Positions 1 to 64,000 of a DNA stretch of 64,000 nt are shown piece after piece; position 1 is the first letter of the stretch; every line of letters begins with the position of its first letter. The translations under genes and the position numbers were made by a program. The notes beneath the pieces were generated by a model that did not search any database, was not told where the DNA came from, and saw only the letters and a program-made list of their open reading frames with translations. The stretch is taken from positions 48,681 through 112,680 of the forward strand of contig CACXFS010000002.1 in NCBI GenBank assembly GCA_902766885.1. The letters are read 5' to 3'. Source of the DNA: an uncultured Ruminococcus sp. GTDB taxonomy: Bacteria; Bacillota; Clostridia; Oscillospirales; Acutalibacteraceae.

Positions 1-775
1 TGAAGTACCTGACTCACCTGATTCGCCGAGGATAAGCGAATGTAAGGGCAACGTGAAGATTGAAAACGTCAGCTTTTCATATAAAAAAGAAAAACCGCTT
101 ATCAGGAACTTTTCGCTTGACGTTAAAAGCGGAAGCAAGGTTGCGATTGTCGGTCCGACAGGCTGCGGAAAAACCACCTTTATCAATCTGCTTATGCGTT
201 TCTACGAAACCGACAGCGGAAAAATCAGCATCGACGGAGTTGACATCAAGAGCCTTTCGAGGGACAACCTGCGCAGACAGTTCGGTATGGTGTTGCAGGA
301 CAGCTGGCTTTTCTGCGGTACGATTATGGAAAATCTGCGCTACGGCAACGAAAACGCAACAGATGAAGAAATCATTTCAGCCGCCAAAGCCGCTTATGCG
401 CACAGCTTTATCAGACGTATGCCCGACGGCTACAACACAGTTATCAGCGAGGGCGGCGGTAATTTAAGTCAGGGACAAAAACAGCTTTTGTGCATTGCAA
501 GGGCAATGCTGACTAATCCTGCAATTCTTATTCTCGACGAGGCGACTTCATCAATAGATACGCTGACGGAAATCAGAGTTCAGAAGGCTTTTGCAAAAAT
601 GATGAAGGGCAAAACAAGCTTTGTTGTTGCGCACCGTCTTTCTACAATCAAGGAGAGCGATGTTATCCTCGTTATGAAGGACGGCAATATCATTGAGCAG
701 GGCAATCACGAAGAGTTGCTTAAAAAGGGCGGATTTTACAGCACACTCTACAACAGCCAGTTTGCCGCAACGTAA
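1..775 (+). CDS. ABC exporter ATPase half, 5'-truncated by the window edge
   Basis: The reading frame is open from base 2 with no stop before the GTG at 53, so this is the C-terminal nucleotide-binding domain of a longer ABC transporter whose membrane part lies outside the window. The linker runs straight into the typical NVSFSY beta-strand. Visible motifs are Walker A GPTGCGKTT, a signature LSQGQ, Walker B ILILDEATSS and the H-loop AHRLSTI. All catalytic motifs are intact, so ATP hydrolysis is expected. The family (MsbA/LmrA-like half transporters) exports lipids, peptides or drugs; the substrate cannot be told from this part. A strong terminator follows 15 bases after the stop. Confidence 0.9.
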   Translation, partial: EVPDSPDSPRISECKGNVKIENVSFSYKKEKPLIRNFSLDVKSGSKVAIVGPTGCGKTTFINLLMRFYETDSGKISIDGVDIKSLSRDNLRRQFGMVLQDSWLFCGTIMENLRYGNENATDEEIISAAKAAYAHSFIRRMPDGYNTVISEGGGNLSQGQKQLLCIARAMLTNPAILILDEATSSIDTLTEIRVQKAFAKMMKGKTSFVVAHRLSTIKESDVILVMKDGNIIEQGNHEELLKKGGFYSTLYNSQFAAT

Positions 776-791
776 ATATCACAAAATACTA

Positions 792-828
792 AAGCAGTCA
801 CAAACACAACGCTTGTGACTGCTTTTTT
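792..828 (+). terminator. Intrinsic terminator after the ABC exporter
   Basis: A perfect 12-bp stem (AAGCAGTCACAA at 792-803 with TTGTGACTGCTT at 813-824) is followed by a T run. It closes the exporter transcript. Confidence 0.85.
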
Positions 829-830
829 AC

Positions 831-917
831 TTTATAGAAAACTGCTCTCATTTGCTCGGGCAAAGAAGATTTGATAATATAAACCTTTCTGTTCGAATTG
901 CGTGTCGAGGCACTCGA
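831..917 (+). repeat. Dispersed ~90-bp intergenic repeat, copy A
   Basis: This copy shares blocks with three other places in the window: 28509-28573, 50962-51053 and, inverted, 56024-56120. Shared blocks include TTTATA..AAACTG near the start, TTTGATAATAT in the middle and GAATTGCGTGTCGAGGCACT at the end. It sits directly after a terminator and runs up to the 3' end of the convergent lipoprotein gene. Confidence 0.75.
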
Positions 918-921
918 TTTT

Positions 922-1398
922 TTACTTATCACTTACATATATATACAGCTCATTTTTATCCTCAATATAAGTTGCAAGTGTAAAATTTTGAGTATATGCA
1001 CCCATTGATTCGGGATTGTTTGTGTAACGGTTCAGATAATAATAGTAATAATTCTCTTGCGGAAATTTCATTTCCAGCGTTTCAAAATAGTATTTCAAGG
1101 CATTACTGAGCAGAGTATTTGCAAAGGGCGGCGTTGCCCATGTTTCTTTTATGTTTTCTTTGAATGCTTCACATTCTTCATCATCTCCGAGTTTTAATGT
1201 TGCTGTAAGTGTGCCGTCACCGAGAAAACCTCCGTGGTCGTCCTTATATTCTTCGATAACAATGCAGTGCGGCAACTTCATTTTCAATCTTCTGCAGATT
1301 TCAGAATATTGTTCGGATTTTTCATTATGAATTAACTCGCACCCGCAGACTGAAATAATCAGCAGGAAGGAAACTATAAATAATACTGTCCGTTTCAT
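922..1398 (-). CDS. Small predicted lipoprotein, unknown function
   Basis: A 158-residue protein with a positively charged start (MKRT), a hydrophobic stretch and a lipobox-like ISVCGC, so it is probably lipid-anchored outside the membrane. I do not recognise the mature part; it is rich in Tyr, Asn and Glu. The ATG at 1398 is preferred over the GTG two codons upstream because GAGG lies seven bases before it. It is the last of three same-strand exported genes (2603 down to 922) with tiny gaps, which suggests one transcript. Its 3' end abuts a dispersed repeat. Confidence 0.7.
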   Translation of the reverse strand: MKRTVLFIVSFLLIISVCGCELIHNEKSEQYSEICRRLKMKLPHCIVIEEYKDDHGGFLGDGTLTATLKLGDDEECEAFKENIKETWATPPFANTLLSNALKYYFETLEMKFPQENYYYYYLNRYTNNPESMGAYTQNFTLATYIEDKNELYIYVSDK

Positions 1399-1413
1399 AT
1401 TCACGCCTCAATT

Positions 1414-2070
1414 TTAATCTAAATTTGTGCAGCTTTCATTTCCACCGAATACAATAGCTTCAAAATATCTGTTATTTCCTGCCGCTGTATAATTAAGATG
1501 ATAATCAAAATTTTCGTTTTTATATTCTGATGAAAATTTTACGATTTCTTTTTTTGAAACATCAAGGTCATAATAAGGAATACTGATTTGCTTTTTGCAA
1601 TCCAGAAGAAACTCTTGAATTTCATTTTCCGTAACTGTTTCACCGATAGCATCTGAAAAAGCAACTGCAATTAACTCTAATGATACTTTGTCTGCGTTAA
1701 GAAAGTCTGCTTGATTTGAAAAAGTATGATTATAGCATATTCTGTATTTTTCAATTCCTAATTCGTAATCTTCACCAAGCGGATTTGACCTGTCATTATA
1801 TAAATCAATGTCTAATGTTACATCATCATTAATATTCAAACTAATATTACCTCTGCCGTCTGAAAATTCAGCAAATTTGTAATTGGGATTAATTTTTTCT
1901 ATCTCGGTAACTCCCAGATTTGAAATGCAAGTCTTTATGTCTTCAACATATTTATTGAAATCTTCTTCGGTTTCTTCTACAGAGATTCTTTTTGCATTGC
2001 CGCATAAACTGCACGCAGAACAGAAGATTATTGACAATGCACATAGCAATAAACATATTATTTTCTTCAT
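1414..2070 (-). CDS. Predicted lipoprotein, unknown function
   Basis: The product is 218 residues with an N-terminal MKKIICLLLCAL segment and a lipobox FCSAC, so the mature chain should start at that cysteine. The rest is acidic and shows no motif I recognise. The ATG at 2070 is preferred to the GTG at 2079 because GGGGTG then has proper spacing. The gene lies 15 bases upstream of another lipoprotein gene and 14 bases downstream of a membrane-anchored one. The trio may act together at the cell surface, which is inference from position only. Confidence 0.7.
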   Translation of the reverse strand: MKKIICLLLCALSIIFCSACSLCGNAKRISVEETEEDFNKYVEDIKTCISNLGVTEIEKINPNYKFAEFSDGRGNISLNINDDVTLDIDLYNDRSNPLGEDYELGIEKYRICYNHTFSNQADFLNADKVSLELIAVAFSDAIGETVTENEIQEFLLDCKKQISIPYYDLDVSKKEIVKFSSEYKNENFDYHLNYTAAGNNRYFEAIVFGGNESCTNLD

Positions 2071-2084
2071 TGCATTCACCCCAT

Positions 2085-2603
2085 TTATTGACCTGAGTAC
2101 CAGTCCCAGTCGTGTCTGTTACCGTAGAAGGTGTTTTCAAATTGTTCTTTTGTATATTCCTTCGGCTGATAGCGAAGGTTTCCGTTTTCGTCAAGTGCAG
2201 GCGGCTCGTAAGCGTTTAAGTCAAACTCATAGAAAATTCCGTCAAGATAAATATACAGCTTATAATCGTTCCATGCATACTTTGTGATGTCACCTTCCAG
2301 AATTATATAGCCGCTATAGAAAAATTCGTCATCAGCGGTAAGCTCTGTACTGTCACAGAGAATTACCTCATCATATTCATCAAAACCTATATGAATCTGA
2401 ATTTTGTTTGAATATTCAAATCTTCCGAAATCCCTGCCGTATAAATTCAAAGAATCATCGGTTTTATCGTACTTTGCACCAAACATAAAGTCGAGTACTG
2501 AATCACAGCCATTTGGCAAAACTACAAAGAAAAAGACAATTTCACCTATCAGTATAATTATCAGTGATATAGTCAGCAGGATCTTGCGTGATTTTTTAGT
2601 CAT
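2085..2603 (-). CDS. Small single-pass membrane protein, unknown function
   Basis: The product is 172 residues: a basic start (MTKKSRK), one hydrophobic segment at about residues 8-29 and an acidic outside domain rich in Tyr and Asp. GGGAGGG lies six bases before the ATG at 2603, which decides the start; the ATG 15 bases upstream would put the Shine-Dalgarno inside the gene. No conserved domain is recognised. It is the first of the three-gene exported cluster. Confidence 0.65.
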   Translation of the reverse strand: MTKKSRKILLTISLIIILIGEIVFFFVVLPNGCDSVLDFMFGAKYDKTDDSLNLYGRDFGRFEYSNKIQIHIGFDEYDEVILCDSTELTADDEFFYSGYIILEGDITKYAWNDYKLYIYLDGIFYEFDLNAYEPPALDENGNLRYQPKEYTKEQFENTFYGNRHDWDWYSGQ

Positions 2604-2653
2604 AGTTTTCCCTCCCATTATATCAGAGTATCATTTGAACAACCGATAGCTCT

Positions 2654-2872
2654 TTACTGCTCATCTTTTCGATATTCGAGCAAATCTCCCGGCTGGCAGT
2701 CAAGGGCTTCGCAGAGCTTTAAAAGCGTGCTGATTTTAACTGCCTTTGCCTTGCCGTTTTTCAGAATTGAAATGTTTGCAAGTGTGATTCCCACACGGTT
2801 TGAAAGCTCGGTAACGCTCATTTTGCGTTTTGCAAGCATTACGTCAATGTTAAAAATAATCTGTCCTTCCAT
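2654..2872 (-). CDS. XRE-family (Cro/CI type) DNA-binding protein, YozG-like
   Basis: A 72-residue stand-alone helix-turn-helix protein. The HTH covers about residues 18-55 (MSVTELSNRVGITLANISILKNG), and the C-terminal LLKLCEALDCQPGDLLEY is typical of this small family. It follows the DUF2975 membrane gene with a 9-base gap, the same pairing as Bacillus yoaS/yozG. It probably regulates its own operon; an inverted repeat (3457-3477) upstream of the operon promoter is a possible target. Confidence 0.85.
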   Translation of the reverse strand: MEGQIIFNIDVMLAKRKMSVTELSNRVGITLANISILKNGKAKAVKISTLLKLCEALDCQPGDLLEYRKDEQ

Positions 2873-2881
2873 ACTATCACC

Positions 2882-3361
2882 TCATATTGTCAAATCGCTT
2901 TGTTCCTGCAAAGCGGCGGCTTTTTTTACAAGATATGAAAGCACAGCTGACGCAACCGAAATTGCTATGCCGACAAACGATACAAGGCAGGCGCCAAGGA
3001 ACATCGTGAAATGGCACATCGACAAAAGCAGAAATACCGTTGTTCCGACAAAAAGATAAATTGAAGTAACAAGAGAAAGTACCGATACATTTTTAAGGCG
3101 TTTTGAGTTTTGTACTGTAAAAGAATTATCACCACCGATGCTTGTGGCAATTTTCCAGCCTAATACGAGCACCGCATAACACGGTACAGCCATAAGCAGA
3201 ATGAAAATCAGCCACGGCAGAAAGCAGTATGAATATTCGGGATATGAATCAACTAAGTCGAGTCCGATTACGGGGACCGCTATACCGAACAACGCAACAC
3301 CGCAAAGTCCGAGCAATACAATAATAAGTTTCATACGATTTGATAAGGATTTCTGAGTCAT
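2882..3361 (-). CDS. DUF2975 family membrane protein (YoaS-like)
   Basis: The product is 159 residues with four predicted membrane helices separated by short loops. The SxxLKNVSVLSLV region before the third helix is in keeping with DUF2975. The start at 3361 is chosen because GGAGG lies eight bases upstream. An upstream ATG at 3421 would place the promoter -35 and -10 inside the gene. Its function is unknown; these proteins are regularly encoded with a small XRE regulator, as here. Confidence 0.8.
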   Translation of the reverse strand: MTQKSLSNRMKLIIVLLGLCGVALFGIAVPVIGLDLVDSYPEYSYCFLPWLIFILLMAVPCYAVLVLGWKIATSIGGDNSFTVQNSKRLKNVSVLSLVTSIYLFVGTTVFLLLSMCHFTMFLGACLVSFVGIAISVASAVLSYLVKKAAALQEQSDLTI

Positions 3362-3392
3362 ATAAAAACCTCCAATATTTTCCTTTGTATTT

Positions 3393-3421
3393 ATCATATC
3401 ACCGAGTAATCTGTTTGTCAA
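3393..3421 (-). promoter_or_regulatory. Sigma-A type promoter of the DUF2975-XRE operon
   Basis: On the minus strand TTGACA (3416-3421) and TATGAT (3393-3398) are separated by 17 bases, with a TG one base before the -10. The predicted start of transcription gives a leader of about 25 bases that carries the Shine-Dalgarno. Confidence 0.75.
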
Positions 3422-3456
3422 TAATAATTTATCGTTTTACAATAAATTTTTATAAT

Positions 3457-3477
3457 TTACAGTAATACTTGCTGTAA
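3457..3477. promoter_or_regulatory. Inverted repeat TTACAG-N9-CTGTAA, possible operator
   Basis: A dyad with 6-bp arms lies about 40 bases upstream of the -35 of the DUF2975-XRE promoter. The XRE protein of that operon is a candidate ligand. This is position-based inference and the dyad is short. Confidence 0.3.
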
Positions 3478-3570
3478 TCTCACAATCAATTAACATTGTC
3501 TTATATTTAATATAACAATTAACGCTAATTTTCATACTCGATATTAGTAACATTTAGGGTATTTTATATA

Positions 3571-3599
3571 TTGATTTTAGGAATGTAATATATTATAAT
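3571..3599 (+). promoter_or_regulatory. Promoter of the 3683 dockerin protein gene
   Basis: TTGATT (3571-3576) and TATAAT (3594-3599) are 17 bases apart in an AT-rich stretch, leaving a leader of about 77 bases before the ATG. Confidence 0.65.
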
Positions 3600-3682
3600 T
3601 ATATATAATTTGGTAATATTTAGAATATATTGCCATTTTATAGTATTTTACTGTTATTTATGTAAAAATGAAGGAGTAAAAA

Positions 3683-5929
3683 ATGATGAAAAAAAGAATT
3701 GTACCGATTATTTTGTGCTTTTCACTTCTGATGACAAGCGCAGTATCAATGTTCAGTGCAAATGCCGCAGAAATAAACGGAGCAACATTCACCTACGAGG
3801 ATGGCAGTTATAAAGCAACAAAGCTTTCTCACGCTGACAAGGGAGTTAAAACAGCTGACGGTATTGTTGATTATGCAGGCAACGGCACAGTTACTGACAA
3901 AATCGGAGAAAACGGCGTTGGTGACCGTGCGCAGAGCTACTCGTGGTCGGCAATCGGCTATGGTGATTATATGTATATAGGCACTTGTGCTAACGCTATG
4001 ACAAGCACACTTTCACTTATGAAAAGCGCCCTTGGCGACAAGTTTGACGAGGATGTTATGAAAGCTACGCTTAACGCTATGTTTAACGGTCACTTCTTCG
4101 TTGAAGAAGATGACGGCGGTGACCCTAAGGGAATTTTAATCAAGCTGAACGTAAAGACAGGCGAGGTTAAGCTTTTGCTTTCAAAGGCTACTACTGGCAC
4201 AAATGTTCTTTTCAGAAACGCTATTGAGTACAAGGGTATGTTCTACTTCTGCGGTGCAGTAAACGGTATTCCGAGTATCTATCAGCTCAATCCCGAAACC
4301 GACGAAACAGCCTGTGTTTACCAGAGCGTTACTCAGGAAGAATATATGCAGGGCTTCTTGAAGAAAATCAGTGTAAGCGTAAGAGGTATGTGCGTTTTCA
4401 ACGACAAGCTTATTGTAAGCCTTGTTGGACTTGACGGTGCCTACATCTGTGCAACTGACAATCCTTCCGATAAAGATTCGTACGAAGTAGTTGCCGATAT
4501 GGACGATTTGTTCAACTACCCTGCTTTCCACTATACAGACAGCATCTACGGCGGCTCTATCTGGGAAATGGCTGTATTCAATAATTCGCTTTACGTTTCA
4601 ATCTGCACAGGTACTCCCGATAACAAACCCGACGATAACTCAATGCAGTCGTTTGCAATTGTGCGTGCAGACGTTGACGAAAACGGCAACTGGAACTGGA
4701 CTTCTGTTGTAGGCGATACAGAACAGTACGGTTCAAAATACACCTTCGGTATTGACCCAGAAAGAACAAGAGCAGGTGCGGCTACACTTATGGTGTACGG
4801 CGACTACCTCTATATCGGCGAATACAACGATGAAGAAATTGCAATTGAGGACATTATGTTCAAGAAAAACTGCAACTTCATTAACGCAAATTTAAAGCAG
4901 TCTGTAAACCTTTACCGTATGGACAAAGACGAGAACATTGAACTTGTTGTTGGTGACGCTGATGAAATGTTCCCGGAAGGAAGTCTTTCCGGCTACGGCT
5001 CAGGCTTTGACAGAAACGAAAACCAGTACATCTGGAGAATGCAGGTTTATGATGACAAGCTGTATGTAGGCACATTTGACACAAGCAGTCTGCTTGAGCC
5101 GATTGGTCAGTTTACTAACGGCGATTTGCTCGAAATGAGCGCCGAAGAATGGGAAAGCCAGATTGCATATCTTCAGGAACTTATTAACGTAATGGAGAGC
5201 AAGAAAGAAACTCCCTCCGAGGTTATCACAGCGTCAGACATTGACAGCAGTCTTACAAGCGAGCAGAAAAAGAGCGCAGTAAAGCTCGGCAACGACGAAG
5301 ATGCAATTGAAAGCATCGGTATGCAGGAAATCAACAAAGCTATTGACATCAACGCCAAACTTGACGAACTCAAAAGTATGATAGATGATAATGTAAGTCA
5401 GGAATTTCTTGATGAATACACTGAGATTTACAATCAATTACAGACTCTTTATCCTGAACTTCCCTCTGTTGTAAAGGACGCTTACAACAATATTATTACA
5501 AAGGAAATGCTTGAAAGCATCGGTTCTTTTGTTCTCTGCGGTGCATATATGAGCAGTGCTGAAAGAGGTTTTGACCTTTACATAATCGACGAGGACAACA
5601 ATGTTGAAACCGTTACGACAAACGGCTTTGGCGACCCGTACAACCACGGTTGTCGTGTTTTCGCAGTTACCGACTCGGGACTTACAATCGGTACTGCCAA
5701 CCCGTTCTACGGAACTCAGGTATGGTCACTCGAAAGTGTTCCATATGAAAAATATGACGTAAACCGTGACGGAACAGTTAATGTTACGGACTGCACCTAT
5801 ATTCAGAAATATTCAGCAGAAATCATCACTGTTCCCGAAGGATTTGAAGAATATGCAGACTTAAACGGTGACGGTGTTGTTAATATTCTGGATTCAACGC
5901 TTATTCAGGAATACCTTGTAAATAATTAA
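3683..5929 (+). CDS. Secreted beta-propeller-like protein with C-terminal type I dockerin
   Basis: A 748-residue exported protein. Residues 1-29 form a signal peptide ending in ANA-A. The middle has repeated blade-like segments (YGDYMYIG, FNDKLIV, FNNSLYVS, YGDYLYIG, YDDKLYVG) that suggest a beta-propeller. A helical insert rich in Glu and Lys follows at about 490-610. The last ~57 residues are a dockerin with two calcium loops, DVNRDGTVNVTD and DLNGDGVVNILD, each followed by a YIQK- or LIQE-type recognition helix. It should dock onto a cohesin scaffold outside the cell. No catalytic motif was recognised, so a binding or structural role is possible. AAGGAG lies six bases before the first ATG; the second ATG at 3686 is also possible. 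Confidence 0.8.
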   Translation: MMKKRIVPIILCFSLLMTSAVSMFSANAAEINGATFTYEDGSYKATKLSHADKGVKTADGIVDYAGNGTVTDKIGENGVGDRAQSYSWSAIGYGDYMYIGTCANAMTSTLSLMKSALGDKFDEDVMKATLNAMFNGHFFVEEDDGGDPKGILIKLNVKTGEVKLLLSKATTGTNVLFRNAIEYKGMFYFCGAVNGIPSIYQLNPETDETACVYQSVTQEEYMQGFLKKISVSVRGMCVFNDKLIVSLVGLDGAYICATDNPSDKDSYEVVADMDDLFNYPAFHYTDSIYGGSIWEMAVFNNSLYVSICTGTPDNKPDDNSMQSFAIVRADVDENGNWNWTSVVGDTEQYGSKYTFGIDPERTRAGAATLMVYGDYLYIGEYNDEEIAIEDIMFKKNCNFINANLKQSVNLYRMDKDENIELVVGDADEMFPEGSLSGYGSGFDRNENQYIWRMQVYDDKLYVGTFDTSSLLEPIGQFTNGDLLEMSAEEWESQIAYLQELINVMESKKETPSEVITASDIDSSLTSEQKKSAVKLGNDEDAIESIGMQEINKAIDINAKLDELKSMIDDNVSQEFLDEYTEIYNQLQTLYPELPSVVKDAYNNIITKEMLESIGSFVLCGAYMSSAERGFDLYIIDEDNNVETVTTNGFGDPYNHGCRVFAVTDSGLTIGTANPFYGTQVWSLESVPYEKYDVNRDGTVNVTDCTYIQKYSAEIITVPEGFEEYADLNGDGVVNILDSTLIQEYLVNN

Positions 5930-5951
5930 TAGGTAAATTTATATAACATTT

Positions 5952-5985
5952 AAGGCTGCGGAGTTTGTTCCTCCGCAGCCTTAGC
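5952..5985. terminator. Hairpin between convergent genes
   Basis: A 12-bp perfect stem (AAGGCTGCGGAG with CTCCGCAGCCTT) lies between the stops of the 3683 gene and queH. The T tail is weak on both strands, so it may serve both. Confidence 0.6.
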
Positions 5986-5986
5986 T

Positions 5987-6616
5987 TTAGTTTGTTTGAT
6001 TGTCCGATTGTTGCTTGCTGAAAATACAGCCGCAATAGTTTTGTCTGTAAAGCTCATATTTCTTTGAAAGAACAATAGAGCGTTTATATCCCTCTTTTTT
6101 CTTGAAGTCACTGAACAGCCACTTAACGCCGTACCTTTGCCCTGTTTCTTCGCCGATTGTATTGATAAGCTGAGAATTTTTCAGAGGACTTATTGTAAGC
6201 GTTGTGGCAAAATAATCACAACCGAGCTTTTTCGCCTCTTTAGCCGAGACTTCAAGTCTTAATCTGAAACACTTTTCACAGCGTTTTCCGCCCTCCGGCT
6301 CATTTTCAAGACCCTTGACTGCACTGAAAAATTCGCTCGGATTATATTCTCCGTCAATAATAGTGACGGGGTTTTTAAATTCCATCAAAGAAATAAGTCT
6401 TTTTTCTTCAAGTAATCGGTACTCATATTCTTCTTTTAGAGAAATATTGGGATTGAAATAAAAAACGGTTATTTCAAAAAAGTTTGAAAGATACTCAAGG
6501 CAATAGCTTGAACAAGGAGCACAGCATGCGTGAAGTAACAGCTTTGGCACGACACCGCTTTTAGAATTTTCTTCAATTATTCCGTCAAGTATTTTCTGAT
6601 AATTTATCTTATTCAT
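5987..6616 (-). CDS. queH: Epoxyqueuosine reductase QueH (DUF208)
   Basis: QueH performs the last step of queuosine synthesis, reducing epoxyqueuosine in tRNA, and replaces QueG in many Firmicutes. The 209-residue protein has the family cysteines: the CC pair 31-32 in HACCAPC, C35, the CEKC pair 113/116 and the CGC pair 195/197, which bind iron-sulfur and a second metal. The start at ATG 6616 overlaps the end of the HAD gene by eight bases, pointing to translational coupling. Starts further upstream would lie inside that gene and add a non-conserved N-terminus. Confidence 0.9.
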   Translation of the reverse strand: MNKINYQKILDGIIEENSKSGVVPKLLLHACCAPCSSYCLEYLSNFFEITVFYFNPNISLKEEYEYRLLEEKRLISLMEFKNPVTIIDGEYNPSEFFSAVKGLENEPEGGKRCEKCFRLRLEVSAKEAKKLGCDYFATTLTISPLKNSQLINTIGEETGQRYGVKWLFSDFKKKEGYKRSIVLSKKYELYRQNYCGCIFSKQQSDNQTN

Positions 6617-7271
6617 CGCAGCTAACAATGTAATCAAAAAGTTCTTCCGGAGTAGCGGCAACAAAGGGTGCGCCTGTGTTTAAAAGTTCATCTCTGCCTC
6701 TGAATCCCCACTCTACTCCTGCCATTTTTACACCGGAGTTTTGTGCCGTATAGACGTCAACGTCGCTGTCGCCGATATAAATACATTCTTCCTTTGAAAT
6801 ACCGTGCTTTTCAAGGATAGCAAGCAACGCTTCACCGTCAGGCTTGATTTTATACTCAGGCTTTTTGCCCCAAGCCTCTGCAAAAGTATGTTCGGGATAA
6901 ACCTTTTTTAAAATTCTGCCGACAAATTCATCGGGCTTGTTTGAAAGCACGGCTGATTTTATGCCCTTTTCATCAAGCTTTTTGAGCAATTCGTCACAGC
7001 CGTCATATGCGCAGGTATTGTCATTACAATGAATTTTGTATTCACTGTTGAAAGTTTCACGCACTATGCTGAGCTTTTCTTCATCTTCGGCAAAGCTGCC
7101 CATTGCACGCTTAATCATAATTTCTCTGCCGTTGCCGACATAGTGGTTGTAATTTTCAACAGGCTTTTCTTCAATGCCTGCCTTTTTCAGCCCTTTATTT
7201 ACGCTTTGCGCGAGGTCGGTAAGTGAATTTACAAGTGTACCGTCAAGGTCAAAAACAGCAATCTTAATCAT
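6609..7271 (-). CDS. HAD-superfamily phosphatase, phosphoglycolate phosphatase-like
   Basis: The 220-residue protein has the full HAD set. The nucleophile and acid motif is FDLDGT (D8, D10), motif II is in AVLSNKP, and motif IV is IGDSDVDV. A helical cap lies between about residues 15 and 80. The family hydrolyses small phosphate esters such as 2-phosphoglycolate; the true substrate is not given by sequence. It lies between a cyclase-family hydrolase (6-base gap) and queH (overlap), so the three are probably cotranscribed. Confidence 0.85.
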   Translation of the reverse strand: MIKIAVFDLDGTLVNSLTDLAQSVNKGLKKAGIEEKPVENYNHYVGNGREIMIKRAMGSFAEDEEKLSIVRETFNSEYKIHCNDNTCAYDGCDELLKKLDEKGIKSAVLSNKPDEFVGRILKKVYPEHTFAEAWGKKPEYKIKPDGEALLAILEKHGISKEECIYIGDSDVDVYTAQNSGVKMAGVEWGFRGRDELLNTGAPFVAATPEELFDYIVSCDE

Positions 7272-7277
7272 AATAAA

Positions 7278-7871
7278 TCAGTTAAGTCCTTTCTCTTGTT
7301 CAAGAATTATCGCCCTGCAAGGAGCAGCCTCAAGCCCTCCGAGCTTTACGGGGAATGCACACAAATCATACTCTCCGTCGTCAATTGCAGAAAGATTTAG
7401 ATTTTCAAGAATTGCAATTCCTCCTCGGGCAAGCTCACGGTGAGTTCTTTCTTCATCAAACGAAGGAGCAATTGAGGGAGCGTCAGTTCCGACAAGCACA
7501 ACCCTGCTTTCGGCAAGTACGATTGCGGCTGAATGAGAAATAAAGGTTTCGCCGTCGCCGTGAAAAAGCACACGCCTTTTGCAGTACGGCAACAAACGCT
7601 CCATATCTTCTCCCGTAAGAATACCGCTGACAGAAATGACTGTGCATTTACCGAAAAAAGTATTCAGCCTTATGTTGTCAATTGATTGTCCGTCCTCACA
7701 AAAATGCAAAGGAGCGTCAATGTGTGTTCCCGAATGAACAGACATTGAAATTTCGGTGAGATTGTATCCGTCGCCATTATCAATGCTCTTAATTCTTTGC
7801 GCCCTTGTTTCGGGGTCGCCGTCATATACTGGCGTATTAATAGTGTCCCGTGAAATATCGTGAATAATCAA
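7278..7871 (-). CDS. Cyclase-family metal hydrolase (kynurenine formamidase-like)
   Basis: The 197-residue protein carries the signature HSGTHIDAPLH (H46, H50, D52, H56), which binds the divalent metal in the cyclase/arylformamidase family. These enzymes hydrolyse amide or ester bonds such as N-formylkynurenine. No tryptophan-degradation genes are nearby, so the substrate is unknown. The start is TTG, with GAGGGG ten bases upstream. It heads a three-gene minus-strand group with the HAD phosphatase and queH. Confidence 0.8.
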   Translation of the reverse strand: MIIHDISRDTINTPVYDGDPETRAQRIKSIDNGDGYNLTEISMSVHSGTHIDAPLHFCEDGQSIDNIRLNTFFGKCTVISVSGILTGEDMERLLPYCKRRVLFHGDGETFISHSAAIVLAESRVVLVGTDAPSIAPSFDEERTHRELARGGIAILENLNLSAIDDGEYDLCAFPVKLGGLEAAPCRAIILEQEKGLN

Positions 7872-8002
7872 GTCCGCTCATCCCCTCTATTATTAACTTC
7901 AAAACAGCTAACGTCTTGTTTTATCATTATAACACAATATAGCCGGTAATGTATAGAGAAAAGTCGAATTTTGATATAAAAATTCTCTTTTTATCTGTTC
8001 AG

Positions 8003-8035
8003 TGCAAAACAAAAGCCCCACCGAAGTGGGGCTTT
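8003..8035 (-). terminator. Terminator of the 8059-9219 dockerin gene
   Basis: A 10-bp perfect stem (AAAGCCCCAC with GTGGGGCTTT, loop CGAA on the plus strand) is followed, on the minus strand, by a T-rich tail. Confidence 0.85.
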
Positions 8036-8058
8036 AAATCAGCTTTTTAAGTTATTAA

Positions 8059-9219
8059 TCAGCCAACTACCTCAAGAACTGTACCAACTTTTGCAGTATT
8101 GTTGTAGCCGCCAACGATATACTTCTGAACGTATGTAACGTCGAGAATTGATACTCTACCGTCATCGTTTACATCAGCAAGAGCGTAAGCAAGCATAAGC
8201 TTCTCTATTTCTTCTTCTGTTGTGGGTTCAGAAATGATGCCAAGACCCATCTTCTGAATCTCTGTAGCGTCCTGAATTGTGATGATGCCGTCCTGATCAA
8301 CGTCACCGTAAAGTAACACAGGCTCGGGCTCTGTTGTGGGCTCAGGTTCAGTTGTAGGCTCGGGCTCTGTTGTAGGCTCGGGCTCTGTTGTAGGCTCGGG
8401 CTCTGTTGTAGGTTCGGGCTCTGTCGGATAGGGATCTACGCCGAGTAATGTAGCAACTGTTTCAACAGGAGCAATTAAGGGGTTATTTTCGGGATCAGCA
8501 AGCTGCTCTGCATAGTCTTCTTTATACTGAGCGAGAACAGCAGCAGGCTCAACACCGAGTGTTGCACAGATGTTTGCTAATTTCTCAGGAGTAACTGCTG
8601 CATCAGGAATTTCAGCGTTCTTTACTGCCCAAGAAGCAATGTACTGAGAAACGATCTGCTCTTTCGGCTGGTATACAGGGAAGTACTTACCAACGATTTT
8701 ACCTGTTGATGTGATAGCTGCCTTAGCGCCAAACTTGTCAGAATTGTTCTTCCAAGCGCCTTCAAAGTCCATCTTAGATGAATCTTCGGTGTTTTCAACC
8801 ATTTCGCCTGTTACGTAAACTGTATCACCGAGGCACTCTTTAGCAAATGTAATATTGCCTGTCTGGTGAGAAGCGCCGTCTGTATCCTTTGTTGAAAAGA
8901 GAAGTGCATAGTCAGCGCCTTCTTCAATTGTGCCAATCTTTGAAGTATCAAAGTAGTAAAGACCTGTTTCAGCGTCCTTCTTGCACTGCTCTGACTTTGA
9001 CTGCCAAGATGTTTCTGTAAGAGGTGATCCTCCGTATACATTATAAACGTGGCAATAAACAGACTTTGTTGTTCCCCATGACTCGAGTGTGGGAACTTCG
9101 AAATAAACTTTTGTTTCCTCATCGGCTGCTGATGCAGAACAAATTGAAAAACCTGCAAAACAGGAAGCTGCCATTGTTACTGAAAGAGCAAGGCTGATGA
9201 TTTTTGATGATCTTTTCAT
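8059..9219 (-). CDS. Secreted dockerin protein with TEPEPT linker, possible starch-adherence component
   Basis: A 386-residue exported protein. The signal peptide is about residues 1-32 (ending SASA). An aromatic-rich beta domain spans about 33-160, a helical stretch about 160-265, and then a proline/threonine/glutamate linker of six TEPEPT-like units. The dockerin at about 305-375 has loops DVDQDGIITIQD and DVNDDGRVSILD. The first domain begins VYFEVPTLESWG, which recalls CBM25/26-type beta strands. It has no enzyme motif and may be a non-catalytic polysaccharide-binding member of the amylosome; that role is inferred from architecture only. GGAGGAATT precedes the ATG. Confidence 0.8.
   Translation of the reverse strand: MKRSSKIISLALSVTMAASCFAGFSICSASAADEETKVYFEVPTLESWGTTKSVYCHVYNVYGGSPLTETSWQSKSEQCKKDAETGLYYFDTSKIGTIEEGADYALLFSTKDTDGASHQTGNITFAKECLGDTVYVTGEMVENTEDSSKMDFEGAWKNNSDKFGAKAAITSTGKIVGKYFPVYQPKEQIVSQYIASWAVKNAEIPDAAVTPEKLANICATLGVEPAAVLAQYKEDYAEQLADPENNPLIAPVETVATLLGVDPYPTEPEPTTEPEPTTEPEPTTEPEPTTEPEPTTEPEPVLLYGDVDQDGIITIQDATEIQKMGLGIISEPTTEEEIEKLMLAYALADVNDDGRVSILDVTYVQKYIVGGYNNTAKVGTVLEVVG
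8321..8423. repeat. 18-bp tandem repeat encoding the TEPEPT linker
   Basis: Five to six near-identical 18-bp units (GGCTCGGGCTCTGTTGTA on the plus strand) encode the six-residue linker repeat. Copy number could vary by slippage. Confidence 0.85.
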
Positions 9220-9238
9220 CGTTAATTCCTCCTTTTTG

Positions 9239-9259
9239 ATTACTCATAATTTGAGTAAT
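9239..9259. promoter_or_regulatory. Dyad ATTACTC-N7-GAGTAAT at the dockerin gene transcription start
   Basis: Perfect 7-bp arms lie just upstream of the Shine-Dalgarno and over the predicted transcription start of the 8059-9219 gene. The position suits a repressor operator or a leader hairpin. Confidence 0.4.
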
Positions 9260-9262
9260 TAC

Positions 9263-9291
9263 ATTATATATCAAATTGATTATTTTTACAA
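9263..9291 (-). promoter_or_regulatory. Promoter of the 8059-9219 dockerin gene
   Basis: On the minus strand TTGTAA (9286-9291) and TATAAT (9263-9268) are spaced by 17 bases, about 45 bases upstream of the ATG. Confidence 0.65.
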
Positions 9292-9445
9292 GTACTTTTT
9301 GGGAAATATGGTTATATTTTTTTTAGATTTTTCTAAATCAGGAAAAATCAAGTGTCTATCGGGAGTTTTACCTTTGCTTTATTATCTGCGTGTTTTTTAT
9401 TGAGTTTTCGTATCGAAAATAAAGTAATATTTTAAAGCAAAACTG

Positions 9446-9474
9446 TTGATTTATATTTTAAAATATAGTATGAT
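9446..9474 (+). promoter_or_regulatory. Promoter of the 9507 membrane protein gene
   Basis: TTGATT (9446-9451) and TATGAT (9469-9474) are 17 bases apart, giving a leader of about 25 bases with AAAGGAGGT. Confidence 0.55.
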
Positions 9475-9506
9475 AATATAGATAAAATGTAAAGGAGGTA
9501 TCACCG

Positions 9507-10436
9507 TTGGACGAAAATAAGGATTTTCTTACTTCTGAATCAGAAGCAGAAAACAACATAAATTCCGACACAGATACAACAACTAATGAAAGCAGTCAGG
9601 AAAGCTTTTCCGGAGCATTCAGCGACGAAATTGCTGAAACGCAGGGTGAATCCGAAACAGAAGTTACTCCTGTTGACTACAGTGCAAATGCTCCCGTTGC
9701 TGTTAAAAAGAAGAAGGGCTTTATCCAGCTTCCTATCATTATTTCACTTGCTATTCTTGTTTTAGTAGCACTTGGATTTTTAGTATTCAAGGTGTTTTTC
9801 AATACAAGCGTTGTAGGAACATGGACTGTTAAGGATACAGCTACTGCTGACGAAGCTACAACTGCTACTTCCGATGAGGTTGCTAAGAATTACTACACCT
9901 TTGAGGATGACGGAACTGCTTCAATCCACCTTGGCACTATGAAAATGATTGGTACATATTCACTTGACACAAGCGATGAAGGTACAAGAACAATTGACAT
10001 CAGTATTCCTTCCGCACTTGAGGGCACATTTGAGTACGAGGTTACAGGTAACGAGATTACAGGACGTACGCTTACGCTTACAGACACCTACTACGGTCAG
10101 AGCATTGACCTTGAAAGTACTAAGCTTGTTATTCCCGAGATGAAACCGGACGCTGACTTCAAGCCAAATGAAAAGCTTGCCGCAAAGTGGACCTATGACG
10201 ACGGATATTACAAGATGAGCTATGAGCTCAGAAAAGACGGTACGGCTACCGTAAGCCAGTCGGATATTCTTTTTGCTGACGGCGTTTACAACTATACAGA
10301 CAACACAATCACAATTAAGTATTACACAAATCAAGAGGTTACTATGGAGCTTAATTACGAACTGAAAGATGACTCAATTATTATTGACGGTATTCAGTTT
10401 ATGAAAGATACGGGCTCTTCCTCTGATGAATCATAA
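9507..10436 (+). CDS. Single-pass membrane protein with two beta-rich outside domains
   Basis: The 309-residue product starts at TTG, fixed by a near-perfect AAAGGAGGT eight bases upstream. Residues 1-70 are acidic and Ser/Thr-rich with no signal peptide. One membrane helix lies at about 75-97 after KKKKG, and the outside part holds two similar lipocalin-like segments. Each has a VGTWTVKD- or LAAKWTYDD-type opening followed by YYxFEDDGTAS- or YELRKDGTATVS-type strands. This resembles small DUF5640-like domains. Its function is unknown. A good terminator follows the stop. Confidence 0.7.
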   Translation: MDENKDFLTSESEAENNINSDTDTTTNESSQESFSGAFSDEIAETQGESETEVTPVDYSANAPVAVKKKKGFIQLPIIISLAILVLVALGFLVFKVFFNTSVVGTWTVKDTATADEATTATSDEVAKNYYTFEDDGTASIHLGTMKMIGTYSLDTSDEGTRTIDISIPSALEGTFEYEVTGNEITGRTLTLTDTYYGQSIDLESTKLVIPEMKPDADFKPNEKLAAKWTYDDGYYKMSYELRKDGTATVSQSDILFADGVYNYTDNTITIKYYTNQEVTMELNYELKDDSIIIDGIQFMKDTGSSSDES

Positions 10437-10456
10437 GCAATAGAATAAAGCTACTT

Positions 10457-10488
10457 AGGCAGCAGCGGTTTTCCGCTGTTGCCTTTTG
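10457..10488 (+). terminator. Terminator of the 9507 gene
   Basis: An 11-bp stem GGCAGCAGCGG / CCGCTGTTGCC with one G-T pair and a TTTT loop is followed by TTTTG. Confidence 0.8.
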
Positions 10489-10527
10489 TGTTTTATAGAA
10501 AGAGTGACTTTATTTCACCGATGTCAT

Positions 10528-11823
10528 ATGAAACGAAAACTAATTACAGCAATCCTGCTATCACTAATTTTTCTGTTTATTGCCGCAGGCACTGTATATT
10601 CAGAATCAGATAAAAATTTATCTGTATTCAATGAATGTAAAAAATACTACACAGAAAACAATTCTAACGGTGCGTTTATTTACGGATTTGATTACAGCAC
10701 ACTATACTCATCACGTGTTCTCCCCTCTTTCAGCATCAGATATGCTGCGGTTGACGGAACAATACGTTCCGTCAGTCACAACAAAAGCTGCTCTTATGCA
10801 CTTTATAACATAATTAACTCATATTATGTTACTGAACTTGACAGCGCAGACGGCAATTGTGTTACATATTCTTTCGGAGAACTAAAGTCAATTGACAACA
10901 GCTCGTTTGCTTTTTGCGACGGTAAAGCTTACTTTATCTTTACGGACAGTAATAATACTTATGTAAGGTCATATGACAGCAACGGGAAAGCACTAAAAAA
11001 ATATACTTTTGACGCAAATATAAAACGCATTTTTACAAATGATTCAAAAGTTTATGTATTGCTTTATGACGGAGAAATCTACAGGCTTGACAACAACAGC
11101 TCAAGTTACTGCGTAAGCATTAATACAGATTATGAAATTTGTAATGCGGGAAACGGATATATTTACAGCGAAGCAGGAACGCTGTTCTCACTTGCTGACA
11201 GCAATATTGAACATATCTACGGTGCAAAGTCAAATTGTGTTGTAAAAAGCGAAAATAGGCTTATTTATTCAGATGAGCTGACAATAAAATATGAGGACAA
11301 GTACTTCAAGAGCAACAAGAAAATTAAATCATTATTCTTTTATGGAAATAATGTCGGTATTCTTGATGAAAGCTTTACACTTAACACCATTAAACTTTCA
11401 GATTTTAAAGATAATAGCAGCGGTATAAATTCAAATAATGTCACAGAAAATAAAAACAGTAAAGTGAGTATTAATTCCGACGGGTATATAACGGGAATAA
11501 ACAACGGGACAACAGTGATTGATTTCAAAAAGCTGTTTTCTGACGAAATTGCAGTTTATGATAAAAACGGAAATGTAGTAACAAGCGGTAAAATAAAAAC
11601 AGGCTATCGTGCGAGAATTTCTGACCGCATTTACGAAATTTCAGTTTTGGGTGACATAACCGGAGAGGGTAATGTAAAGTCAAATGATGTTTCAGCTTTG
11701 ATGTCATATTTTGTCGGAAAATCAGATTTAAACGGTGTTTATCTTGCGTCCGCTGATTATAACAATGACGGAAGTATTACAAACAAAGACCTTGTTGGTA
11801 TCGCACGTCAGGCTAAAAATTAA
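10528..11823 (+). CDS. Exported protein with divergent dockerin-like C-terminus
   Basis: A 431-residue protein from the ATG at 10528 (MKRKLIT), chosen because a hydrophobic signal segment follows directly; the in-frame ATG at 10486 would prefix it with a non-signal peptide. The body is Ser/Asn/Tyr-rich with repeated short beta strands such as KVYVLLYDGEIYRLD, suggesting a propeller. The last ~60 residues resemble a dockerin: DITGEGNVKSND is a degenerate first calcium loop and DYNNDGSITNKD an intact second. The recognition helices differ from those of the other dockerins here. It may bind another cohesin or be decaying. The Shine-Dalgarno is weak. Confidence 0.65.
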   Translation: MKRKLITAILLSLIFLFIAAGTVYSESDKNLSVFNECKKYYTENNSNGAFIYGFDYSTLYSSRVLPSFSIRYAAVDGTIRSVSHNKSCSYALYNIINSYYVTELDSADGNCVTYSFGELKSIDNSSFAFCDGKAYFIFTDSNNTYVRSYDSNGKALKKYTFDANIKRIFTNDSKVYVLLYDGEIYRLDNNSSSYCVSINTDYEICNAGNGYIYSEAGTLFSLADSNIEHIYGAKSNCVVKSENRLIYSDELTIKYEDKYFKSNKKIKSLFFYGNNVGILDESFTLNTIKLSDFKDNSSGINSNNVTENKNSKVSINSDGYITGINNGTTVIDFKKLFSDEIAVYDKNGNVVTSGKIKTGYRARISDRIYEISVLGDITGEGNVKSNDVSALMSYFVGKSDLNGVYLASADYNNDGSITNKDLVGIARQAKN

Positions 11824-11835
11824 AACACATAACAA

Positions 11836-11862
11836 AAGCCTCCGCTTTCACGGAGGCTTAAT
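11836..11862. terminator. Bidirectional terminator
   Basis: A perfect 9-bp stem AAGCCTCCG/CGGAGGCTT lies between the convergent 10528 gene and the pseudokinase gene. Confidence 0.8.
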
Positions 11863-11876
11863 TATTTAACCGGATA

Positions 11877-13511
11877 TTATTGATTTGACTGGGTTTCAGC
11901 ACTTTCTTTGCCTTTGCTGACAATGATAGTTACGTTTGTACCGTATTCTACGGTATCGCCCTCTTGATGGTTTTTGTAACCGATTACTCTGTCCTCGGCA
12001 ACTGTGTCGCTGTACTGATACTCGGCTGTTGCAAGAAGTCCCTGAGCCGCAATATCAGAAGCGGCTTCGTCAAGCTTTGAGCCCTCAACTTTCGGCAATT
12101 CTCTCATCTGAGGACCTTTGCTGACAGTAATACTGATAAGTATTCCGTCCTCCTGCGTAACCTTGGAGCCTGCTGCAGGGTTCTGAGAAATTACAGTACC
12201 TTCTTTATAATCTTCACTGTATTCATCGGTATATGAACGGTAAACAGTTATTTTGGTATCACCCTCTGCCTGCTTCATAACGTCCTCATAGTTCATTCCA
12301 ACATAGTTCGGAATCGTTGCACCCGTCCACTCAGTGCTCTGGGTAGACTCGACTGTTTCAGAGGTGTTTCCGCCGAAAACTCCGGCAAGCGGATTTTGCA
12401 TAAGCCAGAATACTCCCGCAATTCCCAGCACAAGGACTGTAATCGCAGCGGAAATAATAACGATTGAAGTATGCGACATTCCGTTGCGTCCCTTTTGGGA
12501 TTTATCAGCCTTTGAAAGATTCATACTTGCAGTTCTTGAAATTTCCTCCTGAATTGCCTTGGCAGTGTGAGCTACGGAAAGCTGTGAACGAAGTTCGTCA
12601 AAATCAGTAATTCTGTTTTCACGTTCAACCTGTAAGCCGTTTGCAAGTGCAGAAACAACGTGCGGAGGCAGACGCTTAACTGTAGTAGTGCTCATAAGAA
12701 GTCTGCTGTCTTTGCGGCGCTCGGGTGCGCTTTTTGGAAGGTGTCCTGTCAGAGCATAGAAAAGAGTTGAGCAGAAACCGTAGATATCGGTAATATCATC
12801 GAGCGGAAAATTATCGTCGTACTGCTCCGGTGCAGCCGCTCCGGAAAACAGCTGGGATTTAAGCGGTGTGCCACGCTTGCGCTCATTTTCAGTGGCAAAA
12901 CCACTGATTTTTATTTTGCCCGAGGAAGTTATAAATATATTTTTCGGTGCAATTGCATAGTGGCCTACTCCACGCTTATGAAGTGCCTCAAGTGCAGAAA
13001 TAACAGGCATAAAGAGCGGGCGTGCTATGTCCCATTCAAGACTGCCGCTGCTGCGCTCAACATATTCTTCAAAAGGAATTAAATCCTCATTTTCTTCAAC
13101 CACATAAACGGTATTGTTTTCTTCAAAAATATTATGAACCTTCATCAACGCAGAAAGGTCCCTAAGCTCGCACAGAATACGATAGTAATTAATAAAATCG
13201 TCCTTAAGCTTATTATATGCAAGGCGGTTTTCGTAGTTGATTTTGACTTCAGCCGAGCCTTCTTCCCTGCTGAAAAGTCCCATTGGCAGGAACTCACAAA
13301 TAATTACCACATCGCCTGTCTGCTTATCAAAGCTGATATATCGTGTACTTTCACCGTTTGTATCAATGCCCGAACCGACAATATACCTGTTTGAAAGCAC
13401 CGTGCCGTAAGGCAAAAAAGGTGCATGTTGTTTTTCGGAATTATCAAAGCCACATTCGGGACAAATTTTATTGTTGCCGATTTCCTGCATACAACCCATA
13501 CACAATGACAT
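11877..13511 (-). CDS. Zinc-ribbon pseudokinase with transmembrane helix and two PASTA domains
   Basis: Counting from the ATG at 13511, residues 4-20 form a zinc ribbon (CMGC, CPEC). A kinase fold covers about 35-265, a membrane helix about 350-372, and two PASTA domains about 398-535 (IPNYVGMNYEDV, LPKVEGSKLDEA). The kinase has lost its catalytic residues. The ATP-binding lysine of VAIK is Cys (VIICEFLP). The HRD loop is HYAIAPKN, so the catalytic Asp is Ala, and DFG is SGFA, so the metal Asp is Gly. The APEQ motif is kept. It is therefore probably a non-catalytic cell-wall sensor. An intact PrkC/PrpC pair lies 2 kb upstream. A TTG at 13541 is an alternative start; GGAG lies 12 bases before the ATG. 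Confidence 0.85.
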   Translation of the reverse strand: MSLCMGCMQEIGNNKICPECGFDNSEKQHAPFLPYGTVLSNRYIVGSGIDTNGESTRYISFDKQTGDVVIICEFLPMGLFSREEGSAEVKINYENRLAYNKLKDDFINYYRILCELRDLSALMKVHNIFEENNTVYVVEENEDLIPFEEYVERSSGSLEWDIARPLFMPVISALEALHKRGVGHYAIAPKNIFITSSGKIKISGFATENERKRGTPLKSQLFSGAAAPEQYDDNFPLDDITDIYGFCSTLFYALTGHLPKSAPERRKDSRLLMSTTTVKRLPPHVVSALANGLQVERENRITDFDELRSQLSVAHTAKAIQEEISRTASMNLSKADKSQKGRNGMSHTSIVIISAAITVLVLGIAGVFWLMQNPLAGVFGGNTSETVESTQSTEWTGATIPNYVGMNYEDVMKQAEGDTKITVYRSYTDEYSEDYKEGTVISQNPAAGSKVTQEDGILISITVSKGPQMRELPKVEGSKLDEAASDIAAQGLLATAEYQYSDTVAEDRVIGYKNHQEGDTVEYGTNVTIIVSKGKESAETQSNQ

Positions 13512-13671
13512 ACTATTTTTCAACTCCAAATCACGTTTCAATTTATAAATCGGATTTTAAATCTCTCATTTTTTCCAAAAAGAATTATAACACAACATTA
13601 TTATTCCTTTCAAGATTTATGAGTGTCATTATAATTACAGTTTTGTTATAGAAAAACATAGAAAAATTAAT

Positions 13672-13747
13672 TGGTGGAGATAACGGGGCTCGAACCCGTG
13701 ACCTTTTGACTGCCAGTCAAACACTCTCCCAGCTGAGCTATACCCCC
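13672..13747 (-). tRNA. tRNA-Ala (GGC)
   Basis: On the minus strand it reads GGGGGTA...TATCTCC-ACCA with an encoded CCA. The anticodon stem TTTGA/TCAAA encloses the loop CTGGCAG, so the anticodon is GGC (alanine, GCC codons). T-arm GGGTTCGAGCCC is present. Confidence 0.95.
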
Positions 13748-13819
13748 ATATAATGCTTGTATATAAAATATTATACACAAGATATATTATTTTTGCTTAT
13801 GAAAAAGAATTAAATATAT

Positions 13820-14455
13820 TTATATATATTCTTCTTTCAGATTAATTATAAGTATTGCATTTCCGTCATAAATTTTTATTTCCGATTTTTCAGAAATAAA
13901 AACATTTGATATCCCAAGAGGTACACTGCTTTTGAGGCTGTATCTGTCAAGAGGATATTGTGCACCCTTATACGAAACGCAAACACTCTCGCAGCCATAC
14001 GGGAAAAGAGAAAATGTTTTGCCGCAATATCCGCCAAAGCAGTACTCGCCCTTTTCAAGAAATTCTACTCTCTCGTTTTCCGAAAGCAGAACTCCCCTGC
14101 CTCCTTTTTCGGCAATATAATAAAGTGCTGAAAGATTTGCAAAGGTGTGGTCGGTTCTGCCGCCGAGTGCTCCGAGCAAAAGAAACTCGGTAAAGCCTTT
14201 TTCAAAGGCAAGGTCAATCGAGTGAATCGTATCGGTATCGTCCTTTTGAGGATTTAGTTTTACAATCTCGCAGTTTGCCGATATTTTTTCTTTATAAGAA
14301 TCAAAATCGCCTACAATCAGATTCGGTTCAATACCGGCAAGCTTTGCAAATTCATACCCTCTGTCGGCACAGATTAAATAATCATCAGATTTTACCGCTT
14401 GCTTTATGAAATCCGGATTAGTTTCGGGTGAGCCCGATATGATTACACAGCGCAT
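13820..14455 (-). CDS. thiN: Thiamine diphosphokinase ThiN
   Basis: ThiN transfers pyrophosphate from ATP to thiamine to make the coenzyme thiamine diphosphate. The 211-residue length is normal. Diagnostic features are ADRG near residue 31, VGDFDS at about 48-53, the substrate loop QKDDTDT and GGRTDH. AAGGTGA precedes the ATG. It is the last gene of the minus-strand block after rsgA, as in Bacillus, but the rpe gene usually found between them is absent. No TPP riboswitch was seen upstream. Confidence 0.92.
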   Translation of the reverse strand: MRCVIISGSPETNPDFIKQAVKSDDYLICADRGYEFAKLAGIEPNLIVGDFDSYKEKISANCEIVKLNPQKDDTDTIHSIDLAFEKGFTEFLLLGALGGRTDHTFANLSALYYIAEKGGRGVLLSENERVEFLEKGEYCFGGYCGKTFSLFPYGCESVCVSYKGAQYPLDRYSLKSSVPLGISNVFISEKSEIKIYDGNAILIINLKEEYI

Positions 14456-14491
14456 TTTGATTCACCTTATTTCTTTTACCGAATTTTATAT

Positions 14492-15382
14492 TCAACGCAG
14501 TTCCCATTCTTTTATGTCTTTTACCTCGTTATACATTGCAACATAGCTTTTATGGCGTGACGGCTCAATTTCGCCGTCAGAAACAGCCTGCAAAATCCTG
14601 CATCCCTTTTCACAGGTATGCGAACAGGAGGTAAACTGACATTCACCGAGGTATTTTTCAAATTCGGGAAAGCAGTACTGCAAATGAGTTTTGTCAATCA
14701 TTTCGTATCTCTGCAAGTCAACGGTAGAAAATCCCGGAGTGTCAGCCACAAAGCAACCGTCAATTTCAAACAGCTCAACAACCCTTGTTGTGTGTTTTCC
14801 TCGTCCGAGTTTTCGGCTTATCTGCCCTGTCTGCAGCTCAAGCTCGGGGAAAATTCGGTTAATCAGCGTTGATTTGCCTACTCCGCTGTTTCCCGTAAAA
14901 GCAGACACCTTGCCTTTAAGAAAATCTTTAAGCTTGTTCACGTTCTCAGTATCGTCGGGAGAACAGAGAAACACAGGAAATTCGGAATTGCGATAAATTT
15001 TTGCAATCCTTTCCCCCGATTTCAAATCATTTTTCGACACAACAATTGCAGGAATCATATTGTTGTTAACTGCCGCCGCAGTCATCTTGTCAATTACCGT
15101 AAAATTCGGCTCAGGGTCAACCGTTGAACATACAATTACAAGTGTGTCGATATTTGCAAGTGCAGGGCGTTTTAGCTTGTTGATTCTCGGTTTTATTTCT
15201 TCAATTGACGCAAAGCCCTCATCGGGAACGGAAATTACTACCTTATCTCCGACTACGGGGGAATTTCCGCTTTTGCGAAAACTTCCCCTTGCCTTACATT
15301 CATATTCTTTGCCGTCACAGCGAACGTAATAGAATCCGCCGATTGACTTCATCAATAATCCGTTAAGTTTAGTCATACTCAT
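14492..15382 (-). CDS. rsgA: Ribosome small-subunit GTPase RsgA
   Basis: RsgA is a circularly permuted GTPase that helps mature the 30S subunit. The 296-residue protein has an N-terminal OB fold and then the permuted order G4 (SKNDLK), G1 (GNSGVGKSTL) and G3 (DTPGF). The C-terminal zinc knuckle is in CQFTSCSHTCEKGC. The ATG at 15382 overlaps the prkC stop (TGATG); the ATG two codons later is an alternative. The coupling keeps it in the prpC-prkC-rsgA arrangement typical of Firmicutes, where PrkC phosphorylates RsgA in Bacillus. Confidence 0.95.
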   Translation of the reverse strand: MSMTKLNGLLMKSIGGFYYVRCDGKEYECKARGSFRKSGNSPVVGDKVVISVPDEGFASIEEIKPRINKLKRPALANIDTLVIVCSTVDPEPNFTVIDKMTAAAVNNNMIPAIVVSKNDLKSGERIAKIYRNSEFPVFLCSPDDTENVNKLKDFLKGKVSAFTGNSGVGKSTLINRIFPELELQTGQISRKLGRGKHTTRVVELFEIDGCFVADTPGFSTVDLQRYEMIDKTHLQYCFPEFEKYLGECQFTSCSHTCEKGCRILQAVSDGEIEPSRHKSYVAMYNEVKDIKEWELR

Positions 15383-17475
15383 CAGTAATCAATCCCGTTG
15401 TCAACAGGACCTGTAGGAGTATACGGGTCCGTCGGATACTGGGGCTCATCGGGATAAGTTTCGGGCTCTGTTTCAGGCTCATAAGGAGCAGTTGTTTCAA
15501 CGACAAAATCGTGAGTAGCAGTTGTAGTTACAGACGAAGTCGAGAAATCAATGCTGTATTCACGGTAAGCCTGACCGTCAAGCTGAATTACTACCGTAGA
15601 AGTGCCTGAACCCGTAATTTCAAGAGTGCAGGTCTTATTGTATTTAGGAACAAGAGTTTTTGAATACTGCGGGTCAACTACACCGTCGACAATTACCGTC
15701 ATTTCAACGGAAGAATCTGTATTTGTCGGGAGGTCTACGTAAATATTGACCGTATTTTTGTCGCCCTTGCCGGAGCTTACTGTCAGCGTAACAACAGTTC
15801 CCTTGTCAACCTTGCCGTACTGCAAGGGTGACATTCCGAGAACAGTATCTTTAGCCTCTTTGCTGTCGTCATCATACTGAGTTTCAACAGTCAGTCCAAG
15901 CTCCTCAAGTTCGGATTTAGCTTCGCTTAAAGTCAGTCCGGTTACAGACGGAAGCTGAACCTGTTCAGGTCTATCTCCGTTTGCTACGTAAATATATACT
16001 GTTGAGCCGATAGTAGCCTTTACGCCTGCTTTTGGGAAGGTATCAATTGTATATCCCTTTGGCGTTTTTGTATTTTCAACATAAACTACTTCCGCCATAA
16101 AGTTCTTGTCCTTAAGCGACTGCAGCGCTTCTTTTTCACTGAAATTCGTAACAAAAGGAACGGAAACTTCGGTGTCTGTACCGTTTACGGTAAGGGTTAT
16201 TGTTGAGCCGGACTTAACTTTCATTGAACCGCCAGCAGGCTCCTGATCAAGAATTGCACCCATTTCTTTTGATTCGTCGTACTTGCTCTTTATTTCAAAC
16301 TGGAAGTTATTCGGGTTATCCTCTTTTGCCTCTACGAGAGTTTTGCCGACATAGTTCGGAACATCAACGTCCTTTGCCTGAACAGAGTTACAGCCTCTGA
16401 ACACTGCAAGTGCAAAGAAAATAACACAAACTGCAACAGCCGCAATCAGAATACCCTTAATTGCGTAGTAGGACGGCTTGTGCTCCTTGACAAAATCATC
16501 CTCCTCGGGTTCATCCTGACCCGGTCTTTCATCAGATACAGGCTTTTGAATTACCTTTGTTCTGTCATTCTTTGTATCCTTAATAGAATTAACAAACTTT
16601 GTGGGCTGATTATCAACAAATGATTTTCCGTAATCAAAAACAATTGACGGATTCAGTCTGAAACGCTCAATATCACTCAACATTTCAGCGGCAGAAGTGT
16701 AACGAGCCGACGGCTGTTTCTGCATTGCTTTCATTGTAATCTGTTCAAGTCCTATGGGGATTCCGGGGTTAACCTCACGGGGACGTTTCGGTGTTGACTG
16801 CAGCTGCATAAGTGCAACAGAAACAGCGCTGTCGCCGTCAAACGGAAGCTTTCCCGTAAGCATTTCGTAGAGCATTACGCCGACAGAATAAATGTCGGTT
16901 TTGCCGTCGGTAACATCTCCCCTTGCCTGCTCGGGCGCAATGTAGTGAACAGAGCCGATAGCCTGCTCGGTCATTGTGCGTGTTGCCTTGTCGGAAAAAC
17001 GTGCAATTCCGAAGTCGGTTACTTTAATTGTTCCGTCCTGCAAGAGCATAATGTTCTGCGGCTTGATGTCACGGTGAACTATTCCGCACTCGTGAGCGTG
17101 CTGCAACGCCTTTAAAATCTGCGTTGCAAGGTGAAGGGCGTCCTTCCACTCGATTATGCCCTGTCTGTCAATATATTCCTTGAGCGTTATGCCGTCTATA
17201 TATTCCATTACAATGTACTGAATCATATCGCCGAAACTTACGTCGTAAACCTTGACGATATTAGGATGAGAAAGCATTGCAATAGCCTTTGATTCATTTT
17301 TGAATCTGCGAATAAATTCCTCGTTGTTGAGATATTCGTCTTTAAGAATTTTTATTGCAACCTCACGGTCGTCGATTGTGTCGGTACAGCGGTAAACATT
17401 TGCCATACCGCCTACGCCGATAAGCTCATGGATTTCATAACGGCCGTCAAGTCTTTTGCCAATATATTTATCCAA
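15382..17475 (-). CDS. prkC: PASTA-domain Ser/Thr protein kinase PrkC
   Basis: A membrane kinase that senses peptidoglycan fragments and phosphorylates cytosolic targets. From the TTG at 17475 (GGAG eight bases upstream) it is 697 residues. The kinase domain at about 12-270 has VAIKILK, HRDIKPQN and DFGIAR all intact. A membrane helix lies at about 340-365, with three PASTA repeats at about 370-575 (VPNYVGKTL, VPFVTNFSEKEA, LPSVTGLTLSEA). A further ~120 residues include a Thr/Pro/Glu-rich end. An upstream TTG at 17493 overlaps the Shine-Dalgarno and is less likely. The partner phosphatase prpC is directly upstream. Confidence 0.95.
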   Translation of the reverse strand: MDKYIGKRLDGRYEIHELIGVGGMANVYRCTDTIDDREVAIKILKDEYLNNEEFIRRFKNESKAIAMLSHPNIVKVYDVSFGDMIQYIVMEYIDGITLKEYIDRQGIIEWKDALHLATQILKALQHAHECGIVHRDIKPQNIMLLQDGTIKVTDFGIARFSDKATRTMTEQAIGSVHYIAPEQARGDVTDGKTDIYSVGVMLYEMLTGKLPFDGDSAVSVALMQLQSTPKRPREVNPGIPIGLEQITMKAMQKQPSARYTSAAEMLSDIERFRLNPSIVFDYGKSFVDNQPTKFVNSIKDTKNDRTKVIQKPVSDERPGQDEPEEDDFVKEHKPSYYAIKGILIAAVAVCVIFFALAVFRGCNSVQAKDVDVPNYVGKTLVEAKEDNPNNFQFEIKSKYDESKEMGAILDQEPAGGSMKVKSGSTITLTVNGTDTEVSVPFVTNFSEKEALQSLKDKNFMAEVVYVENTKTPKGYTIDTFPKAGVKATIGSTVYIYVANGDRPEQVQLPSVTGLTLSEAKSELEELGLTVETQYDDDSKEAKDTVLGMSPLQYGKVDKGTVVTLTVSSGKGDKNTVNIYVDLPTNTDSSVEMTVIVDGVVDPQYSKTLVPKYNKTCTLEITGSGTSTVVIQLDGQAYREYSIDFSTSSVTTTATHDFVVETTAPYEPETEPETYPDEPQYPTDPYTPTGPVDNGIDY

Positions 17476-17493
17476 AAGGTTCACTCCAATCAA

Positions 17494-18219
17494 TTAATAG
17501 ATAACTGTTGCGGTTATGTTATCACTTCCGCCGCCGTCCTTTGCACAGTCAACAAGCTTTGTGATAAGTCCCTCTCCACGGTTTTCGTGGCAGATTTTAA
17601 CCATATCGCCCGTTGAAACGCAGTTTGAAAGTCCGTCGGTACAAATCAGAAGAACATCGCCGTAAATAAAGTTTGCTTCTATATAATCAAGTCTTACAGA
17701 GGGCTTTATGCCAAGCGCCCTTGTAATGAAGTTTTTGTTGGGATGATTCTGTGCCTGCTCGTATGTTATCTCGCCTCTTCGCACCATTTCCTGCACAACC
17801 GAGTGATCTTCGGTAAGCTGTTTTATCTTACCGCCTCTGATTGCGTATGTACGGCTGTCGCCGACGTGGACAACGTGAACGGTTGTGTCCTTGACAAATA
17901 CAAATTCACAGGTTGTACCCATTCCTGCAAGTTCGGGGTCATTTGTTGAAAGCTCAAATATTTTCATATTGGCGTTTACAACAATTTCAGCCATAAGCTC
18001 GCCGATTTGTTCCTTTGTCATATCGTCCTTATATAAATCGGTAATTTTGGAGCTTATGTATTCAACGGCTGTTGCACTTGCAATATTTCCGCCGTTGGCA
18101 CCTCCCATTCCGTCACATACTACCGCCCAAACACAGCTGGGAGAAATAACTCCGAAGCGAAAATCATCCTGATTCTGGGTTCGGACAAGTCCGATGTCGC
18201 TTTTGCTGAATACTTCCAA
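17494..18219 (-). CDS. prpC: PP2C-type Ser/Thr protein phosphatase PrpC/Stp
   Basis: A metal-dependent phosphatase that reverses PrkC phosphorylation. Its 241 residues contain the PP2C motifs RTQNQDDF, VCDGMGG, GDSR near the middle, and SDNITATV at the end, with the metal-binding aspartates present. The start is TTG, set by AAAGGAGGT seven bases upstream within the last codons of rlmN. The stop lies 18 bases before the prkC start, so the antagonistic pair is made from one message. Confidence 0.95.
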   Translation of the reverse strand: MEVFSKSDIGLVRTQNQDDFRFGVISPSCVWAVVCDGMGGANGGNIASATAVEYISSKITDLYKDDMTKEQIGELMAEIVVNANMKIFELSTNDPELAGMGTTCEFVFVKDTTVHVVHVGDSRTYAIRGGKIKQLTEDHSVVQEMVRRGEITYEQAQNHPNKNFITRALGIKPSVRLDYIEANFIYGDVLLICTDGLSNCVSTGDMVKICHENRGEGLITKLVDCAKDGGGSDNITATVIY

Positions 18220-18220
18220 G

Positions 18221-19258
18221 TTATTTACCTCCTTTTAAAATATGATTTCGCTTAAGCTGACCGCAGGAGGCGTTGATGTCGCTTCCGAGGGTTCGCCTTA
18301 CTGTTGCCGTAATATTTTTTTCGGCAAGTATATCAATAAAAGACTGCTGTCTTTTTATATTGCTCTTTATATACCCCGTTCCCTCAACAGTATTTACGGG
18401 AATCAGGTTAACGTGGCAGTTCATACCCGACAGACGGTTTGCAAGCTCTCTTGCATTTTCGTCGCTGTCGTTTACTCCGCTTATCATTGAATATTCAAAG
18501 GTAACACGTCTGCCTGTTGTGTCAAAATAATCTCTGCACGACTGCAATAATTCTTCAATAGAATATTTTCTTGCAATAGGCATTGTTTTCTGCCTGATTT
18601 CATCATTCGGTGCGTGAAGTGAAACCGAAAGAGTGATTCCAAGGCGGAGCTTTGCAAGCTCATAAATTTTCGGAACAATTCCGCAGGTTGAAAGCGTTAT
18701 GTGGCGCATACCAATATTAAGTCCGTCATCGGCTGACGCAAGTCTTATAAACTTAATAACATTGTCAAAGTTATCAAGCGGCTCGCCCATTCCCATAAGC
18801 ACAACATTTGAAATTCTTATATCCAAGTCCCTTTGTGCCGCCTCTATCTGAGCAAGCATTTCAGACGGAGTCAGACTGCGTGAAAAACCGCTTTTGCCGG
18901 TTGCGCAAAAGGTACAGCCCATTTTACAGCCGACCTGAGTTGAAATGCACATTGACCAGCCGTGCTTATAGCTCATAACTACCGCTTCAACACACTCTCC
19001 GTCGTTAAAGGAAAAAAGGTACTTCACTGTTTTATCATACCTTGAAACGAGTTTTTTTTCAATATTTGCAACAGAAATGTAACTACTTGTTTTTAAAAAT
19101 TCCCTTAAATCTGTCGGAATATTGCGCATTTCATCAAAATTTGTCACATTTTTTGAAAGCCAAGAGCGAATCTGCTTTGCTCTAAACTTCGGAAATCCGC
19201 TGTCTGTTATGAAATTTTCAAGCTCTTCGTCATTTAAAGATTTTATATCAACGAGCAA
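18221..19258 (-). CDS. rlmN: 23S rRNA/tRNA adenine-C2 methyltransferase RlmN
   Basis: A radical-SAM enzyme that methylates C2 of A2503 in 23S rRNA and A37 in some tRNAs. The 345-residue protein has the cluster motif CKMGCTFC, the GEPLDNF loop and the C-terminal catalytic cysteine in DINASCGQL. The start codon is TTG with AAGGT a few bases upstream, close to the rsmB stop. It is tightly packed between rsmB and prpC. Confidence 0.95.
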   Translation of the reverse strand: MLVDIKSLNDEELENFITDSGFPKFRAKQIRSWLSKNVTNFDEMRNIPTDLREFLKTSSYISVANIEKKLVSRYDKTVKYLFSFNDGECVEAVVMSYKHGWSMCISTQVGCKMGCTFCATGKSGFSRSLTPSEMLAQIEAAQRDLDIRISNVVLMGMGEPLDNFDNVIKFIRLASADDGLNIGMRHITLSTCGIVPKIYELAKLRLGITLSVSLHAPNDEIRQKTMPIARKYSIEELLQSCRDYFDTTGRRVTFEYSMISGVNDSDENARELANRLSGMNCHVNLIPVNTVEGTGYIKSNIKRQQSFIDILAEKNITATVRRTLGSDINASCGQLKRNHILKGGK

Positions 19259-19260
19259 TT

Positions 19261-20595
19261 TCAGACCTTCTTTCCGAATACTGCAATGTAAAAACCGTCT
19301 GTGCCTGCCATATGCGGCATAAGCGTAATTTCGTAGTCATTTTCTTCAAAAGCACGGTTTATCTGAGGCGGAAGTGCAAGCTTAACTCCGTAAAAATCGG
19401 GGTGCTCCTCAAGAAAACGCTGTGTATTTTTATTATTTTCAGCAGGATTAAGCGTGCAGGTAGAATACACAATACGTCCGCCGCTCGCAAGATACCGAGC
19501 GCTCCGGCAGAGGATTTTGTACTGCAACTCGGGCAAATCATCAGAAATCAGGTTATCTTTATAGCGGATTTCGGGCTTACGGGAGAGGATTCCGAGTCCG
19601 CTGCAAGGAACGTCGCAGAGAATTTTATCAGCAAGCGGCAATGAAATATCCGATGACGCACCGTCACGCTTAAGGGTAACTATTGAATGTATGCCAAGAC
19701 GTTTTGCTCCTTCACCTATTAAATTCAGCTTGTGGTCGTACAAATCGCAGGCAAAGATTTTACCTCTGTCGCCCATATACTGCGCCGCTGTAAAAGCTTT
19801 TCCGCCCGGTGCTGAGCAGATGTCGAGCAAAACCTCTCTCGGTTTTGGTGAGAGGAAGTCAACGCAAAGCTGAGAAGATGCGTCCTGTATATGAAGTTTT
19901 CCCGATTTATAGGCTGATAGACGCTCAATTGAGCCTGTACCTGTCAAAGAAACTGCGTTTTTAAGGAACGGTATTTCCTCTGCCGTTACGTTTTCCTTTG
20001 CAAGCTCTGCAATAAGTGAATTTTTGTCGGTTTTAAGCGTGTTTACCCTTGCGCAGATTTTCGGTCTGCCGCCGAGGGATAATAAAAGCTGTTCGGTATT
20101 TAATTCTCCATAAGAATTAATCCATAGCCTTACAAGCTCCTGCGGTGCGGAATACTTGACCGAGTAATATAGAACCTTGTCAGATTTATCGGGAAGTCTG
20201 TATTTTTCCTCTGCACGTGTGATACTGCGGAGAATTCCGTTGATAAATCCCGAAGATTTTTGAAGTTTATGCTTTTTTGCAAGGTTTACGCTCTCGTTTA
20301 CAGCCGCACTTTCGGGGATTTTATCCATAAAAAGGAGCTGTAAAATTCCGAGCCTGAGTATCATTTTTGTTTTAAGTTCAATTTTCCTTAAAGGAATTTT
20401 AGAATACTGTCTGATAATATAATCAAGTGTAATTTTGCGTTCAAGCACTCCGTAAACGAGTGCGGAAACAAAGGAGCTGTCAAGCCCCGAGAGGTTGTTT
20501 TCATGTATTGCGTTATTAAGCGCAATATTCGAGTAGGCATTATCCTGTTCAATTTTCATCAGCACGTTGAATGCTATATTTCTCGGGTTTGACAT
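19261..20595 (-). CDS. rsmB: 16S rRNA m5C967 methyltransferase RsmB
   Basis: The 444-residue protein has an N-terminal NusB-like RNA-binding domain (about 1-135) and a C-terminal SAM methyltransferase. Motif I is DICSAPGGKAF, and the two catalytic cysteines are in CDVPCSGLG and STCTLNPAEN. It methylates C967 of 16S rRNA in the SAM-dependent Rsm family. It lies between yugP and rlmN with gaps of 18 and 2 bases. Confidence 0.95.
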   Translation of the reverse strand: MSNPRNIAFNVLMKIEQDNAYSNIALNNAIHENNLSGLDSSFVSALVYGVLERKITLDYIIRQYSKIPLRKIELKTKMILRLGILQLLFMDKIPESAAVNESVNLAKKHKLQKSSGFINGILRSITRAEEKYRLPDKSDKVLYYSVKYSAPQELVRLWINSYGELNTEQLLLSLGGRPKICARVNTLKTDKNSLIAELAKENVTAEEIPFLKNAVSLTGTGSIERLSAYKSGKLHIQDASSQLCVDFLSPKPREVLLDICSAPGGKAFTAAQYMGDRGKIFACDLYDHKLNLIGEGAKRLGIHSIVTLKRDGASSDISLPLADKILCDVPCSGLGILSRKPEIRYKDNLISDDLPELQYKILCRSARYLASGGRIVYSTCTLNPAENNKNTQRFLEEHPDFYGVKLALPPQINRAFEENDYEITLMPHMAGTDGFYIAVFGKKV

Positions 20596-20613
20596 TTTAG
20601 TTCTCCATCTTAA

Positions 20614-21318
20614 TTAATCTCGTCTGCCTCGGGCAATTATAATAAGTCTTAAAAGCTGCATAATTGCAGTAAGTGCAGATGCAACGTAGGTCATTGCCGC
20701 CGCTTGCAGTGTGCGCTTTGCTCCTGTGTATTCATCGCCGTAGAGCAAATCTAACTCTCTGATACATTCAAGCGCTCTTTTTGACGCGTTGAACTCAACG
20801 GGCAGTGTTGCAATTGTAAACAGTACGGAAAGTGAAAACAGAACAATTCCGATATAGAGCAGGACAAAGCCTACTTTTGCGGTGAAAATAAGTCCGAGCA
20901 GAATTAAAATCCAGCTTAACTGCGAGCCGACCCTTGCCAAAGGCAGGATAATACCTCTGATTTTATTCGGAAGATAACCCTCTGCGTGCTGAACAGCGTG
21001 ACCTGCCTCGTGACAGGCTACGCCGACTGCGGCAACGGAATTGCTGTTGTAAACAGTATCGGAAAGTCTTATAACATTCGTTCTGGGGTCAAAATGGTCG
21101 GTCATACTGCCTGCAACGTGTTCAATCCTCACGCCTGTAACGCCGTTCTGGCGAAGCACGTATTCAGCCGCCTGTGCGCCTGTTATATTGCGTGAATTTC
21201 TTACTTTTGAGTATTTTGAAAAGGTTGACTGTACTTTAATCTGACAAATCAGCGTAATTATTATGCAGGGCACGATAAAAACAAGATATGTCCAGTCAAA
21301 GCCGTAGAAGTATCTCAT
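20614..21318 (-). CDS. Membrane zinc metallopeptidase, YugP family
   Basis: The 234-residue membrane protein has a zinc-peptidase motif HEAGHAVQH at about residue 103. There are about four hydrophobic helices, one at the N-terminus, two in the middle (SQLSWILILLGLIF onward) and one at the C-terminus. The YugP family is annotated as neutral zinc peptidases; substrates are unknown. The stop/start overlap with fmt is four bases (ATGA), so the two are coupled. Its place inside the fmt-rsmB block is common in Clostridia. Confidence 0.9.
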   Translation of the reverse strand: MRYFYGFDWTYLVFIVPCIIITLICQIKVQSTFSKYSKVRNSRNITGAQAAEYVLRQNGVTGVRIEHVAGSMTDHFDPRTNVIRLSDTVYNSNSVAAVGVACHEAGHAVQHAEGYLPNKIRGIILPLARVGSQLSWILILLGLIFTAKVGFVLLYIGIVLFSLSVLFTIATLPVEFNASKRALECIRELDLLYGDEYTGAKRTLQAAAMTYVASALTAIMQLLRLIIIARGRRD

Positions 21319-22247
21319 ATAAAGTCCTCCTGTCCTACGATATCGCCGATTTCAAGCTTGTGACCGGCAAGAAATGCATCGGCTGTCATGCGCTTTTTGC
21401 CCTCGGGCTGAATTTCAAGAATTTCAATCGACTTTTCACCGCAGGCAACAACAAGCGGTTTTGATGAAAGAACTTCTCCGCTTTTACCGCATTTGGGGCA
21501 AAGTCTTGTTGAATAAACCTTGACGTTCTTTCCGCAGATTTTGGTTGTTGCAACAGGCCAAGGGTTAAGTCCTCTTACCTTGTTGTGAACCTCAAAAGCA
21601 GATTTTGAAAAATCAATCGGACAAAGCGACTTGTCAATCTTTGAGGTATGAGTTGCAAGGCTTTCATCCTGCTTTTTCGGAGTAATTTCACCTTTTTCAA
21701 GGGCGGAAAGAGTTTTTAGAATAAGCTCACCGCCGAGAACTGCAAGTCGGTCAAAAAGCTCGCCCGACGTTTCATTCTCACCGATTTCTGTTTCTTCGGT
21801 CAGGAGAATGTCGCCTGTGTCTAGACCGACATCCATAAGCATTGTGGTGATTCCCGTTACCTTGTCGCCGTTTAAGACCGACTGCTGAATCGGAGCGGCA
21901 CCTCTGTATTTTGGCAGGAGCGAGCCGTGAATGTTGACGCAGCCGAATTTCGGTGCGTCGAGCACTGCTTTTGGAAGAATTTTTCCGTAAGCGGCAACGA
22001 CAATTACGTCGGGATTGTATTGATTGATAATTCCAAGTGCGTCGCTGTTTTTCATCGACTCGGGCTGATAAACGGGAATACCAAGCGACTGTGCGCACAC
22101 CTTTACATCGGGAGGAGTAAGAATCATCTTTCTTCCCCTCGGCTTATCGGGTTGGGTGAACACGGCGCATACCTCGTGCTCGGAAGATGCGAGAGCCTTA
22201 AGCGCAGGAACTGCAAAATCGGGAGTTCCCATATAGATTATTTTCAT
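21315..22247 (-). CDS. fmt: Methionyl-tRNA formyltransferase
   Basis: It formylates initiator Met-tRNA using 10-formyltetrahydrofolate. The 310-residue protein has the N-terminal transferase domain starting IIYMGTPDFAVP, the catalytic loop HGSLLPKYRGAAPIQ and the C-terminal tRNA-binding OB domain. It follows def, the deformylase that later removes the same formyl group. A short GAGCGAC/GTCGCTC hairpin lies between them. Confidence 0.95.
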   Translation of the reverse strand: MKIIYMGTPDFAVPALKALASSEHEVCAVFTQPDKPRGRKMILTPPDVKVCAQSLGIPVYQPESMKNSDALGIINQYNPDVIVVAAYGKILPKAVLDAPKFGCVNIHGSLLPKYRGAAPIQQSVLNGDKVTGITTMLMDVGLDTGDILLTEETEIGENETSGELFDRLAVLGGELILKTLSALEKGEITPKKQDESLATHTSKIDKSLCPIDFSKSAFEVHNKVRGLNPWPVATTKICGKNVKVYSTRLCPKCGKSGEVLSSKPLVVACGEKSIEILEIQPEGKKRMTADAFLAGHKLEIGDIVGQEDFI

Positions 22248-22264
22248 ATTTTTACCTTCTATTT

Positions 22265-22300
22265 ATCATGTTGAGCGACAAGGACGTCGCTCACTACAAT
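22265..22300. repeat. Short hairpin of the TTGTAG-G palindrome family between def and fmt
   Basis: On the minus strand TTGTAGTGAGCGAC...GTCGCTCAACATG forms a 7-bp stem. Its start resembles the other TAGGG-type palindromes at 25583, 37661 and 46668. It could weaken read-through from def into fmt. Confidence 0.5.
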
Positions 22301-22320
22301 TCAAAAAACATTTGCTGATC

Positions 22321-22797
22321 TTAAATGTTCATTTTTTCAATTTCTTTAGGAGTTAACATTCTGATTGCTTTTTCCTTGAAAATTATGCCCTCAAGGTGGT
22401 CAAGCTCGTGGCAAAAAGCCTTTGCAAGCAAATCTCTGCCCTCGATTGTAAACTCGTTGCCGTTTCTGTCCTGTGCCTTGACCTTTACATAATCGGGACG
22501 GCGTGTGTAACCCCACTCACCGGGGCACGAAAGGCAACCCTCAAGCGTTTCCTGTTCGCCGCTGTAGGCAATAATCTTCGGATTTACAAGCTCGATAACG
22601 CCCTCGCCTATGTCAATTACAACAACTCTGCGGAGTATTCCTACCTGCGGTGCAGCAAGCCCTGCGCCCTGTGCAAGGTGGAGCGTTTCAACCATATCGT
22701 CAATTAAGTCGGCAAGCTTGCCGTCAAACTTTTCTACTGTTCTGCATTTTTTTGTGAGGACGCTGTCGCCCTCTTTTACAATTTGTCTGATTGCCAT
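22321..22797 (-). CDS. def: Peptide deformylase
   Basis: A metalloenzyme that removes the N-formyl group from nascent proteins. The 158-residue protein shows all three motifs: GAGLAAPQVG, EGCLSCPG (the Cys ligand) and CHELDHLEG (two His ligands and the catalytic Glu). AAAGGAAA precedes the ATG. It sits between priA and fmt in the usual Firmicutes order. Confidence 0.96.
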   Translation of the reverse strand: MAIRQIVKEGDSVLTKKCRTVEKFDGKLADLIDDMVETLHLAQGAGLAAPQVGILRRVVVIDIGEGVIELVNPKIIAYSGEQETLEGCLSCPGEWGYTRRPDYVKVKAQDRNGNEFTIEGRDLLAKAFCHELDHLEGIIFKEKAIRMLTPKEIEKMNI

Positions 22798-22815
22798 TTG
22801 CTTTCCTTTCCTTTG

Positions 22816-25257
22816 TCAGCAGACAAGCGCATTCATATCTGCATATGCTGTCACACTGCCAAATTCTTTATTTTTACCGAATTCGACAAGCAGCGTTGAA
22901 AGCAGCTTTCGGAATTCACGGTTGTTCTTGCACTTTATTATAAGTTTATATCTGAATTTGTTGCTGACCTTTACGACAAGCGCAGGCGAAGGTCCTAAAA
23001 TTCGCAGAGGAATGTTGGGATAATCGCTTTTTGCAAGGCTGATAAACGAGTTTAAAAATGAATTTGCAGCCTTTAAGGTAAGCGTCTGGTTTTCTCCCAC
23101 AAATCCGATTAAGCAGATATCGGCAAACGGAGGATAAAGCATAGCCTTTCGCACACCTATTTCGGTATTGAAGAATGTATCGTAATCCTGCTTTGCCGCC
23201 ATTGAAATTATTAGATTATCGGGTGTGTACGACTGAATAACAGCCATTCCCTTGCTGTTGCCTCTGCCGCTTCTTCCCACGACCTGAGTAAGAAGTGAGA
23301 ACGAACGCTCGTAGCTGCGGTAATCGTCGGCGTAAAGCATATGGTCTGTGTTGAGCACCCCGACAAGCGTTACATTCGGAAAATCAAGTCCCTTTGCTAC
23401 CATCTGCGTACCCACAAGAATATCATATTCGCCGTTTGCAAAAGCGGTTATCATCTTTTCGTATGATGATTTTGATGATGTGGCGTCGGTATCCATTCGC
23501 AGAATTCTTGCATTGGGGAAAATCTGCGAAATGTCGCTTTCAGCCTTTTGCGTACCCGTTCCGCCGAAACGCAGCCCTTTGCTGTGGCAGGTCGGACATT
23601 CGTCGGTACAGGGAATTGAGTAACCGCAGTAGTGGCACATCATTCTGTTGTTTGCGCTGTGATAGGTCAGCGAGATTGAACAGTTGGGGCAGGTAACGGG
23701 TTCTCCACAGACACGACAGGTAGCAAAAGTATTGTGTCCTCTGCGGTTTAAAAGAAGAATTGACTGCTTTCCGTGTTCAAGGTTATAGTTGAGGTTTTCA
23801 AGCAATACGTCGGAAAATCCGGTTGTGTTGCCGTTTTGCACCTCAATATTCATATCGGCAGTTACAACCTCGGGCAATACGGCTTTGCCGTAGCGGCTTG
23901 AAAGCGTATTGAGGGAATATCTGCCGTTTTTTGCATAGTAATAGGTTTCAACGCTCGGAGTTGCCGAGCTTAAAATCAATAGTGCGCTGTTCTGCGCACA
24001 TCTGAATTTTGCAATTTCACGGGCGTGGTAGCGTGGTGAGCTTTCGGATTTGTAGCTGTACTCCTGCTCCTCATCCATAATAATCAGTCCGAGATTATCA
24101 AAAGGAGCAAAAACTGCGCTTCGTGTTCCGATTACAATTTTTGCAAGTCCTTTTTTAACTCTCTTGTATTCGTCAAGTCTTTCTCCGAGCGACAGGGCAC
24201 TGTGAAAAACGGCTATTTTATCACCAAACCGCTGAGAAAACTGCAAAACAAACTGAGGTGTAAGGGAAATTTCGGGTACCATTACAATTATTCCCCTGCC
24301 GTCGTTTATTACTCGCTCAATCAGCTTTATAAACACGCTTGTTTTGCCCGAACCGGTCACTCCGTAAAGCAGGCTTGTATGCGGTTTTGAGTCCTTGTAC
24401 TCGCTGTAAAGCGAGTCGCAGGCTTTTTGTTGTTCGTCAGAGAGTACAATTTCGGAAATTTCAGAATCTGCGCTTTGATTTTCAATGCGAAAAACTTCTT
24501 CGTCATAAAAATGAATCAGTCCCTTTTTGCAAAGGGAGTCGATTACAGAGGAAGAAACTCCCGTAAAGTACATAACCTCTTTAACCGAAACACCGCCCGT
24601 CATCTCAATTAACTCATAGACGTTTTTCTGCTTTTCGGTAAGCTTGACTTTAGATATGTCAACATTGGGATTTACCGCCGCCATTTTCGTTGACGCGTCG
24701 GAAACCCTGCGGAATGCTTCGTCAGACTTATAAAGCACACCCTTTTCAACAAGCAAATCAAGCACTTGTGTATCGAAATAACCAAAAGCATCGAGGATAG
24801 TATCGGATTTTACGGGCTTGCGCTTTGAAAAAAGATAATCGTAAATCCGCTGTTCCTCAAAGCTTAATTCGGGTGTGTTTTCAACAGGCAAATCGTTTGC
24901 GCCGTAAACGGTGGTTACTTTGTAGTTGATTCCTGCCGGGAGCATTGTTTTTACCGCATCATAAAGTGTGCAGAAATAGTGCTCCTTCATAAATTCGGCA
25001 GTCTTAATCATTTCTTCAGACAGTACGGGCTCATTATCCAGCACACTGATTATGGATTTCAGCCCGTCTGTGCGTGAATAGCTGACCTCAAAAACTACTC
25101 CCTGACGTTTTTTGTTGCCCCTGCCGAACGGCACGAGCACACGGGTACCAACCTTGCAACGGTTTGAAAGCTGTTGCGGTACAAGATAGTCGAACGGCTT
25201 ATCAAATGAATAAGCCGTGTTTTCAACTGCAATCCTTGCAACTAAATCAGAGCTCAT
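22816..25257 (-). CDS. priA: Primosomal helicase PriA
   Basis: PriA restarts collapsed replication forks. The 813-residue protein has an N-terminal 3'-DNA-binding domain (about 1-105), a winged-helix region, and helicase motifs GVTGSGKTS (Walker A) and DEEQEYSYK (Walker B). The zinc-binding cysteine cluster CRVCGEPVTCPNC, CHYCG, CPTC lies inside the helicase. The C-terminal domain is present, so the protein is full length. Its ATG overlaps the rpoZ stop by 11 bases. Confidence 0.95.
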   Translation of the reverse strand: MSSDLVARIAVENTAYSFDKPFDYLVPQQLSNRCKVGTRVLVPFGRGNKKRQGVVFEVSYSRTDGLKSIISVLDNEPVLSEEMIKTAEFMKEHYFCTLYDAVKTMLPAGINYKVTTVYGANDLPVENTPELSFEEQRIYDYLFSKRKPVKSDTILDAFGYFDTQVLDLLVEKGVLYKSDEAFRRVSDASTKMAAVNPNVDISKVKLTEKQKNVYELIEMTGGVSVKEVMYFTGVSSSVIDSLCKKGLIHFYDEEVFRIENQSADSEISEIVLSDEQQKACDSLYSEYKDSKPHTSLLYGVTGSGKTSVFIKLIERVINDGRGIIVMVPEISLTPQFVLQFSQRFGDKIAVFHSALSLGERLDEYKRVKKGLAKIVIGTRSAVFAPFDNLGLIIMDEEQEYSYKSESSPRYHAREIAKFRCAQNSALLILSSATPSVETYYYAKNGRYSLNTLSSRYGKAVLPEVVTADMNIEVQNGNTTGFSDVLLENLNYNLEHGKQSILLLNRRGHNTFATCRVCGEPVTCPNCSISLTYHSANNRMMCHYCGYSIPCTDECPTCHSKGLRFGGTGTQKAESDISQIFPNARILRMDTDATSSKSSYEKMITAFANGEYDILVGTQMVAKGLDFPNVTLVGVLNTDHMLYADDYRSYERSFSLLTQVVGRSGRGNSKGMAVIQSYTPDNLIISMAAKQDYDTFFNTEIGVRKAMLYPPFADICLIGFVGENQTLTLKAANSFLNSFISLAKSDYPNIPLRILGPSPALVVKVSNKFRYKLIIKCKNNREFRKLLSTLLVEFGKNKEFGSVTAYADMNALVC

Positions 25258-25453
25258 CTTCGTCAGGCTCTAAAAGGTTGATTTCGTGGTTTTTGATTTC
25301 ATCAATTGCAAGAAGAACAGGCTTTTCTTCTGTAACGGTTTTTTCATCTTCAAACTGCTGTGTAATCTGTCTTGCTCTTTTTGATACGCCCACCACAAGT
25401 GCGTATTTGCTCTGTTTGCCTTCAAATAATTCATCAACATTTACTCTGTGCAT
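25247..25453 (-). CDS. rpoZ: RNA polymerase omega subunit
   Basis: Omega helps assemble RNA polymerase. The 68-residue protein from the ATG at 25453 (MHRVNVDELF, AGGAG upstream) contains the YALVVGVSKRARQI segment that contacts beta prime. A longer reading frame starting at 25507 would add a basic extension not usual in the family. It lies between gmk and priA as expected; coaBC, which often stands here, is absent from this spot. Confidence 0.92.
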   Translation of the reverse strand: MHRVNVDELFEGKQSKYALVVGVSKRARQITQQFEDEKTVTEEKPVLLAIDEIKNHEINLLEPDEDEL

Positions 25454-25582
25454 AATAATTCTCCTAACTCTTCTTAAAATATTTATCTCTGCCGTGCAAA
25501 CTCGCACGGAAACTTAACTTAATGCAATTATATCCATAAACAGGCTAAAATAAATCTATCGTTGGAATTATTACAATGCTTA

Positions 25583-25665
25583 CGTAGGGACACGGTGTGC
25601 CGTTTTCACATAAAAATTTCAATGCAATTTTTATGTACGGGACGTCTGGGAAGCCGTCCCCTACG
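25583..25665. repeat. TAGGGA-type palindromic intergenic element
   Basis: Outer arms CGTAGGGAC and GTCCCCTACG enclose an inner perfect dyad CATAAAAATT/AATTTTTATG (25609-25618 and 25626-25635). It occupies the middle of the 314-base gap between rpoZ and gmk. The rest of the gap is AT-rich and shows no gene. Confidence 0.7.
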
Positions 25666-25767
25666 GAAAAGTTTGTTTTTTCCCATAACAATGATTATCA
25701 GCTATTTACATTCAACACCGAAATCAATTACCATTTAGCTTGCAGCAAGTAATAAACATATATTTTA

Positions 25768-26343
25768 TTATGTATCTGACTTTGCTTTTTTGAGAATATC
25801 AAGAATCTCGTCAACTGCGTCTTCAAGCTTGTCGTTTACTACAACGTACTTGTATCTGTCCTGATAGCTGATTTCTCTTTTTGCCTGTCCGAGACGTTCA
25901 AGGATTGTTTCCTCTTTCTCGGTATTTCTTTTTCTCAGCCTCTTTTCAAGGGTATCCATTGACGGAGGAAGTACAAAAATACTGAGGACATCGGGGTACT
26001 TCTCCATAATCTGAAGTCCTCCGCAAACCTCGATTTCAAGGAACACGTCATAGCCCTGATTGAGCAAATCCTCAACCTGCTGTTTCGGTGTACCGTAGTA
26101 GTTTCCGCAGTATTCTGCGTATTCAAGGTAGCCGTCTTTTTGGATAAGGTTTTCAAACTGTTCTTTTGTTACAAAGTTATAGTGAACTCCGTCAATCTCG
26201 CCTTCTCTGGGAGGACGGGTTGTGTTTGAAACAGAAAGCCTGATGTTTTTATCCCGCTTTAAAAGCTCCTGCATTATCGTTCCTTTGCCGACTCCGGACG
26301 AGCCTGTGTATAAAACGAGCATTCCCCTTTTTTTACTGTTCAT
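25768..26343 (-). CDS. gmk: Guanylate kinase
   Basis: It converts GMP to GDP with ATP. From the ATG at 26343 it is 191 residues, the normal length. The P-loop is GSSGVGKGT, followed by SNTTRPPREGE (GMP-binding) and GVHYNFV. It overlaps the remA end by 11 bases, so translation is coupled. A reading frame from 26409 would lie within remA and is rejected. Confidence 0.95.
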   Translation of the reverse strand: MNSKKRGMLVLYTGSSGVGKGTIMQELLKRDKNIRLSVSNTTRPPREGEIDGVHYNFVTKEQFENLIQKDGYLEYAEYCGNYYGTPKQQVEDLLNQGYDVFLEIEVCGGLQIMEKYPDVLSIFVLPPSMDTLEKRLRKRNTEKEETILERLGQAKREISYQDRYKYVVVNDKLEDAVDEILDILKKAKSDT

Positions 26344-26590
26344 CCTTTTGTTCCTCGCTTTCCTCGGTTCTGTTCTGAATTGCTTCGCAGGAAATTGCAG
26401 AAAGTACAACGTGGTTGTTGTCGGTAATCAGAACAGACTTGCACTTCCTGCCGCAGGTTGCGTCAATCAACATTCCGTCTGCCTTTGCTTCCTGAACAAT
26501 TCGCTTTACGGGAGCGGAAACAGGTGCAACTACCGCAACAAGCTTATCGGAGCTAACAAGATTGCCAAAGCCGATATTTATTAGTTTCAT
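26333..26590 (-). CDS. remA: RemA/DUF370 extracellular matrix regulator homologue
   Basis: An 85-residue small DNA-binding protein of the RemA family, which in Bacillus activates matrix and osmoprotection genes by forming ring-like arc assemblies on DNA. The conserved core is IGFGNLVSSDKLVAVV, then APVKRIV and DATCGRKCKSVLI. An acidic tail of about 15 residues is extra. It stands between yicC and gmk, its standard location. Confidence 0.92.
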   Translation of the reverse strand: MKLINIGFGNLVSSDKLVAVVAPVSAPVKRIVQEAKADGMLIDATCGRKCKSVLITDNNHVVLSAISCEAIQNRTEESEEQKDEQ

Positions 26591-26620
26591 ATTTACCCCT
26601 TACTTAACACTGAATAAATT

Positions 26621-27505
26621 TTACTCAATATTCTGAACCTGCTCACGGATTTTTTCAATCTCGCTCTTGATGTCAACTACCTTGTGAGCAAGGACAGCGT
26701 CCTGAACCTTGGAACCGATTGTGTTTGCCTCACGGTTCATTTCCTGAATGATGAAGTCGATTTTTCTTCCGACAGGTTCATCATATTCAAGGAACTTTTC
26801 AAGCTGTTCAAAGTGACTTCTTAATCTTACGGTTTCTTCAGCAACGGCAACCTTGTCGGAGAAAACCGCAACCTCGGTTAACACTCTCTGTTCGTCAATT
26901 TCGACCTCGTAGTCCTCAAGAGTCTGCTTGATTCTCTCAAGCAAACGCTCCTCATATTCAGCAACGGTCTGCGGAGAACGCTCCTCAATTTCACCGACGA
27001 TTGAGAGAATTGTGTTCGCTCTGCTTAAAATGTCGGCTTTCATCTTCTCGCCTTCGGTTTCACGCATTGAAATGAATGAATCAAGAGCGGTTTTTGCAAC
27101 AGACAGTACGTCATTTGTAATCTGTTCTTCGTCCTCGGCAGGCTTATGAACGGTGAATACATCGGGAAAACGTGAGAGCGAAACAACGGTTACGTCGTTT
27201 TCAACACCGTAGGTATCGCTTATTTCTTTCATTGCGTTGATGTAGCCCGACACAAGCTGATGATTTACCGTAACCTGTGAGGGTGCTTCGTCGTTTGCAC
27301 CGACGGTTACGAACATATCAATTTTTCCTCTTGAAACTCTTGAATTGACATAGCTTTTCAGCTTATCGTCAAGAAAGCCGTAACCTCTGGGTGTTCGGCA
27401 TGAAAATTCAAAATAACGGTGGTTTACGCTTTTGATTTCAACTGTGATTTCCCTGCCGTTGATTTCAGCCTCGCACCGACCGAATCCGGTCATTGACTTA
27501 ATCAT
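26621..27505 (-). CDS. YicC family endoribonuclease-type protein
   Basis: The 294-residue protein starts MIKSMTGFGR, the hallmark of YicC/YloC, and ends with the conserved block EMNREANTIGSK. Members act in RNA turnover and stress. It is the first gene of the yicC-remA-gmk-rpoZ-priA series, and a good promoter lies upstream at 27579-27607. Confidence 0.92.
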   Translation of the reverse strand: MIKSMTGFGRCEAEINGREITVEIKSVNHRYFEFSCRTPRGYGFLDDKLKSYVNSRVSRGKIDMFVTVGANDEAPSQVTVNHQLVSGYINAMKEISDTYGVENDVTVVSLSRFPDVFTVHKPAEDEEQITNDVLSVAKTALDSFISMRETEGEKMKADILSRANTILSIVGEIEERSPQTVAEYEERLLERIKQTLEDYEVEIDEQRVLTEVAVFSDKVAVAEETVRLRSHFEQLEKFLEYDEPVGRKIDFIIQEMNREANTIGSKVQDAVLAHKVVDIKSEIEKIREQVQNIE

Positions 27506-27578
27506 TTTTTCTACTTCCTTTCAAAACTTCATTTTATTGTTAAAATTTAAGTTCCATTTACTTTTTATATAATAGTGT

Positions 27579-27607
27579 ATTATACCACTATTATAATGTT
27601 TTGACAA
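27579..27607 (-). promoter_or_regulatory. Promoter of the yicC operon
   Basis: On the minus strand TTGTCA (27602-27607) and TATAAT (27579-27584) are exactly 17 bases apart. The -10 sits in the centre of a dyad TATAATAGTG/CACTATTATA. Confidence 0.7.
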
Positions 27608-27610
27608 TGG

Positions 27611-27640
27611 AGTTATTACAAAACTGTAATAACTTTTTTT
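27611..27640 (+). terminator. Terminator-like hairpin in the yicC-yebC divergent region
   Basis: A perfect 10-bp stem AGTTATTACA/TGTAATAACT with a 4-base loop is followed by eight Ts. No gene ends here on the plus strand, so it may terminate spurious transcripts or attenuate an upstream start. Confidence 0.55.
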
Positions 27641-27641
27641 A

Positions 27642-27671
27642 TTTACAGACTATAAATGCTTGTGATATACT
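27642..27671 (+). promoter_or_regulatory. Promoter of yebC
   Basis: TTTACA (27642-27647) and TATACT (27666-27671) are 18 bases apart, with TG before the -10. It lies about 40 bases before the ATG. Confidence 0.5.
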
Positions 27672-27711
27672 TATAAAGATAGATTTACTTTATTATAAAG
27701 GAATGAATTTT

Positions 27712-28446
27712 ATGTCAGGACATAACAAATGGAGTACAATTAAACAGAAAAAGGGTAAAAACGACGCAGCAAGAGCTAAGGTTTTTACTAAAATCGGCAG
27801 AGAGCTTATTGTTGCAATCAAAGAGGGCGGCAGTGCTGACCCGAGCGTTAACTCAAAGCTCAAGGACTGTATTGCAAAGGCAAAGGCTGCAAATGTGCCG
27901 AACGACAACATTGAACGTATTATCAAGAAAGCAGCCAACGACAACGATTCCACAAACTACGAGGCTGTTACTTATGAGGGTTACGGCCCCAGCGGCGTAG
28001 CTGTAATTGTTGAGGCTCTCACCGACAACCGCAACAGAACAGCGGGTGAAGTAAGACACTACTTCGATAAATTCGGCGGCAATATGGGCACACAGGGCTG
28101 TGTAAGCTTTATGTTCTCACAGAAGGGCGTTCTTGTTATTGAGCGTGAAGAACTTGAAAAGGACGAGGACACCGTTATGAGCGACGCTCTTGAATGCGGT
28201 GCATCCGACTTTGAGGCTGACGAGGACGTATTCACAATTTACACCGAGCCTGAGGATTTCAGCGCAGTGAGAGATGACCTAGAAAAGTTAGGCTATACCT
28301 TTGTTTCGGCTGAACTTGAAATGGTGCCCAGCACTTACACAAAGCTTGAGGACGAAGAAACTGCAACAAAGATGCAGAAGATGCTTGATATGTTTGAGGA
28401 TAACGACGATATCCAGAACGTATGGCACAACTGGGAAATGGATTAA
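27712..28446 (+). CDS. YebC/PmpR family regulator-type protein
   Basis: From the ATG at 27712 (MSGHNKWSTIKQKK, AAAGGA upstream) the protein is 244 residues, the usual size. It has the conserved GRELIVAIKEGG, NVPNDNIERIIKKA and GYGPSGVAV blocks. YebC proteins act as transcription regulators, and some relieve ribosome stalling at proline stretches. It is monocistronic, with its own promoter and a strong terminator. Confidence 0.93.
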   Translation: MSGHNKWSTIKQKKGKNDAARAKVFTKIGRELIVAIKEGGSADPSVNSKLKDCIAKAKAANVPNDNIERIIKKAANDNDSTNYEAVTYEGYGPSGVAVIVEALTDNRNRTAGEVRHYFDKFGGNMGTQGCVSFMFSQKGVLVIEREELEKDEDTVMSDALECGASDFEADEDVFTIYTEPEDFSAVRDDLEKLGYTFVSAELEMVPSTYTKLEDEETATKMQKMLDMFEDNDDIQNVWHNWEMD

Positions 28447-28468
28447 TTAAAATCACTTCTTAATGATA

Positions 28469-28500
28469 AAACCGCCTTTCAATTGTGAAAGGCGGTTTTT
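28469..28500 (+). terminator. Terminator of yebC
   Basis: A perfect 12-bp stem AAACCGCCTTTC/GAAAGGCGGTTT is followed by Ts. Confidence 0.9.
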
Positions 28501-28508
28501 GATTACCT

Positions 28509-28573
28509 TATTATAAAACTGTTCCTAAACGGTCGAACAAAATAGGTTTGATAATATAACCTTGTCTGCTCGA
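28509..28573 (+). repeat. Dispersed intergenic repeat, copy B (shortened)
   Basis: It matches the first two thirds of copies A and C (TTATAAAACTGTTCC, GGTTTGATAATAT, TCTGCTCGA) but lacks the GAATTGCGTGTCGAGG end. It lies between the yebC terminator and the convergent FTR-like gene. Confidence 0.7.
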
Positions 28574-28578
28574 CTATT

Positions 28579-28776
28579 TTATTTTTTCTTATAGTACATA
28601 AGGCAGTGGCAATAGCCCTCAAAATCAGGGTCAGCTATCTTGCGTTTGAAATCATCACACATACATTTTGTTGCCTCACTCTTAACAAGCATACTCGGAC
28701 AATATCCGCCGGTTCTTTTCAATCCTTCCCTAACATAATTAACTATTGCTTTGTCTTCATTAAGAAGGATTTTCAC
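28579..28776 (-). CDS. Ferredoxin-thioredoxin reductase catalytic-domain-like iron-sulfur protein
   Basis: The 65-residue protein has the cysteine pattern of FTR catalytic chains: C26-P-S, C38-M-C40 and C56-H-C58. In true FTR the motifs are CPC, CPC and CHC, with four Cys binding a 4Fe-4S cluster and a pair forming the redox disulfide. Here Ser28 stands where the first redox Cys is expected, and the spacing from the first to the second motif is short. It lies four bases after trxA, so it is probably cotranscribed and may exchange electrons with thioredoxin. With one redox Cys missing, its chemistry may differ. Confidence 0.75.
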   Translation of the reverse strand: MKILLNEDKAIVNYVREGLKRTGGYCPSMLVKSEATKCMCDDFKRKIADPDFEGYCHCLMYYKKK

Positions 28777-28780
28777 TAAA

Positions 28781-29095
28781 TCACCTGTTTCTGCTTATAA
28801 TTTCCTGAAGCTGCTGTTCGCTTACAAATCCGATTGAACGGTCCACAGCCTGTCCGTTTTTGAAGATGACAACATTTGGTATTGACATAACTTCAAATTC
28901 TTCTGCGAGTGAAGGATTTTCATCAATATTGACCTTGTAGAAATCTACGTCGGGATTAATTGAATCAAGTTTTTCAAGTACCGGCGAGAGCATTTTGCAC
29001 GGTCCGCACCAATCAGCAAAAAAGTCAACAACAACTGTATTCGGAGAATTAATTACTTTTGCAGCAAACTCCTCCTGATAAATTTTGTCAATCAT
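28781..29095 (-). CDS. trxA: Thioredoxin
   Basis: A 104-residue classic thioredoxin with the active site WCGPC, the cis-Pro loop SIPNVVIF and the fold-typical VVVDFFADWC start. It reduces protein disulfides in the cytosol. AGGGGC precedes the ATG. The FTR-like gene follows by four bases. Confidence 0.96.
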   Translation of the reverse strand: MIDKIYQEEFAAKVINSPNTVVVDFFADWCGPCKMLSPVLEKLDSINPDVDFYKVNIDENPSLAEEFEVMSIPNVVIFKNGQAVDRSIGFVSEQQLQEIISRNR

Positions 29096-29368
29096 AATAA
29101 CATTGCCCCTTTTTTAGATATTCGGAACACTTAAAACAATAAATTGTCATAAAATCGCAAACTATGCGCTTGACAATACCATTTATTGATTCCATATATA
29201 TTATAACATTTTATACATAATTTTACAATATCTTTTAATTAATTTTATATCATTTAATGATTTTATTATTTACATTTTGCAGATAAAGCATACCGCAAAC
29301 AAATATGTTTGTCAATATAAAAATTGCCAATTTAAGCAAATAGTAACAATTATTGATTTTAAAAATAA
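29096..29368. other. AT-rich non-coding gap upstream of trxA
   Basis: No gene is seen here. A small dyad CAAAC-AAATAT-GTTTG is present near 29300. The trxA promoter is expected on the minus strand (a TTGTCA near 29170), but no clear -10 was found. Confidence 0.5.
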
Positions 29369-29402
29369 ACGGCTGTTTCCGTAATCAACCGGAAACAGCC
29401 GT
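29369..29402 (-). terminator. Terminator of the thioesterase-ligase genes
   Basis: A perfect 12-bp stem ACGGCTGTTTCC/GGAAACAGCCGT with a T-rich tail on the minus strand. Confidence 0.85.
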
Positions 29403-29405
29403 AAT

Positions 29406-29825
29406 TTACTTTGACATATTATCTTTAAGTCTTTGATAAAATTCGGGGAAAGTGCGCTTAATGCTCATTGGCTTGAAATTGCTGTTTACAAAGCAATGGG
29501 TTGTGTGACCTGTTGATGCGATTTCGTCATTATCGCAAAAACGCATGGTGTAGTCGTACTCCATTCGTGAGCCGTTGAAAACAACAAGCTTGACTTCAAT
29601 ATAAACATCGTCGTAAAACCTTACCGGTTTTAAATACTTTGCGTAAGCGTCAACATTCGGGATAAGCACACCCTGTTCCTCAAGATCAAGCACGTCACAA
29701 CCGATTCTGTGCATAAAATCAATGCGTGCTTCCTCAAAATACCTTATATGATTTGAGTGGTGAACGATTCCCATCCTGTCGGTTTCATAATAAGCGGCAC
29801 GTCTTATATAAAATTTATTTTCCAT
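29406..29825 (-). CDS. Acyl-CoA thioesterase, YbgC/hotdog family
   Basis: The 139-residue hotdog-fold protein begins RRAAYYETDRMGIVHHSNHIRYFEEARIDF, with the family Asp and the HHSNY-like motif. It hydrolyses acyl-CoA or acyl-ACP thioesters. GAGGTATCAC precedes the ATG. It follows an acyl-CoA ligase (15-base gap) and a FabF ketosynthase, so it may release or trim the product of that small set. Confidence 0.88.
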   Translation of the reverse strand: MENKFYIRRAAYYETDRMGIVHHSNHIRYFEEARIDFMHRIGCDVLDLEEQGVLIPNVDAYAKYLKPVRFYDDVYIEVKLVVFNGSRMEYDYTMRFCDNDEIASTGHTTHCFVNSNFKPMSIKRTFPEFYQRLKDNMSK

Positions 29826-29840
29826 ATATGTGATACCTCT

Positions 29841-31502
29841 TTATTTTTTGAGCAACAGTCCGTCCTTTAAATCCTGTTCAGCCTGCTTTTTGATTATGAA
29901 ATGCTGTTTTTTGCCTGTTGCCGTATGCGGAAGTTCCTTTACAAAGCGATAGTAGCGTGGAGCCTGATACTTTGAAATATTCGGTGACTGCGAACAATAG
30001 TCCATGAGCTCGGCAACCGTAAGGCTGTCGTCCTCAGGAATTACATAAGCCGCAACAGACTCTCCCCTTGTGCTGTCGGGAACACCTGTAACGATGCACT
30101 CGTGAACCTTCGGGTGGCAGTTCAGAACTTCCTCAATTCTTGCGGGATAGATATTCTCGCCCTTGCTGATTATCATATCATCTTTTCTGCCTGCAACGGT
30201 GATAAACTGCTTTTCGTCCCACGTTCCTATATCACCCGTATACATCCACCCTTTGTAGAATTTTTCTTTTGTTGCTTCAGGATTATTTACATAGCTGTAG
30301 GTGGATTTGCACGGACAGCTTATGATGATTTCACCCTCTGTTTCGTTGTCGGTAGGAACAACATCGTCCGGCTCTGCCTTTTTATCATCGTAAACCTTTA
30401 CGATTCTCACCTCGTCATCTGTGCAGGAACGGCCAGCCGTACCCGCCATTTCGGGCAAATCAAACGGACGGAGAAACGTATTCCAGAAAGATTCTGTTGT
30501 ACCGTAACCATTGAAAATATTGGGAGTCAGTACCTTCTGAAAACGTATGCAGGCTTCCTTTTCAAGCGGACTTCCCATTGTGATTATGCCCTTGAGGGTT
30601 GAAATATCCTTGGGGTGCTTCTCCTGTCTGCTTGCAAGCAGAGTCAGGATTGACGGAACGCCCGTCATAAAAGTAATTCCGTATTTTTCTACGTAATCAA
30701 TGCAGTTTTTCGGGTTAAAGGTACGAAGTATTACCATAGCCGCACCTGCATAAAGCGTAGGTGTCGGACCACCCGAATGAAGTCCTCCCCTGTGGAACCA
30801 CGGAGTCATATTCATTGTAACGTCGGTCGGGTTGAGCGGAAAATGCATAATAACATCATGCGCCGACAAAACCTCGTTTACGTTGTTGAGCGGAACACCC
30901 TTTGGCGTACCCGTTGTGCCTGAGGTCTGAAGTCTTACAACCTCATCGTAAAAATATGGGTCGAAGTCAATCGGAGGATTTTCTTCTGTAGAATCCTTTA
31001 CATAATCATCATACAAAATGTGACCGTCGGGAAGATTGAATTCCTTTGAAGTAACGTTGACTGCAATCACAACTTCGGGCTTATACTTGCAAAGCGAAAG
31101 TGCGTCAACAGCCGTCTGAACAATTTCAGCGTCATAAGCATATACCTTTGGCTTGTTGTGGTCGATGATCTCAGCGGTTTCACCCGGAGATAGATTAAAG
31201 TTTGCAGGATTGAAAATTGCACCTATCTTTTGAGATGCAATATAGCCGAACAAAAACTGCGGAGAATTAAAAAGCTGAACAAATACTACGTCACTCTTTA
31301 CTACTCCGCTTGATTTCATAGCATTTGCAAGCCTGTTTGAGTCGCTGTTTAATTCGGTATATGTCCAAGTTTTGCCTGACATCGGGTCGAAAGCCGCATT
31401 TTTGTAGCCAAAACGCCTTACGTTCCTCATAAAACCGTTAAGCCAGGTAAACTCACTTTCAAAGGTCTTTTTAAACATTTCGCAATCGTATGTCAGTTCC
31501 AT
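29841..31502 (-). CDS. AMP-forming acyl-CoA synthetase
   Basis: The 553-residue protein of the ANL superfamily activates a carboxylic acid as acyl-AMP and then thioesterifies it. The adenylation motifs are LQTSGTTGTPKGV, GYGTTES, YTGDIG and RKDDMIISKGENIYP, and the C-terminal catalytic lysine lies in TATGKK. A medium or long-chain fatty acid is likely, but the chain cannot be read from the sequence. It stands between a ketosynthase gene (50 bases) and a thioesterase gene. Confidence 0.9.
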   Translation of the reverse strand: MELTYDCEMFKKTFESEFTWLNGFMRNVRRFGYKNAAFDPMSGKTWTYTELNSDSNRLANAMKSSGVVKSDVVFVQLFNSPQFLFGYIASQKIGAIFNPANFNLSPGETAEIIDHNKPKVYAYDAEIVQTAVDALSLCKYKPEVVIAVNVTSKEFNLPDGHILYDDYVKDSTEENPPIDFDPYFYDEVVRLQTSGTTGTPKGVPLNNVNEVLSAHDVIMHFPLNPTDVTMNMTPWFHRGGLHSGGPTPTLYAGAAMVILRTFNPKNCIDYVEKYGITFMTGVPSILTLLASRQEKHPKDISTLKGIITMGSPLEKEACIRFQKVLTPNIFNGYGTTESFWNTFLRPFDLPEMAGTAGRSCTDDEVRIVKVYDDKKAEPDDVVPTDNETEGEIIISCPCKSTYSYVNNPEATKEKFYKGWMYTGDIGTWDEKQFITVAGRKDDMIISKGENIYPARIEEVLNCHPKVHECIVTGVPDSTRGESVAAYVIPEDDSLTVAELMDYCSQSPNISKYQAPRYYRFVKELPHTATGKKQHFIIKKQAEQDLKDGLLLKK

Positions 31503-31552
31503 AAATTCAACCTGCTTTCATATAATAATTCGCAATAACTCTTAATAATATA

Positions 31553-32773
31553 TCAATACTTGCCCACAATAATGCTTGAATTCTGTCCGCCAAAACCAAA
31601 TGCGTTTGACATTGCGTACTTTATATCCGCCTTTTTAGCAGTATTTGCAACAAAATCAATACCTGCGCACTCGGGGTCAACCTCGCTGAGATTGATTGTC
31701 GGAGGTAAAACGCCAGTTTCAATTGCTTTTACGCAGGTGATTGTTTCGGTAATTCCGCCTGCGCCCATCATATGACCTGTTGCGCCCTTCGTAGAGCTTA
31801 CATAAGGCAGATTTTCCTTGAACACTTTTTTAATTGCAGAGGTTTCAACGGAATCACCCTTATTCGTAGCAGTTCCATGTGCATTAATGTAACCAATTTC
31901 TTCCGCCTTTATTCCTGCTTCTTCAATTGCCTGCTGCATACAAGCAATTGCACCCCTGCCTTCGGGGTGAGGTGCAGTAACGTGATAAGCGTCGCCTGTG
32001 TTGCCGCAGCCCTTGATTACGCCGAGAATCTTTGCACCTCTTGCAAGTGCGTGTTCCTCGGTTTCAAGAATCAGCGCACCGCCGCCTTCGCCGATTACAA
32101 AACCGTCACGTGTAACGTCAAACGGTCTGCTTGCGCTTGAGGGAGAGTCGTTTCTTCTTGACAAAGCCTTTGCATTCGCAAGTGAGTAGATTACGAGAGG
32201 ACAAAGCACAGACTCTGCACCGACAGCGAGCATTACGTCTGCCTTGCCTGCGTTTATACACATACAAGCGGTATTGATTGCGTCACCGCCCGACGAGCAA
32301 GCTGTGCTTACAGTAAAGCTCGGTCCTTGAATATTGTAGTCGATTGCGATATTTGCAGCTGCGATATTTCCGAGAATTTTCGGAATAAATCTTGGACCTA
32401 CCTTTTTGTGAGAAGCACCGGACAAAGCGTCCTGAGTGTATGCGATTGTTGCAATACCGCTCATAGCAGTTCCCATTACAATACCTGTTTTCTGCGGTTC
32501 AATTTCAAGCTTGCTCTGTTTTAATGCCTCCTCGGCAGCGATATACGCATACTGCATAAAGGGGTCTGTTTTTCTGATAAGGTCTTTAGGAAGATAGTCC
32601 GACGGATTAAAGTCCTTTACCTCGCCTGCAATCTGAACAGCAAGCTCGCTGGGGTCAAAGGTTCTGATTGTGTCAATGCCTGAAACACCTGCTGTAATAT
32701 TTTTCCAGTAAGTGTCAACGCCCACTCCTACCGGAGTTACAGCACCCATTCCGGTGATTACGATTTTTTTCAT
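31553..32773 (-). CDS. fabF: Beta-ketoacyl-ACP synthase II (FabF family)
   Basis: It condenses malonyl-ACP with a growing acyl chain. From the ATG at 32773 (GAGGAG upstream) it has 406 residues, the normal length. The Cys-His-His triad is visible: STACSSGGDA, NAHGTATNKGD and GATGHMMGAGG. No other fatty-acid synthesis gene (acpP, fabD, fabG) is present, so this could be a stand-alone housekeeping FabF or part of a dedicated acyl pathway with the ligase and thioesterase. A LysR gene is divergent. Confidence 0.92.
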   Translation of the reverse strand: MKKIVITGMGAVTPVGVGVDTYWKNITAGVSGIDTIRTFDPSELAVQIAGEVKDFNPSDYLPKDLIRKTDPFMQYAYIAAEEALKQSKLEIEPQKTGIVMGTAMSGIATIAYTQDALSGASHKKVGPRFIPKILGNIAAANIAIDYNIQGPSFTVSTACSSGGDAINTACMCINAGKADVMLAVGAESVLCPLVIYSLANAKALSRRNDSPSSASRPFDVTRDGFVIGEGGGALILETEEHALARGAKILGVIKGCGNTGDAYHVTAPHPEGRGAIACMQQAIEEAGIKAEEIGYINAHGTATNKGDSVETSAIKKVFKENLPYVSSTKGATGHMMGAGGITETITCVKAIETGVLPPTINLSEVDPECAGIDFVANTAKKADIKYAMSNAFGFGGQNSSIIVGKY

Positions 32774-32973
32774 TACAATACTCCTCACGCACAAATTTAA
32801 AATAGTTATTTACATTTTGCATACTATTATGCTATACTTGAATTATAACAGAATACAGGTGATAATTCAACAGTTTGTTTAATGCAAAAACAACAACTTT
32901 TAGGGATATGTTTCCGGTTTTTGCATAACGCTATTCAAGTAATCACTGAATAAATGAAAGGTGAGATTATAAA

Positions 32974-33885
32974 TTGGATATTAATCAGTTAAATTGTTTT
33001 ATTTCCGTAGCGCAGACATTAAACTTCTCCGAAGCCGCTCGCCGCAACTACGTTTCACAGTCAACCGTGAGCCGATATGTGAGCGACCTTGAAAAGGAAT
33101 TCGGGGTTCAGCTTTTTACACGCTCGCATAGGGACGTTATTATCACTAACGAGGGCAAAACGCTGCTACCGTATGCAATTGAAATTGTCGATACGCTCAA
33201 AAAGGCAAAAACGGTTATCAAGCAGATGCACGACGGAGGTCAGGGAAAAATCACGCTTGGATGCGATGTGACGTCGCTTTGTTTTCCGTCAAAATGCATT
33301 GCGGATTTCAATGAAAAGTATCCGGGAATCACAGTTGAAGTAAAACCGCTTGACTGCGACGACAAAAGTCAGGCAATTACCGGAAGTGATTTTGATTTCT
33401 GCTTTATGCCGCGTGATATGGTTCCCGAAAACTCGGGAATTGAAACGCTTGTTACACACAACGAAATGCTTGCTATTGTGACTGCGAAAAACTATAAATT
33501 CAAGGGCAGAAAATCGGTCAGTCTGCGTGACCTTGCAGGTGAAAATCTGCTCTTGCTGTCCGAATCGGTTTCTCCTATCGTTTATATGGAAATTATGGAT
33601 TTGTTCCGCACCTTTCACATCTCTCCGAATGTTGAAAATACATTTGACGACCTTGTTTCAATGTATGTTTCGGTTTCGTCGGGACTCGGAATTTCAATTA
33701 TCCCTCAGTCGCTTGCAACATTCACCTCAAGCGGATATACAGACATCTTCCCTGTTGACGACGCAGACACAAGCATTGCCTACGTTATGGCTTGGGGCAA
33801 AAATATTTCGAATCCTGCCGCAAAGCTTTTTGTTGAGGCAGTAAAAAAATACGCCAAAGGTGACGACAACGTATACGGTTTGTAG
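32974..33885 (+). CDS. LysR-type transcriptional regulator
   Basis: The 303-residue protein has an N-terminal winged HTH (LNCFISVAQTLNFSEAARRNYVSQSTVSRYVSDLE) and a type 2 periplasmic-like effector domain from about residue 90. The start is TTG, with AAAGGTG ten bases upstream. It is divergent from fabF, so the usual LysR layout predicts control of the fabF-ligase-thioesterase set, or of the downstream alcohol dehydrogenase, by a small co-inducer. Confidence 0.9.
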   Translation: MDINQLNCFISVAQTLNFSEAARRNYVSQSTVSRYVSDLEKEFGVQLFTRSHRDVIITNEGKTLLPYAIEIVDTLKKAKTVIKQMHDGGQGKITLGCDVTSLCFPSKCIADFNEKYPGITVEVKPLDCDDKSQAITGSDFDFCFMPRDMVPENSGIETLVTHNEMLAIVTAKNYKFKGRKSVSLRDLAGENLLLLSESVSPIVYMEIMDLFRTFHISPNVENTFDDLVSMYVSVSSGLGISIIPQSLATFTSSGYTDIFPVDDADTSIAYVMAWGKNISNPAAKLFVEAVKKYAKGDDNVYGL

Positions 33886-33971
33886 TTGTATAATATTATC
33901 ATATTTTTATATTATTAGACGAATAGTGCAATTTTCACAAAAATTTCACATACAAATCAGCATAAAAGGTA

Positions 33972-34000
33972 TTTACTTTATCAAAAAGCAGTGATATAAT
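33972..34000 (+). promoter_or_regulatory. Promoter of the alcohol dehydrogenase gene
   Basis: TTTACT (33972-33977) and TATAAT (33995-34000) are 17 bases apart, with TG before the -10. The leader is about 45 bases. Confidence 0.65.
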
Positions 34001-34051
34001 TAATCCGGTTAAGAAAAGTTGACCAATTTTCTTATATTGGAGGAGATTATA

Positions 34052-35263
34052 ATGTTCAGATTCACATTACCCCGTGACCTTTATCACGGTGAAGATGCAC
34101 TCTCAAGTCTTAAAACTTTAGAGGGTAAAAAGGCAATTGTTGTTGTAGGCGGCGGTTCGATGAAACGCTTTGGTTTTCTTGATAAAGCCGTTGAATACTT
34201 AAAAGAAGCAGGTATGGAGGTTCAGCTTTTTGAAGGCGTTGAGCCCGACCCCTCTGTTGAAACAGTAATGAAGGGTGCTGCTGCAATGCAGGAATTCCAG
34301 CCTGACTGGATTGTTGCAATGGGCGGCGGTTCACCTATTGACGCTGCAAAGGCTATGTGGGCATTCTATGAATATCCCGAAACAACCTTTGAAGATTTGA
34401 TTACACCGTTCAGCTTCCCCAAGCTCAGAACAAAGGCAAAATTCTGCGCTATTCCGTCTACTTCGGGTACTGCAACAGAAGTTACTGCTTTCTCGGTAAT
34501 TACAGACTATTCAAAGGGTATCAAGTATCCGCTTGCTGACTTCAACATCACTCCCGATGTTGCTATCGTTGACCCTGCTCTTGCAGAAACTATGCCCAAA
34601 AAGCTTACTGCACACACAGGCATGGACGCTATGACTCACGCAATTGAGGCATTTGTTTCCACACTCAACTGCGAATATACAGACGCTCTTGCACTTCATG
34701 CAATTAAAATGATTCATGACAACCTCAAGAAGTCATACGACGGCGATATGGCTTGCCGCAGCAAAATGCACGACGCTCAGTGTCTTGCAGGTATGGCATT
34801 CTCAAATGCTCTGCTCGGTATTGTTCACTCAATGGCTCATAAGACCGGCGCTGCTTTCTCGGGCGGTCATATCATTCACGGCTGTGCTAATGCTATGTAT
34901 CTTCCCAAGGTTATCAAGTTCAACTCAAAGGACGCTACAGCAGCAGAGCGTTATGCCCGCATCGCTAAGTTTATTGACCTTAAGGGCGACACAACAGAAG
35001 AACTTGTTGACGCACTTATCGCTGAGCTCCGCAGCATGAACGACCAGCTCGACATTCCGCAGGCTATCAAGAACTACGGTCCCGGCGGTGTTAAGGCTGA
35101 CGAAAGCATCATTGACGAGAAAGAGTTTATGGATAAGCTTCCCGAAACTGCAAAGAATGCAATCGGCGACGCTTGCACAGGCTCTAACCCCCGTCAGCCA
35201 AGTCAGGAAGAAATGGAAAAGCTCCTTAAGGCTTGCTACTACGATTTAGAAATTGATTTCTGA
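34052..35263 (+). CDS. Iron-containing alcohol dehydrogenase (butanol dehydrogenase-like)
   Basis: The 403-residue enzyme from the ATG at 34052 (GGAGGAG upstream) belongs to the group III NAD(P)H-dependent alcohol dehydrogenases. The nucleotide loop is GGGSPIDAAKAM, and the iron ligands lie in TGMDAMTHAIEAF, HSMAHKTGAAF and GGHIIHGCANA. It reduces aldehydes to alcohols, a fermentative redox sink. It is monocistronic, with its own promoter and terminator. Confidence 0.92.
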   Translation: MFRFTLPRDLYHGEDALSSLKTLEGKKAIVVVGGGSMKRFGFLDKAVEYLKEAGMEVQLFEGVEPDPSVETVMKGAAAMQEFQPDWIVAMGGGSPIDAAKAMWAFYEYPETTFEDLITPFSFPKLRTKAKFCAIPSTSGTATEVTAFSVITDYSKGIKYPLADFNITPDVAIVDPALAETMPKKLTAHTGMDAMTHAIEAFVSTLNCEYTDALALHAIKMIHDNLKKSYDGDMACRSKMHDAQCLAGMAFSNALLGIVHSMAHKTGAAFSGGHIIHGCANAMYLPKVIKFNSKDATAAERYARIAKFIDLKGDTTEELVDALIAELRSMNDQLDIPQAIKNYGPGGVKADESIIDEKEFMDKLPETAKNAIGDACTGSNPRQPSQEEMEKLLKACYYDLEIDF

Positions 35264-35302
35264 TTTTTGAAATTTTCATTTTGCCATTCTTTTTAGCATA
35301 TA

Positions 35303-35334
35303 AAAAGCTGTCCTTTTCAGGGCAGCTTTTTTTG
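35303..35334 (+). terminator. Terminator of the alcohol dehydrogenase gene
   Basis: Stem AAAAGCTGTCC/GGGCAGCTTTT with one wobble pair is followed by seven Ts. Confidence 0.85.
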
Positions 35335-35367
35335 CTTAAACAATACTTCATTTCTGAACAACAGAAT

Positions 35368-35390
35368 AAGGACGCCAATTGACGTCCTTT
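35368..35390 (-). terminator. Short terminator of the carD gene
   Basis: A 7-bp stem AAGGACG/CGTCCTT lies just after the carD stop, with a weak T tail. Confidence 0.5.
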
Positions 35391-35395
35391 CGATT

Positions 35396-35908
35396 TTAAT
35401 TCCGAATAAGAATTTTATTTTTAACATACGGAATAACATCGTCCTGTTCAACTCCGATTACGGTTGAGATTTCCTCTTTGATAATCTTTTCGGCTTCACG
35501 AAGATACATTTCATCGGAAATATGGAGCTTTCTCCCCTTGCTGTTCTGCGTTCTCCTGTGCAGCCAGATTGATTTCAGCAAAATGAGAATTTCACTTATA
35601 TTGCCAAACGAAATTGTATTTCTGAATTCTTCTTTCCTAATAACTTCGTTGCTGTTCCACTCAACTTCCTTTGCCGATATATCGTTCAAAACTTTATCAA
35701 GCTGAGACTGAGTCATAAGTCTTTTCATTTTTCTTACGAGATTTTCGTTATTTACGGGTACAAACAGCGTTGCTTCATTGTTGGAAATCGGCTTTAGAAC
35801 ATAGTAGCGCATAACTGTTTTACCGAAAACCTTTTCGGTAATATCGGTTATTTCACAAACGCCGTTTACGCTGTAAATAACCTTTTCCCCTTTTTTAAAA
35901 TTGTCCAT
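35396..35908 (-). CDS. CarD/CdnL family transcription regulator
   Basis: The 170-residue protein has the RNA polymerase-interacting domain at the N-terminus (FKKGEKVIYSVNGVCEITDI, YYVLKPI, FVPVNNENLVRKM) and a helical C-terminal part. CarD proteins bind the RNA polymerase beta subunit and stabilise open complexes at promoters. The Firmicutes versions are often stress or growth regulators. It is monocistronic. Confidence 0.9.
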   Translation of the reverse strand: MDNFKKGEKVIYSVNGVCEITDITEKVFGKTVMRYYVLKPISNNEATLFVPVNNENLVRKMKRLMTQSQLDKVLNDISAKEVEWNSNEVIRKEEFRNTISFGNISEILILLKSIWLHRRTQNSKGRKLHISDEMYLREAEKIIKEEISTVIGVEQDDVIPYVKNKILIRN

Positions 35909-36071
35909 GACTTACCCCTTCCGAAACTAAAAAATGCGGCTTGTCAACAGGACTTACGTCTGAAAACAAACCGCACGTTGATTTATTTGATTAACATTAT
36001 ACCACAAATTGTCAGGATTTGTCATAGGCAATTTATCCAAATTTTCAGTCTTTTATCCTTGTGAAAACAGC

Positions 36072-36830
36072 TTAAACATCGGCAATAAGCTCAACAGGAC
36101 AGTGGTCTGAGCCGAAAACTTCTGTGTGAATGTCGGCACTTTTAAGCTTATCATCAAGCGATGATGAAGTGATAAAATAGTCAATACGCCAGCCCGCATT
36201 CTTCTCTCTTGCCTTAAAGCGGTACGACCACCATGAATAAACGCCCTCCTTGTCGGGATTGAAAAATCGGTATGTATCGGTAAAACCGCTTTCGAGGAGA
36301 GCGGTCATTTTTTCTCTTTCCTCGTCGGTAAAGCCTGCATTTTTTCGGTTTGTTTTTGGATTTTTCAAATCAATTTCCTTGTGAGCCACGTTCAGATCTC
36401 CGCACATAATAACAGGCTTTTTGCTGTTAAGTTCAAGCAGATATGCTCTGAATGCATCTTCCCACTCCATTCTGTAGTCAAGCCTTTTAAGCTCATTCTG
36501 AGAATTAGGAGTGTAGCAGGTTACGCAGTAAAAATTATCAAACTCTGCTGTAATCACTCTGCCCTCTTTGTCATGCTGTTCAATTCCTATTCCGTACGTA
36601 ACCGACAAGGGTTCCTGCTTTGTAAACAGTGCAGTGCCAGAGTATCCCTTCTTCTCGGCATAGTTCCAATACTGATAATATCCGTCAAGCTCAAGGTCGA
36701 TTTGCCCCTGCTGAAGCTTTGTTTCCTGAATACAGAAAATGTCTGCATCTGACTCTTTAAAAAAATCAAGAAATCCCTTTGTAACACAAGCACGAAGTCC
36801 GTTTACATTCCACGAAATAAATTTTTTCAT
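36072..36830 (-). CDS. xth: Exodeoxyribonuclease III / AP endonuclease
   Basis: The 252-residue enzyme repairs abasic sites in DNA. Catalytic motifs are all present: SWNVNGLRA, IQETKLQQGQ (metal Glu), GDLNVAHKEIDL (Asp/Asn) and FGSDHCPVE (Asp-His). It is divergent from sigK across a 115-base AT-rich gap. Confidence 0.93.
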   Translation of the reverse strand: MKKFISWNVNGLRACVTKGFLDFFKESDADIFCIQETKLQQGQIDLELDGYYQYWNYAEKKGYSGTALFTKQEPLSVTYGIGIEQHDKEGRVITAEFDNFYCVTCYTPNSQNELKRLDYRMEWEDAFRAYLLELNSKKPVIMCGDLNVAHKEIDLKNPKTNRKNAGFTDEEREKMTALLESGFTDTYRFFNPDKEGVYSWWSYRFKAREKNAGWRIDYFITSSSLDDKLKSADIHTEVFGSDHCPVELIADV

Positions 36831-36945
36831 ATTATCACCCGAATTAAGTTTATATGTATAGTATAATGCATTTTACGGTTTTTGTACAGGCAAATTTCAG
36901 CTTAATTTAGAATATTATTTAACATAACATTTCGGTGGTGATAAT

Positions 36946-37641
36946 ATGTTCGAAATACTCGGTTTCCTTGGGCAATACATTTGTTTTTTTATTCTTCACG
37001 TCTGCGGAGGCGGTTCATTTCCAAAACCGCTTTCGGAAAAGCAGGAAAAAATTTACCTTGAACGCTGTGCAAACGGCGACAAAGAAGCACGAAACAAGCT
37101 TGTAGAACACAATCTTAGGCTTGTTGCACACATTATAAAGAAATACTACGGAACACAGAGCGAACAGGATGACCTTGTTTCAATAGGAACAATCGGACTT
37201 ATCAAGGCTGTTGACACATATGATATGAATAAAAATATACGGCTGAGTTCATATGCGAGCAGGTGCATTGAAAACGAAATCCTTATGCACTTCCGCAACG
37301 CCAAAAAGAGTGCACAGGACATTTCGCTGAATGAAACGATTGACACCGATAAAGACGGAAATCCGCTTACTCTGCTTGACATTATGGCGGTTGACGACAA
37401 CATAATTGACACGCTGGATTTAAAATTCAACAGCAGCAAGCTTGGACAATATATCAACGAGGAGCTTGACGAGCGTGAGAAAAGAATAATAATTCTGCGT
37501 TACGGGCTTAACGGAAATGAACCGATGACTCAGAAAAACGTTGCAAAGCTCCTTAATATTTCAAGGTCATATGTAAGCAGAATTGAAACTCGTGCACTTA
37601 AAATTCTGAAAAAAAGATTCGAAAGCAGTTCAAATCTGTGA
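36946..37641 (+). CDS. sigK: Sporulation sigma factor SigK (pro-sigma-K), uninterrupted
   Basis: Sigma-K directs late mother-cell transcription in spore formation. The 231-residue protein has a hydrophobic pro-region of about 22 residues (ILGFLGQYICFFILHV), then FPKPLSEKQEK, region 2 (HNLRLVAHIIKKY, DLVSIGTIGLIKAVDTY, YASRCIENEILMHFR) and region 4 with the HTH QKNVAKLLNISRSYVSRIE. The pro-region implies membrane-linked proteolytic activation. There is no skin-type insertion. It is evidence that the organism can sporulate. Confidence 0.9.
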   Translation: MFEILGFLGQYICFFILHVCGGGSFPKPLSEKQEKIYLERCANGDKEARNKLVEHNLRLVAHIIKKYYGTQSEQDDLVSIGTIGLIKAVDTYDMNKNIRLSSYASRCIENEILMHFRNAKKSAQDISLNETIDTDKDGNPLTLLDIMAVDDNIIDTLDLKFNSSKLGQYINEELDEREKRIIILRYGLNGNEPMTQKNVAKLLNISRSYVSRIETRALKILKKRFESSSNL

Positions 37642-37660
37642 TTTTCATATTAATGCATAT

Positions 37661-37686
37661 GGGCGACCAAATCTAATGGTCGCCCT
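37661..37686. repeat. GGGCGACCA palindrome between sigK and a lipoprotein gene
   Basis: A perfect 9-bp stem GGGCGACCA/TGGTCGCCC followed by TACAT belongs to the same TAGGG-type palindrome family as 25583 and 46668. It may also end transcription from both sides. Confidence 0.65.
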
Positions 37687-37694
37687 ACATATAT

Positions 37695-38051
37695 TTAATC
37701 GGATTTTTTTAAAGTAATCGTATTGTTGTTATATGAAAGGTCAAGCTTATCGCCCTTTGGCGTGTAATCAAAGGTGTAATTTTGCGAAATCTCAGGCATA
37801 AAAATTACAAAAGAATTTTCATCTGCTATATAATTTCCCTTTATCTCAGTACTTTTGCCCGAATTAATGATTTTCAGAACTGCTGTATCTTCGTCAAACT
37901 CAAGACTGAGTTCTGCTCCACCATCAAGCTTTGACTCCCATTTTGAAGATTTCAATTCATTTACATAGCCGGAAGTATCGGTTGTGCAAGAAGAAAAAAC
38001 AAAACATATGGAAATTAAAACAACTGCGACTAATTTTTTCAAAATTCTCAC
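37695..38051 (-). CDS. Small predicted lipoprotein
   Basis: A 118-residue exported protein with signal segment LKKLVAVVLISICFVF and lipobox FSSC. The mature part reads like a small beta-barrel (WESKLDGGAELSLEF, AVLKIINSG, TFDYTPKGDKLDLSY), similar in style to lipocalin-like DUF5640 domains. Function unknown. It is alone on the minus strand. Confidence 0.75.
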   Translation of the reverse strand: MRILKKLVAVVLISICFVFSSCTTDTSGYVNELKSSKWESKLDGGAELSLEFDEDTAVLKIINSGKSTEIKGNYIADENSFVIFMPEISQNYTFDYTPKGDKLDLSYNNNTITLKKSD

Positions 38052-38146
38052 CCGAATCGTAATATACTTAATATCAAAATGCTTTCAAATAAAATATATT
38101 AAAATTTAAAATTCTTTATTACCCCTTTACAGTTTTGTTATAATTC

Positions 38147-38175
38147 TTGAATAGCATAATAACATCTGCTATAGT
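38147..38175 (+). promoter_or_regulatory. Promoter of the DUF2804 gene
   Basis: TTGAAT (38147-38152) and TATAGT (38170-38175) are 17 bases apart, about 40 bases before the start codon. Confidence 0.55.
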
Positions 38176-38217
38176 AATAATGGAATAATTTGGATTTTAG
38201 AAACGGAGTGAAGTATT

Positions 38218-39225
38218 TTGCAGCGTGAAATCAAAGATAATTGTGTTGTTTTTGAGGAAAACGGAGAGGTTTTTAACGCAGGCTGGGCAAGACAATCTGT
38301 TTTTGAATACAACAGCGATATGAGCAGAACCTCGGGAAAACACGGAGAGAGCGACTGCTACTTTATTAACAACGGCGAAGTATCTCTGTATCTCTCCGTT
38401 GAAAACTACGGAATGGAATTTGCAATAAAAATTGCCGTTGCCGACCTTAAAAGAGGAGGAGTAATCAGCGACTGCGTTATTAAGAAATTTGTTTTATTCA
38501 AAAACGAACTCCCCGAATCCGGCAGCAAGGGTGAGCTGCTTTACACCGACAAGCGTATTCAGCTGCAGCTTACAAATACTACCGACGGAAGATTTCTTAA
38601 ATGTGATTTTATTGACTTCGGAGGGCTTAAAAACCTTTACTTCAACATCACACTGAAAAAAATCAACGGTGAAAGTCTTAACGAATTAGCGCCGTTTGAG
38701 CGTGACAGAAAATATTTTTACCTCAAAAGATTTGTACCTAAATTTATTGCAAGCGGAGTAATCAGAGTCGGCGGACTTGAATATTCTTTAAATGAAAATA
38801 ACACGAGAGCTTACTTTGACTGGACACGTTTTTCTAAGCCGAGAAAGCACAATTACCAAAGATTGAGTGCAGACTGCATAATCGACAGCAAACGTTTTTC
38901 GCTTTGCCTTGCAAGCAGAGTCGGTGACAACCGTTACGGCAACGAAAACTGCTTTTTTATTGGCGGAAAGCTTGAAAAGCTGTCTCAGATAAACGTCAAG
39001 GGCACAAACGGCAGGCTTGACAGACCGTGGTACTTTACGGCAGGAATTTCAGCAGTAGATATAACATTTAAGCCTTTTACGGTTAAGGGTGAACCTATGG
39101 CGGCTGTTATGGATAAAACAACTGTTGTTTTCGGCAGGCTTTACGGACAGATAAAGCGTGTTGACTATGATAATCCGCTTATTCTGGACAATGCTCAGGC
39201 GCATATGATTTTTACTGAATTCTGA
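38218..39225 (+). CDS. DUF2804 family protein
   Basis: The 335-residue cytosolic protein opens after about 20 residues with the family-like GWARQSVFEYN block and has later aromatic motifs (AYFDWTRFSKPRKHNYQRLSA, RPWYF). DUF2804 proteins have no assigned reaction. The start is TTG with CGGAGTGAAG upstream. It has its own promoter and a bidirectional terminator, and gives no operon clue. Confidence 0.7.
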   Translation: MQREIKDNCVVFEENGEVFNAGWARQSVFEYNSDMSRTSGKHGESDCYFINNGEVSLYLSVENYGMEFAIKIAVADLKRGGVISDCVIKKFVLFKNELPESGSKGELLYTDKRIQLQLTNTTDGRFLKCDFIDFGGLKNLYFNITLKKINGESLNELAPFERDRKYFYLKRFVPKFIASGVIRVGGLEYSLNENNTRAYFDWTRFSKPRKHNYQRLSADCIIDSKRFSLCLASRVGDNRYGNENCFFIGGKLEKLSQINVKGTNGRLDRPWYFTAGISAVDITFKPFTVKGEPMAAVMDKTTVVFGRLYGQIKRVDYDNPLILDNAQAHMIFTEF

Positions 39226-39249
39226 CGCTAATATATACATAAGCAAAAA

Positions 39250-39281
39250 GACTGTTTCACTTCAAAATGAAACAGTCCTTA
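39250..39281. terminator. Bidirectional terminator
   Basis: A perfect 10-bp stem GACTGTTTCA/TGAAACAGTC lies between the stops of the DUF2804 gene and the convergent membrane-protein gene. Confidence 0.8.
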
Positions 39282-39300
39282 TAATTTATTATTGTCTAAA

Positions 39301-39756
39301 TCAATCCGTAAGTCTTGCCATCATTGCAAACGCTGTAATAAAACTGATTAAAAGATAGAAAAGCAGAGCAAGCAACGAGCCGTAAGAGATAAAATTGATA
39401 GACACGATTGTCAGTATTGAAAATACGCCGAGCAAGCTACATATTATTGAAACGATATTTTTCAGGTTTCTTTCTTTATCAAGTGCGCAGAAGAAAAATC
39501 CGACAATCGGTATTACAAGAAAGACAAAAAACAACGGCAAAACCGAACTGAACGCTTCACTCTGTGCTGCGTCCGGAAACTGTCCGCCAAGATATCCGAA
39601 CATATCAAATACCGTTGCATAAAATCCGAGCTTTGTCGGGTCGGGATTCGGAATTTGCACAAAAGTAAATGTACAGAACAAAATCTGAGCAAGGAAAAGA
39701 ACGCACTGAGTAATTCTTAATCTTTTTCTTGTCTTATTTTCAGGCTTTTTTAACAT
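39301..39756 (-). CDS. Four-helix integral membrane protein, unknown function
   Basis: A 151-residue protein with a basic start (MLKKPENKTRKRLRI) and four hydrophobic segments at about 18-35, 70-88, 100-118 and 122-145. No conserved motif is recognised. It is alone between two terminators. Confidence 0.65.
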   Translation of the reverse strand: MLKKPENKTRKRLRITQCVLFLAQILFCTFTFVQIPNPDPTKLGFYATVFDMFGYLGGQFPDAAQSEAFSSVLPLFFVFLVIPIVGFFFCALDKERNLKNIVSIICSLLGVFSILTIVSINFISYGSLLALLFYLLISFITAFAMMARLTD

Positions 39757-39818
39757 ATTTATCCTCCGAGAATTTACAAAAATTACGTAATAATATTATT
39801 ATATCACAACTTTCATCA

Positions 39819-39847
39819 TTGCACAATAGACAAATTTATGATAAAAT
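39819..39847 (+). promoter_or_regulatory. Promoter of the intracellular GH13 gene
   Basis: TTGCAC (39819-39824) and TAAAAT (39842-39847) are 17 bases apart, about 33 bases before the ATG with AAAGGGAG. Confidence 0.55.
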
Positions 39848-39880
39848 ATAATTGTTAATTTGTAAAGGGAGTGACTTACT

Positions 39881-41518
39881 ATGAGTTATATTAACGAATC
39901 GGTAATTTATAATATTTATCCTCTCGGTTTCTGCGGTGCACCACGAGATAACGACGGAAATCTTGTTTACAGGCTCGACAAAATTTATGACTGCATTGAG
40001 CATCTGAAAAAAATGTCGGTAAATGTGCTTGTGTTCAATCCGCTGTTTGAAAGCTCACGTCACGGCTATGACACTATCGACTACAGAAAGGTTGACTGCC
40101 GTCTCGGAGATAATAATTCTTTTAAGAAAATTTGCAATACATTGCACGAAAACGGAATCAAGGTTATTCTTGACGGTGTTTTTAATCACGTTGGCAGAGA
40201 TTTTTTTGCATTTAAAGATGTTCAGCAGAATCTCGGAAATTCACGTTACTGCAACTGGTTTCAGAATCTCAACTTTGGCGGCAGAAGTCCGAAGGGCGAT
40301 CCGTTCTGGTATGAGGGCTGGGCAGGTCACTATGACCTTGTAAAGCTCAATCTTCAAAACGATGAGGTTGTAAATTATCTGCTCGACTCGGTTAAATTCT
40401 GGATTGACGAGTTTGATATTGACGGTTTAAGGCTTGATGCCGCTGACTGCATTGACCTTGAATTTTTCAAAAAGCTACGCAATGTATGCAAGTCCAAAAA
40501 GCCTGATTTCTGGCTTTACGGCGAAATCACACACGGCGACTATAACAGATGGGCAAATAATGAGCTTCTTGACTCTGTTACAAATTACGAGTGCTACAAG
40601 GGCATTTATTCGAGCCATAACGACCACAACTACTTTGAAATAGCTCACTCGCTTAACAGGCAGTTTGGCAACGGCGGTATTTACCGCAATATTTACACCT
40701 ACAATTTTGTGGACAACCACGATGTAAACAGAATTGCAAGCGACCTTAAAGATAAAAATCATCTTGACAATGTCTATACGCTGATGTATACGATGCCCGG
40801 TGTGCCGTCGATTTACTACGGCAGTGAGTACGGAATCGAGGGCAAACGCACACAATTCAGCGATTATGAACTCCGCCCCTGTCTTGACCTTAACAACGTT
40901 GAAAATGCAAATTACGATTTGCTCAGTCATATTATTAAGCTCGGTAAAGTCAGACTTGCTCTTGAGGCTCTCAAGTACGGCAAATTTGACAATGTAAACA
41001 TTATGAATGAAAAGCTTGTTTATAAGAGATTTACCGACAATCAGACTGTGTTTGTTGCGTTCAACCTCACCGACCATGATGAGAGCATCGGATTTGACGC
41101 AGGCTGTAATGCAAAACTTACTGATGTTCTTAATGATAACGAGGTTTTCGACGTTAACGGTTACTTTGAGTTACCAATGAAGCCTTATTCATCAAGGATT
41201 CTTGTTGTTAACGACGGCAGTTTTAAGGTTGACTTTGACGCTGAATATGAAGTTAAAGCTGTTACAACTGACGCTCCTGAAAAAATTGAAAATACTGTCC
41301 AAAAACTCAAAAACATTAAGAAAGGCAGATACCGCCACTTTAAGGGGACAGAATATGAAGTGCTGGGAGTTTCAACTCACAGCGAAACAGGTGAAAAGCT
41401 GGTAATTTATATGAGTGTCGACGGAAAAGAAACGCTCTGGGCAAGACCTTATGATATGTTTATCGATGTTATTGAACACAACGGCAAAACGGTTAACCGA
41501 TTTACTCCCCTGTCTTAA
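39881..41518 (+). CDS. Cytosolic GH13 alpha-amylase family enzyme fused to DUF1653
   Basis: The 545-residue protein has no signal peptide. Residues 1 to about 390 form a GH13 barrel with ILDGVFNHVG, the nucleophile D186 in GLRLDAAD, the acid E215 in YGEITHG and the transition-state Asp D281 in VDNHD. A beta domain runs to about 460. Residues 480-545 match DUF1653 (GRYRHFKGTEYEVLG, THSETGEKLVIY, LWARPYDMF), a domain usually found as a free small protein. It probably trims maltooligosaccharides imported after extracellular starch breakdown. The fusion is unusual. Confidence 0.9.
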   Translation: MSYINESVIYNIYPLGFCGAPRDNDGNLVYRLDKIYDCIEHLKKMSVNVLVFNPLFESSRHGYDTIDYRKVDCRLGDNNSFKKICNTLHENGIKVILDGVFNHVGRDFFAFKDVQQNLGNSRYCNWFQNLNFGGRSPKGDPFWYEGWAGHYDLVKLNLQNDEVVNYLLDSVKFWIDEFDIDGLRLDAADCIDLEFFKKLRNVCKSKKPDFWLYGEITHGDYNRWANNELLDSVTNYECYKGIYSSHNDHNYFEIAHSLNRQFGNGGIYRNIYTYNFVDNHDVNRIASDLKDKNHLDNVYTLMYTMPGVPSIYYGSEYGIEGKRTQFSDYELRPCLDLNNVENANYDLLSHIIKLGKVRLALEALKYGKFDNVNIMNEKLVYKRFTDNQTVFVAFNLTDHDESIGFDAGCNAKLTDVLNDNEVFDVNGYFELPMKPYSSRILVVNDGSFKVDFDAEYEVKAVTTDAPEKIENTVQKLKNIKKGRYRHFKGTEYEVLGVSTHSETGEKLVIYMSVDGKETLWARPYDMFIDVIEHNGKTVNRFTPLS

Positions 41519-41529
41519 AACAAAAATAA

Positions 41530-41569
41530 ACGGCTGCAACAGAAATTTAACTGTTGCAGTCGTTCTTTT
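41530..41569 (+). terminator. Terminator of the intracellular GH13 gene
   Basis: A 13-bp stem ACGGCTGCAACAG/CTGTTGCAGTCGT with one wobble is followed by a T run. Confidence 0.85.
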
Positions 41570-41592
41570 TTAACTTAATTAATTTTGATGCT

Positions 41593-42159
41593 CTAATTAT
41601 CCTTACTCAAGTTTAATTCGTTGAGCACCTCTTGAGCCTTGTTTTTTGCAACTTCACTTGATTTTGGAGAAAGGTTTTCGTTGATATAAAAGTCTCGATT
41701 TTTCATATTTTTTAGAATATCTGTAATCGGCTTTTCTTCTTCGGGTTTTGCAGAAATAATTTTGCAGGCACAATCACATGCAATTGAAAACTCAGCAATA
41801 CGCTCAGAATTAAGAGAATTGTAGTATTTATTCTTTAAATTTTCCCAGTAGTTCTGATAATCACAAACAAGCAGATTAGATATTATTTTCCAGACATTCC
41901 AGCTGTTAAAAATTGTTTTCTTATCAATTACCTGAGAAATATAGCCTATGTACGGATAGACAATTAAAGGATTTTCTTCACTGATTTTTTCAAGCAGCAT
42001 TTGTGCCCAAATGTTCATAGGGTTTGAATCACTAAGCATAATATCCGTTATGACAGGAATAAACAATACGTCGTTCTGAGCAAGCTCAACATAATACTCG
42101 TCATCTTCTCTTTTCCTAAGCTCAAAGTAAATTCTTTCTAAACCCATAAATACTCTCAT
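41593..42159 (-). CDS. Hypothetical protein of 188 residues
   Basis: The protein is helix-rich (ISEENPLIVYPYIGYISQVIDKK, NLLVCDYQNYWENLK) with no signal peptide and no motif I recognise. The helical-pair pattern might reflect HEAT-like repeats, which is uncertain. It lies alone between terminators. The ATG at 42147 (MGLERIYF) is an alternative start. Confidence 0.55.
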   Translation of the reverse strand: MRVFMGLERIYFELRKREDDEYYVELAQNDVLFIPVITDIMLSDSNPMNIWAQMLLEKISEENPLIVYPYIGYISQVIDKKTIFNSWNVWKIISNLLVCDYQNYWENLKNKYYNSLNSERIAEFSIACDCACKIISAKPEEEKPITDILKNMKNRDFYINENLSPKSSEVAKNKAQEVLNELNLSKDN

Positions 42160-42258
42160 TTCGTTTTAAATTTATATTTGAATATCATTCAACAAACAAT
42201 AATATATTACCACAAATTGCCATGTTTTTCAAGTAACTCGCTGAAAAAGATACAAAAA

Positions 42259-42287
42259 TCCCCGAACATACCGAGTATGTTCGGGGA
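42259..42287 (-). terminator. Terminator of the amylase gene
   Basis: A perfect 13-bp stem TCCCCGAACATAC/GTATGTTCGGGGA with a 3-base loop and T tail on the minus strand. Confidence 0.9.
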
Positions 42288-42320
42288 AAATTGATTTAAC
42301 TGATTTTCATCTTATAAAGA

Positions 42321-45300
42321 TTACTTCTCTGTGTAATAATACCATGAGCCGCCTGTTTTGCTACCGGCATTTGCAAGGTAACAGTTCATATCTTTAGTAA
42401 CGACAATATCATTAGTCTGATTATTCCAAGTAGATTCAGTATCCTTAAAGAGGAAACACTTTGCGCCGGGTGAAAGAGGAGTTGCAAAATCGTAATACCA
42501 GATATTTGTACCTTCAATTTTGGTCATAGCAACTGCTGCATTTCCAAGACCGCTTTCAGCCCATCCGTAAATATATACTTCTGACCACTTTGTCTTTGAG
42601 TTATCAAAATAAACTCTTGAAAGTTCAAAAGCGGGCTTTTCTTCTGCAACATATGGGCCAACAGATACCTGCTCATCATTGCTGAGAGTTACGCAGTTAT
42701 TTGTCTTTGAAACCTTTGCTGACCAGCAGTTGTAAACATTGCCTGTATCGCCGGCAACGGGTGTTTCATAAACAGCCTCGAGATAACGATAAACCACGCA
42801 AGAAGTCATAGTTGAAGGAACTTCTGCTGTATAAACATTCGGATAAGCATTCTCGTCTTTCTCAAGAACGTAGCTTTCACCTGTGCTGTTGTCATATACA
42901 AAGAGTGTAACGCCGTCGTCTGTCATCCAGCCAAGAGTTGTCTTGAAGTAGAATGTGTATGTATCAGCAGACGGAGCAGTTGTAGGCTCTGTTGCAACAG
43001 TTTCCTCAGTTGCTTCTGTAGGTGTTGTTACAGGCTCGGAAATAAGTTCATATGAAAGTGTGAGTGTTCCGTCTGCATTTTCAACAAGTGTGAGAACTGA
43101 CTCACCTGCAGGAATCATAAGCTTATTAGCTGTTACTCCAAGACCGCTTGCATTATAAAGAGTTACTTCTGTAACTGCGCCCTGCCAGTCGTCTGTCATA
43201 AACCACTCGTTATCAGGAGTTTTAACGCCAACATAGCTTGTCTGGTCAAAGTTTACTGTTACTTTTCCGTCAACGAATTTGTAATCACCGAGGTTTTCGT
43301 AATCTTCTTCACATCCGTAGTTTGCACCGTTGATGTAACCGAAGAGGTAATAATCCTTTGAAAGAGGAGGATTTGTCGTTTCGGACTCTGTAACTTCTGT
43401 TGCTTCTGTAGGAGTTGTTACAGGCTCGGAAATAAGCTCGTAAGAAAGTGTGAGTGTTCCGTCTGCATTTTCAACAAGTGTGAGAACTGACTCACCTGCA
43501 GGAATCATAAGCTTATTTGCTGTTTCATCAAGATCCTTTGTGTTATAGAGTGTAACCTCTGTAACTGTGCCCTGCCAGTCGTCTGTCATAAACCACTCGT
43601 TATCAGGAGTTTTAACGCCGACATAGCTTGTCTGGTCAAAGTTTACTGTTACTTTGCCGTCAACGAACTTGTAGTCGCCGAGGTTTTCGTAATCTTCTTC
43701 ACATCCGTAGTTTGCACCGTTGATGTAACCGAAAAGATAATAATCCTTTGAAAGAGGAGGATTTGTTGTTTCGGGCTCTGTTGCAACTGTTGCAGTTGGT
43801 TCGGGCTCTGTTACTGTTGTTTCGGGTTGTGTTACAGTTGTTTCGGGTTCTGTAGCAACTGTTGTATCGGGCTCTGTGGCAGGTGCGTAAGGCTGACCTG
43901 TAAGACCCCAATTAGGATCACTGACGATGTACTTCTGAATCATTGTTGCGTCTATAACATTGATTACACCGTCATCGTTAACATCACCAAGTACAAGATA
44001 TTCATCAGCAATAGAAGTTAAACCTGCACTGTGTTTCTGAATTAATGTAGCGTCAGCAACAGTTACATAGCCGTCACCGTTTACATCGCCGTAAATCATA
44101 GTACCTACGGGAGTTGTTGTAGGAGCAGGAGCTGATGTTGTGGGAACGGGTGCTGTTGTTGTAGGAGCAGGTGCTGTTGTTGTAGGAACTGTAGCAACTG
44201 TGCCCTTTGTAACATCTGTAGCCTCAACAGGTGTGCCTGCAGAAGGAACAATTGTTGTTGAGTTCCAACCTGATGTTGATCTGCCCGTTAAGATCTTTGA
44301 ACTTCCGTCAAGCTTAAGTTTTGTTCTTGCACCGTCAGCAGGATGCTGATTACCGTTTGAATCACTGATGATTACATATGTGTTGCTTGAATGAGCAAGG
44401 TCATAATTAGATTCTGAAGCTTCCTTTGTTGTTTTATCCTCTGCAATGCAGGAGTTAGATGAAACCTCTACATAATAGTAACCTGTAGCCGGATCTATTT
44501 TCATAGTCTGACCGGGCCAAGAAGCATTTTTATAAGTAGTTGTTGATGAAGTATCTTCATCATAGATATAAATGTTGAAAGGAGCCTTCCATGAAGAAAT
44601 TTTTGATGAGTCAAAGAATATGTAAACTCCTGAAGAAGCCGCCTCTTTCTTTGTATACTTATATGAAGCTGTTGTAGTCTTTGTGCCGTCTGTAGCGGTA
44701 AGTGTAAGGTTGATTGTTTCACCGTACTTATAATCAGATCCTATGCGGATTGTTGTTTTGCCTGTATAAGTAACGGGAGTTGAATCATCAAGGCAGTATG
44801 TACCCGAAGTTGCATTTTCAAGACCGAGCTCAACAGTCATTGTTTCGCCATTGAAGGTACCGCTTTCAACAGAACAGGTGTTCTTTGGAGTTGTTGTTCC
44901 GCTGTAAACAACTGCAACGCCTGTGCTGCCGATTGAGCCTGTTAAAACGCCGCCTGAAACAGTGAACTTATTGCCTGTGATTGTGTCAACATAGTTACCG
45001 TCTGCAATACCTGTTCCTGAAATGCTTACGCTCTTTGTTGTGCCTGTGCAGTTAGCAAGAACGATACCGCTTGTGCCTCTTGCAACGTATGCAACACCGT
45101 CAGAAGAACCGAGCTTTTCGCTCTGACCTACAAAGAGGTTGTGGAACTTGTTTACTTCGGAAACAGCTGTGCTCTTGTAAGCTGTGTCTGTAGCAGCCTC
45201 GCCCATGAGAGCAGCGCCGGGACGTGCAAAGTAAAGAGCTGTTGAATCTTTTCTTGAAGCAACGATTGCCCAAGCCTTGATTACGTCTTCATCGGAAATG

Positions 45301-46361
45301 CCTGCTGTGTTAGCAATACCTGCCGAGCCTGACTCGCCCTCGTATGTATCGTGGGATTCAGCCCAGAGGACAGCATTTGAAGCACTTACGCCTGACTTAT
45401 AGCTTGAGTTTGCAGCAGTTGAAGCATTACCCTTTGAAACAGCAGCAAGAACAGCGTCACCTGTTCTGTTGTCTGTTACATTGATATATTTTGTGTAAGA
45501 GCCGTAGCTTCTGCCGCTGCCGCAGGTGTTAAGAATTTCACCGTAGATGTAAAGGTTGCCGCCTGTCTTCTCTTTGTAATAGCTTTCAGCGGCTGATGTG
45601 ATGTTCGGCCAGTAATTTGAAGCATATGAGCCGTCATCAGGAGTTTCAATATGCTTTGCTGCATCAAAACGGAAGCCGTCAACACCGCAGTCAATGCACT
45701 CTTTGAGGAGTGAAATTACAGCATTCTGAACATTTGTGTTGCCTGTGTTAAGGTCGGGACAAGCCGAAACGTGACCCTGAACTACACTCTGAATTGAGCC
45801 GTCGCTTGCACTACCAGTAAAGGAATGGAAGTAAGAACTCTTATTTGTGTAGAAATCGGGCTGATAGGTTTTAACCTGTTCGCTTAATGAGTTGGGGTCG
45901 GATTCAACTTCGTTGCCCATGTGGTTTGATACGATATCGCAGATAATTTTGATACCGTATTTGTCTGCCTCTGTGCAAAGTGACTTAAGGTCTTCCTTTG
46001 TGCCGAGCCATGACTTCTGTGCAATTGACATACTTACGGGCTGATAGAGTTTCCACCACTGACCCGCAACGTCGTTAGAAGTACCGTAGTCCTTTGCCTG
46101 CTGAACAGGAGAGGTCTGAACGGTTGTGTAGCCTGCCGCTGCGATAGCAGGGAGGTTTTCTTTGATTGTGTTATAAGACCAGTTGAATGCGTGAAGCATT
46201 ACGCCGTCCTTGACTTCACTTTGTATTGCCGAATCGGAAGAAACGGAAGATACCGAAGCGTCGGTTGTTTCAGCAGCGCTGACCGAAGCCGTGAAAGCAA
46301 AGGATGAAGTAATCATTGTAGCCGCAATAGCAAGACTTACAACTTTTCTGAGAGCTTTCAT
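42321..46361 (-). CDS. Secreted multi-modular GH13_28 alpha-amylase with CBM26, internal dockerin and tandem repeats
   Basis: From the ATG at 46361 (AAAGGA eight bases upstream; the ATG at 46370 abuts it) the protein has 1,346 residues. It has a signal peptide (1-30) and a GH13 barrel closely like Bacillus AmyE, with D233 in GFRFDAAKHIE, E275 in YGEIL and D338 in ESHDTYE. Next come a beta domain to about 490, an Ig-like module (495-570) and a CBM26-like module (578-705). A Thr/Pro linker leads to a dockerin (755-815; DVNGDGYVTVAD, DVNDDGVINVID). A second linker leads to two near-identical 130-residue modules (about 868-1125), then two more beta modules. It cleaves starch outside the cell and binds a scaffold. 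A dockerin in the middle of the chain is unusual. Confidence 0.93.
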   Translation of the reverse strand: MKALRKVVSLAIAATMITSSFAFTASVSAAETTDASVSSVSSDSAIQSEVKDGVMLHAFNWSYNTIKENLPAIAAAGYTTVQTSPVQQAKDYGTSNDVAGQWWKLYQPVSMSIAQKSWLGTKEDLKSLCTEADKYGIKIICDIVSNHMGNEVESDPNSLSEQVKTYQPDFYTNKSSYFHSFTGSASDGSIQSVVQGHVSACPDLNTGNTNVQNAVISLLKECIDCGVDGFRFDAAKHIETPDDGSYASNYWPNITSAAESYYKEKTGGNLYIYGEILNTCGSGRSYGSYTKYINVTDNRTGDAVLAAVSKGNASTAANSSYKSGVSASNAVLWAESHDTYEGESGSAGIANTAGISDEDVIKAWAIVASRKDSTALYFARPGAALMGEAATDTAYKSTAVSEVNKFHNLFVGQSEKLGSSDGVAYVARGTSGIVLANCTGTTKSVSISGTGIADGNYVDTITGNKFTVSGGVLTGSIGSTGVAVVYSGTTTPKNTCSVESGTFNGETMTVELGLENATSGTYCLDDSTPVTYTGKTTIRIGSDYKYGETINLTLTATDGTKTTTASYKYTKKEAASSGVYIFFDSSKISSWKAPFNIYIYDEDTSSTTTYKNASWPGQTMKIDPATGYYYVEVSSNSCIAEDKTTKEASESNYDLAHSSNTYVIISDSNGNQHPADGARTKLKLDGSSKILTGRSTSGWNSTTIVPSAGTPVEATDVTKGTVATVPTTTAPAPTTTAPVPTTSAPAPTTTPVGTMIYGDVNGDGYVTVADATLIQKHSAGLTSIADEYLVLGDVNDDGVINVIDATMIQKYIVSDPNWGLTGQPYAPATEPDTTVATEPETTVTQPETTVTEPEPTATVATEPETTNPPLSKDYYLFGYINGANYGCEEDYENLGDYKFVDGKVTVNFDQTSYVGVKTPDNEWFMTDDWQGTVTEVTLYNTKDLDETANKLMIPAGESVLTLVENADGTLTLSYELISEPVTTPTEATEVTESETTNPPLSKDYYLFGYINGANYGCEEDYENLGDYKFVDGKVTVNFDQTSYVGVKTPDNEWFMTDDWQGAVTEVTLYNASGLGVTANKLMIPAGESVLTLVENADGTLTLSYELISEPVTTPTEATEETVATEPTTAPSADTYTFYFKTTLGWMTDDGVTLFVYDNSTGESYVLEKDENAYPNVYTAEVPSTMTSCVVYRYLEAVYETPVAGDTGNVYNCWSAKVSKTNNCVTLSNDEQVSVGPYVAEEKPAFELSRVYFDNSKTKWSEVYIYGWAESGLGNAAVAMTKIEGTNIWYYDFATPLSPGAKCFLFKDTESTWNNQTNDIVVTKDMNCYLANAGSKTGGSWYYYTEK
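43009..43788. repeat. Two tandem 390-bp units inside the amylase gene
   Basis: Units at 43009-43398 and 43399-43788 are nearly identical in DNA, with a period of 390 bases (130 codons). Each encodes a module containing YYLFGYINGANYG and MIPAGESVLTLVENADG. The few silent differences suggest recent duplication or ongoing conversion. Confidence 0.9.
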
Positions 46362-46370
46362 TGAAAACAT

Positions 46371-46667
46371 CCTTTCATAATTATTCAGTGTTATTATAGC
46401 AAATTCGGCAAAAAAAGTATATATTTTATCTTACAAATTACCAATGTAATTTTTGTGCAATTTTAACGTTATTTTGCAATTAAATAAAATATTTTTGCTC
46501 TGATTTTGCAATATTTTATAAAATTTTTGTCAATATAAATTTTTTACATATTATCAATTGACTTTTTACTTATATTAGAATATAATTTTTAGTGGTCTTT
46601 TTACGGAGAATCTTAAAACATCGGATTCACCTCAGATCATAGTTATGTCTTTACAAAGAAGTAATTT
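46371..46667. other. AT-rich regulatory gap upstream of the amylase gene
   Basis: No gene was found. On the minus strand an extended -10 TGCTATAAT (TATAAT at 46394-46399) lies 30 bases upstream of the amylase start and is the likely promoter; its -35 is poor, which may point to an activator. The remainder is poly-A/T rich. Confidence 0.5.
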
Positions 46668-46731
46668 GTAGGGGCGGACTGTGTTCGCCTGCAATCAATC
46701 TGTACTTGCAGACGCAGCGCATCCGCCCCCT
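46668..46731. repeat. GTAGGGGCGGA-type palindromic element
   Basis: Outer arms TAGGGGCGGA and TCCGCCCCC with imperfect inner pairs lie between the amylase promoter region and potA. It matches the TAGGG family seen at 25583 and 37661. Confidence 0.65.
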
Positions 46732-46770
46732 TTCTGATTTTTATTATTTTTTCGGAACAGGGGTGCATAA

Positions 46771-48189
46771 ATGGAGCAGACAGCAAAAAACACTATCGTT
46801 TCACTAAAAGATATTTTTGTAAGGTTTGACGGCGAGGTTATTCTCAACCATATTAACCTTGATATTCACGAAAAAGAATTCGTAACTATTTTAGGTCCCA
46901 GCGGCTGCGGAAAAACTACTACTCTGCGTATTATCGGAGGTTTTGTTGAGCCCGAAAGCGGTGATGTCATTTTTGACGGAAAGCGCATAAACGGCACTCC
47001 CCCGAACAAAAGAAACGTCAATACCGTTTTTCAGAAATATTCCCTGTTTCCGCATCTGAATGTCTTTGACAATGTAGCTTTCGGTTTAAAACTTAAGAAA
47101 GTTCCAAAGGACGAAATAAAGAAAAAGGTTACTAAAATGCTTGCTACCGTTGACCTCAAGGGTTACGAAAAACGCAGTATTTCAAAGCTTTCGGGCGGAC
47201 AGCAGCAGCGTGTTGCGATTGCAAGAGCACTTGTCTGCGACCCCGATATTATTCTGCTTGACGAGCCTTTGGGTGCTCTTGACCTTAAGCTGAGAAAATG
47301 TATGCAGCTTGAGTTAAAGGAAATTCAGCAGAAAACCGAAAAAACCTTTATATATGTAACGCACGACCAGGAAGAAGCTCTTACTATGAGTGACAGGGTT
47401 GTTGTTATGAACAACGGTGTGATTGAGCAAATCGGCACTCCGGAGGACATCTACAACGAGCCGGTTAATGCATTCGTTGCTGACTTTATCGGCGAGGCTA
47501 ATATTTTAAACGGAACTATGATTGATGACTGCCGTATCAAAATTCTCGGCAGAGAGCTTGAATGTGTTGACAAGGGATTCGGAAAAAACACTCCCGTTGA
47601 CGTTGTTATCCGCCCCGAGGATATTGAAATTACTTCTCCCGAAAACGGTCAGCTTGTCGGCACTGTTGAAAAGCTGACATTCAAGGGTGTTCACTATGAG
47701 ATAAGCGTCAGGTGCGGAAAGTGTGAAATACTCATACACTCCACAAAGTCTGCCGAAATCGGCAGTGAAATAGGAATGAGAGTGATTCCGTTCAACATTC
47801 AGATTATGAACAAGCTTCTTCCGTTCTATGACAATGTGATAGAAACCGAGGTTACATATTCAAGCGAGGACGAAAATTACTTTGAATTTGAGCTTGAGGG
47901 TGAAACCGTTAAGGTTGAAAACAAGTATTTTCCGCAGGGTACAAGCGTAAAAATCACGCTTCCTCCCGAGGCTCTCTCGCTTGCAGGTGACGGAATCGGT
48001 CACTTAAAGGACGTTTACATTGAATCTGTTGTCTACAAAGGTGAGCACAACGAAATTATCCTTGAATCAGACGAGAGAAAATGGCTTATGTTAAGCGACA
48101 CCGACGAGCAGGTTGCAACGTATGTTCCGCTTGCGTTTGACTTCTCAAAAGCTCAGTTTGAAGTTATCAACAAGGCTGAGGAGGGCTGA
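46771..48189 (+). CDS. potA: Spermidine/putrescine ABC transporter ATPase PotA
   Basis: The ATPase of a polyamine importer. The 472-residue protein has Walker [10 protein letters not shown] (42-50), signature LSGGQQQR, Walker [13 protein letters not shown] and H-loop VTHDQEEA. It is about 100 residues longer than most PotA. After the usual TOBE part (about 250-350) comes a second TOBE-like segment (about 360-460; [21 protein letters not shown] region), which may add regulation. It heads the potABCD operon, and the potB start is two bases after its stop. Confidence 0.93.
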
Positions 48190-48191
48190 TT

Positions 48192-48983
48192 ATGAAATCA
48201 AGAAAGCCCTCTATCCCCTACATCATCTGGATGGTAATATTCACGATGATTCCGATTATTATGATCGGATACACCGCATTTACCGACAAGAACGGCAACT
48301 TTTCACTTGAACCGTTTGCAAATGCGTTTTTCTATACGGGCGTATTTATGAAATCCCTCTGGATTGCACTCATATCAACTGCAATCTGCCTTGTGCTTGC
48401 ATATCCTCTTGCGTATATCATCACAAAAATGAAACATTCAACGCAGAACACCGTAATTATGCTTATGATGATTCCTATGTGGATGAACTTTCTTCTGAGA
48501 ATTTACGCTTGGGTTACGCTGTTGCAGGATAACGGACCGATTGATATGCTGCTTTCAATGCTCGGAATACATGCAACATATATCGGCAACACGGGCGCAG
48601 TTGTGCTGGGTATGGTTTACGAATATCTGCCTTTTATGGTGCTCCCGATTTACACTGTTATGAGCAAAATTGACGGCGGTCTTATTGAGGCGGCTCAGGA
48701 TTTAGGTTCAAACAGCTTTGCCGTTTTCAGAAAGGTTATTTTCCCGCTGAGTATTCCCGGAGTTATTTCGGGGATTACAATGGTGTTTGTGCCAAGCGCC
48801 AGCACCTTCCTTGTTTCGCAGTATTTAGGCGGAACCGACGACATTATGATAGGCGATATTATCGACAAGATCTTCTGGACAGACCAAAACACAGGCTCGG
48901 CTATTTCGCTTATTCTTATGGTGTTTATCTTCGTGTTCCTCATTCTTATGAATTTCTTTGGTGATGAGGAGGCGATTGCGTGA
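48192..48983 (+). CDS. potB: Spermidine/putrescine permease PotB
   Basis: The 263-residue inner permease has about six membrane helices and the EAA loop EAAQDLGSNSFAVFRKVIFPLSIPG that contacts the ATPase. It lies between potA and potC and overlaps the latter by four bases. Confidence 0.93.
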   Translation: MKSRKPSIPYIIWMVIFTMIPIIMIGYTAFTDKNGNFSLEPFANAFFYTGVFMKSLWIALISTAICLVLAYPLAYIITKMKHSTQNTVIMLMMIPMWMNFLLRIYAWVTLLQDNGPIDMLLSMLGIHATYIGNTGAVVLGMVYEYLPFMVLPIYTVMSKIDGGLIEAAQDLGSNSFAVFRKVIFPLSIPGVISGITMVFVPSASTFLVSQYLGGTDDIMIGDIIDKIFWTDQNTGSAISLILMVFIFVFLILMNFFGDEEAIA

Positions 48984-49795
48984 AAAAAACAAAGAAAAAA
49001 AGCGGAATACTTTCAAAAATCTATATCGCTTTGATTATGATTTTTCTTTATGCGCCTATTGCCGTACTGATTTTCTACTCTTTCAACAAGGGGAAATCCA
49101 CGGTATGGCAGGGATTTTCGCTTAAATGGTATGAACAGCTTTTTAAAGACGATAATATTATGAACGCTCTCGGCAATACAATCATAATAGCCGTGCTTGC
49201 TTCATTTTTTGCCACAATTCTCGGCACTGCCGCCGCAATAGGAATTAACAACTTCAAGGGTAAAAAGCGTGTGCTTATTCAGAATGCGTCTAACATTCCG
49301 ATTATCAGTCCCGACATTGTAATGGGCGTTTCGCTTATGCTGTTGTTTACGTTCCTCGGCGTTATGTTCAACTTTGAAATGGGCTTTGTAACGGTGCTGA
49401 TTTCGCATATCTGCTTCTGCGTACCGTTCGTTGTTCTCAACGTTATGCCGAGAATAAGGAGAATGGACAGCAGTATTTACGACGCCGCTCTTGACCTCGG
49501 GTGTAATCAGTGGCAAGCGTTCTACAAGGTTGTTATTCACGAGCTTATGCCCGGAATTTTCTCGGGACTGCTTATGAGTTTCACCTATTCGCTTGATGAC
49601 TTCATCATCACCTACTTTACGAGGGGTGCAAAATTTCAGAACCTGTCGATTGAGATTTACTCAATGACGCACAGGAGAATTTCACCGAAAATCAACGCTC
49701 TTTCAGCTTTACTGTTTCTTGCGGTGCTTATCATTATGATTATTATTAATCTGCGTGACAGGCACGAGGAAAAGGTAAAAGCACAAAAGACGTGA
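48980..49795 (+). CDS. potC: Spermidine/putrescine permease PotC
   Basis: The 271-residue second permease starts at GTG, overlapping the potB stop, with GAGGAGG upstream. It has a basic N-terminus (KKTKKKSG), six helices and the EAA-type loop DAALDLGCNQWQAFYKVVIHELMPG. It ends in a charged tail. Confidence 0.93.
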   Translation: MKKTKKKSGILSKIYIALIMIFLYAPIAVLIFYSFNKGKSTVWQGFSLKWYEQLFKDDNIMNALGNTIIIAVLASFFATILGTAAAIGINNFKGKKRVLIQNASNIPIISPDIVMGVSLMLLFTFLGVMFNFEMGFVTVLISHICFCVPFVVLNVMPRIRRMDSSIYDAALDLGCNQWQAFYKVVIHELMPGIFSGLLMSFTYSLDDFIITYFTRGAKFQNLSIEIYSMTHRRISPKINALSALLFLAVLIIMIIINLRDRHEEKVKAQKT

Positions 49796-49824
49796 TAAAA
49801 ATATATTTTAAGGGAGATTGAGAA

Positions 49825-50898
49825 ATGAAAAGAACAATCAGTATTATCCTTGCTGTTCTGATGACAGCATCGTTTGCAGCCTGTTTTTCGGGTTGCGGCA
49901 ACAGCAGTAGTGCAGGTGAAGTAAACGTCTACAACTGGGGCGAGTATATCGCAAACGGTGAGGACGACCTTATGGACGTTATCGACGAATTTGAAAGCGA
50001 AACGGGAATTAAGGTAAACTACACCACCTACGAAACGAACGAGGAGCTTTACAATATGCTGAAAAACAGCAACGTAAGCTACGATGTTATTATTCCGTCG
50101 GACTATATGATAAGTAAGCTCATCGAAGAGGATATGCTGCTTGAACTTGATTTTGACAACATTCCGAATTATGAAAATATTATGGACCGCTTCAAAAAGC
50201 TTGACTGTGACCCGGAAGGAAAATACACAGTCTGCTACAGCTGGGGCGTTACCGCAATGGTCTATGACAAAACAAAGGTAAGCAAGAAACCGACCTCGTG
50301 GGACGCACTCTGGGACGAAAGCCTTAAAGGTCAGATTCTTATGTTCAACAACAGCCGTGATGCAATGGCAATTGCAATGCAGCTTTGCGGAATCAACCCT
50401 GCAAACTGCACAAAGGACGATGTTGACAAAGCGGCAAAAAAACTTGCTGAGCAAAAGCCGTTACTTAAAAAGTACGTTATGGATCAGGTGTTTACCGAAA
50501 TGGAAAAAAGTCAGGCCGCAATTGCTCCGTATTACGCAGGAGACGTTGTGACTATGATGGAGGCAAACGAGGACCTCGACTATGCAATGCCCGAGGACGG
50601 TGCAAATCTTTTCTATGACGCAATGTGTATTCCGAAATGCAGTAAAAATAAGGAAAACGCTGAGAAGTTCATCAACTTTATGCAGAAACCCGAGGTTGCC
50701 GCAGATAACTGCAAATACCTCAATTACGGCACACCGAATCAGAAAGCATATGACGAGTACCTTGACGAAGATATGAAGAACAACGAGCTTATCTTCCCAA
50801 GTGACGAATATCTTGACAAATGCTATGTATTCACAAATGTTCCCGACGACGTATATTCATACATGCAGGAACAGTTCGTAAAAATTCAGGCTGAATAA
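49825..50898 (+). CDS. potD: Polyamine-binding lipoprotein PotD
   Basis: The 357-residue substrate-binding protein has signal MKRTISIILAVLMTASFAA and lipobox FSGC, so it is anchored outside the membrane. The mature part begins VNVYNWGEYI, typical of PotD/PotF, and has SYDVIIPSDYMI and DALWDESLKG. It delivers spermidine or putrescine to PotBC. GGGAGA precedes the ATG, and a terminator follows. Confidence 0.94.
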   Translation: MKRTISIILAVLMTASFAACFSGCGNSSSAGEVNVYNWGEYIANGEDDLMDVIDEFESETGIKVNYTTYETNEELYNMLKNSNVSYDVIIPSDYMISKLIEEDMLLELDFDNIPNYENIMDRFKKLDCDPEGKYTVCYSWGVTAMVYDKTKVSKKPTSWDALWDESLKGQILMFNNSRDAMAIAMQLCGINPANCTKDDVDKAAKKLAEQKPLLKKYVMDQVFTEMEKSQAAIAPYYAGDVVTMMEANEDLDYAMPEDGANLFYDAMCIPKCSKNKENAEKFINFMQKPEVAADNCKYLNYGTPNQKAYDEYLDEDMKNNELIFPSDEYLDKCYVFTNVPDDVYSYMQEQFVKIQAE

Positions 50899-50930
50899 GC
50901 TGAATAAATAATTTATATCTAAAAACATTT

Positions 50931-50960
50931 CAGGGACGGCAAAAACCGTCCCTGTTTTTA
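50931..50960 (+). terminator. Terminator of potABCD
   Basis: A perfect 9-bp stem CAGGGACGG/CCGTCCCTG is followed by TTTTTA. Confidence 0.85.
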
Positions 50961-50961
50961 C

Positions 50962-51053
50962 TTTATTATAAAACTGTTCCGAAATGGTCGGGCAAAATAG
51001 CTTTTGTAATATCAATCAATCTATCTGCCCGAATTGCGTGTCGAGGCACTCGA
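50962..51053 (+). repeat. Dispersed intergenic repeat, copy C, overlapping the ttcA 3' end
   Basis: It matches copy A over TTATA..AAACTGTTCC, GTCGGGCAAA and GAATTGCGTGTCGAGGCACT. Its right end lies inside ttcA and encodes the last ten residues (SSASTRNSGR) and the stop of that gene. Confidence 0.8.
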
Positions 51054-51881
51054 CTCATAATCATCAAGAAAGCTGTGCTCAACTCCGTTTGACTTATACC
51101 CCACCATTGTGTCAAGGCAGACGGAATGAATACTGTTGAAAATGCTCTTTTCGATATTCGGGTTTGTTTTTTTAAGCTCCTTTATAAGCTGTTTTATCTC
51201 CTGACGTTTTGAGTCGCCCGTTCCGTTCTCGCAGTTTTCGGTAAATCGGCAGGCGCACTGAATAAACTCCAGTCCGTTGTACTTCTGCCACGCAATTATT
51301 GCGTCCTCGTGAATACAGTACATCGGGCGGATAAGCTCCATTCCCTTAAAGTTCGTACTGTGCAGCTTTGGCGGCATTGACTGAATCTGTGAGCCGTAGA
51401 ACATACCAAGCAGAGTGGTTTCGATTACATCATTAAAGTGATGACCGAGCGCAATTTTGTTGCACCCCAGATCCTGCGCCTTTTTGTAGAGATGTCCTCT
51501 CCTCATTCTTGCGCAGAGGTAGCAGGGGGATTTCTCCGTTTTGTCGGCTACGGTGAAAATATTTGTTTCAAAAACCGTAATCGGAATATGCAGAAGTCTT
51601 GCATTATCCTCAATCTTTTTGCGGTTTTCCGCATTATAGCCCGGGTCCATTACAAGATAGACAAGCTCAAACGGTACTTCGCTGTATTTGTGAAGCTCCT
51701 GCAAAAGCTTCGCCATAAGCATTGAATCCTTGCCACCCGAAATACAGACAGCAATTTTATCTCCTGCGTTTACAAGTTTATAATTCTTTAATGCGATTAA
51801 AAACGGATTCCATATTCTTTTTCTGTAAGTTTTGATTATACTGCGCTCGACAAGCTCGTGTTTTTCAAGTTCTCTGCCCAT
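51021..51881 (-). CDS. tRNA 2-thiocytidine/thiolation PP-loop protein, TtcA family
   Basis: The 286-residue ATP-PPi-loop enzyme thiolates tRNA. It has ISGGKDSM (PP-loop), a CYLC pair, the LGHHFNDVIETTL block and a further Cys in CACRFTENC, as in cluster-dependent TtcA. The end is odd: the last residues SSASTRNSGR are encoded by a dispersed repeat, so the native C-terminus was probably replaced when the repeat arrived. The catalytic core is intact. Confidence 0.88.
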   Translation of the reverse strand: MGRELEKHELVERSIIKTYRKRIWNPFLIALKNYKLVNAGDKIAVCISGGKDSMLMAKLLQELHKYSEVPFELVYLVMDPGYNAENRKKIEDNARLLHIPITVFETNIFTVADKTEKSPCYLCARMRRGHLYKKAQDLGCNKIALGHHFNDVIETTLLGMFYGSQIQSMPPKLHSTNFKGMELIRPMYCIHEDAIIAWQKYNGLEFIQCACRFTENCENGTGDSKRQEIKQLIKELKKTNPNIEKSIFNSIHSVCLDTMVGYKSNGVEHSFLDDYESSASTRNSGR

Positions 51882-51940
51882 ATTCTGCTCCCCGAAAGTT
51901 GTTTATTCGTGAGAATTATAGCATAAATTGATAAATAATA

Positions 51941-51977
51941 CAACAACCGCTCCGTTTTTAATTCGGGGCGGCTGTTG
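51941..51977 (-). terminator. Terminator of degV
   Basis: A 14-bp stem CAACAACCGCTCCG/CGGGGCGGCTGTTG with two wobbles and a T-rich tail on the minus strand. Confidence 0.75.
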
Positions 51978-51993
51978 CATATATAAAAAATAT

Positions 51994-52839
51994 TTATTTA
52001 CGTATAAACAGAATTCCGAGCGTATTCGGTCCGCAATGGGTTGTTACCGTACAGCCGGCCGTGGTTTCAAGAATCTCCTTAAAATCGGGGCAGATTTCAA
52101 GTATCTTCTGCCTTACTGCTTCGACGTCTTCTTCACTGCACTTTGTATGCGTTATAAAAATTCTGCTTTTATCTATGTCATCTCTGCCACGTAAGCGCTC
52201 CTCAACATAGCTAAGCATAACTCTGCTGATGTTACCGCGATATTTTTTACCGGGACTCATCTTGCCGTCTTTAACTTCAATGCAGGGCTTTAATTTCAAG
52301 AGATTTGCACCGAAAGCCGCAAGTGCAGAACAACGTCCGCCCTTGTAGAGATAATCAATGCTGTCAACTACAAAGCTTGCTTCAATTTTCGAGGTAAGCG
52401 CTGAACACTCCTCGTAAATTTCTTTTGCTGATTTGCCGTTCTGAGCCATCTCTGCACCGTGCAAAACTGCAAGTCCCTGTCCTGTTGAGAGATTTCGGGA
52501 ATCTACAACATACACCCCTCCGATTTCCTCAGCCGCCATACAGGCGTTATGATGCGTACTTGAAAAATCACTGCTTATATCAAAGTGAACAATCTCATAT
52601 CCCTGCTCTCGCCAGAATTTAAAAGTATCAAGATAATCTCCGATATTTGCGGCGCTTGTAGATGGAAGCTTGCCGTTTTTGTCAACGTATTCGTAAATAT
52701 CTTCCGGCGCAACCTCAAGTCCGTCACGTTTGGTTTCGTCATTCAGCACAACGTACAGAGGTACAATGCTGATGTCATACTTTTCAAGTAATTCCTTTGA
52801 AAGGTCGCAGGTACTGTCAGAAATAATCTTTACTTTCAT
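51994..52839 (-). CDS. DegV family fatty-acid-binding protein
   Basis: The 281-residue protein starts MKVKIISDSTCDLS, the family signature. The lipid-binding motifs are STSAANIGDY, HFDISSDFSSTHHNA and the end VTTHCGPNTLGI. DegV/FakB proteins bind a fatty acid for the FakA kinase. GGAGAATA lies upstream, and the second of two adjacent ATGs is preferred by spacing. No FakA gene is in the window. Confidence 0.92.
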   Translation of the reverse strand: MKVKIISDSTCDLSKELLEKYDISIVPLYVVLNDETKRDGLEVAPEDIYEYVDKNGKLPSTSAANIGDYLDTFKFWREQGYEIVHFDISSDFSSTHHNACMAAEEIGGVYVVDSRNLSTGQGLAVLHGAEMAQNGKSAKEIYEECSALTSKIEASFVVDSIDYLYKGGRCSALAAFGANLLKLKPCIEVKDGKMSPGKKYRGNISRVMLSYVEERLRGRDDIDKSRIFITHTKCSEEDVEAVRQKILEICPDFKEILETTAGCTVTTHCGPNTLGILFIRK

Positions 52840-52926
52840 CATTATTCTCCAAACTTTTAACTAATTTATTTATTTTATATTCATTTTAACATACATTCAA
52901 ATATTATTCAATAGTCAGCGCAAAAT

Positions 52927-52956
52927 AAAACAGCCGGATTTTAACCCGACTGTTTT
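52927..52956 (-). terminator. Terminator of the ilvA-ridA operon
   Basis: Stem AAAACAGCCGG/CCGACTGTTTT with a wobble lies just after the ridA stop. Confidence 0.65.
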
Positions 52957-52981
52957 AATAGTTTGATACCAAATATCAAGT

Positions 52982-53353
52982 TTAAACTTCTGCGATTACC
53001 TCTACCTCAACAAGAACGTCCTTAGGGAGCTGTTTTACTGCTACGCAGGAACGAGCGGGCTTTTCGGTAAAATATTTGCCGTAAACTGCGTTAAAAGCCG
53101 CAAAGTCCTCCATATTTTTGAGGAAGCATACTGTCTTTACAGCCTTATCAAGTGAACTGCCTGCTGCCTCAAGAACATTCTTGAGGTTTGTGCAAACCTG
53201 CTCGGTCTGCTCCTCAATTGTTACAGCCTCAACGTTACCGCTTGCGGGGTTAATTGCAATCTGTCCTGAAGTAAAAACAAGTCCGTTTGCCTTTACTGCC
53301 TGTGAATAAGGTCCGATTGCGTCGGGTGCATTTTTAGTATAAATCTTTTCCAT
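52982..53353 (-). CDS. ridA: RidA family enamine/imine deaminase
   Basis: The 123-residue protein hydrolyses reactive 2-aminoacrylate and 2-aminocrotonate formed by PLP enzymes. It has TKNAPDAIGPYSQAV, GQIAINPASG and the catalytic Arg in PARSCVAVKQLPK, near VEVEVIAEV. GGAGGTAATTAAA precedes the ATG. It directly follows ilvA by 18 bases, pairing the detoxifier with the enzyme that makes the enamine. Confidence 0.94.
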   Translation of the reverse strand: MEKIYTKNAPDAIGPYSQAVKANGLVFTSGQIAINPASGNVEAVTIEEQTEQVCTNLKNVLEAAGSSLDKAVKTVCFLKNMEDFAAFNAVYGKYFTEKPARSCVAVKQLPKDVLVEVEVIAEV

Positions 53354-53371
53354 TTTAATTACCTCCGTATT

Positions 53372-54565
53372 TTATACAAGCTTAAAACCTGCATCTGTCA
53401 GTGCTTTTGTGATTTCTCTTACATGCTCGTAATTCTTGGTTTCAAGCACGATTCTGAGATAACATCCGGTTACGTCTGAGCCTTCGCTTGCTCTTTCGTG
53501 GTGAATTGAAATTACGTTTGCTCCGAGGTCAGCGATAATCTTTGAAACAGCAAGAAGCTGTCCGGGCTTATCCTGAAGTTCAATGCAGACAGTCTGCTGT
53601 CTGCCTGTCATAAGAAGTCCTCTCTTGATTACCCTTGAAAGGATTGTAACGTCAATGTTACCGCCTGAAACTATGCAGACAACCTTTTTGCCCTTTACGG
53701 GGAGCTTGTTGAACATAACGGCAGCCAAAGGAGCCGCACCTGCGCCCTCTGCAATCATCTTCTGTGTTTCAATCAGCTTTAATATTGCAGAACAGATTTC
53801 GTCGTCACTTACAGTTACAATATCGTCAACGTACTTCTTTATGTATTCAAATGTATGCTCACCGGGCTCTTTAACCTGAATACCGTCAGCAACTGTGGAA
53901 ACGGAGTCAAGTGTAACAATCTTGCCCTGCTTAATCGACTCATACATTGAAGGAGCGCCCTCTGCCTGAACACCGTAAACCTTGATATTGGGGTTAAGGC
54001 TCTTTATTGCGCAGGCAACACCCGAAAGCAGTCCGCCACCGCCGATTGCGGCAACAACAGCGTCAACATCGGGCATTTCGTTAAGAATTTCAATACCGAT
54101 TGTACCCTGTCCTGCGATTACATTTTCATCATCAAACGGATGAATGAACGTGTAGTTCTTCTCATCACGAAGTCTTAAAGCCTCGTTGTAAGCGTCATCA
54201 TAAACACCGGGCACCATACAAACGTCTGCACCGTAACCCTTTGTAGCCTCTACCTTTGAAATAGGAGCACCGTCGGGCAGGCAGATAAGCGACTTGATTC
54301 CGTACTTTGTAGCGGCAAGTGCAACGCCCTGCGCATGGTTACCTGCTGAGCAGGCAATTACGCCCCTCTTTTTCTCCTCGTCTGAAAGCTGTGAAATTTT
54401 GTAGCCTGAGCCTCTGACCTTGAACGAACCCGTAATCTGAAGGTTTTCGGGTTTGAGGTAAATATCGCACTCATCTGTAATAGACTGTGCTTTTACAAGG
54501 TGAGTCGGTCTGATTACGTCTTTCAGAACATATGAAGCATGATATATCTTGTCGAGTGTCAGCAT
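53372..54565 (-). CDS. ilvA: Threonine ammonia-lyase IlvA/TdcB type with ACT domain
   Basis: It deaminates threonine to 2-oxobutyrate by PLP chemistry. The 397-residue protein has the PLP lysine in GSFKVRGS, the loop SAGNHAQG, the phosphate-binding AIGGGGLLSG and a C-terminal ACT domain (about 325-397; IELQDKPGQLL). This length matches the short threonine lyases of Clostridia. GGAAGAATATT precedes the ATG. ridA follows in the same transcript. Confidence 0.93.
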   Translation of the reverse strand: MLTLDKIYHASYVLKDVIRPTHLVKAQSITDECDIYLKPENLQITGSFKVRGSGYKISQLSDEEKKRGVIACSAGNHAQGVALAATKYGIKSLICLPDGAPISKVEATKGYGADVCMVPGVYDDAYNEALRLRDEKNYTFIHPFDDENVIAGQGTIGIEILNEMPDVDAVVAAIGGGGLLSGVACAIKSLNPNIKVYGVQAEGAPSMYESIKQGKIVTLDSVSTVADGIQVKEPGEHTFEYIKKYVDDIVTVSDDEICSAILKLIETQKMIAEGAGAAPLAAVMFNKLPVKGKKVVCIVSGGNIDVTILSRVIKRGLLMTGRQQTVCIELQDKPGQLLAVSKIIADLGANVISIHHERASEGSDVTGCYLRIVLETKNYEHVREITKALTDAGFKLV

Positions 54566-54666
54566 AATATTCTTCCTTTTCCATTAATATACACTTTTAT
54601 AATTTTAGAACATTATCACGATAAAATCAAGGATTTTTTTAAATTAGTAAAGAATTTATAGTTTTT

Positions 54667-54826
54667 ATACTAAATCCTGATTAAAAGCTTTATAAGATTT
54701 TTGAGCATATTTTTTGTCAGGCGAGTGAGATTCCGCAGAAATGCTGATGCATTTCGAGAACAGCTCACGAAGTCTGGCATAAAATATGCCAAAAAGATAT
54801 TTTAGTTTTTAATTAGGTTTTAGTAT
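54667..54826. repeat. 160-bp near-perfect palindrome (MITE-like or long hairpin RNA)
   Basis: Two arms of about 75 bases mirror each other. The left arm runs ATACTAAATCCTGATTAAAA, then TTTTTGAGCATATTTTTTGTCAGGC and GAGTGAG. The right arm is the complement of the same series (CTCACGAAGTCTGGCATAAAATATGCC, then TTTTAATTAGGTTTTAGTAT). The centre AAATGC/GCATTT is a tight hairpin. No gene overlaps it. Confidence 0.75.
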
Positions 54827-54870
54827 TAGCAGGATTAAATAATTTTAATTGCAAATTTATTCGCAAAAGC

Positions 54871-54902
54871 AAAACCGTCCGACTTTTTTGCCGAACGGTT
54901 TT
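54871..54902. terminator. Terminator-like hairpin in the ilvA-dtxR gap
   Basis: Stem AAAACCGTCCGAC/GCCGAACGGTTTT with wobble pairs and a T-rich loop. No gene ends here. It could end a short RNA made from the 160-bp palindrome. Confidence 0.5.
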
Positions 54903-54938
54903 GGGAAATTATGAAAATGGTATTGACAGAATTTATAA

Positions 54939-54954
54939 GTTAGCTTTTGCTAAC
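54939..54954. promoter_or_regulatory. Palindrome GTTAG-N6-CTAAC, site 1 (candidate DtxR-type box)
   Basis: A 16-bp dyad, GTTAGC-TTTT-GCTAAC, lies just downstream of a TTGACA at 54923. It matches a second site 112 bases on. It is upstream of the DtxR-like regulator gene and resembles the half-sites TTAG/CTAA of IdeR boxes. Confidence 0.6.
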
Positions 54955-55049
54955 CACGTTTATTCTACATTAATCAAGCACGATTGTCAAGAATAATTTT
55001 GTAAAAAATAATGTAATAAGGTCTATTTGTTTAATTTACATAAGTGTAG

Positions 55050-55067
55050 GGTTAGTGATTGCTAACC
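55050..55067. promoter_or_regulatory. Palindrome GGTTAG-N6-CTAACC, site 2 (candidate DtxR-type box)
   Basis: An 18-bp perfect-arm dyad with the same GTTAG-N6-CTAAC core as site 1. It lies about 110 bases before the regulator start and suggests autoregulation or control of a small transcript. Confidence 0.65.
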
Positions 55068-55180
55068 GTTTGTTTATTTTATAATAACAATTGATTTTAA
55101 AGAAATAATATGATATTATTTCCTTATTAGGATACTTTCAGAATACATTAAACCAATATTTTATTCAAGGAGTGCTTGAA

Positions 55181-55549
55181 ATGCAGTTAAAGGAATCAGG
55201 TGAAATGTACCTTGAAACCATTTATATACTAAACAAGAAAACAGGATTTGTACGCTCGATTGACGTTTGCGAGCATATGGGCTATTCAAAGCCGAGCGTA
55301 AGCCGAGCAGTAGGACTTTTAAAAGAGGGCGGCTATCTGACTGTTTCTAAGGACGGTGCACTTAACCTGACAGAACTCGGTCAGGAAATTGCAGAAAAAA
55401 CCTACGAACGTCACACCGTACTTTCCGCTCTGTTTGAAAAGCTCGGCGTCAGCAGTGATACAGCTGTTGCCGACGCCTGCAAAATTGAACACGTTATAAG
55501 CGACGAAACTTTTTCTGCGCTGAAAAAGCATCTTGAGCACAACGCTTGA
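55181..55549 (+). CDS. DtxR/IdeR-type iron-dependent regulator
   Basis: The 122-residue protein from the ATG at 55181 (AAGGAG eight bases upstream) has a winged HTH (RSIDVCEHMGYSKPSVSRAVGLLKE) and the metal and dimer helices. Metal ligands line up with the family: E in GEMYLE, H in YERHTVL, and C-x-x-E-H in ACKIEHV. The Cys is the DtxR/IdeR type, whereas MntR has Glu there, so Fe(II) sensing is more likely. It lacks the SH3 domain, as MntR does. Two GTTAG-N6-CTAAC palindromes lie upstream. Confidence 0.87.
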   Translation: MQLKESGEMYLETIYILNKKTGFVRSIDVCEHMGYSKPSVSRAVGLLKEGGYLTVSKDGALNLTELGQEIAEKTYERHTVLSALFEKLGVSSDTAVADACKIEHVISDETFSALKKHLEHNA

Positions 55550-55600
55550 CGCTGTCTGCCGATTTTGATTTTGCATTTTTGTATGGATGGAATGAAATAA

Positions 55601-56023
55601 ATGAAGATTTATCTTGCAGGACCTTTTTTTAATGAAGAAGAAATTAAAAATATTGAAAAAGCAGAAAAAATACTTTTTTCACGAGGCTTTGACGTATTCA
55701 GTCCCAGACTTAACGAAGTAAGAAACGAAGAAAACACTCAGGACAAGCTCTGGTCAAAAGAAACGTTTATGAACGACAAACGCTTTATTGACTGGGCAGA
55801 CGTTGTTATTATGCTATACTACGGAGGCTACAGCGACAGCGGAACGGCTTGGGAATGCGGCTACGCTTACGGAACAAACACGCCCGTTGTTGTAGTTCAC
55901 CTCGGCAAGGATTCTAACCTTATGGTGCACGAGGGCTGTCACAGCAACATTACGCTTGACGAGCTTGAAAGCTACGATTTTACAATGCTTCCGCCAAAAC
56001 CTTATATGGGAAAAATGTTTTAA
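55601..56023 (+). CDS. Nucleoside 2-deoxyribosyltransferase family protein
   Basis: The 140-residue protein begins MKIYLAGPFF and has DWADVVIMLYYGGYSDSGTAWECGYAYG, typical of this family, with the catalytic Glu in the WECGYA block. It moves deoxyribose between bases in nucleoside salvage. It lies 51 bases after the DtxR-like gene, possibly on the same transcript, though no functional link is clear. A dispersed repeat follows the stop directly. Confidence 0.88.
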   Translation: MKIYLAGPFFNEEEIKNIEKAEKILFSRGFDVFSPRLNEVRNEENTQDKLWSKETFMNDKRFIDWADVVIMLYYGGYSDSGTAWECGYAYGTNTPVVVVHLGKDSNLMVHEGCHSNITLDELESYDFTMLPPKPYMGKMF

Positions 56024-56120
56024 GTCGGGTACCTCTACACGCAATTCGTTCAGACAGATGATATAGCAAACCTGTTTTATCTGACCGTTTCTGAACAGTT
56101 ACCTGAGTTCCCTATAAAGT
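56024..56120 (-). repeat. Dispersed intergenic repeat, copy D (inverted)
   Basis: On the minus strand it reads ACTTTATAGGGAACTCAGG, ACTGTTCAGAAACGGTC, CAGGTTTGCTATATC and GAACGAATTGCGTGTAGAGG, matching copies A and C. It starts one base after the stop of the deoxyribosyltransferase gene. Confidence 0.7.
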
Positions 56121-56122
56121 AA

Positions 56123-56165
56123 AAAATCCGATTGATTTCGTTTTCAGAATCAATCGGATTTTATT
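56123..56165. terminator. Bidirectional terminator
   Basis: A perfect 15-bp stem AAAATCCGATTGATT/AATCAATCGGATTTT, followed by T-rich sequence on both sides, lies between convergent genes. Confidence 0.88.
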
Positions 56166-56182
56166 TTTAAGTTTTTAAATTA

Positions 56183-57694
56183 TCAGTCGTTTTCTCTTTT
56201 TCTTACAAAATAAGCAATTCCTGCGAATGCTGAAAGCGCTGTAAGAAGCAGTGCTGCAACAGATACTGAGCCTGTCTGAACTGCATTGTTATTTGTAGTT
56301 TTTGTTGCTGTGTCTTTAGTTGCCTGCTTTGTAGCCGAAGTTGCGTCGGGAGTAGTAGTCGGAACAACAGTAGTAGGTGCAACTGTTGTAGGCTCTACAG
56401 TTGTCGGTTCAGCGGTGGTTTCAGGTACTGTTGTTTCGGGCACTGTTGTTTCGGGTACTGTTGTAGGCTCGTCCGGAGTTGCCTCAGCTCCTGTAAGCGC
56501 AGGAAGAATTGTTGAAAGGTCGACAGTCTTTTCATCTGCATTGTCAGCCTTTGCCGAAATGCTGTAATTTACTGTTTTTTCAACCTGTGAGGGCGCAAAG
56601 TCTACAGTCCATGAAACCTGCTTTTCTTCGCCTGCAGAAAGGTTTCCAACGTTGATTGTCTGCTCGCCTGAGAAAGTCATTTCTTCTGCTGCATTAAGCG
56701 TAACAGTTACGTTTTCAAGTGTATTTTCGCTTGAGTTCTTAATGTATGCTGTTACGGTTGAAGGCTCATAGGCTGTGTTTTCTTCATTGATTTTTGCAGT
56801 GTTATCACCGTAACCTGCAAGCTGAAGCTCACCCGAAGTATCTGCTACAAACTTGCCTAAACCGTAGTACATTTTATATGTTCTTGTTTCGCCGGGATTC
56901 AGAGTTTTGGGATTCCATACAGAAGTAACGGAACTGTCGCCGATTAAATCGCCGTCAGTTGTTGTAATATTCCATGTTGTATTTTTACTCTTTAACCATG
57001 AAATAAACTGAACATAATCTGCCTTATTTGATGAAGTCTTGTCAAAGGTTCCGAAAGATATTACCGAAGGATTATCAAAGCTGTCAAAAACCTGATAATA
57101 CTCGGGAATTTCAGAGCCTGTGAAAGTTCTCTCAGTTTCAACAGAGCCTACGTTGGGAATTCTGAAAGGTGCGTCGTCGTTATCTCCGAGCATTGTATCA
57201 ATCATAATTCTTACGCCGGCTTCGTGAGCAACTGTATCGTTATTTGTAAGAGTATATTTGATTTCAACCATATCGTCTCTGCCGGTTGCGTTGCTTCTTA
57301 CAAAAGTGTAATTCTGACGAATGTCAACACCCTTAAAGCTCTTTGTTGAAACGTGGGTTTTGTTAGCAGCGTCAAATCCTGCAGTCATATTTGAATCATA
57401 CATATAATCATATGCGTCTGTTCTGCCGTCAACATAGATTACATTGTGGCTTGTGGAGCCGTATAATCCGTATAAGAGTCTTTGGTCATCATCATTCGGA
57501 TTGTCAGGATCACCGTTTGTTGTATACATTCTTAAACCGCCGTCATCATCACAGGAAATCTTTATGTAGTCGTTATACATACTCTCTCCGTCAACGGTGA
57601 CGTCGTTTCCTGCAGCTGCAGATGTAAAGCCGACAGAGCTTAACAGTAATGTGCACACTGCAAAAACTGAAATTGCTTTTGTTTTTTTACTCAT
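56183..57694 (-). CDS. Surface protein with beta domains and a C-terminal membrane anchor
   Basis: The 503-residue protein has a signal peptide (1-28), a beta-rich body of about 370 residues, a Thr/Pro-rich stalk with PETT and VEPTT repeats (about 400-455) and a C-terminal TG-hydrophobic-charged tail (AVQTGSVSVAALLL..YFVRKREND). The tail resembles a sortase sorting signal but has no LPXTG. Within the body, LENVTVTLNAAEEMTFSG is a CARDB/DUF11-like segment. It is probably held at the cell wall or membrane, and its function is unknown. It is monocistronic. Confidence 0.8.
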   Translation of the reverse strand: MSKKTKAISVFAVCTLLLSSVGFTSAAAGNDVTVDGESMYNDYIKISCDDDGGLRMYTTNGDPDNPNDDDQRLLYGLYGSTSHNVIYVDGRTDAYDYMYDSNMTAGFDAANKTHVSTKSFKGVDIRQNYTFVRSNATGRDDMVEIKYTLTNNDTVAHEAGVRIMIDTMLGDNDDAPFRIPNVGSVETERTFTGSEIPEYYQVFDSFDNPSVISFGTFDKTSSNKADYVQFISWLKSKNTTWNITTTDGDLIGDSSVTSVWNPKTLNPGETRTYKMYYGLGKFVADTSGELQLAGYGDNTAKINEENTAYEPSTVTAYIKNSSENTLENVTVTLNAAEEMTFSGEQTINVGNLSAGEEKQVSWTVDFAPSQVEKTVNYSISAKADNADEKTVDLSTILPALTGAEATPDEPTTVPETTVPETTVPETTAEPTTVEPTTVAPTTVVPTTTPDATSATKQATKDTATKTTNNNAVQTGSVSVAALLLTALSAFAGIAYFVRKREND

Positions 57695-57999
57695 TTGTTC
57701 TACTCCTTAAATAAATATAAAATAAGAGAATTTGCCCGTATAATTATATCTCATGACAATATTTAATGCAATATTTTATTTTTATCTATCCTAAATTTTG
57801 TATTTATGCATAAATTCATTATTTATTTACGCATTATATTATTGTTTTACACAATCAGCAATTACAAATTAAAATACATATTTAAAAATAATTTGTTATA
57901 TTTATACATAATGCAATTTACTTTAATACTTAACGTGACTGTCTGGAATTTTTTAAAATCATATTTAATTCCTTTTATGCCGATAAAATCTTTATTTCA
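57695..57999. other. AT-rich gap between the surface protein and the polymer operon
   Basis: No gene is supported. The sequence is poly-A/T rich and likely holds the promoter of the surface protein gene on the minus strand, but no clear -35/-10 pair was found. Confidence 0.5.
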
Positions 58000-58027
58000 T
58001 TGACAAATGTCAAAAAAGTTATATAAT
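58000..58027 (+). promoter_or_regulatory. Strong promoter of the surface polymer operon
   Basis: TTGACA (58000-58005) and TATAAT (58022-58027) are both consensus, with 16 bases between. The leader of about 236 bases before the first gene is long and contains GC-richer dyad-like segments (GCGCCTGCTGTCGATC, TATGCAGTATGCG), so regulation in the leader is possible. Confidence 0.75.
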
Positions 58028-58269
58028 ATAATTGTTTTAGAGCGCCTGCTGTCGATCTGCCGTTTTGGGTAGAGTATGCAGTATGCGAATGTTTTTTATA
58101 ATTTATCTCATTTTTGTGATTCATTATACACTCTTAATTCTTTTACAGAATATTATTTAGTGCTATTCAAGGCAAATTAACAATGAACGGAAGTGACCGT
58201 ATGTAAAACAGCTTTGCGATTTTCCTTTATCCGTTACGAATTTCTTGTTAAAATTTAATTTCAGATTGG

Positions 58270-59103
58270 ATGATATTATTGTTTACTATATTTAAGGAAC
58301 ATAAGGGATTTGGTAAGCAAATCCTGTTGCTTGCCAAAAACGAGCTTATCAAAACATACAAAGGCGCTGTAATCGGTCCTTTCTGGGCTGTTGTAAAGCC
58401 TGCTTTTACTATTTTTGTTTACTGGTTTGCATTCTCCTGCGGTATCAAAACGCTTAAATCGGTCAATATAAACCTCGGTGGTCCCGAGCCGTTTTCAATT
58501 GATTTCTTTACATTTATGTTCATCGGAATCATTCCGTGGTTCTTCATTCAGGACAGCATTACTCAGGGTGCAAAAACTCTGCGTACCAACAGGCAATTTA
58601 TTACAAAAGTCAAATTTCCTGTTTCAACGATTCTGACTTACACAAGCATTTCAAGACTTTATGTGCATATTTTCCTCGTTGCGATTATGTACGTTTACGT
58701 TCTTTTTGCGGTTGGTCCGAGCTGGTATAACCTTCAGTTCTTCTTCTACTGTCCGCTGATGTTCCTGTTTTTCCTTGCGCTGTCGTGGTCTACTGCGCCA
58801 ATGTCGGCGTTCAGCAAGGACTTTGAAAGCTTAATTGTTTCGATTATGTCGGGTATTTTCTGGCTGTCGGGTATTATGTATGATTCATACGGATTTGTTG
58901 AACAGCCTGTTCTTAACTTTGTTATGCTTTTTAACCCGATTAACTTCTTTGTCAACGGCTACCGCAACTGCTTCCTCTACAACAGACCGTTCTTTGAGTA
59001 TAAGACGGAACTTGTAATCTTTCTTGCAGAATTTGCAGTTGTCTTCTTCCTCGGTATCTTTAACTACAACAGACTCAGGAAAAAGCTTCCTGACGTACTT
59101 TAA
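58270..59103 (+). CDS. ABC-2 type polysaccharide/teichoic acid exporter permease
   Basis: The 277-residue protein of the Wzm/TagG type has the LAKNELIKTYKGAVIGPFWAVVKP start and about six helices. With the next gene it forms an exporter that moves a lipid-linked glycan or glycerol-phosphate-type polymer across the membrane. The Shine-Dalgarno is weak; the first ATG at 58270 is used. It heads the five-gene operon. Confidence 0.88.
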   Translation: MILLFTIFKEHKGFGKQILLLAKNELIKTYKGAVIGPFWAVVKPAFTIFVYWFAFSCGIKTLKSVNINLGGPEPFSIDFFTFMFIGIIPWFFIQDSITQGAKTLRTNRQFITKVKFPVSTILTYTSISRLYVHIFLVAIMYVYVLFAVGPSWYNLQFFFYCPLMFLFFLALSWSTAPMSAFSKDFESLIVSIMSGIFWLSGIMYDSYGFVEQPVLNFVMLFNPINFFVNGYRNCFLYNRPFFEYKTELVIFLAEFAVVFFLGIFNYNRLRKKLPDVL

Positions 59104-59118
59104 GAGGAGGGTAGTTTT

Positions 59119-59850
59119 ATGGCTGAACCGATTATTACCTTTAAAAACGTAAGCAAAACCTATATTCTCTATAAAAACGACCAGGCTCGTTTTAAGGCGC
59201 TTTTTATAAAACCAAAGAATCCTAAGACGAACAAAGCGCTCAACAACGTTTCATTTGAAATTAACAGGGGCGAATCTGTCGGAATTGTCGGCGACAACGG
59301 CGCAGGCAAATCGACACTGCTTAAGATGATTACGGGCGTTGCTTTTCCCGATGAGGGCGAGATTATCGTAAACGGCAAGGTTGCCGCTCTGCTTGAGCTT
59401 ACCGCAGGCTTTTCTATGGAAATGACGGGCAGAGAGAATATTTATCTCAAGGGCTACATTCTCGGTCTTGAAGACGACTACATCAAGACTATTGAGGAAA
59501 ATATAATTGAATTTGCAGAGCTCGGCGACTACATTGACCAGCCTGTCAGGACTTATTCAAGCGGTATGAAAATGCGTCTTGGATTTGCAATTAACGTAAA
59601 CATTGAGCCTGACGTTCTTGTTGTTGACGAGGCTCTCGCAGTAGGCGACGCATCTTTTAAAAAGAAATGTAAAAACAAGATTAAAGAGATTATTGCCGCA
59701 GGTACTACGGTGCTTTATGTAAGCCACAGTGCCGCTTCAGTCAAGGAAATCTGCCCACGCTCAATTTTCCTGAAAAAAGGTACGATTATTTTTGACGGTC
59801 CTACGGAAGAAACCTTAAAGGTTTACGAAGAATCAAAAAAGAAAAAATAA
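59119..59850 (+). CDS. ABC ATPase of the surface polymer exporter (Wzt/TagH type)
   Basis: The 243-residue ATPase has Walker A GDNGAGKST, the signature YSSGMKMRLGFA and Walker B VLVVDEALAVGD. It has the GKVAALLELTAGF loop found in O-antigen and teichoic acid exporters. It lacks the C-terminal polymer-binding extension of long Wzt proteins. AGGAGGG precedes the ATG, and it pairs with the permease upstream. Confidence 0.9.
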   Translation: MAEPIITFKNVSKTYILYKNDQARFKALFIKPKNPKTNKALNNVSFEINRGESVGIVGDNGAGKSTLLKMITGVAFPDEGEIIVNGKVAALLELTAGFSMEMTGRENIYLKGYILGLEDDYIKTIEENIIEFAELGDYIDQPVRTYSSGMKMRLGFAINVNIEPDVLVVDEALAVGDASFKKKCKNKIKEIIAAGTTVLYVSHSAASVKEICPRSIFLKKGTIIFDGPTEETLKVYEESKKKK

Positions 59851-59866
59851 AACTAACGGTGAAACT

Positions 59867-60604
59867 ATGGTACACGTTGTTATTTTTGCAGGCGGCGTCG
59901 GAGCGAGAATGAAGTCGCTCGACATTCCCAAGCAGTTTATTAATGTTGACGGCAAGCCGATTATCATCAGAACGCTTGAAAACTTTGCAACTCATCCCGA
60001 TGTTGATGATATTGTAATTTCCTGCCTTGCCGATAAAATTGAATATATGTGGGAATTGATTGCACAATATAAAGTAGCCAAGGTTACGTCAATCGTTCCG
60101 GGTGGTGAAAACGGTCACGGAAGTATCCACAACGGACTTGTTGAAGTTCAGAGGTTTTCTTCACCCGAGGACATTGTGCTTATCTGCGACGGAGTTCGCC
60201 CGCTGATTTCGCATCAGCTTATCTCCGACTGCATTGAAACAGCAACAAAACACGAAACCGCTGTGCCCGTTACGCCGAGTATTGACTCTGTTTTGCAGAG
60301 CGAAGACGGTGAAACCTGCTGTAAAAGTCTGCCGAGAAAGCAGATGTATATTACTCAGGCACCGCAGGGCTACACTATGAGAAAAATTATGCACGCACAC
60401 GATGAAGCAGAAAGACTCGGAATTACCAATCCGATTTCTTCAAGCGAGCTGCTGATTGAGCTTGGCGAAACGGTACATATTTTTAAGGGTGAGCGTGACA
60501 ATATCAAGGTGACAACGCCTGAGGATTTACAGTTCCTCCGTTCACGTTACTACTACAGAAGCTTTAAAAACTTTGCAAAAGAGGAGCTTAAATATGGATT
60601 ATAA
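59867..60604 (+). CDS. IspD/TarI-family cytidylyltransferase
   Basis: The 245-residue enzyme makes a CDP-activated alditol or similar. It has VIFAGGVGARM (nucleotide loop), PKQF, GGENGHGSIHNGL, and TQAPQGY near the end. IspD, which makes CDP-methylerythritol, belongs to the same family. The exporter and LicD genes favour a TarI-like role in surface polymer synthesis, but IspD itself cannot be excluded. The next gene starts inside its 3' end. Confidence 0.82.
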   Translation: MVHVVIFAGGVGARMKSLDIPKQFINVDGKPIIIRTLENFATHPDVDDIVISCLADKIEYMWELIAQYKVAKVTSIVPGGENGHGSIHNGLVEVQRFSSPEDIVLICDGVRPLISHQLISDCIETATKHETAVPVTPSIDSVLQSEDGETCCKSLPRKQMYITQAPQGYTMRKIMHAHDEAERLGITNPISSSELLIELGETVHIFKGERDNIKVTTPEDLQFLRSRYYYRSFKNFAKEELKYGL

Positions 60605-61676
60605 GGTTGAAAACCATTTGCACCCCTATGTTTTTGAAGATATTAAAACAATTACAGAAAGCAATATTAACTGGCCGTGCCTTTGCAATAAAACCGTGCT
60701 GATTACGGGAGGCAACGGCTTTATTGCATTTTACCTTGTCTGCGCAATGCTTATCAGAAATGACATTTACGGAAGTAATATAAAGATAAAGGCGCTTGTA
60801 AGAAGCCGTGAAAATGCTGAAAAGAAGTACGGTGAGCTCATCTATCGTGACGATCTGGAGCTTATTGTGCAGGACGTCTGTACTCCGTTTGAATTTGAAA
60901 GAGCAGACTTTGTGATTCACGCTGCAAGTCAGGCAAGCGCATATTACTTTGAAAACGACCCCGCAGGCACGATTGACGCAAATCTGACGGGAACAGCAAA
61001 TGTGCTTGAATATGCCAAAAAGAGCAACGCTGAAAGCACGCTTATTGTGTCATCGCTAAAGGTTTACGGCTCTGTTTTCAACGGCAAGAATTCTATCGGT
61101 GAGGACGACCTTGGATATATCGACATTGACAGCTACAAAAACTGCTACGCTCAGGGCAAGCGTGCCGCAGAAACACTCGGCTGCTGCTATGCAAAGCAGT
61201 ACGGAATGAATGTTAAAATTGCAAGACCCGCCTATATTTACGGTCCTGCAAGCATTGACGATGACAGAGTTTGGGCTCAGTTTATTGCGAATGTGGTGAG
61301 AAAGCAGAATATTCTGTTAAAGAGTAACGGTGCGGCTTTAAGAAGCTTTTGTTATGTTACCGATACTGCTGTTGCTCTGCTTAAAATTCTGCTTGACGGT
61401 GAAAATACAAAGCCCTATAATATTGCAAATCCGAAAAGCGACGTTACAATAAGAGGCTTTGCAAAAACGGCTGTCGAGGCCTTTCCCGAGCTAAATCTGA
61501 CATTAAGCTTTGCAAATTCCGAAGATGAAAAAGAGCCTGTCCCCTCATCTATGGCACCGACTCCCGAAATTCTTGATGCAACAAGACTCAACAATATCGG
61601 TTGGAGTGCAAAAGTTGATTTAACAGAGGGAATTAAGCGCAGCGTCAAAATTATGAGCCTGCAAATTAAAGACTAA
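60594..61676 (+). CDS. NAD-dependent epimerase/dehydratase (extended SDR)
   Basis: The 360-residue protein from the ATG at 60594 (GAGGAG upstream) has the Rossmann motif TGGNGFIAFYL near residue 35 and the catalytic YAQGK (YxxxK) preceded by a Ser in VSSLKVYG. It modifies a nucleotide sugar or CDP-linked alditol. It overlaps the cytidylyltransferase end by 11 bases, so the two likely act in sequence. Confidence 0.88.
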   Translation: MDYKVENHLHPYVFEDIKTITESNINWPCLCNKTVLITGGNGFIAFYLVCAMLIRNDIYGSNIKIKALVRSRENAEKKYGELIYRDDLELIVQDVCTPFEFERADFVIHAASQASAYYFENDPAGTIDANLTGTANVLEYAKKSNAESTLIVSSLKVYGSVFNGKNSIGEDDLGYIDIDSYKNCYAQGKRAAETLGCCYAKQYGMNVKIARPAYIYGPASIDDDRVWAQFIANVVRKQNILLKSNGAALRSFCYVTDTAVALLKILLDGENTKPYNIANPKSDVTIRGFAKTAVEAFPELNLTLSFANSEDEKEPVPSSMAPTPEILDATRLNNIGWSAKVDLTEGIKRSVKIMSLQIKD

Positions 61677-61693
61677 ATAAAAAGGAAACCAAA

Positions 61694-63565
61694 ATGCAAA
61701 TCAAGGACATTTTAAATGAATTTCAAGCTGACTGGGCGGCTATGCCGACAGTTGAAAAGGAAACACTCAACAAGCTGAAAAACAAATCATTTTTAATTTG
61801 CGGACGAGAAATTGCCCGCTGTCTTTGTTATGCCCTTTTGTACCTCAATGAAACACAAAAACTGCACATCAAGGTCTATTTCACAGGTGAAAACAAATCT
61901 GCTTTAGCTGAATTTAACAAGGAACTGCTTTTAAGAAATGACTTTGATTTTATAAATTTTAATTATTTATCAGAAATATCCGATGTGGATTTTATTGTTC
62001 ACACAGGACTTTGCAGTGAAAAAATCAACGCAGACTCAAAATTATTTTCATCACAAATCAACGAGGTTAAATATCTTTCCGAGGTTTCAAAAAGAACCCA
62101 TGCCAAAACCGTTGTTCTGACCGACAGCAGAGTTTACGGCAACACCGAAATTCACAGAGTTTACTCCGAGAATGAGTATGCTAAGCAAGATTTATGTTCT
62201 GAAATCAGCTTTGCTTCTCAGCTGATGAGAACTACCGAAAACCTTTGGAACTGCGAGAAAAAAGGTAACGATTTTGACCTTACAATTTTAAGAACGGGTA
62301 TTGTACTCGGAGCAGGTACAAAACTTGAAACCGAGCTTGACGAAGTTTTTGAATGCGTTGCAAACGGCAAAAAGTGCAGCCTTGTAAATTCGTATAAAAA
62401 GTATTCGTTTGTGTATTTAAGCGATGTTTTCAGAGCAATTGTTTACTCACTTACCACACTTGAATGTGATATATATAATGTCAGCGGTGAAAACTCTACT
62501 GCATCAACGGGTATGATTTCTGCAATTCTTCACGACGTTTACGGAGAAAAAGCCGATATCGAGCTTACAACAAGCGTTGATTTTGACGGCTGTGCAATCA
62601 ACGCAAACAAAATTTCGGAACACGGCTGTGCACCCGTCATCAACCTTGAAACAGCTCTCGAACTTTGCATTATGAGCAGAATGCCCGACAACAGTGCAAT
62701 GGCTCTCCCCCACAATCACGACGGCAGACTCAGCTCAATTCAGCAAATTCTGCTTGCTTATCTTCTTGAAGTTGACAGAATTTGCAAAAAACACAACATT
62801 AAATATTTTCTCGGCGGAGGAACTCTGCTCGGTGCAATCAGGCACCACGGATTTATTCCATGGGACGACGACGCTGACATTATGATGCTCAGAGAAGATT
62901 ACGATAAATTCTGCGAAGTTGCCGCAGACGAAATGCCACCGTCTATGACATTCCAGACAAATAAAAACGACAAAAACTGTTTCTATGAATTTGCAAAATT
63001 CAGACTTAACGACACAACCTTTGCAACGGGATTTGCAAAGGAACATAAGGATATGCACAACGGTCTTGCATTTGATATTTTCTGTCACGATAAAACTGCA
63101 AATTCAAAGCTCGGTCAGAAAATTCACCTTGCAATGACTCTGTTTACACGTGCACTCGTTTTCAATAAATGGAACAACCGCAAGGCAGAAAACGGCAGTA
63201 AAATACAGTCTATTGTCACTAATTTCTGCAAAACTGTATTCCCTATCAGATTCAGCTTGTGGCTTGAAAATAAGACTTTGAGTTTCTTTAAAAGAAAAAA
63301 GAACGCTAAGTATCTCTATGACGGTATGGGACGAAATGTTTACAACGGCAGTTTCCCGATTGAATACCTTGATGAAGTTATTTACGTTGATTTTGAGGGA
63401 TATGAACTGCCTGTTCCAAAGGAATATGACAAATATCTGACATTTTTGTATGGCGATTATATGGAGCTTGCACCACTGAGCACAAGACTCGGATGTCACG
63501 AAATCAAGCTTTGCGACATAGGAAAATACGACAAATTCAAAATTAACGCAACTCACAAGAAATAA
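61694..63565 (+). CDS. SDR-like and LicD fusion protein
   Basis: A 623-residue two-part protein. Residues 1 to about 330 are an SDR-like fold (KTVVLTDSRVYGN, LTILRTGIVLGAG) but without a clear GxxGxxG motif. From about 345 there is a LicD domain with KYFLGGGTLLGAIRHHGFIPWDDDADIMM, the nucleotidyl/phospho-transfer motif with acidic triad DDD. LicD enzymes add phosphocholine or similar groups to surface glycans. The gene follows the SDR epimerase by 17 bases and ends the operon. Confidence 0.85.
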   Translation: MQIKDILNEFQADWAAMPTVEKETLNKLKNKSFLICGREIARCLCYALLYLNETQKLHIKVYFTGENKSALAEFNKELLLRNDFDFINFNYLSEISDVDFIVHTGLCSEKINADSKLFSSQINEVKYLSEVSKRTHAKTVVLTDSRVYGNTEIHRVYSENEYAKQDLCSEISFASQLMRTTENLWNCEKKGNDFDLTILRTGIVLGAGTKLETELDEVFECVANGKKCSLVNSYKKYSFVYLSDVFRAIVYSLTTLECDIYNVSGENSTASTGMISAILHDVYGEKADIELTTSVDFDGCAINANKISEHGCAPVINLETALELCIMSRMPDNSAMALPHNHDGRLSSIQQILLAYLLEVDRICKKHNIKYFLGGGTLLGAIRHHGFIPWDDDADIMMLREDYDKFCEVAADEMPPSMTFQTNKNDKNCFYEFAKFRLNDTTFATGFAKEHKDMHNGLAFDIFCHDKTANSKLGQKIHLAMTLFTRALVFNKWNNRKAENGSKIQSIVTNFCKTVFPIRFSLWLENKTLSFFKRKKNAKYLYDGMGRNVYNGSFPIEYLDEVIYVDFEGYELPVPKEYDKYLTFLYGDYMELAPLSTRLGCHEIKLCDIGKYDKFKINATHKK

Positions 63566-63661
63566 AATTGCTATAATGTGTATTGATTAATAAAAAGTAC
63601 AATTTACAATTGACAATCTGCTATTTGTTTGATATAATAGATAGCGTGTTAAAGGCACTCA

Positions 63662-63752
63662 CGGGTTAAGCTGAACAGTAAGATTTATCTGAAAGTAAGC
63701 TCCGTCTCGGTTTTATTTCTTTGCCGTGTAAAAATTAAAGAAATTTTTATTT
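63662..63752 (+). ncRNA. Structured leader element, copy 1, before the truncated tRNA-Leu
   Basis: GCTCCGTCTCGGTT (63699-63712) and the stem TTTCTTT/AAAGAAA (63716-63722 with 63737-63743), with the loop CCGTGTAAAAATT, recur before the intact tRNA-Leu with a different stem but the same loop. The class is not identified. Confidence 0.5.
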
Positions 63753-63835
63753 GCGGATATGGCGGAATTGGCAGACGCGCATGGTTCAGGTCGCACCACT
63801 TCGGTGTAAATTCATTTCAGTGCCTATATCCTGCA
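63753..63835 (+). pseudogene. Truncated tRNA-Leu copy
   Basis: The first 40 bases are identical to the intact tRNA-Leu at 63914 through the anticodon loop (GGTTCAGGTC), but the variable arm and T-arm are replaced by unrelated sequence. It cannot fold as a tRNA. Confidence 0.75.
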
Positions 63836-63840
63836 AATTG

Positions 63841-63913
63841 TGGATTAAGCGATATGCTCCACCTCGGTTCTCAACTCTCAACCGTGTAAAAATTCAGAGA
63901 GAAAATTAAATAT
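63841..63913 (+). ncRNA. Structured leader element, copy 2, before tRNA-Leu
   Basis: GCTCCACCTCGGTT (63856-63869), then the stem CTCTC/GAGAG (63875-63879 with 63897-63901) around the same CCGTGTAAAAATT loop as copy 1. The conserved loop with changed stem supports a real RNA structure. Confidence 0.5.
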
Positions 63914-64000
63914 GCGGATATGGCGGAATTGGCAGACGCGCATGGTTCAGGTCCATGTGAAAGCAATTTCATGCAGGTTCAAGTCCTGTTACCTGCACCA
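63914..64000 (+). tRNA. tRNA-Leu (CAG)
   Basis: An 87-base class II tRNA with long variable arm TGAAA-GCAA-TTTCA. The anticodon stem CATGG/CCATG encloses TTCAGGT, so the anticodon is CAG. The T-arm GCAGG-TTCAAGT-CCTGT and the encoded CCA are present. The acceptor stem has a G-U and one A-C mismatch (positions 3-70 and 5-68). The window ends exactly at its CCA. Confidence 0.93.

Follow-up and report, generated by a model that had tools for sequence, protein, structure and literature searches.

Bacterial pseudokinases are mostly unstudied. Five families consisting entirely of pseudokinases and two pseudokinase-rich families have been distinguished in bacteria, and in the text of the review that names them the term PASTA appears once, in the reference list (PMC12599244). 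The pseudokinase domain of the mycobacterial MviN protein (ActPs3) is membrane-borne, takes part in peptidoglycan control and is a target of the PASTA kinase PknB, recruiting FhaA once phosphorylated; the portion of the source available describes deletions in its activation loop and elsewhere, and mentions neither PASTA modules nor a zinc ribbon. In Clostridioides difficile, CD2148 is a second membrane Hanks protein besides PrkC, in which Ser replaces both the catalytic Asp and Asn; according to the excerpts available (PMC6428115/PMC8262956), it has no PASTA modules and a C-terminal transmembrane helix, is phosphorylated in vitro only with PrkC, and may be a pseudokinase in the view of its authors. 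EssB/YukC is also a transmembrane pseudokinase scaffold of the Firmicutes, but belongs to type VII secretion, and the available text on it mentions neither PASTA modules nor a ribbon. A search of the open-licence literature returned no published description of a PASTA pseudokinase family.

The window (the whole stretch of 64,000 nucleotides of uncultured Ruminococcus DNA analysed here) encodes a protein of 544 amino acids in which a Cys4 zinc ribbon is followed by a kinase fold, a transmembrane helix and a pair of PASTA modules. The kinase fold, the single transmembrane helix and the PASTA ectodomain are common to the PrkC/PknB/Stk1 PASTA kinases. PrkC differs, however, in being catalytic and in belonging to another clade, and the PrkC encoded here has no zinc ribbon; the window protein scores 132.7 bits on NF033483, below the cut-off of 450. 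Unlike ActPs3 of MviN, with its deletion, it has an activation segment that is present and conserved. It is a real, conserved and old PASTA pseudokinase, a family-level variant with a non-catalytic state that is well supported by sequence and a mechanism that we infer. Its relatives form a widespread single clade with surviving active sisters, from which what a dead kinase keeps and drops can be read in sequence, and they raise the question of why two bacterial families keep a wall receptor that is, by sequence, unable to signal by phosphorylation.

Organisation of the locus

The features of the locus are as follows.

11836..11859, minus strand: terminator-like hairpin 3' of the pseudokinase gene, 10-bp stem and T tail (pattern match only)
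11877..13511, minus strand: zinc-ribbon PASTA pseudokinase CDS, 544 aa, ATG at 13511
11910..12107, minus strand: PASTA 2, residues ~469-534, second PF03793 stretch (boundary approximate)
12120..12317, minus strand: PASTA 1, residues 399-464, best Pfam PF03793 stretch
12408..12464, minus strand: transmembrane helix core, residues 350-368 by hydropathy (AF2 helix 347-372)
12522..12575, minus strand: juxtamembrane helix, ...IQEEISRTASM, residues 313-330
12576..13412, minus strand: pseudokinase domain, residues 34-312
12819..12836, minus strand: AAPEQY, closing the activation segment, with the APE Glu retained
12894..12902, minus strand: DFG position, Gly204-Phe205-Ala206 (GFA)
12954..12962, minus strand: HRD position, His184-Tyr185-Ala186 (HYA)
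13296..13298, minus strand: Cys72 (TGT), in place of the VAIK Lys on beta3
13422..13511, minus strand: N-terminal zinc ribbon, residues 1-30, Cys C4/C7/C17/C20
13584..13613, minus strand: promoter-like TTGAAA-18-TATAAT upstream of the pseudokinase gene, 11/12 consensus match (pattern match only)
13672..13747, minus strand: tRNA-Ala (ggc) in the gap between thiN and the pseudokinase gene (ARAGORN)
15382..17493, minus strand: PrkC, Ser/Thr kinase with PASTA modules and all catalytic motifs intact, likely pathway partner
17494..18219, minus strand: PrpC, PP2C phosphatase

An upstream TTG start would give the pseudokinase gene a longer open reading frame of 554 aa. The protein is matched by Pfam Pkinase (E 4e-13), the APE-type Glu is Glu229 (codon 12825-12827), and both the four ribbon Cys and the PASTA modules are present in 59/59 family sequences, the Cys being invariant. 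The gene probably forms its own transcript, since a promoter-like site lies upstream of it, a terminator-like hairpin downstream, and a tRNA-Ala gene between it and thiN. Two genes on the plus strand lie beyond its 3' end: the convergent one (10486-11823) encodes a 445-aa protein with a type I dockerin at the C-terminus, and the other (9507-10436) a DUF5640 protein of 309 aa with a hydrophobic stretch seen by eye.

Distribution of relatives

Orthologues were recovered in 36/36 genomes of the genus by a protein search (59 relatives), four of them (G011, G014, G026 and G034) as contig-end pieces only. A scan of named genomes, from which the best 80 of 152 relatives were used (identity of at least 53 %), added the Ruminococcus bromii strains L064 (ATCC 27255, 83 %), L069 and L097 among others; R. 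bromii is a member of the GTDB Acutalibacteraceae. Across whole families, a profile match was found in 137/150 genomes of family f1 (109/115 among those of good quality) and in 116/119 of family f26 (90/90 among those of good quality), these tallies being of profile matches rather than motif states and including some active zinc-ribbon kinases or PrkC proteins. In a sample of 391 genomes of the class, whole-profile matches, among those listed, were confined to f1 and f26. One class-level match spanning most of the profile (L268) is active, and the 16/16 class-level loci read all keep the catalytic Asp (15 as HRD, one as HKD).

Catalytic residues lost and kept

A sequence-only reading of the window had proposed that the three catalytic signatures were lost together, and the codons bear this out, with the VAIK Lys replaced by Cys (C72), HRD by HYA (residues 184-186) and DFG by GFA (residues 204-206). 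The kinase fold, APE-type Glu, membrane helix and two PASTA modules that it listed as retained were likewise recovered, from the codons, Pfam, hydropathy and AF2. Further losses in this protein, absent from that list, affect the three glycines of the glycine loop, Glu in alphaC and Ala in beta3.

These states extend to the 113 sequences referred to here as the R. bromii group, which comprise the window, 32 same-genus sequences assigned by code and the 80 of the named-genome scan, whose genus code is unchecked and among which L134 is titled Anaeromassilibacillus. At 99.5 % identity they collapse into 97 clusters, with 16/32 genus sequences having a twin among the 80. Both HYA and the catalytic-loop Asn are found in 113/113, the position of the VAIK Lys is occupied by Cys (91), Arg (14), Ala (3), Thr (1) or Ser (1), with three unread, and that of the DFG Asp by Gly (111), Cys (1) or Ala (1), with Asp in 0/113. 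Outside the genus, the catalytic Asp is present in 0/38 readable sequences of the 39 other f1 sequences, one of which has Glu at this position, and in 0/40 f26 sequences (0/78 in total). Another 40 genomes, sampled afterwards and chosen among the matches with their motifs still unread, gave the same picture (catalytic Asp, beta3 Ala and alphaC Glu each 0/40; APE Glu and ribbon each 40/40).

Residue by residue, 83 pseudokinase sequences (8 of the R. bromii group, 35/39 other f1 and 40 f26; four f1 near-duplicates or fragments omitted and L185 uncounted) were aligned with 26 active sequences, in which each of the residues considered is kept in 25 or 26 of 26. The catalytic Asp, beta3 Ala and alphaC Glu are retained in none of the pseudokinases (26, 26 and 25 of the active sequences), and the first, second and third glycines of the glycine loop in 1, 2 and 54, respectively (first 26 and second 25 among the active sequences). 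Partial retention is seen for the beta3 Lys (22), catalytic-loop Asn (33), DFG Asp (15) and DFG Phe (69), and the HRD His and APE Glu are kept in 83/83. In 52/83 none of the three residues Lys, catalytic Asp and DFG Asp remains, and the beta3 Lys and DFG Asp occur together in 6/83; beta3 Lys is found in 21/40 f26 sequences, and Lys or Arg in 72/75 other-genus sequences. The losses are graded. Loss is complete or almost so for the catalytic Asp, the Glu of alphaC, the Ala of beta3 and two of the glycines, and partial for the Lys and DFG Asp. Since many f26 members keep the beta3 Lys and 6/83 sequences keep both Lys and DFG Asp, some members across the clade may bind nucleotide. The window protein itself is, judging from these residues, very probably non-catalytic. 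The DYD family, like the pseudokinases outside the R. bromii group, has Arg on beta3 and lacks the alphaC Glu; its DYD motif occurs at the DFG position in 0/78 readable other-genus sequences, and the first Asp in 0/113 R. bromii-group sequences.

Origin of the clade and of the zinc ribbon

In a tree of 78 of the 116 sequences (every second f1 and f26 sequence), constructed with the motif columns removed, 46 pseudokinase sequences, including L185 from a third family, form a single clade (support 100/100, branch 0.76) that sits inside the active zinc-ribbon kinases. Six PrkC sequences form a separate clade (100/100), and the tree rules out an origin by PrkC duplication. The sister clade of the pseudokinases (96/80) holds six active sequences. 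Two of them (L276:3057-7088 and L279:2626-7224) were read over their full length, and a protein of the same kind (L277:2663-6376) is encoded in tandem beside a third. These three share the N- to C-terminal order of ribbon, kinase, transmembrane helix and PASTA modules with the pseudokinase, but differ in their intact motifs, in their 8, 4 and 6 PASTA stretches, respectively, and in their length of 1237-1532 aa. The zinc-ribbon kinases of the Clostridia have the CxxC...CxxC ribbon in common with the pseudokinase and enclose it in the tree, but do not share its altered HRD and DFG motifs.

The ribbon had been taken for an addition to the pseudokinase, a view that did not survive this comparison: it is carried by 25/26 active homologues as well, the sole exception (L242) being truncated where its contig stops, and the nesting of the pseudokinase clade among them marks it as inherited. 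Ribbon and PASTA modules are both carried by the active sister kinases and so probably predate the loss of catalysis. The third-family member (L185:7114-8766, genome G057) is a distant ribbon pseudokinase with HRL and HGF motifs, a kept Lys and one PASTA match. The multi-PASTA kinases are encoded in tandem with HRD zinc-ribbon kinases (L276:1056-3032, L277:705-2666 and L279:631-2622); the C-terminal part of the first resembles an extracellular solute-binding protein (Pfam, barely above the cut-off), and the other two are alike by eye.

Selection and the constrained surface

Median dN/dS values were calculated over 59 strains, dropping pairs that were saturated or outside dS 0.1-1.2, and are rough, with dS near saturation. 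They amount to 0.064 for the ribbon and pseudokinase domain (66 of 1711 pairs) and 0.041 for the kinase of PrkC (142 pairs), which suggests that the pseudokinase domain is under almost as much constraint as its counterpart in PrkC. The PASTA modules give 0.285 in the pseudokinase (64 pairs), where they are among the least conserved portions, and 0.254 in PrkC (53 pairs).

Invariant residues of the pseudokinase are concentrated in alphaE (15/20), the catalytic loop (9/12), the activation segment (19/32), alphaI (13/16) and the juxtamembrane helix (10/18 across 59 strains), with 2/23 in alphaC; T215, S325 and T327 are invariant in the 59 strains. Sequences of other genera that were compared do not retain the ISRTAS stretch. 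From alphaC to beta5, 9/49 residues are invariant in the pseudokinase against 42/48 in PrkC, which is the more conserved protein in most segments compared, among them the glycine loop, the N-lobe and the activation segment; conservation in alphaG-alphaH is about the same in both. On this pattern of conservation, scored by segment only, the constrained surface is that of the C-lobe (alphaE, activation segment and alphaG to alphaI) together with the juxtamembrane helix.

Genomic context and the link to PrkC

The neighbouring PrkC (15382-17493) is intact, as had been claimed, with VAIK, HRD and DFG all present. The upstream genes on the strand of the pseudokinase gene are thiN, rsgA, prkC and prpC, followed by rlmN-like and rsmB-like genes (the last two by eye), and prkC is found upstream on the same strand in 54/56 R. 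bromii-group loci with at least 8 kb of upstream sequence, the exceptions being L081 and L108. This arrangement was not found in 80 loci outside the group, covered for up to 6 kb on each side (less at contig ends): prpC, rsgA, thiN or rlmN matches occur in 0/80, a separate prkC in none, the prkC matches overlapping the pseudokinase gene itself, and a weak rsmB match (28-31 %) in four f26 loci. Clustering of neighbouring open reading frames in 87 loci (80 of other genera and 7 of the R. bromii group) led to the rejection of a general operon partner outside the group, the commonest cluster other than the pseudokinase itself, chorismate-mutase-like by eye, being present in only 14/87 loci, all f26.

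The genome of the window (92.6 % complete) has three Pkinase matches, namely PrkC, the zinc-ribbon pseudokinase and a second PASTA pseudokinase, and all three catalytic motifs are found only in PrkC. Just two Pkinase matches occur in 14/60 genus genomes, and in 7 of these 14 the protein search recovers PrkC and the zinc-ribbon pseudokinase. If the pseudokinase works through an active kinase in these genomes, PrkC would, by elimination, be the sole candidate seen. The second PASTA pseudokinase (L284:1430-3673, contig C14; 747 aa) has HGN for HRD and GGF for DFG, one PASTA module and a YARHG domain, with no zinc ribbon seen; its kinase part has matches of 46-53 % identity in 6/26 other genus genomes (G001, G002, G006, G013, G021 and G024), a patchy distribution. 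PADLOC matches were read as generic kinase models, and a defence system was rejected.

Proposed function and alternative explanations

The protein is best explained as a non-catalytic, wall-facing scaffold or regulator of the PrkC pathway that binds a putative partner through its C-lobe, to which we assign a probability of roughly 0.55. That it acts in the PrkC/cell-wall pathway at all is put at slightly better than even odds, and direct contact with PrkC is rather doubtful. The PASTA modules would hold the pseudokinase at peptidoglycan or lipid II sites, and its cytosolic domain would serve as a docking and allosteric surface rather than an enzyme, with the C-lobe surface used most likely by the PrkC pathway. 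PrkC might bind this surface, as a pseudo-substrate or front-to-front partner, or might phosphorylate the pseudokinase (T215, S325, T327), upon which a wall-synthesis protein would be recruited; MviN and CD2148 are precedents. The sequence-only reading had also suggested that the protein might titrate peptidoglycan signals; its PASTA modules are among its least conserved portions. A further and tentative suggestion is that the PASTA-kinase system of this major gut lineage is a fixed pair, made up of catalytic PrkC and an old PASTA receptor which, after a single loss of catalysis, came to serve as its dedicated non-enzymatic partner. The pseudokinase would then be a bacterial counterpart to HER3-type pseudokinase receptors; in some genus genomes it is one of only two Hanks-fold proteins found.

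Two of the alternatives are finer versions of the scaffold or regulator, and their odds overlap with it. Direct pairing with PrkC, which the sequence-only reading had raised, would make the protein a dominant-negative decoy or one half of a HER3-like heterodimer, with PASTA ligands shared between the two. It is suggested by the PASTA ectodomain on both proteins, by PrkC being the only three-motif Pkinase match of the genome and by its upstream gene in 54/56 group loci. It is nevertheless somewhat unlikely, considering that alphaC to beta5, the N-lobe route by which bacterial kinases dimerise back to back, is variable in the pseudokinase and conserved in PrkC, and that none of the 80 loci outside the group has an adjoining prkC. 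Less probable again is a relay resembling that of MviN, in which an FHA protein would dock once PrkC had phosphorylated either the activation segment or the juxtamembrane helix. The invariant S325 and T327 are consistent with it, as are FHA matches in 29/30 genus genomes and the fusion of FHA to an FtsW/RodA polymerase in the two genomes read, preceding a penicillin-binding transpeptidase in the genome of the window. The ISRTAS stretch is missing from the other-genus sequences compared, however, and the FHA-SEDS fusion, rejected as a general partner, occurs in 5/6 other-genus f1 genomes but in 0/6 f26 genomes examined, though f26 has the pseudokinase, and also in f13, f14, f16 and f18, where the order search gave no whole-profile pseudokinase match among the matches listed.

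The remaining explanations concern the fate of the active site. A new enzymatic activity in a repurposed pocket has precedents in SelO and SidJ and could draw on the beta3 Lys or Arg of other genera and the catalytic-loop Asn of the R. bromii group. It appears quite improbable given the beta3 Cys in 91/110 readable sequences of that group and the state of the beta3 Ala and alphaC Glu (both 0) and of two glycines (at most 2) in the 83 and 40 sequences. A decaying, pseudogene-like kinase is barely credible: in its favour, the Lys and DFG Asp have been lost by degrees within the clade, but dN/dS is ~0.06 and matches persist in 116/119 and 137/150 genomes of two families. Decay of recent date is ruled out by this constraint and by the loss of motifs across orthologues, the catalytic Asp being found in none of the 113, 78 and 40 sequences inspected. 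The sequence-only reading, which had named HRD/DFG retention by orthologues in most genomes as the mark of recent decay, had regarded structure kept without catalysis as meaningful, and these data support a stable, selected state; because relatives in two families also lost catalysis yet kept their shape, the membrane protein is probably a working signalling part rather than a decaying gene.

Wall-synthesis genes that carry related domains were recorded as well. The FHA-FtsW/RodA/SpoVE fusions are encoded at L362:1727-3436 and L360:978-2663, with the penicillin-binding transpeptidase gene following in the genome of the window. On contig C16 of the same genome, a penicillin-binding protein with two PASTA modules (L285:1262-3568) adjoins a gene that is mraY-like by eye.
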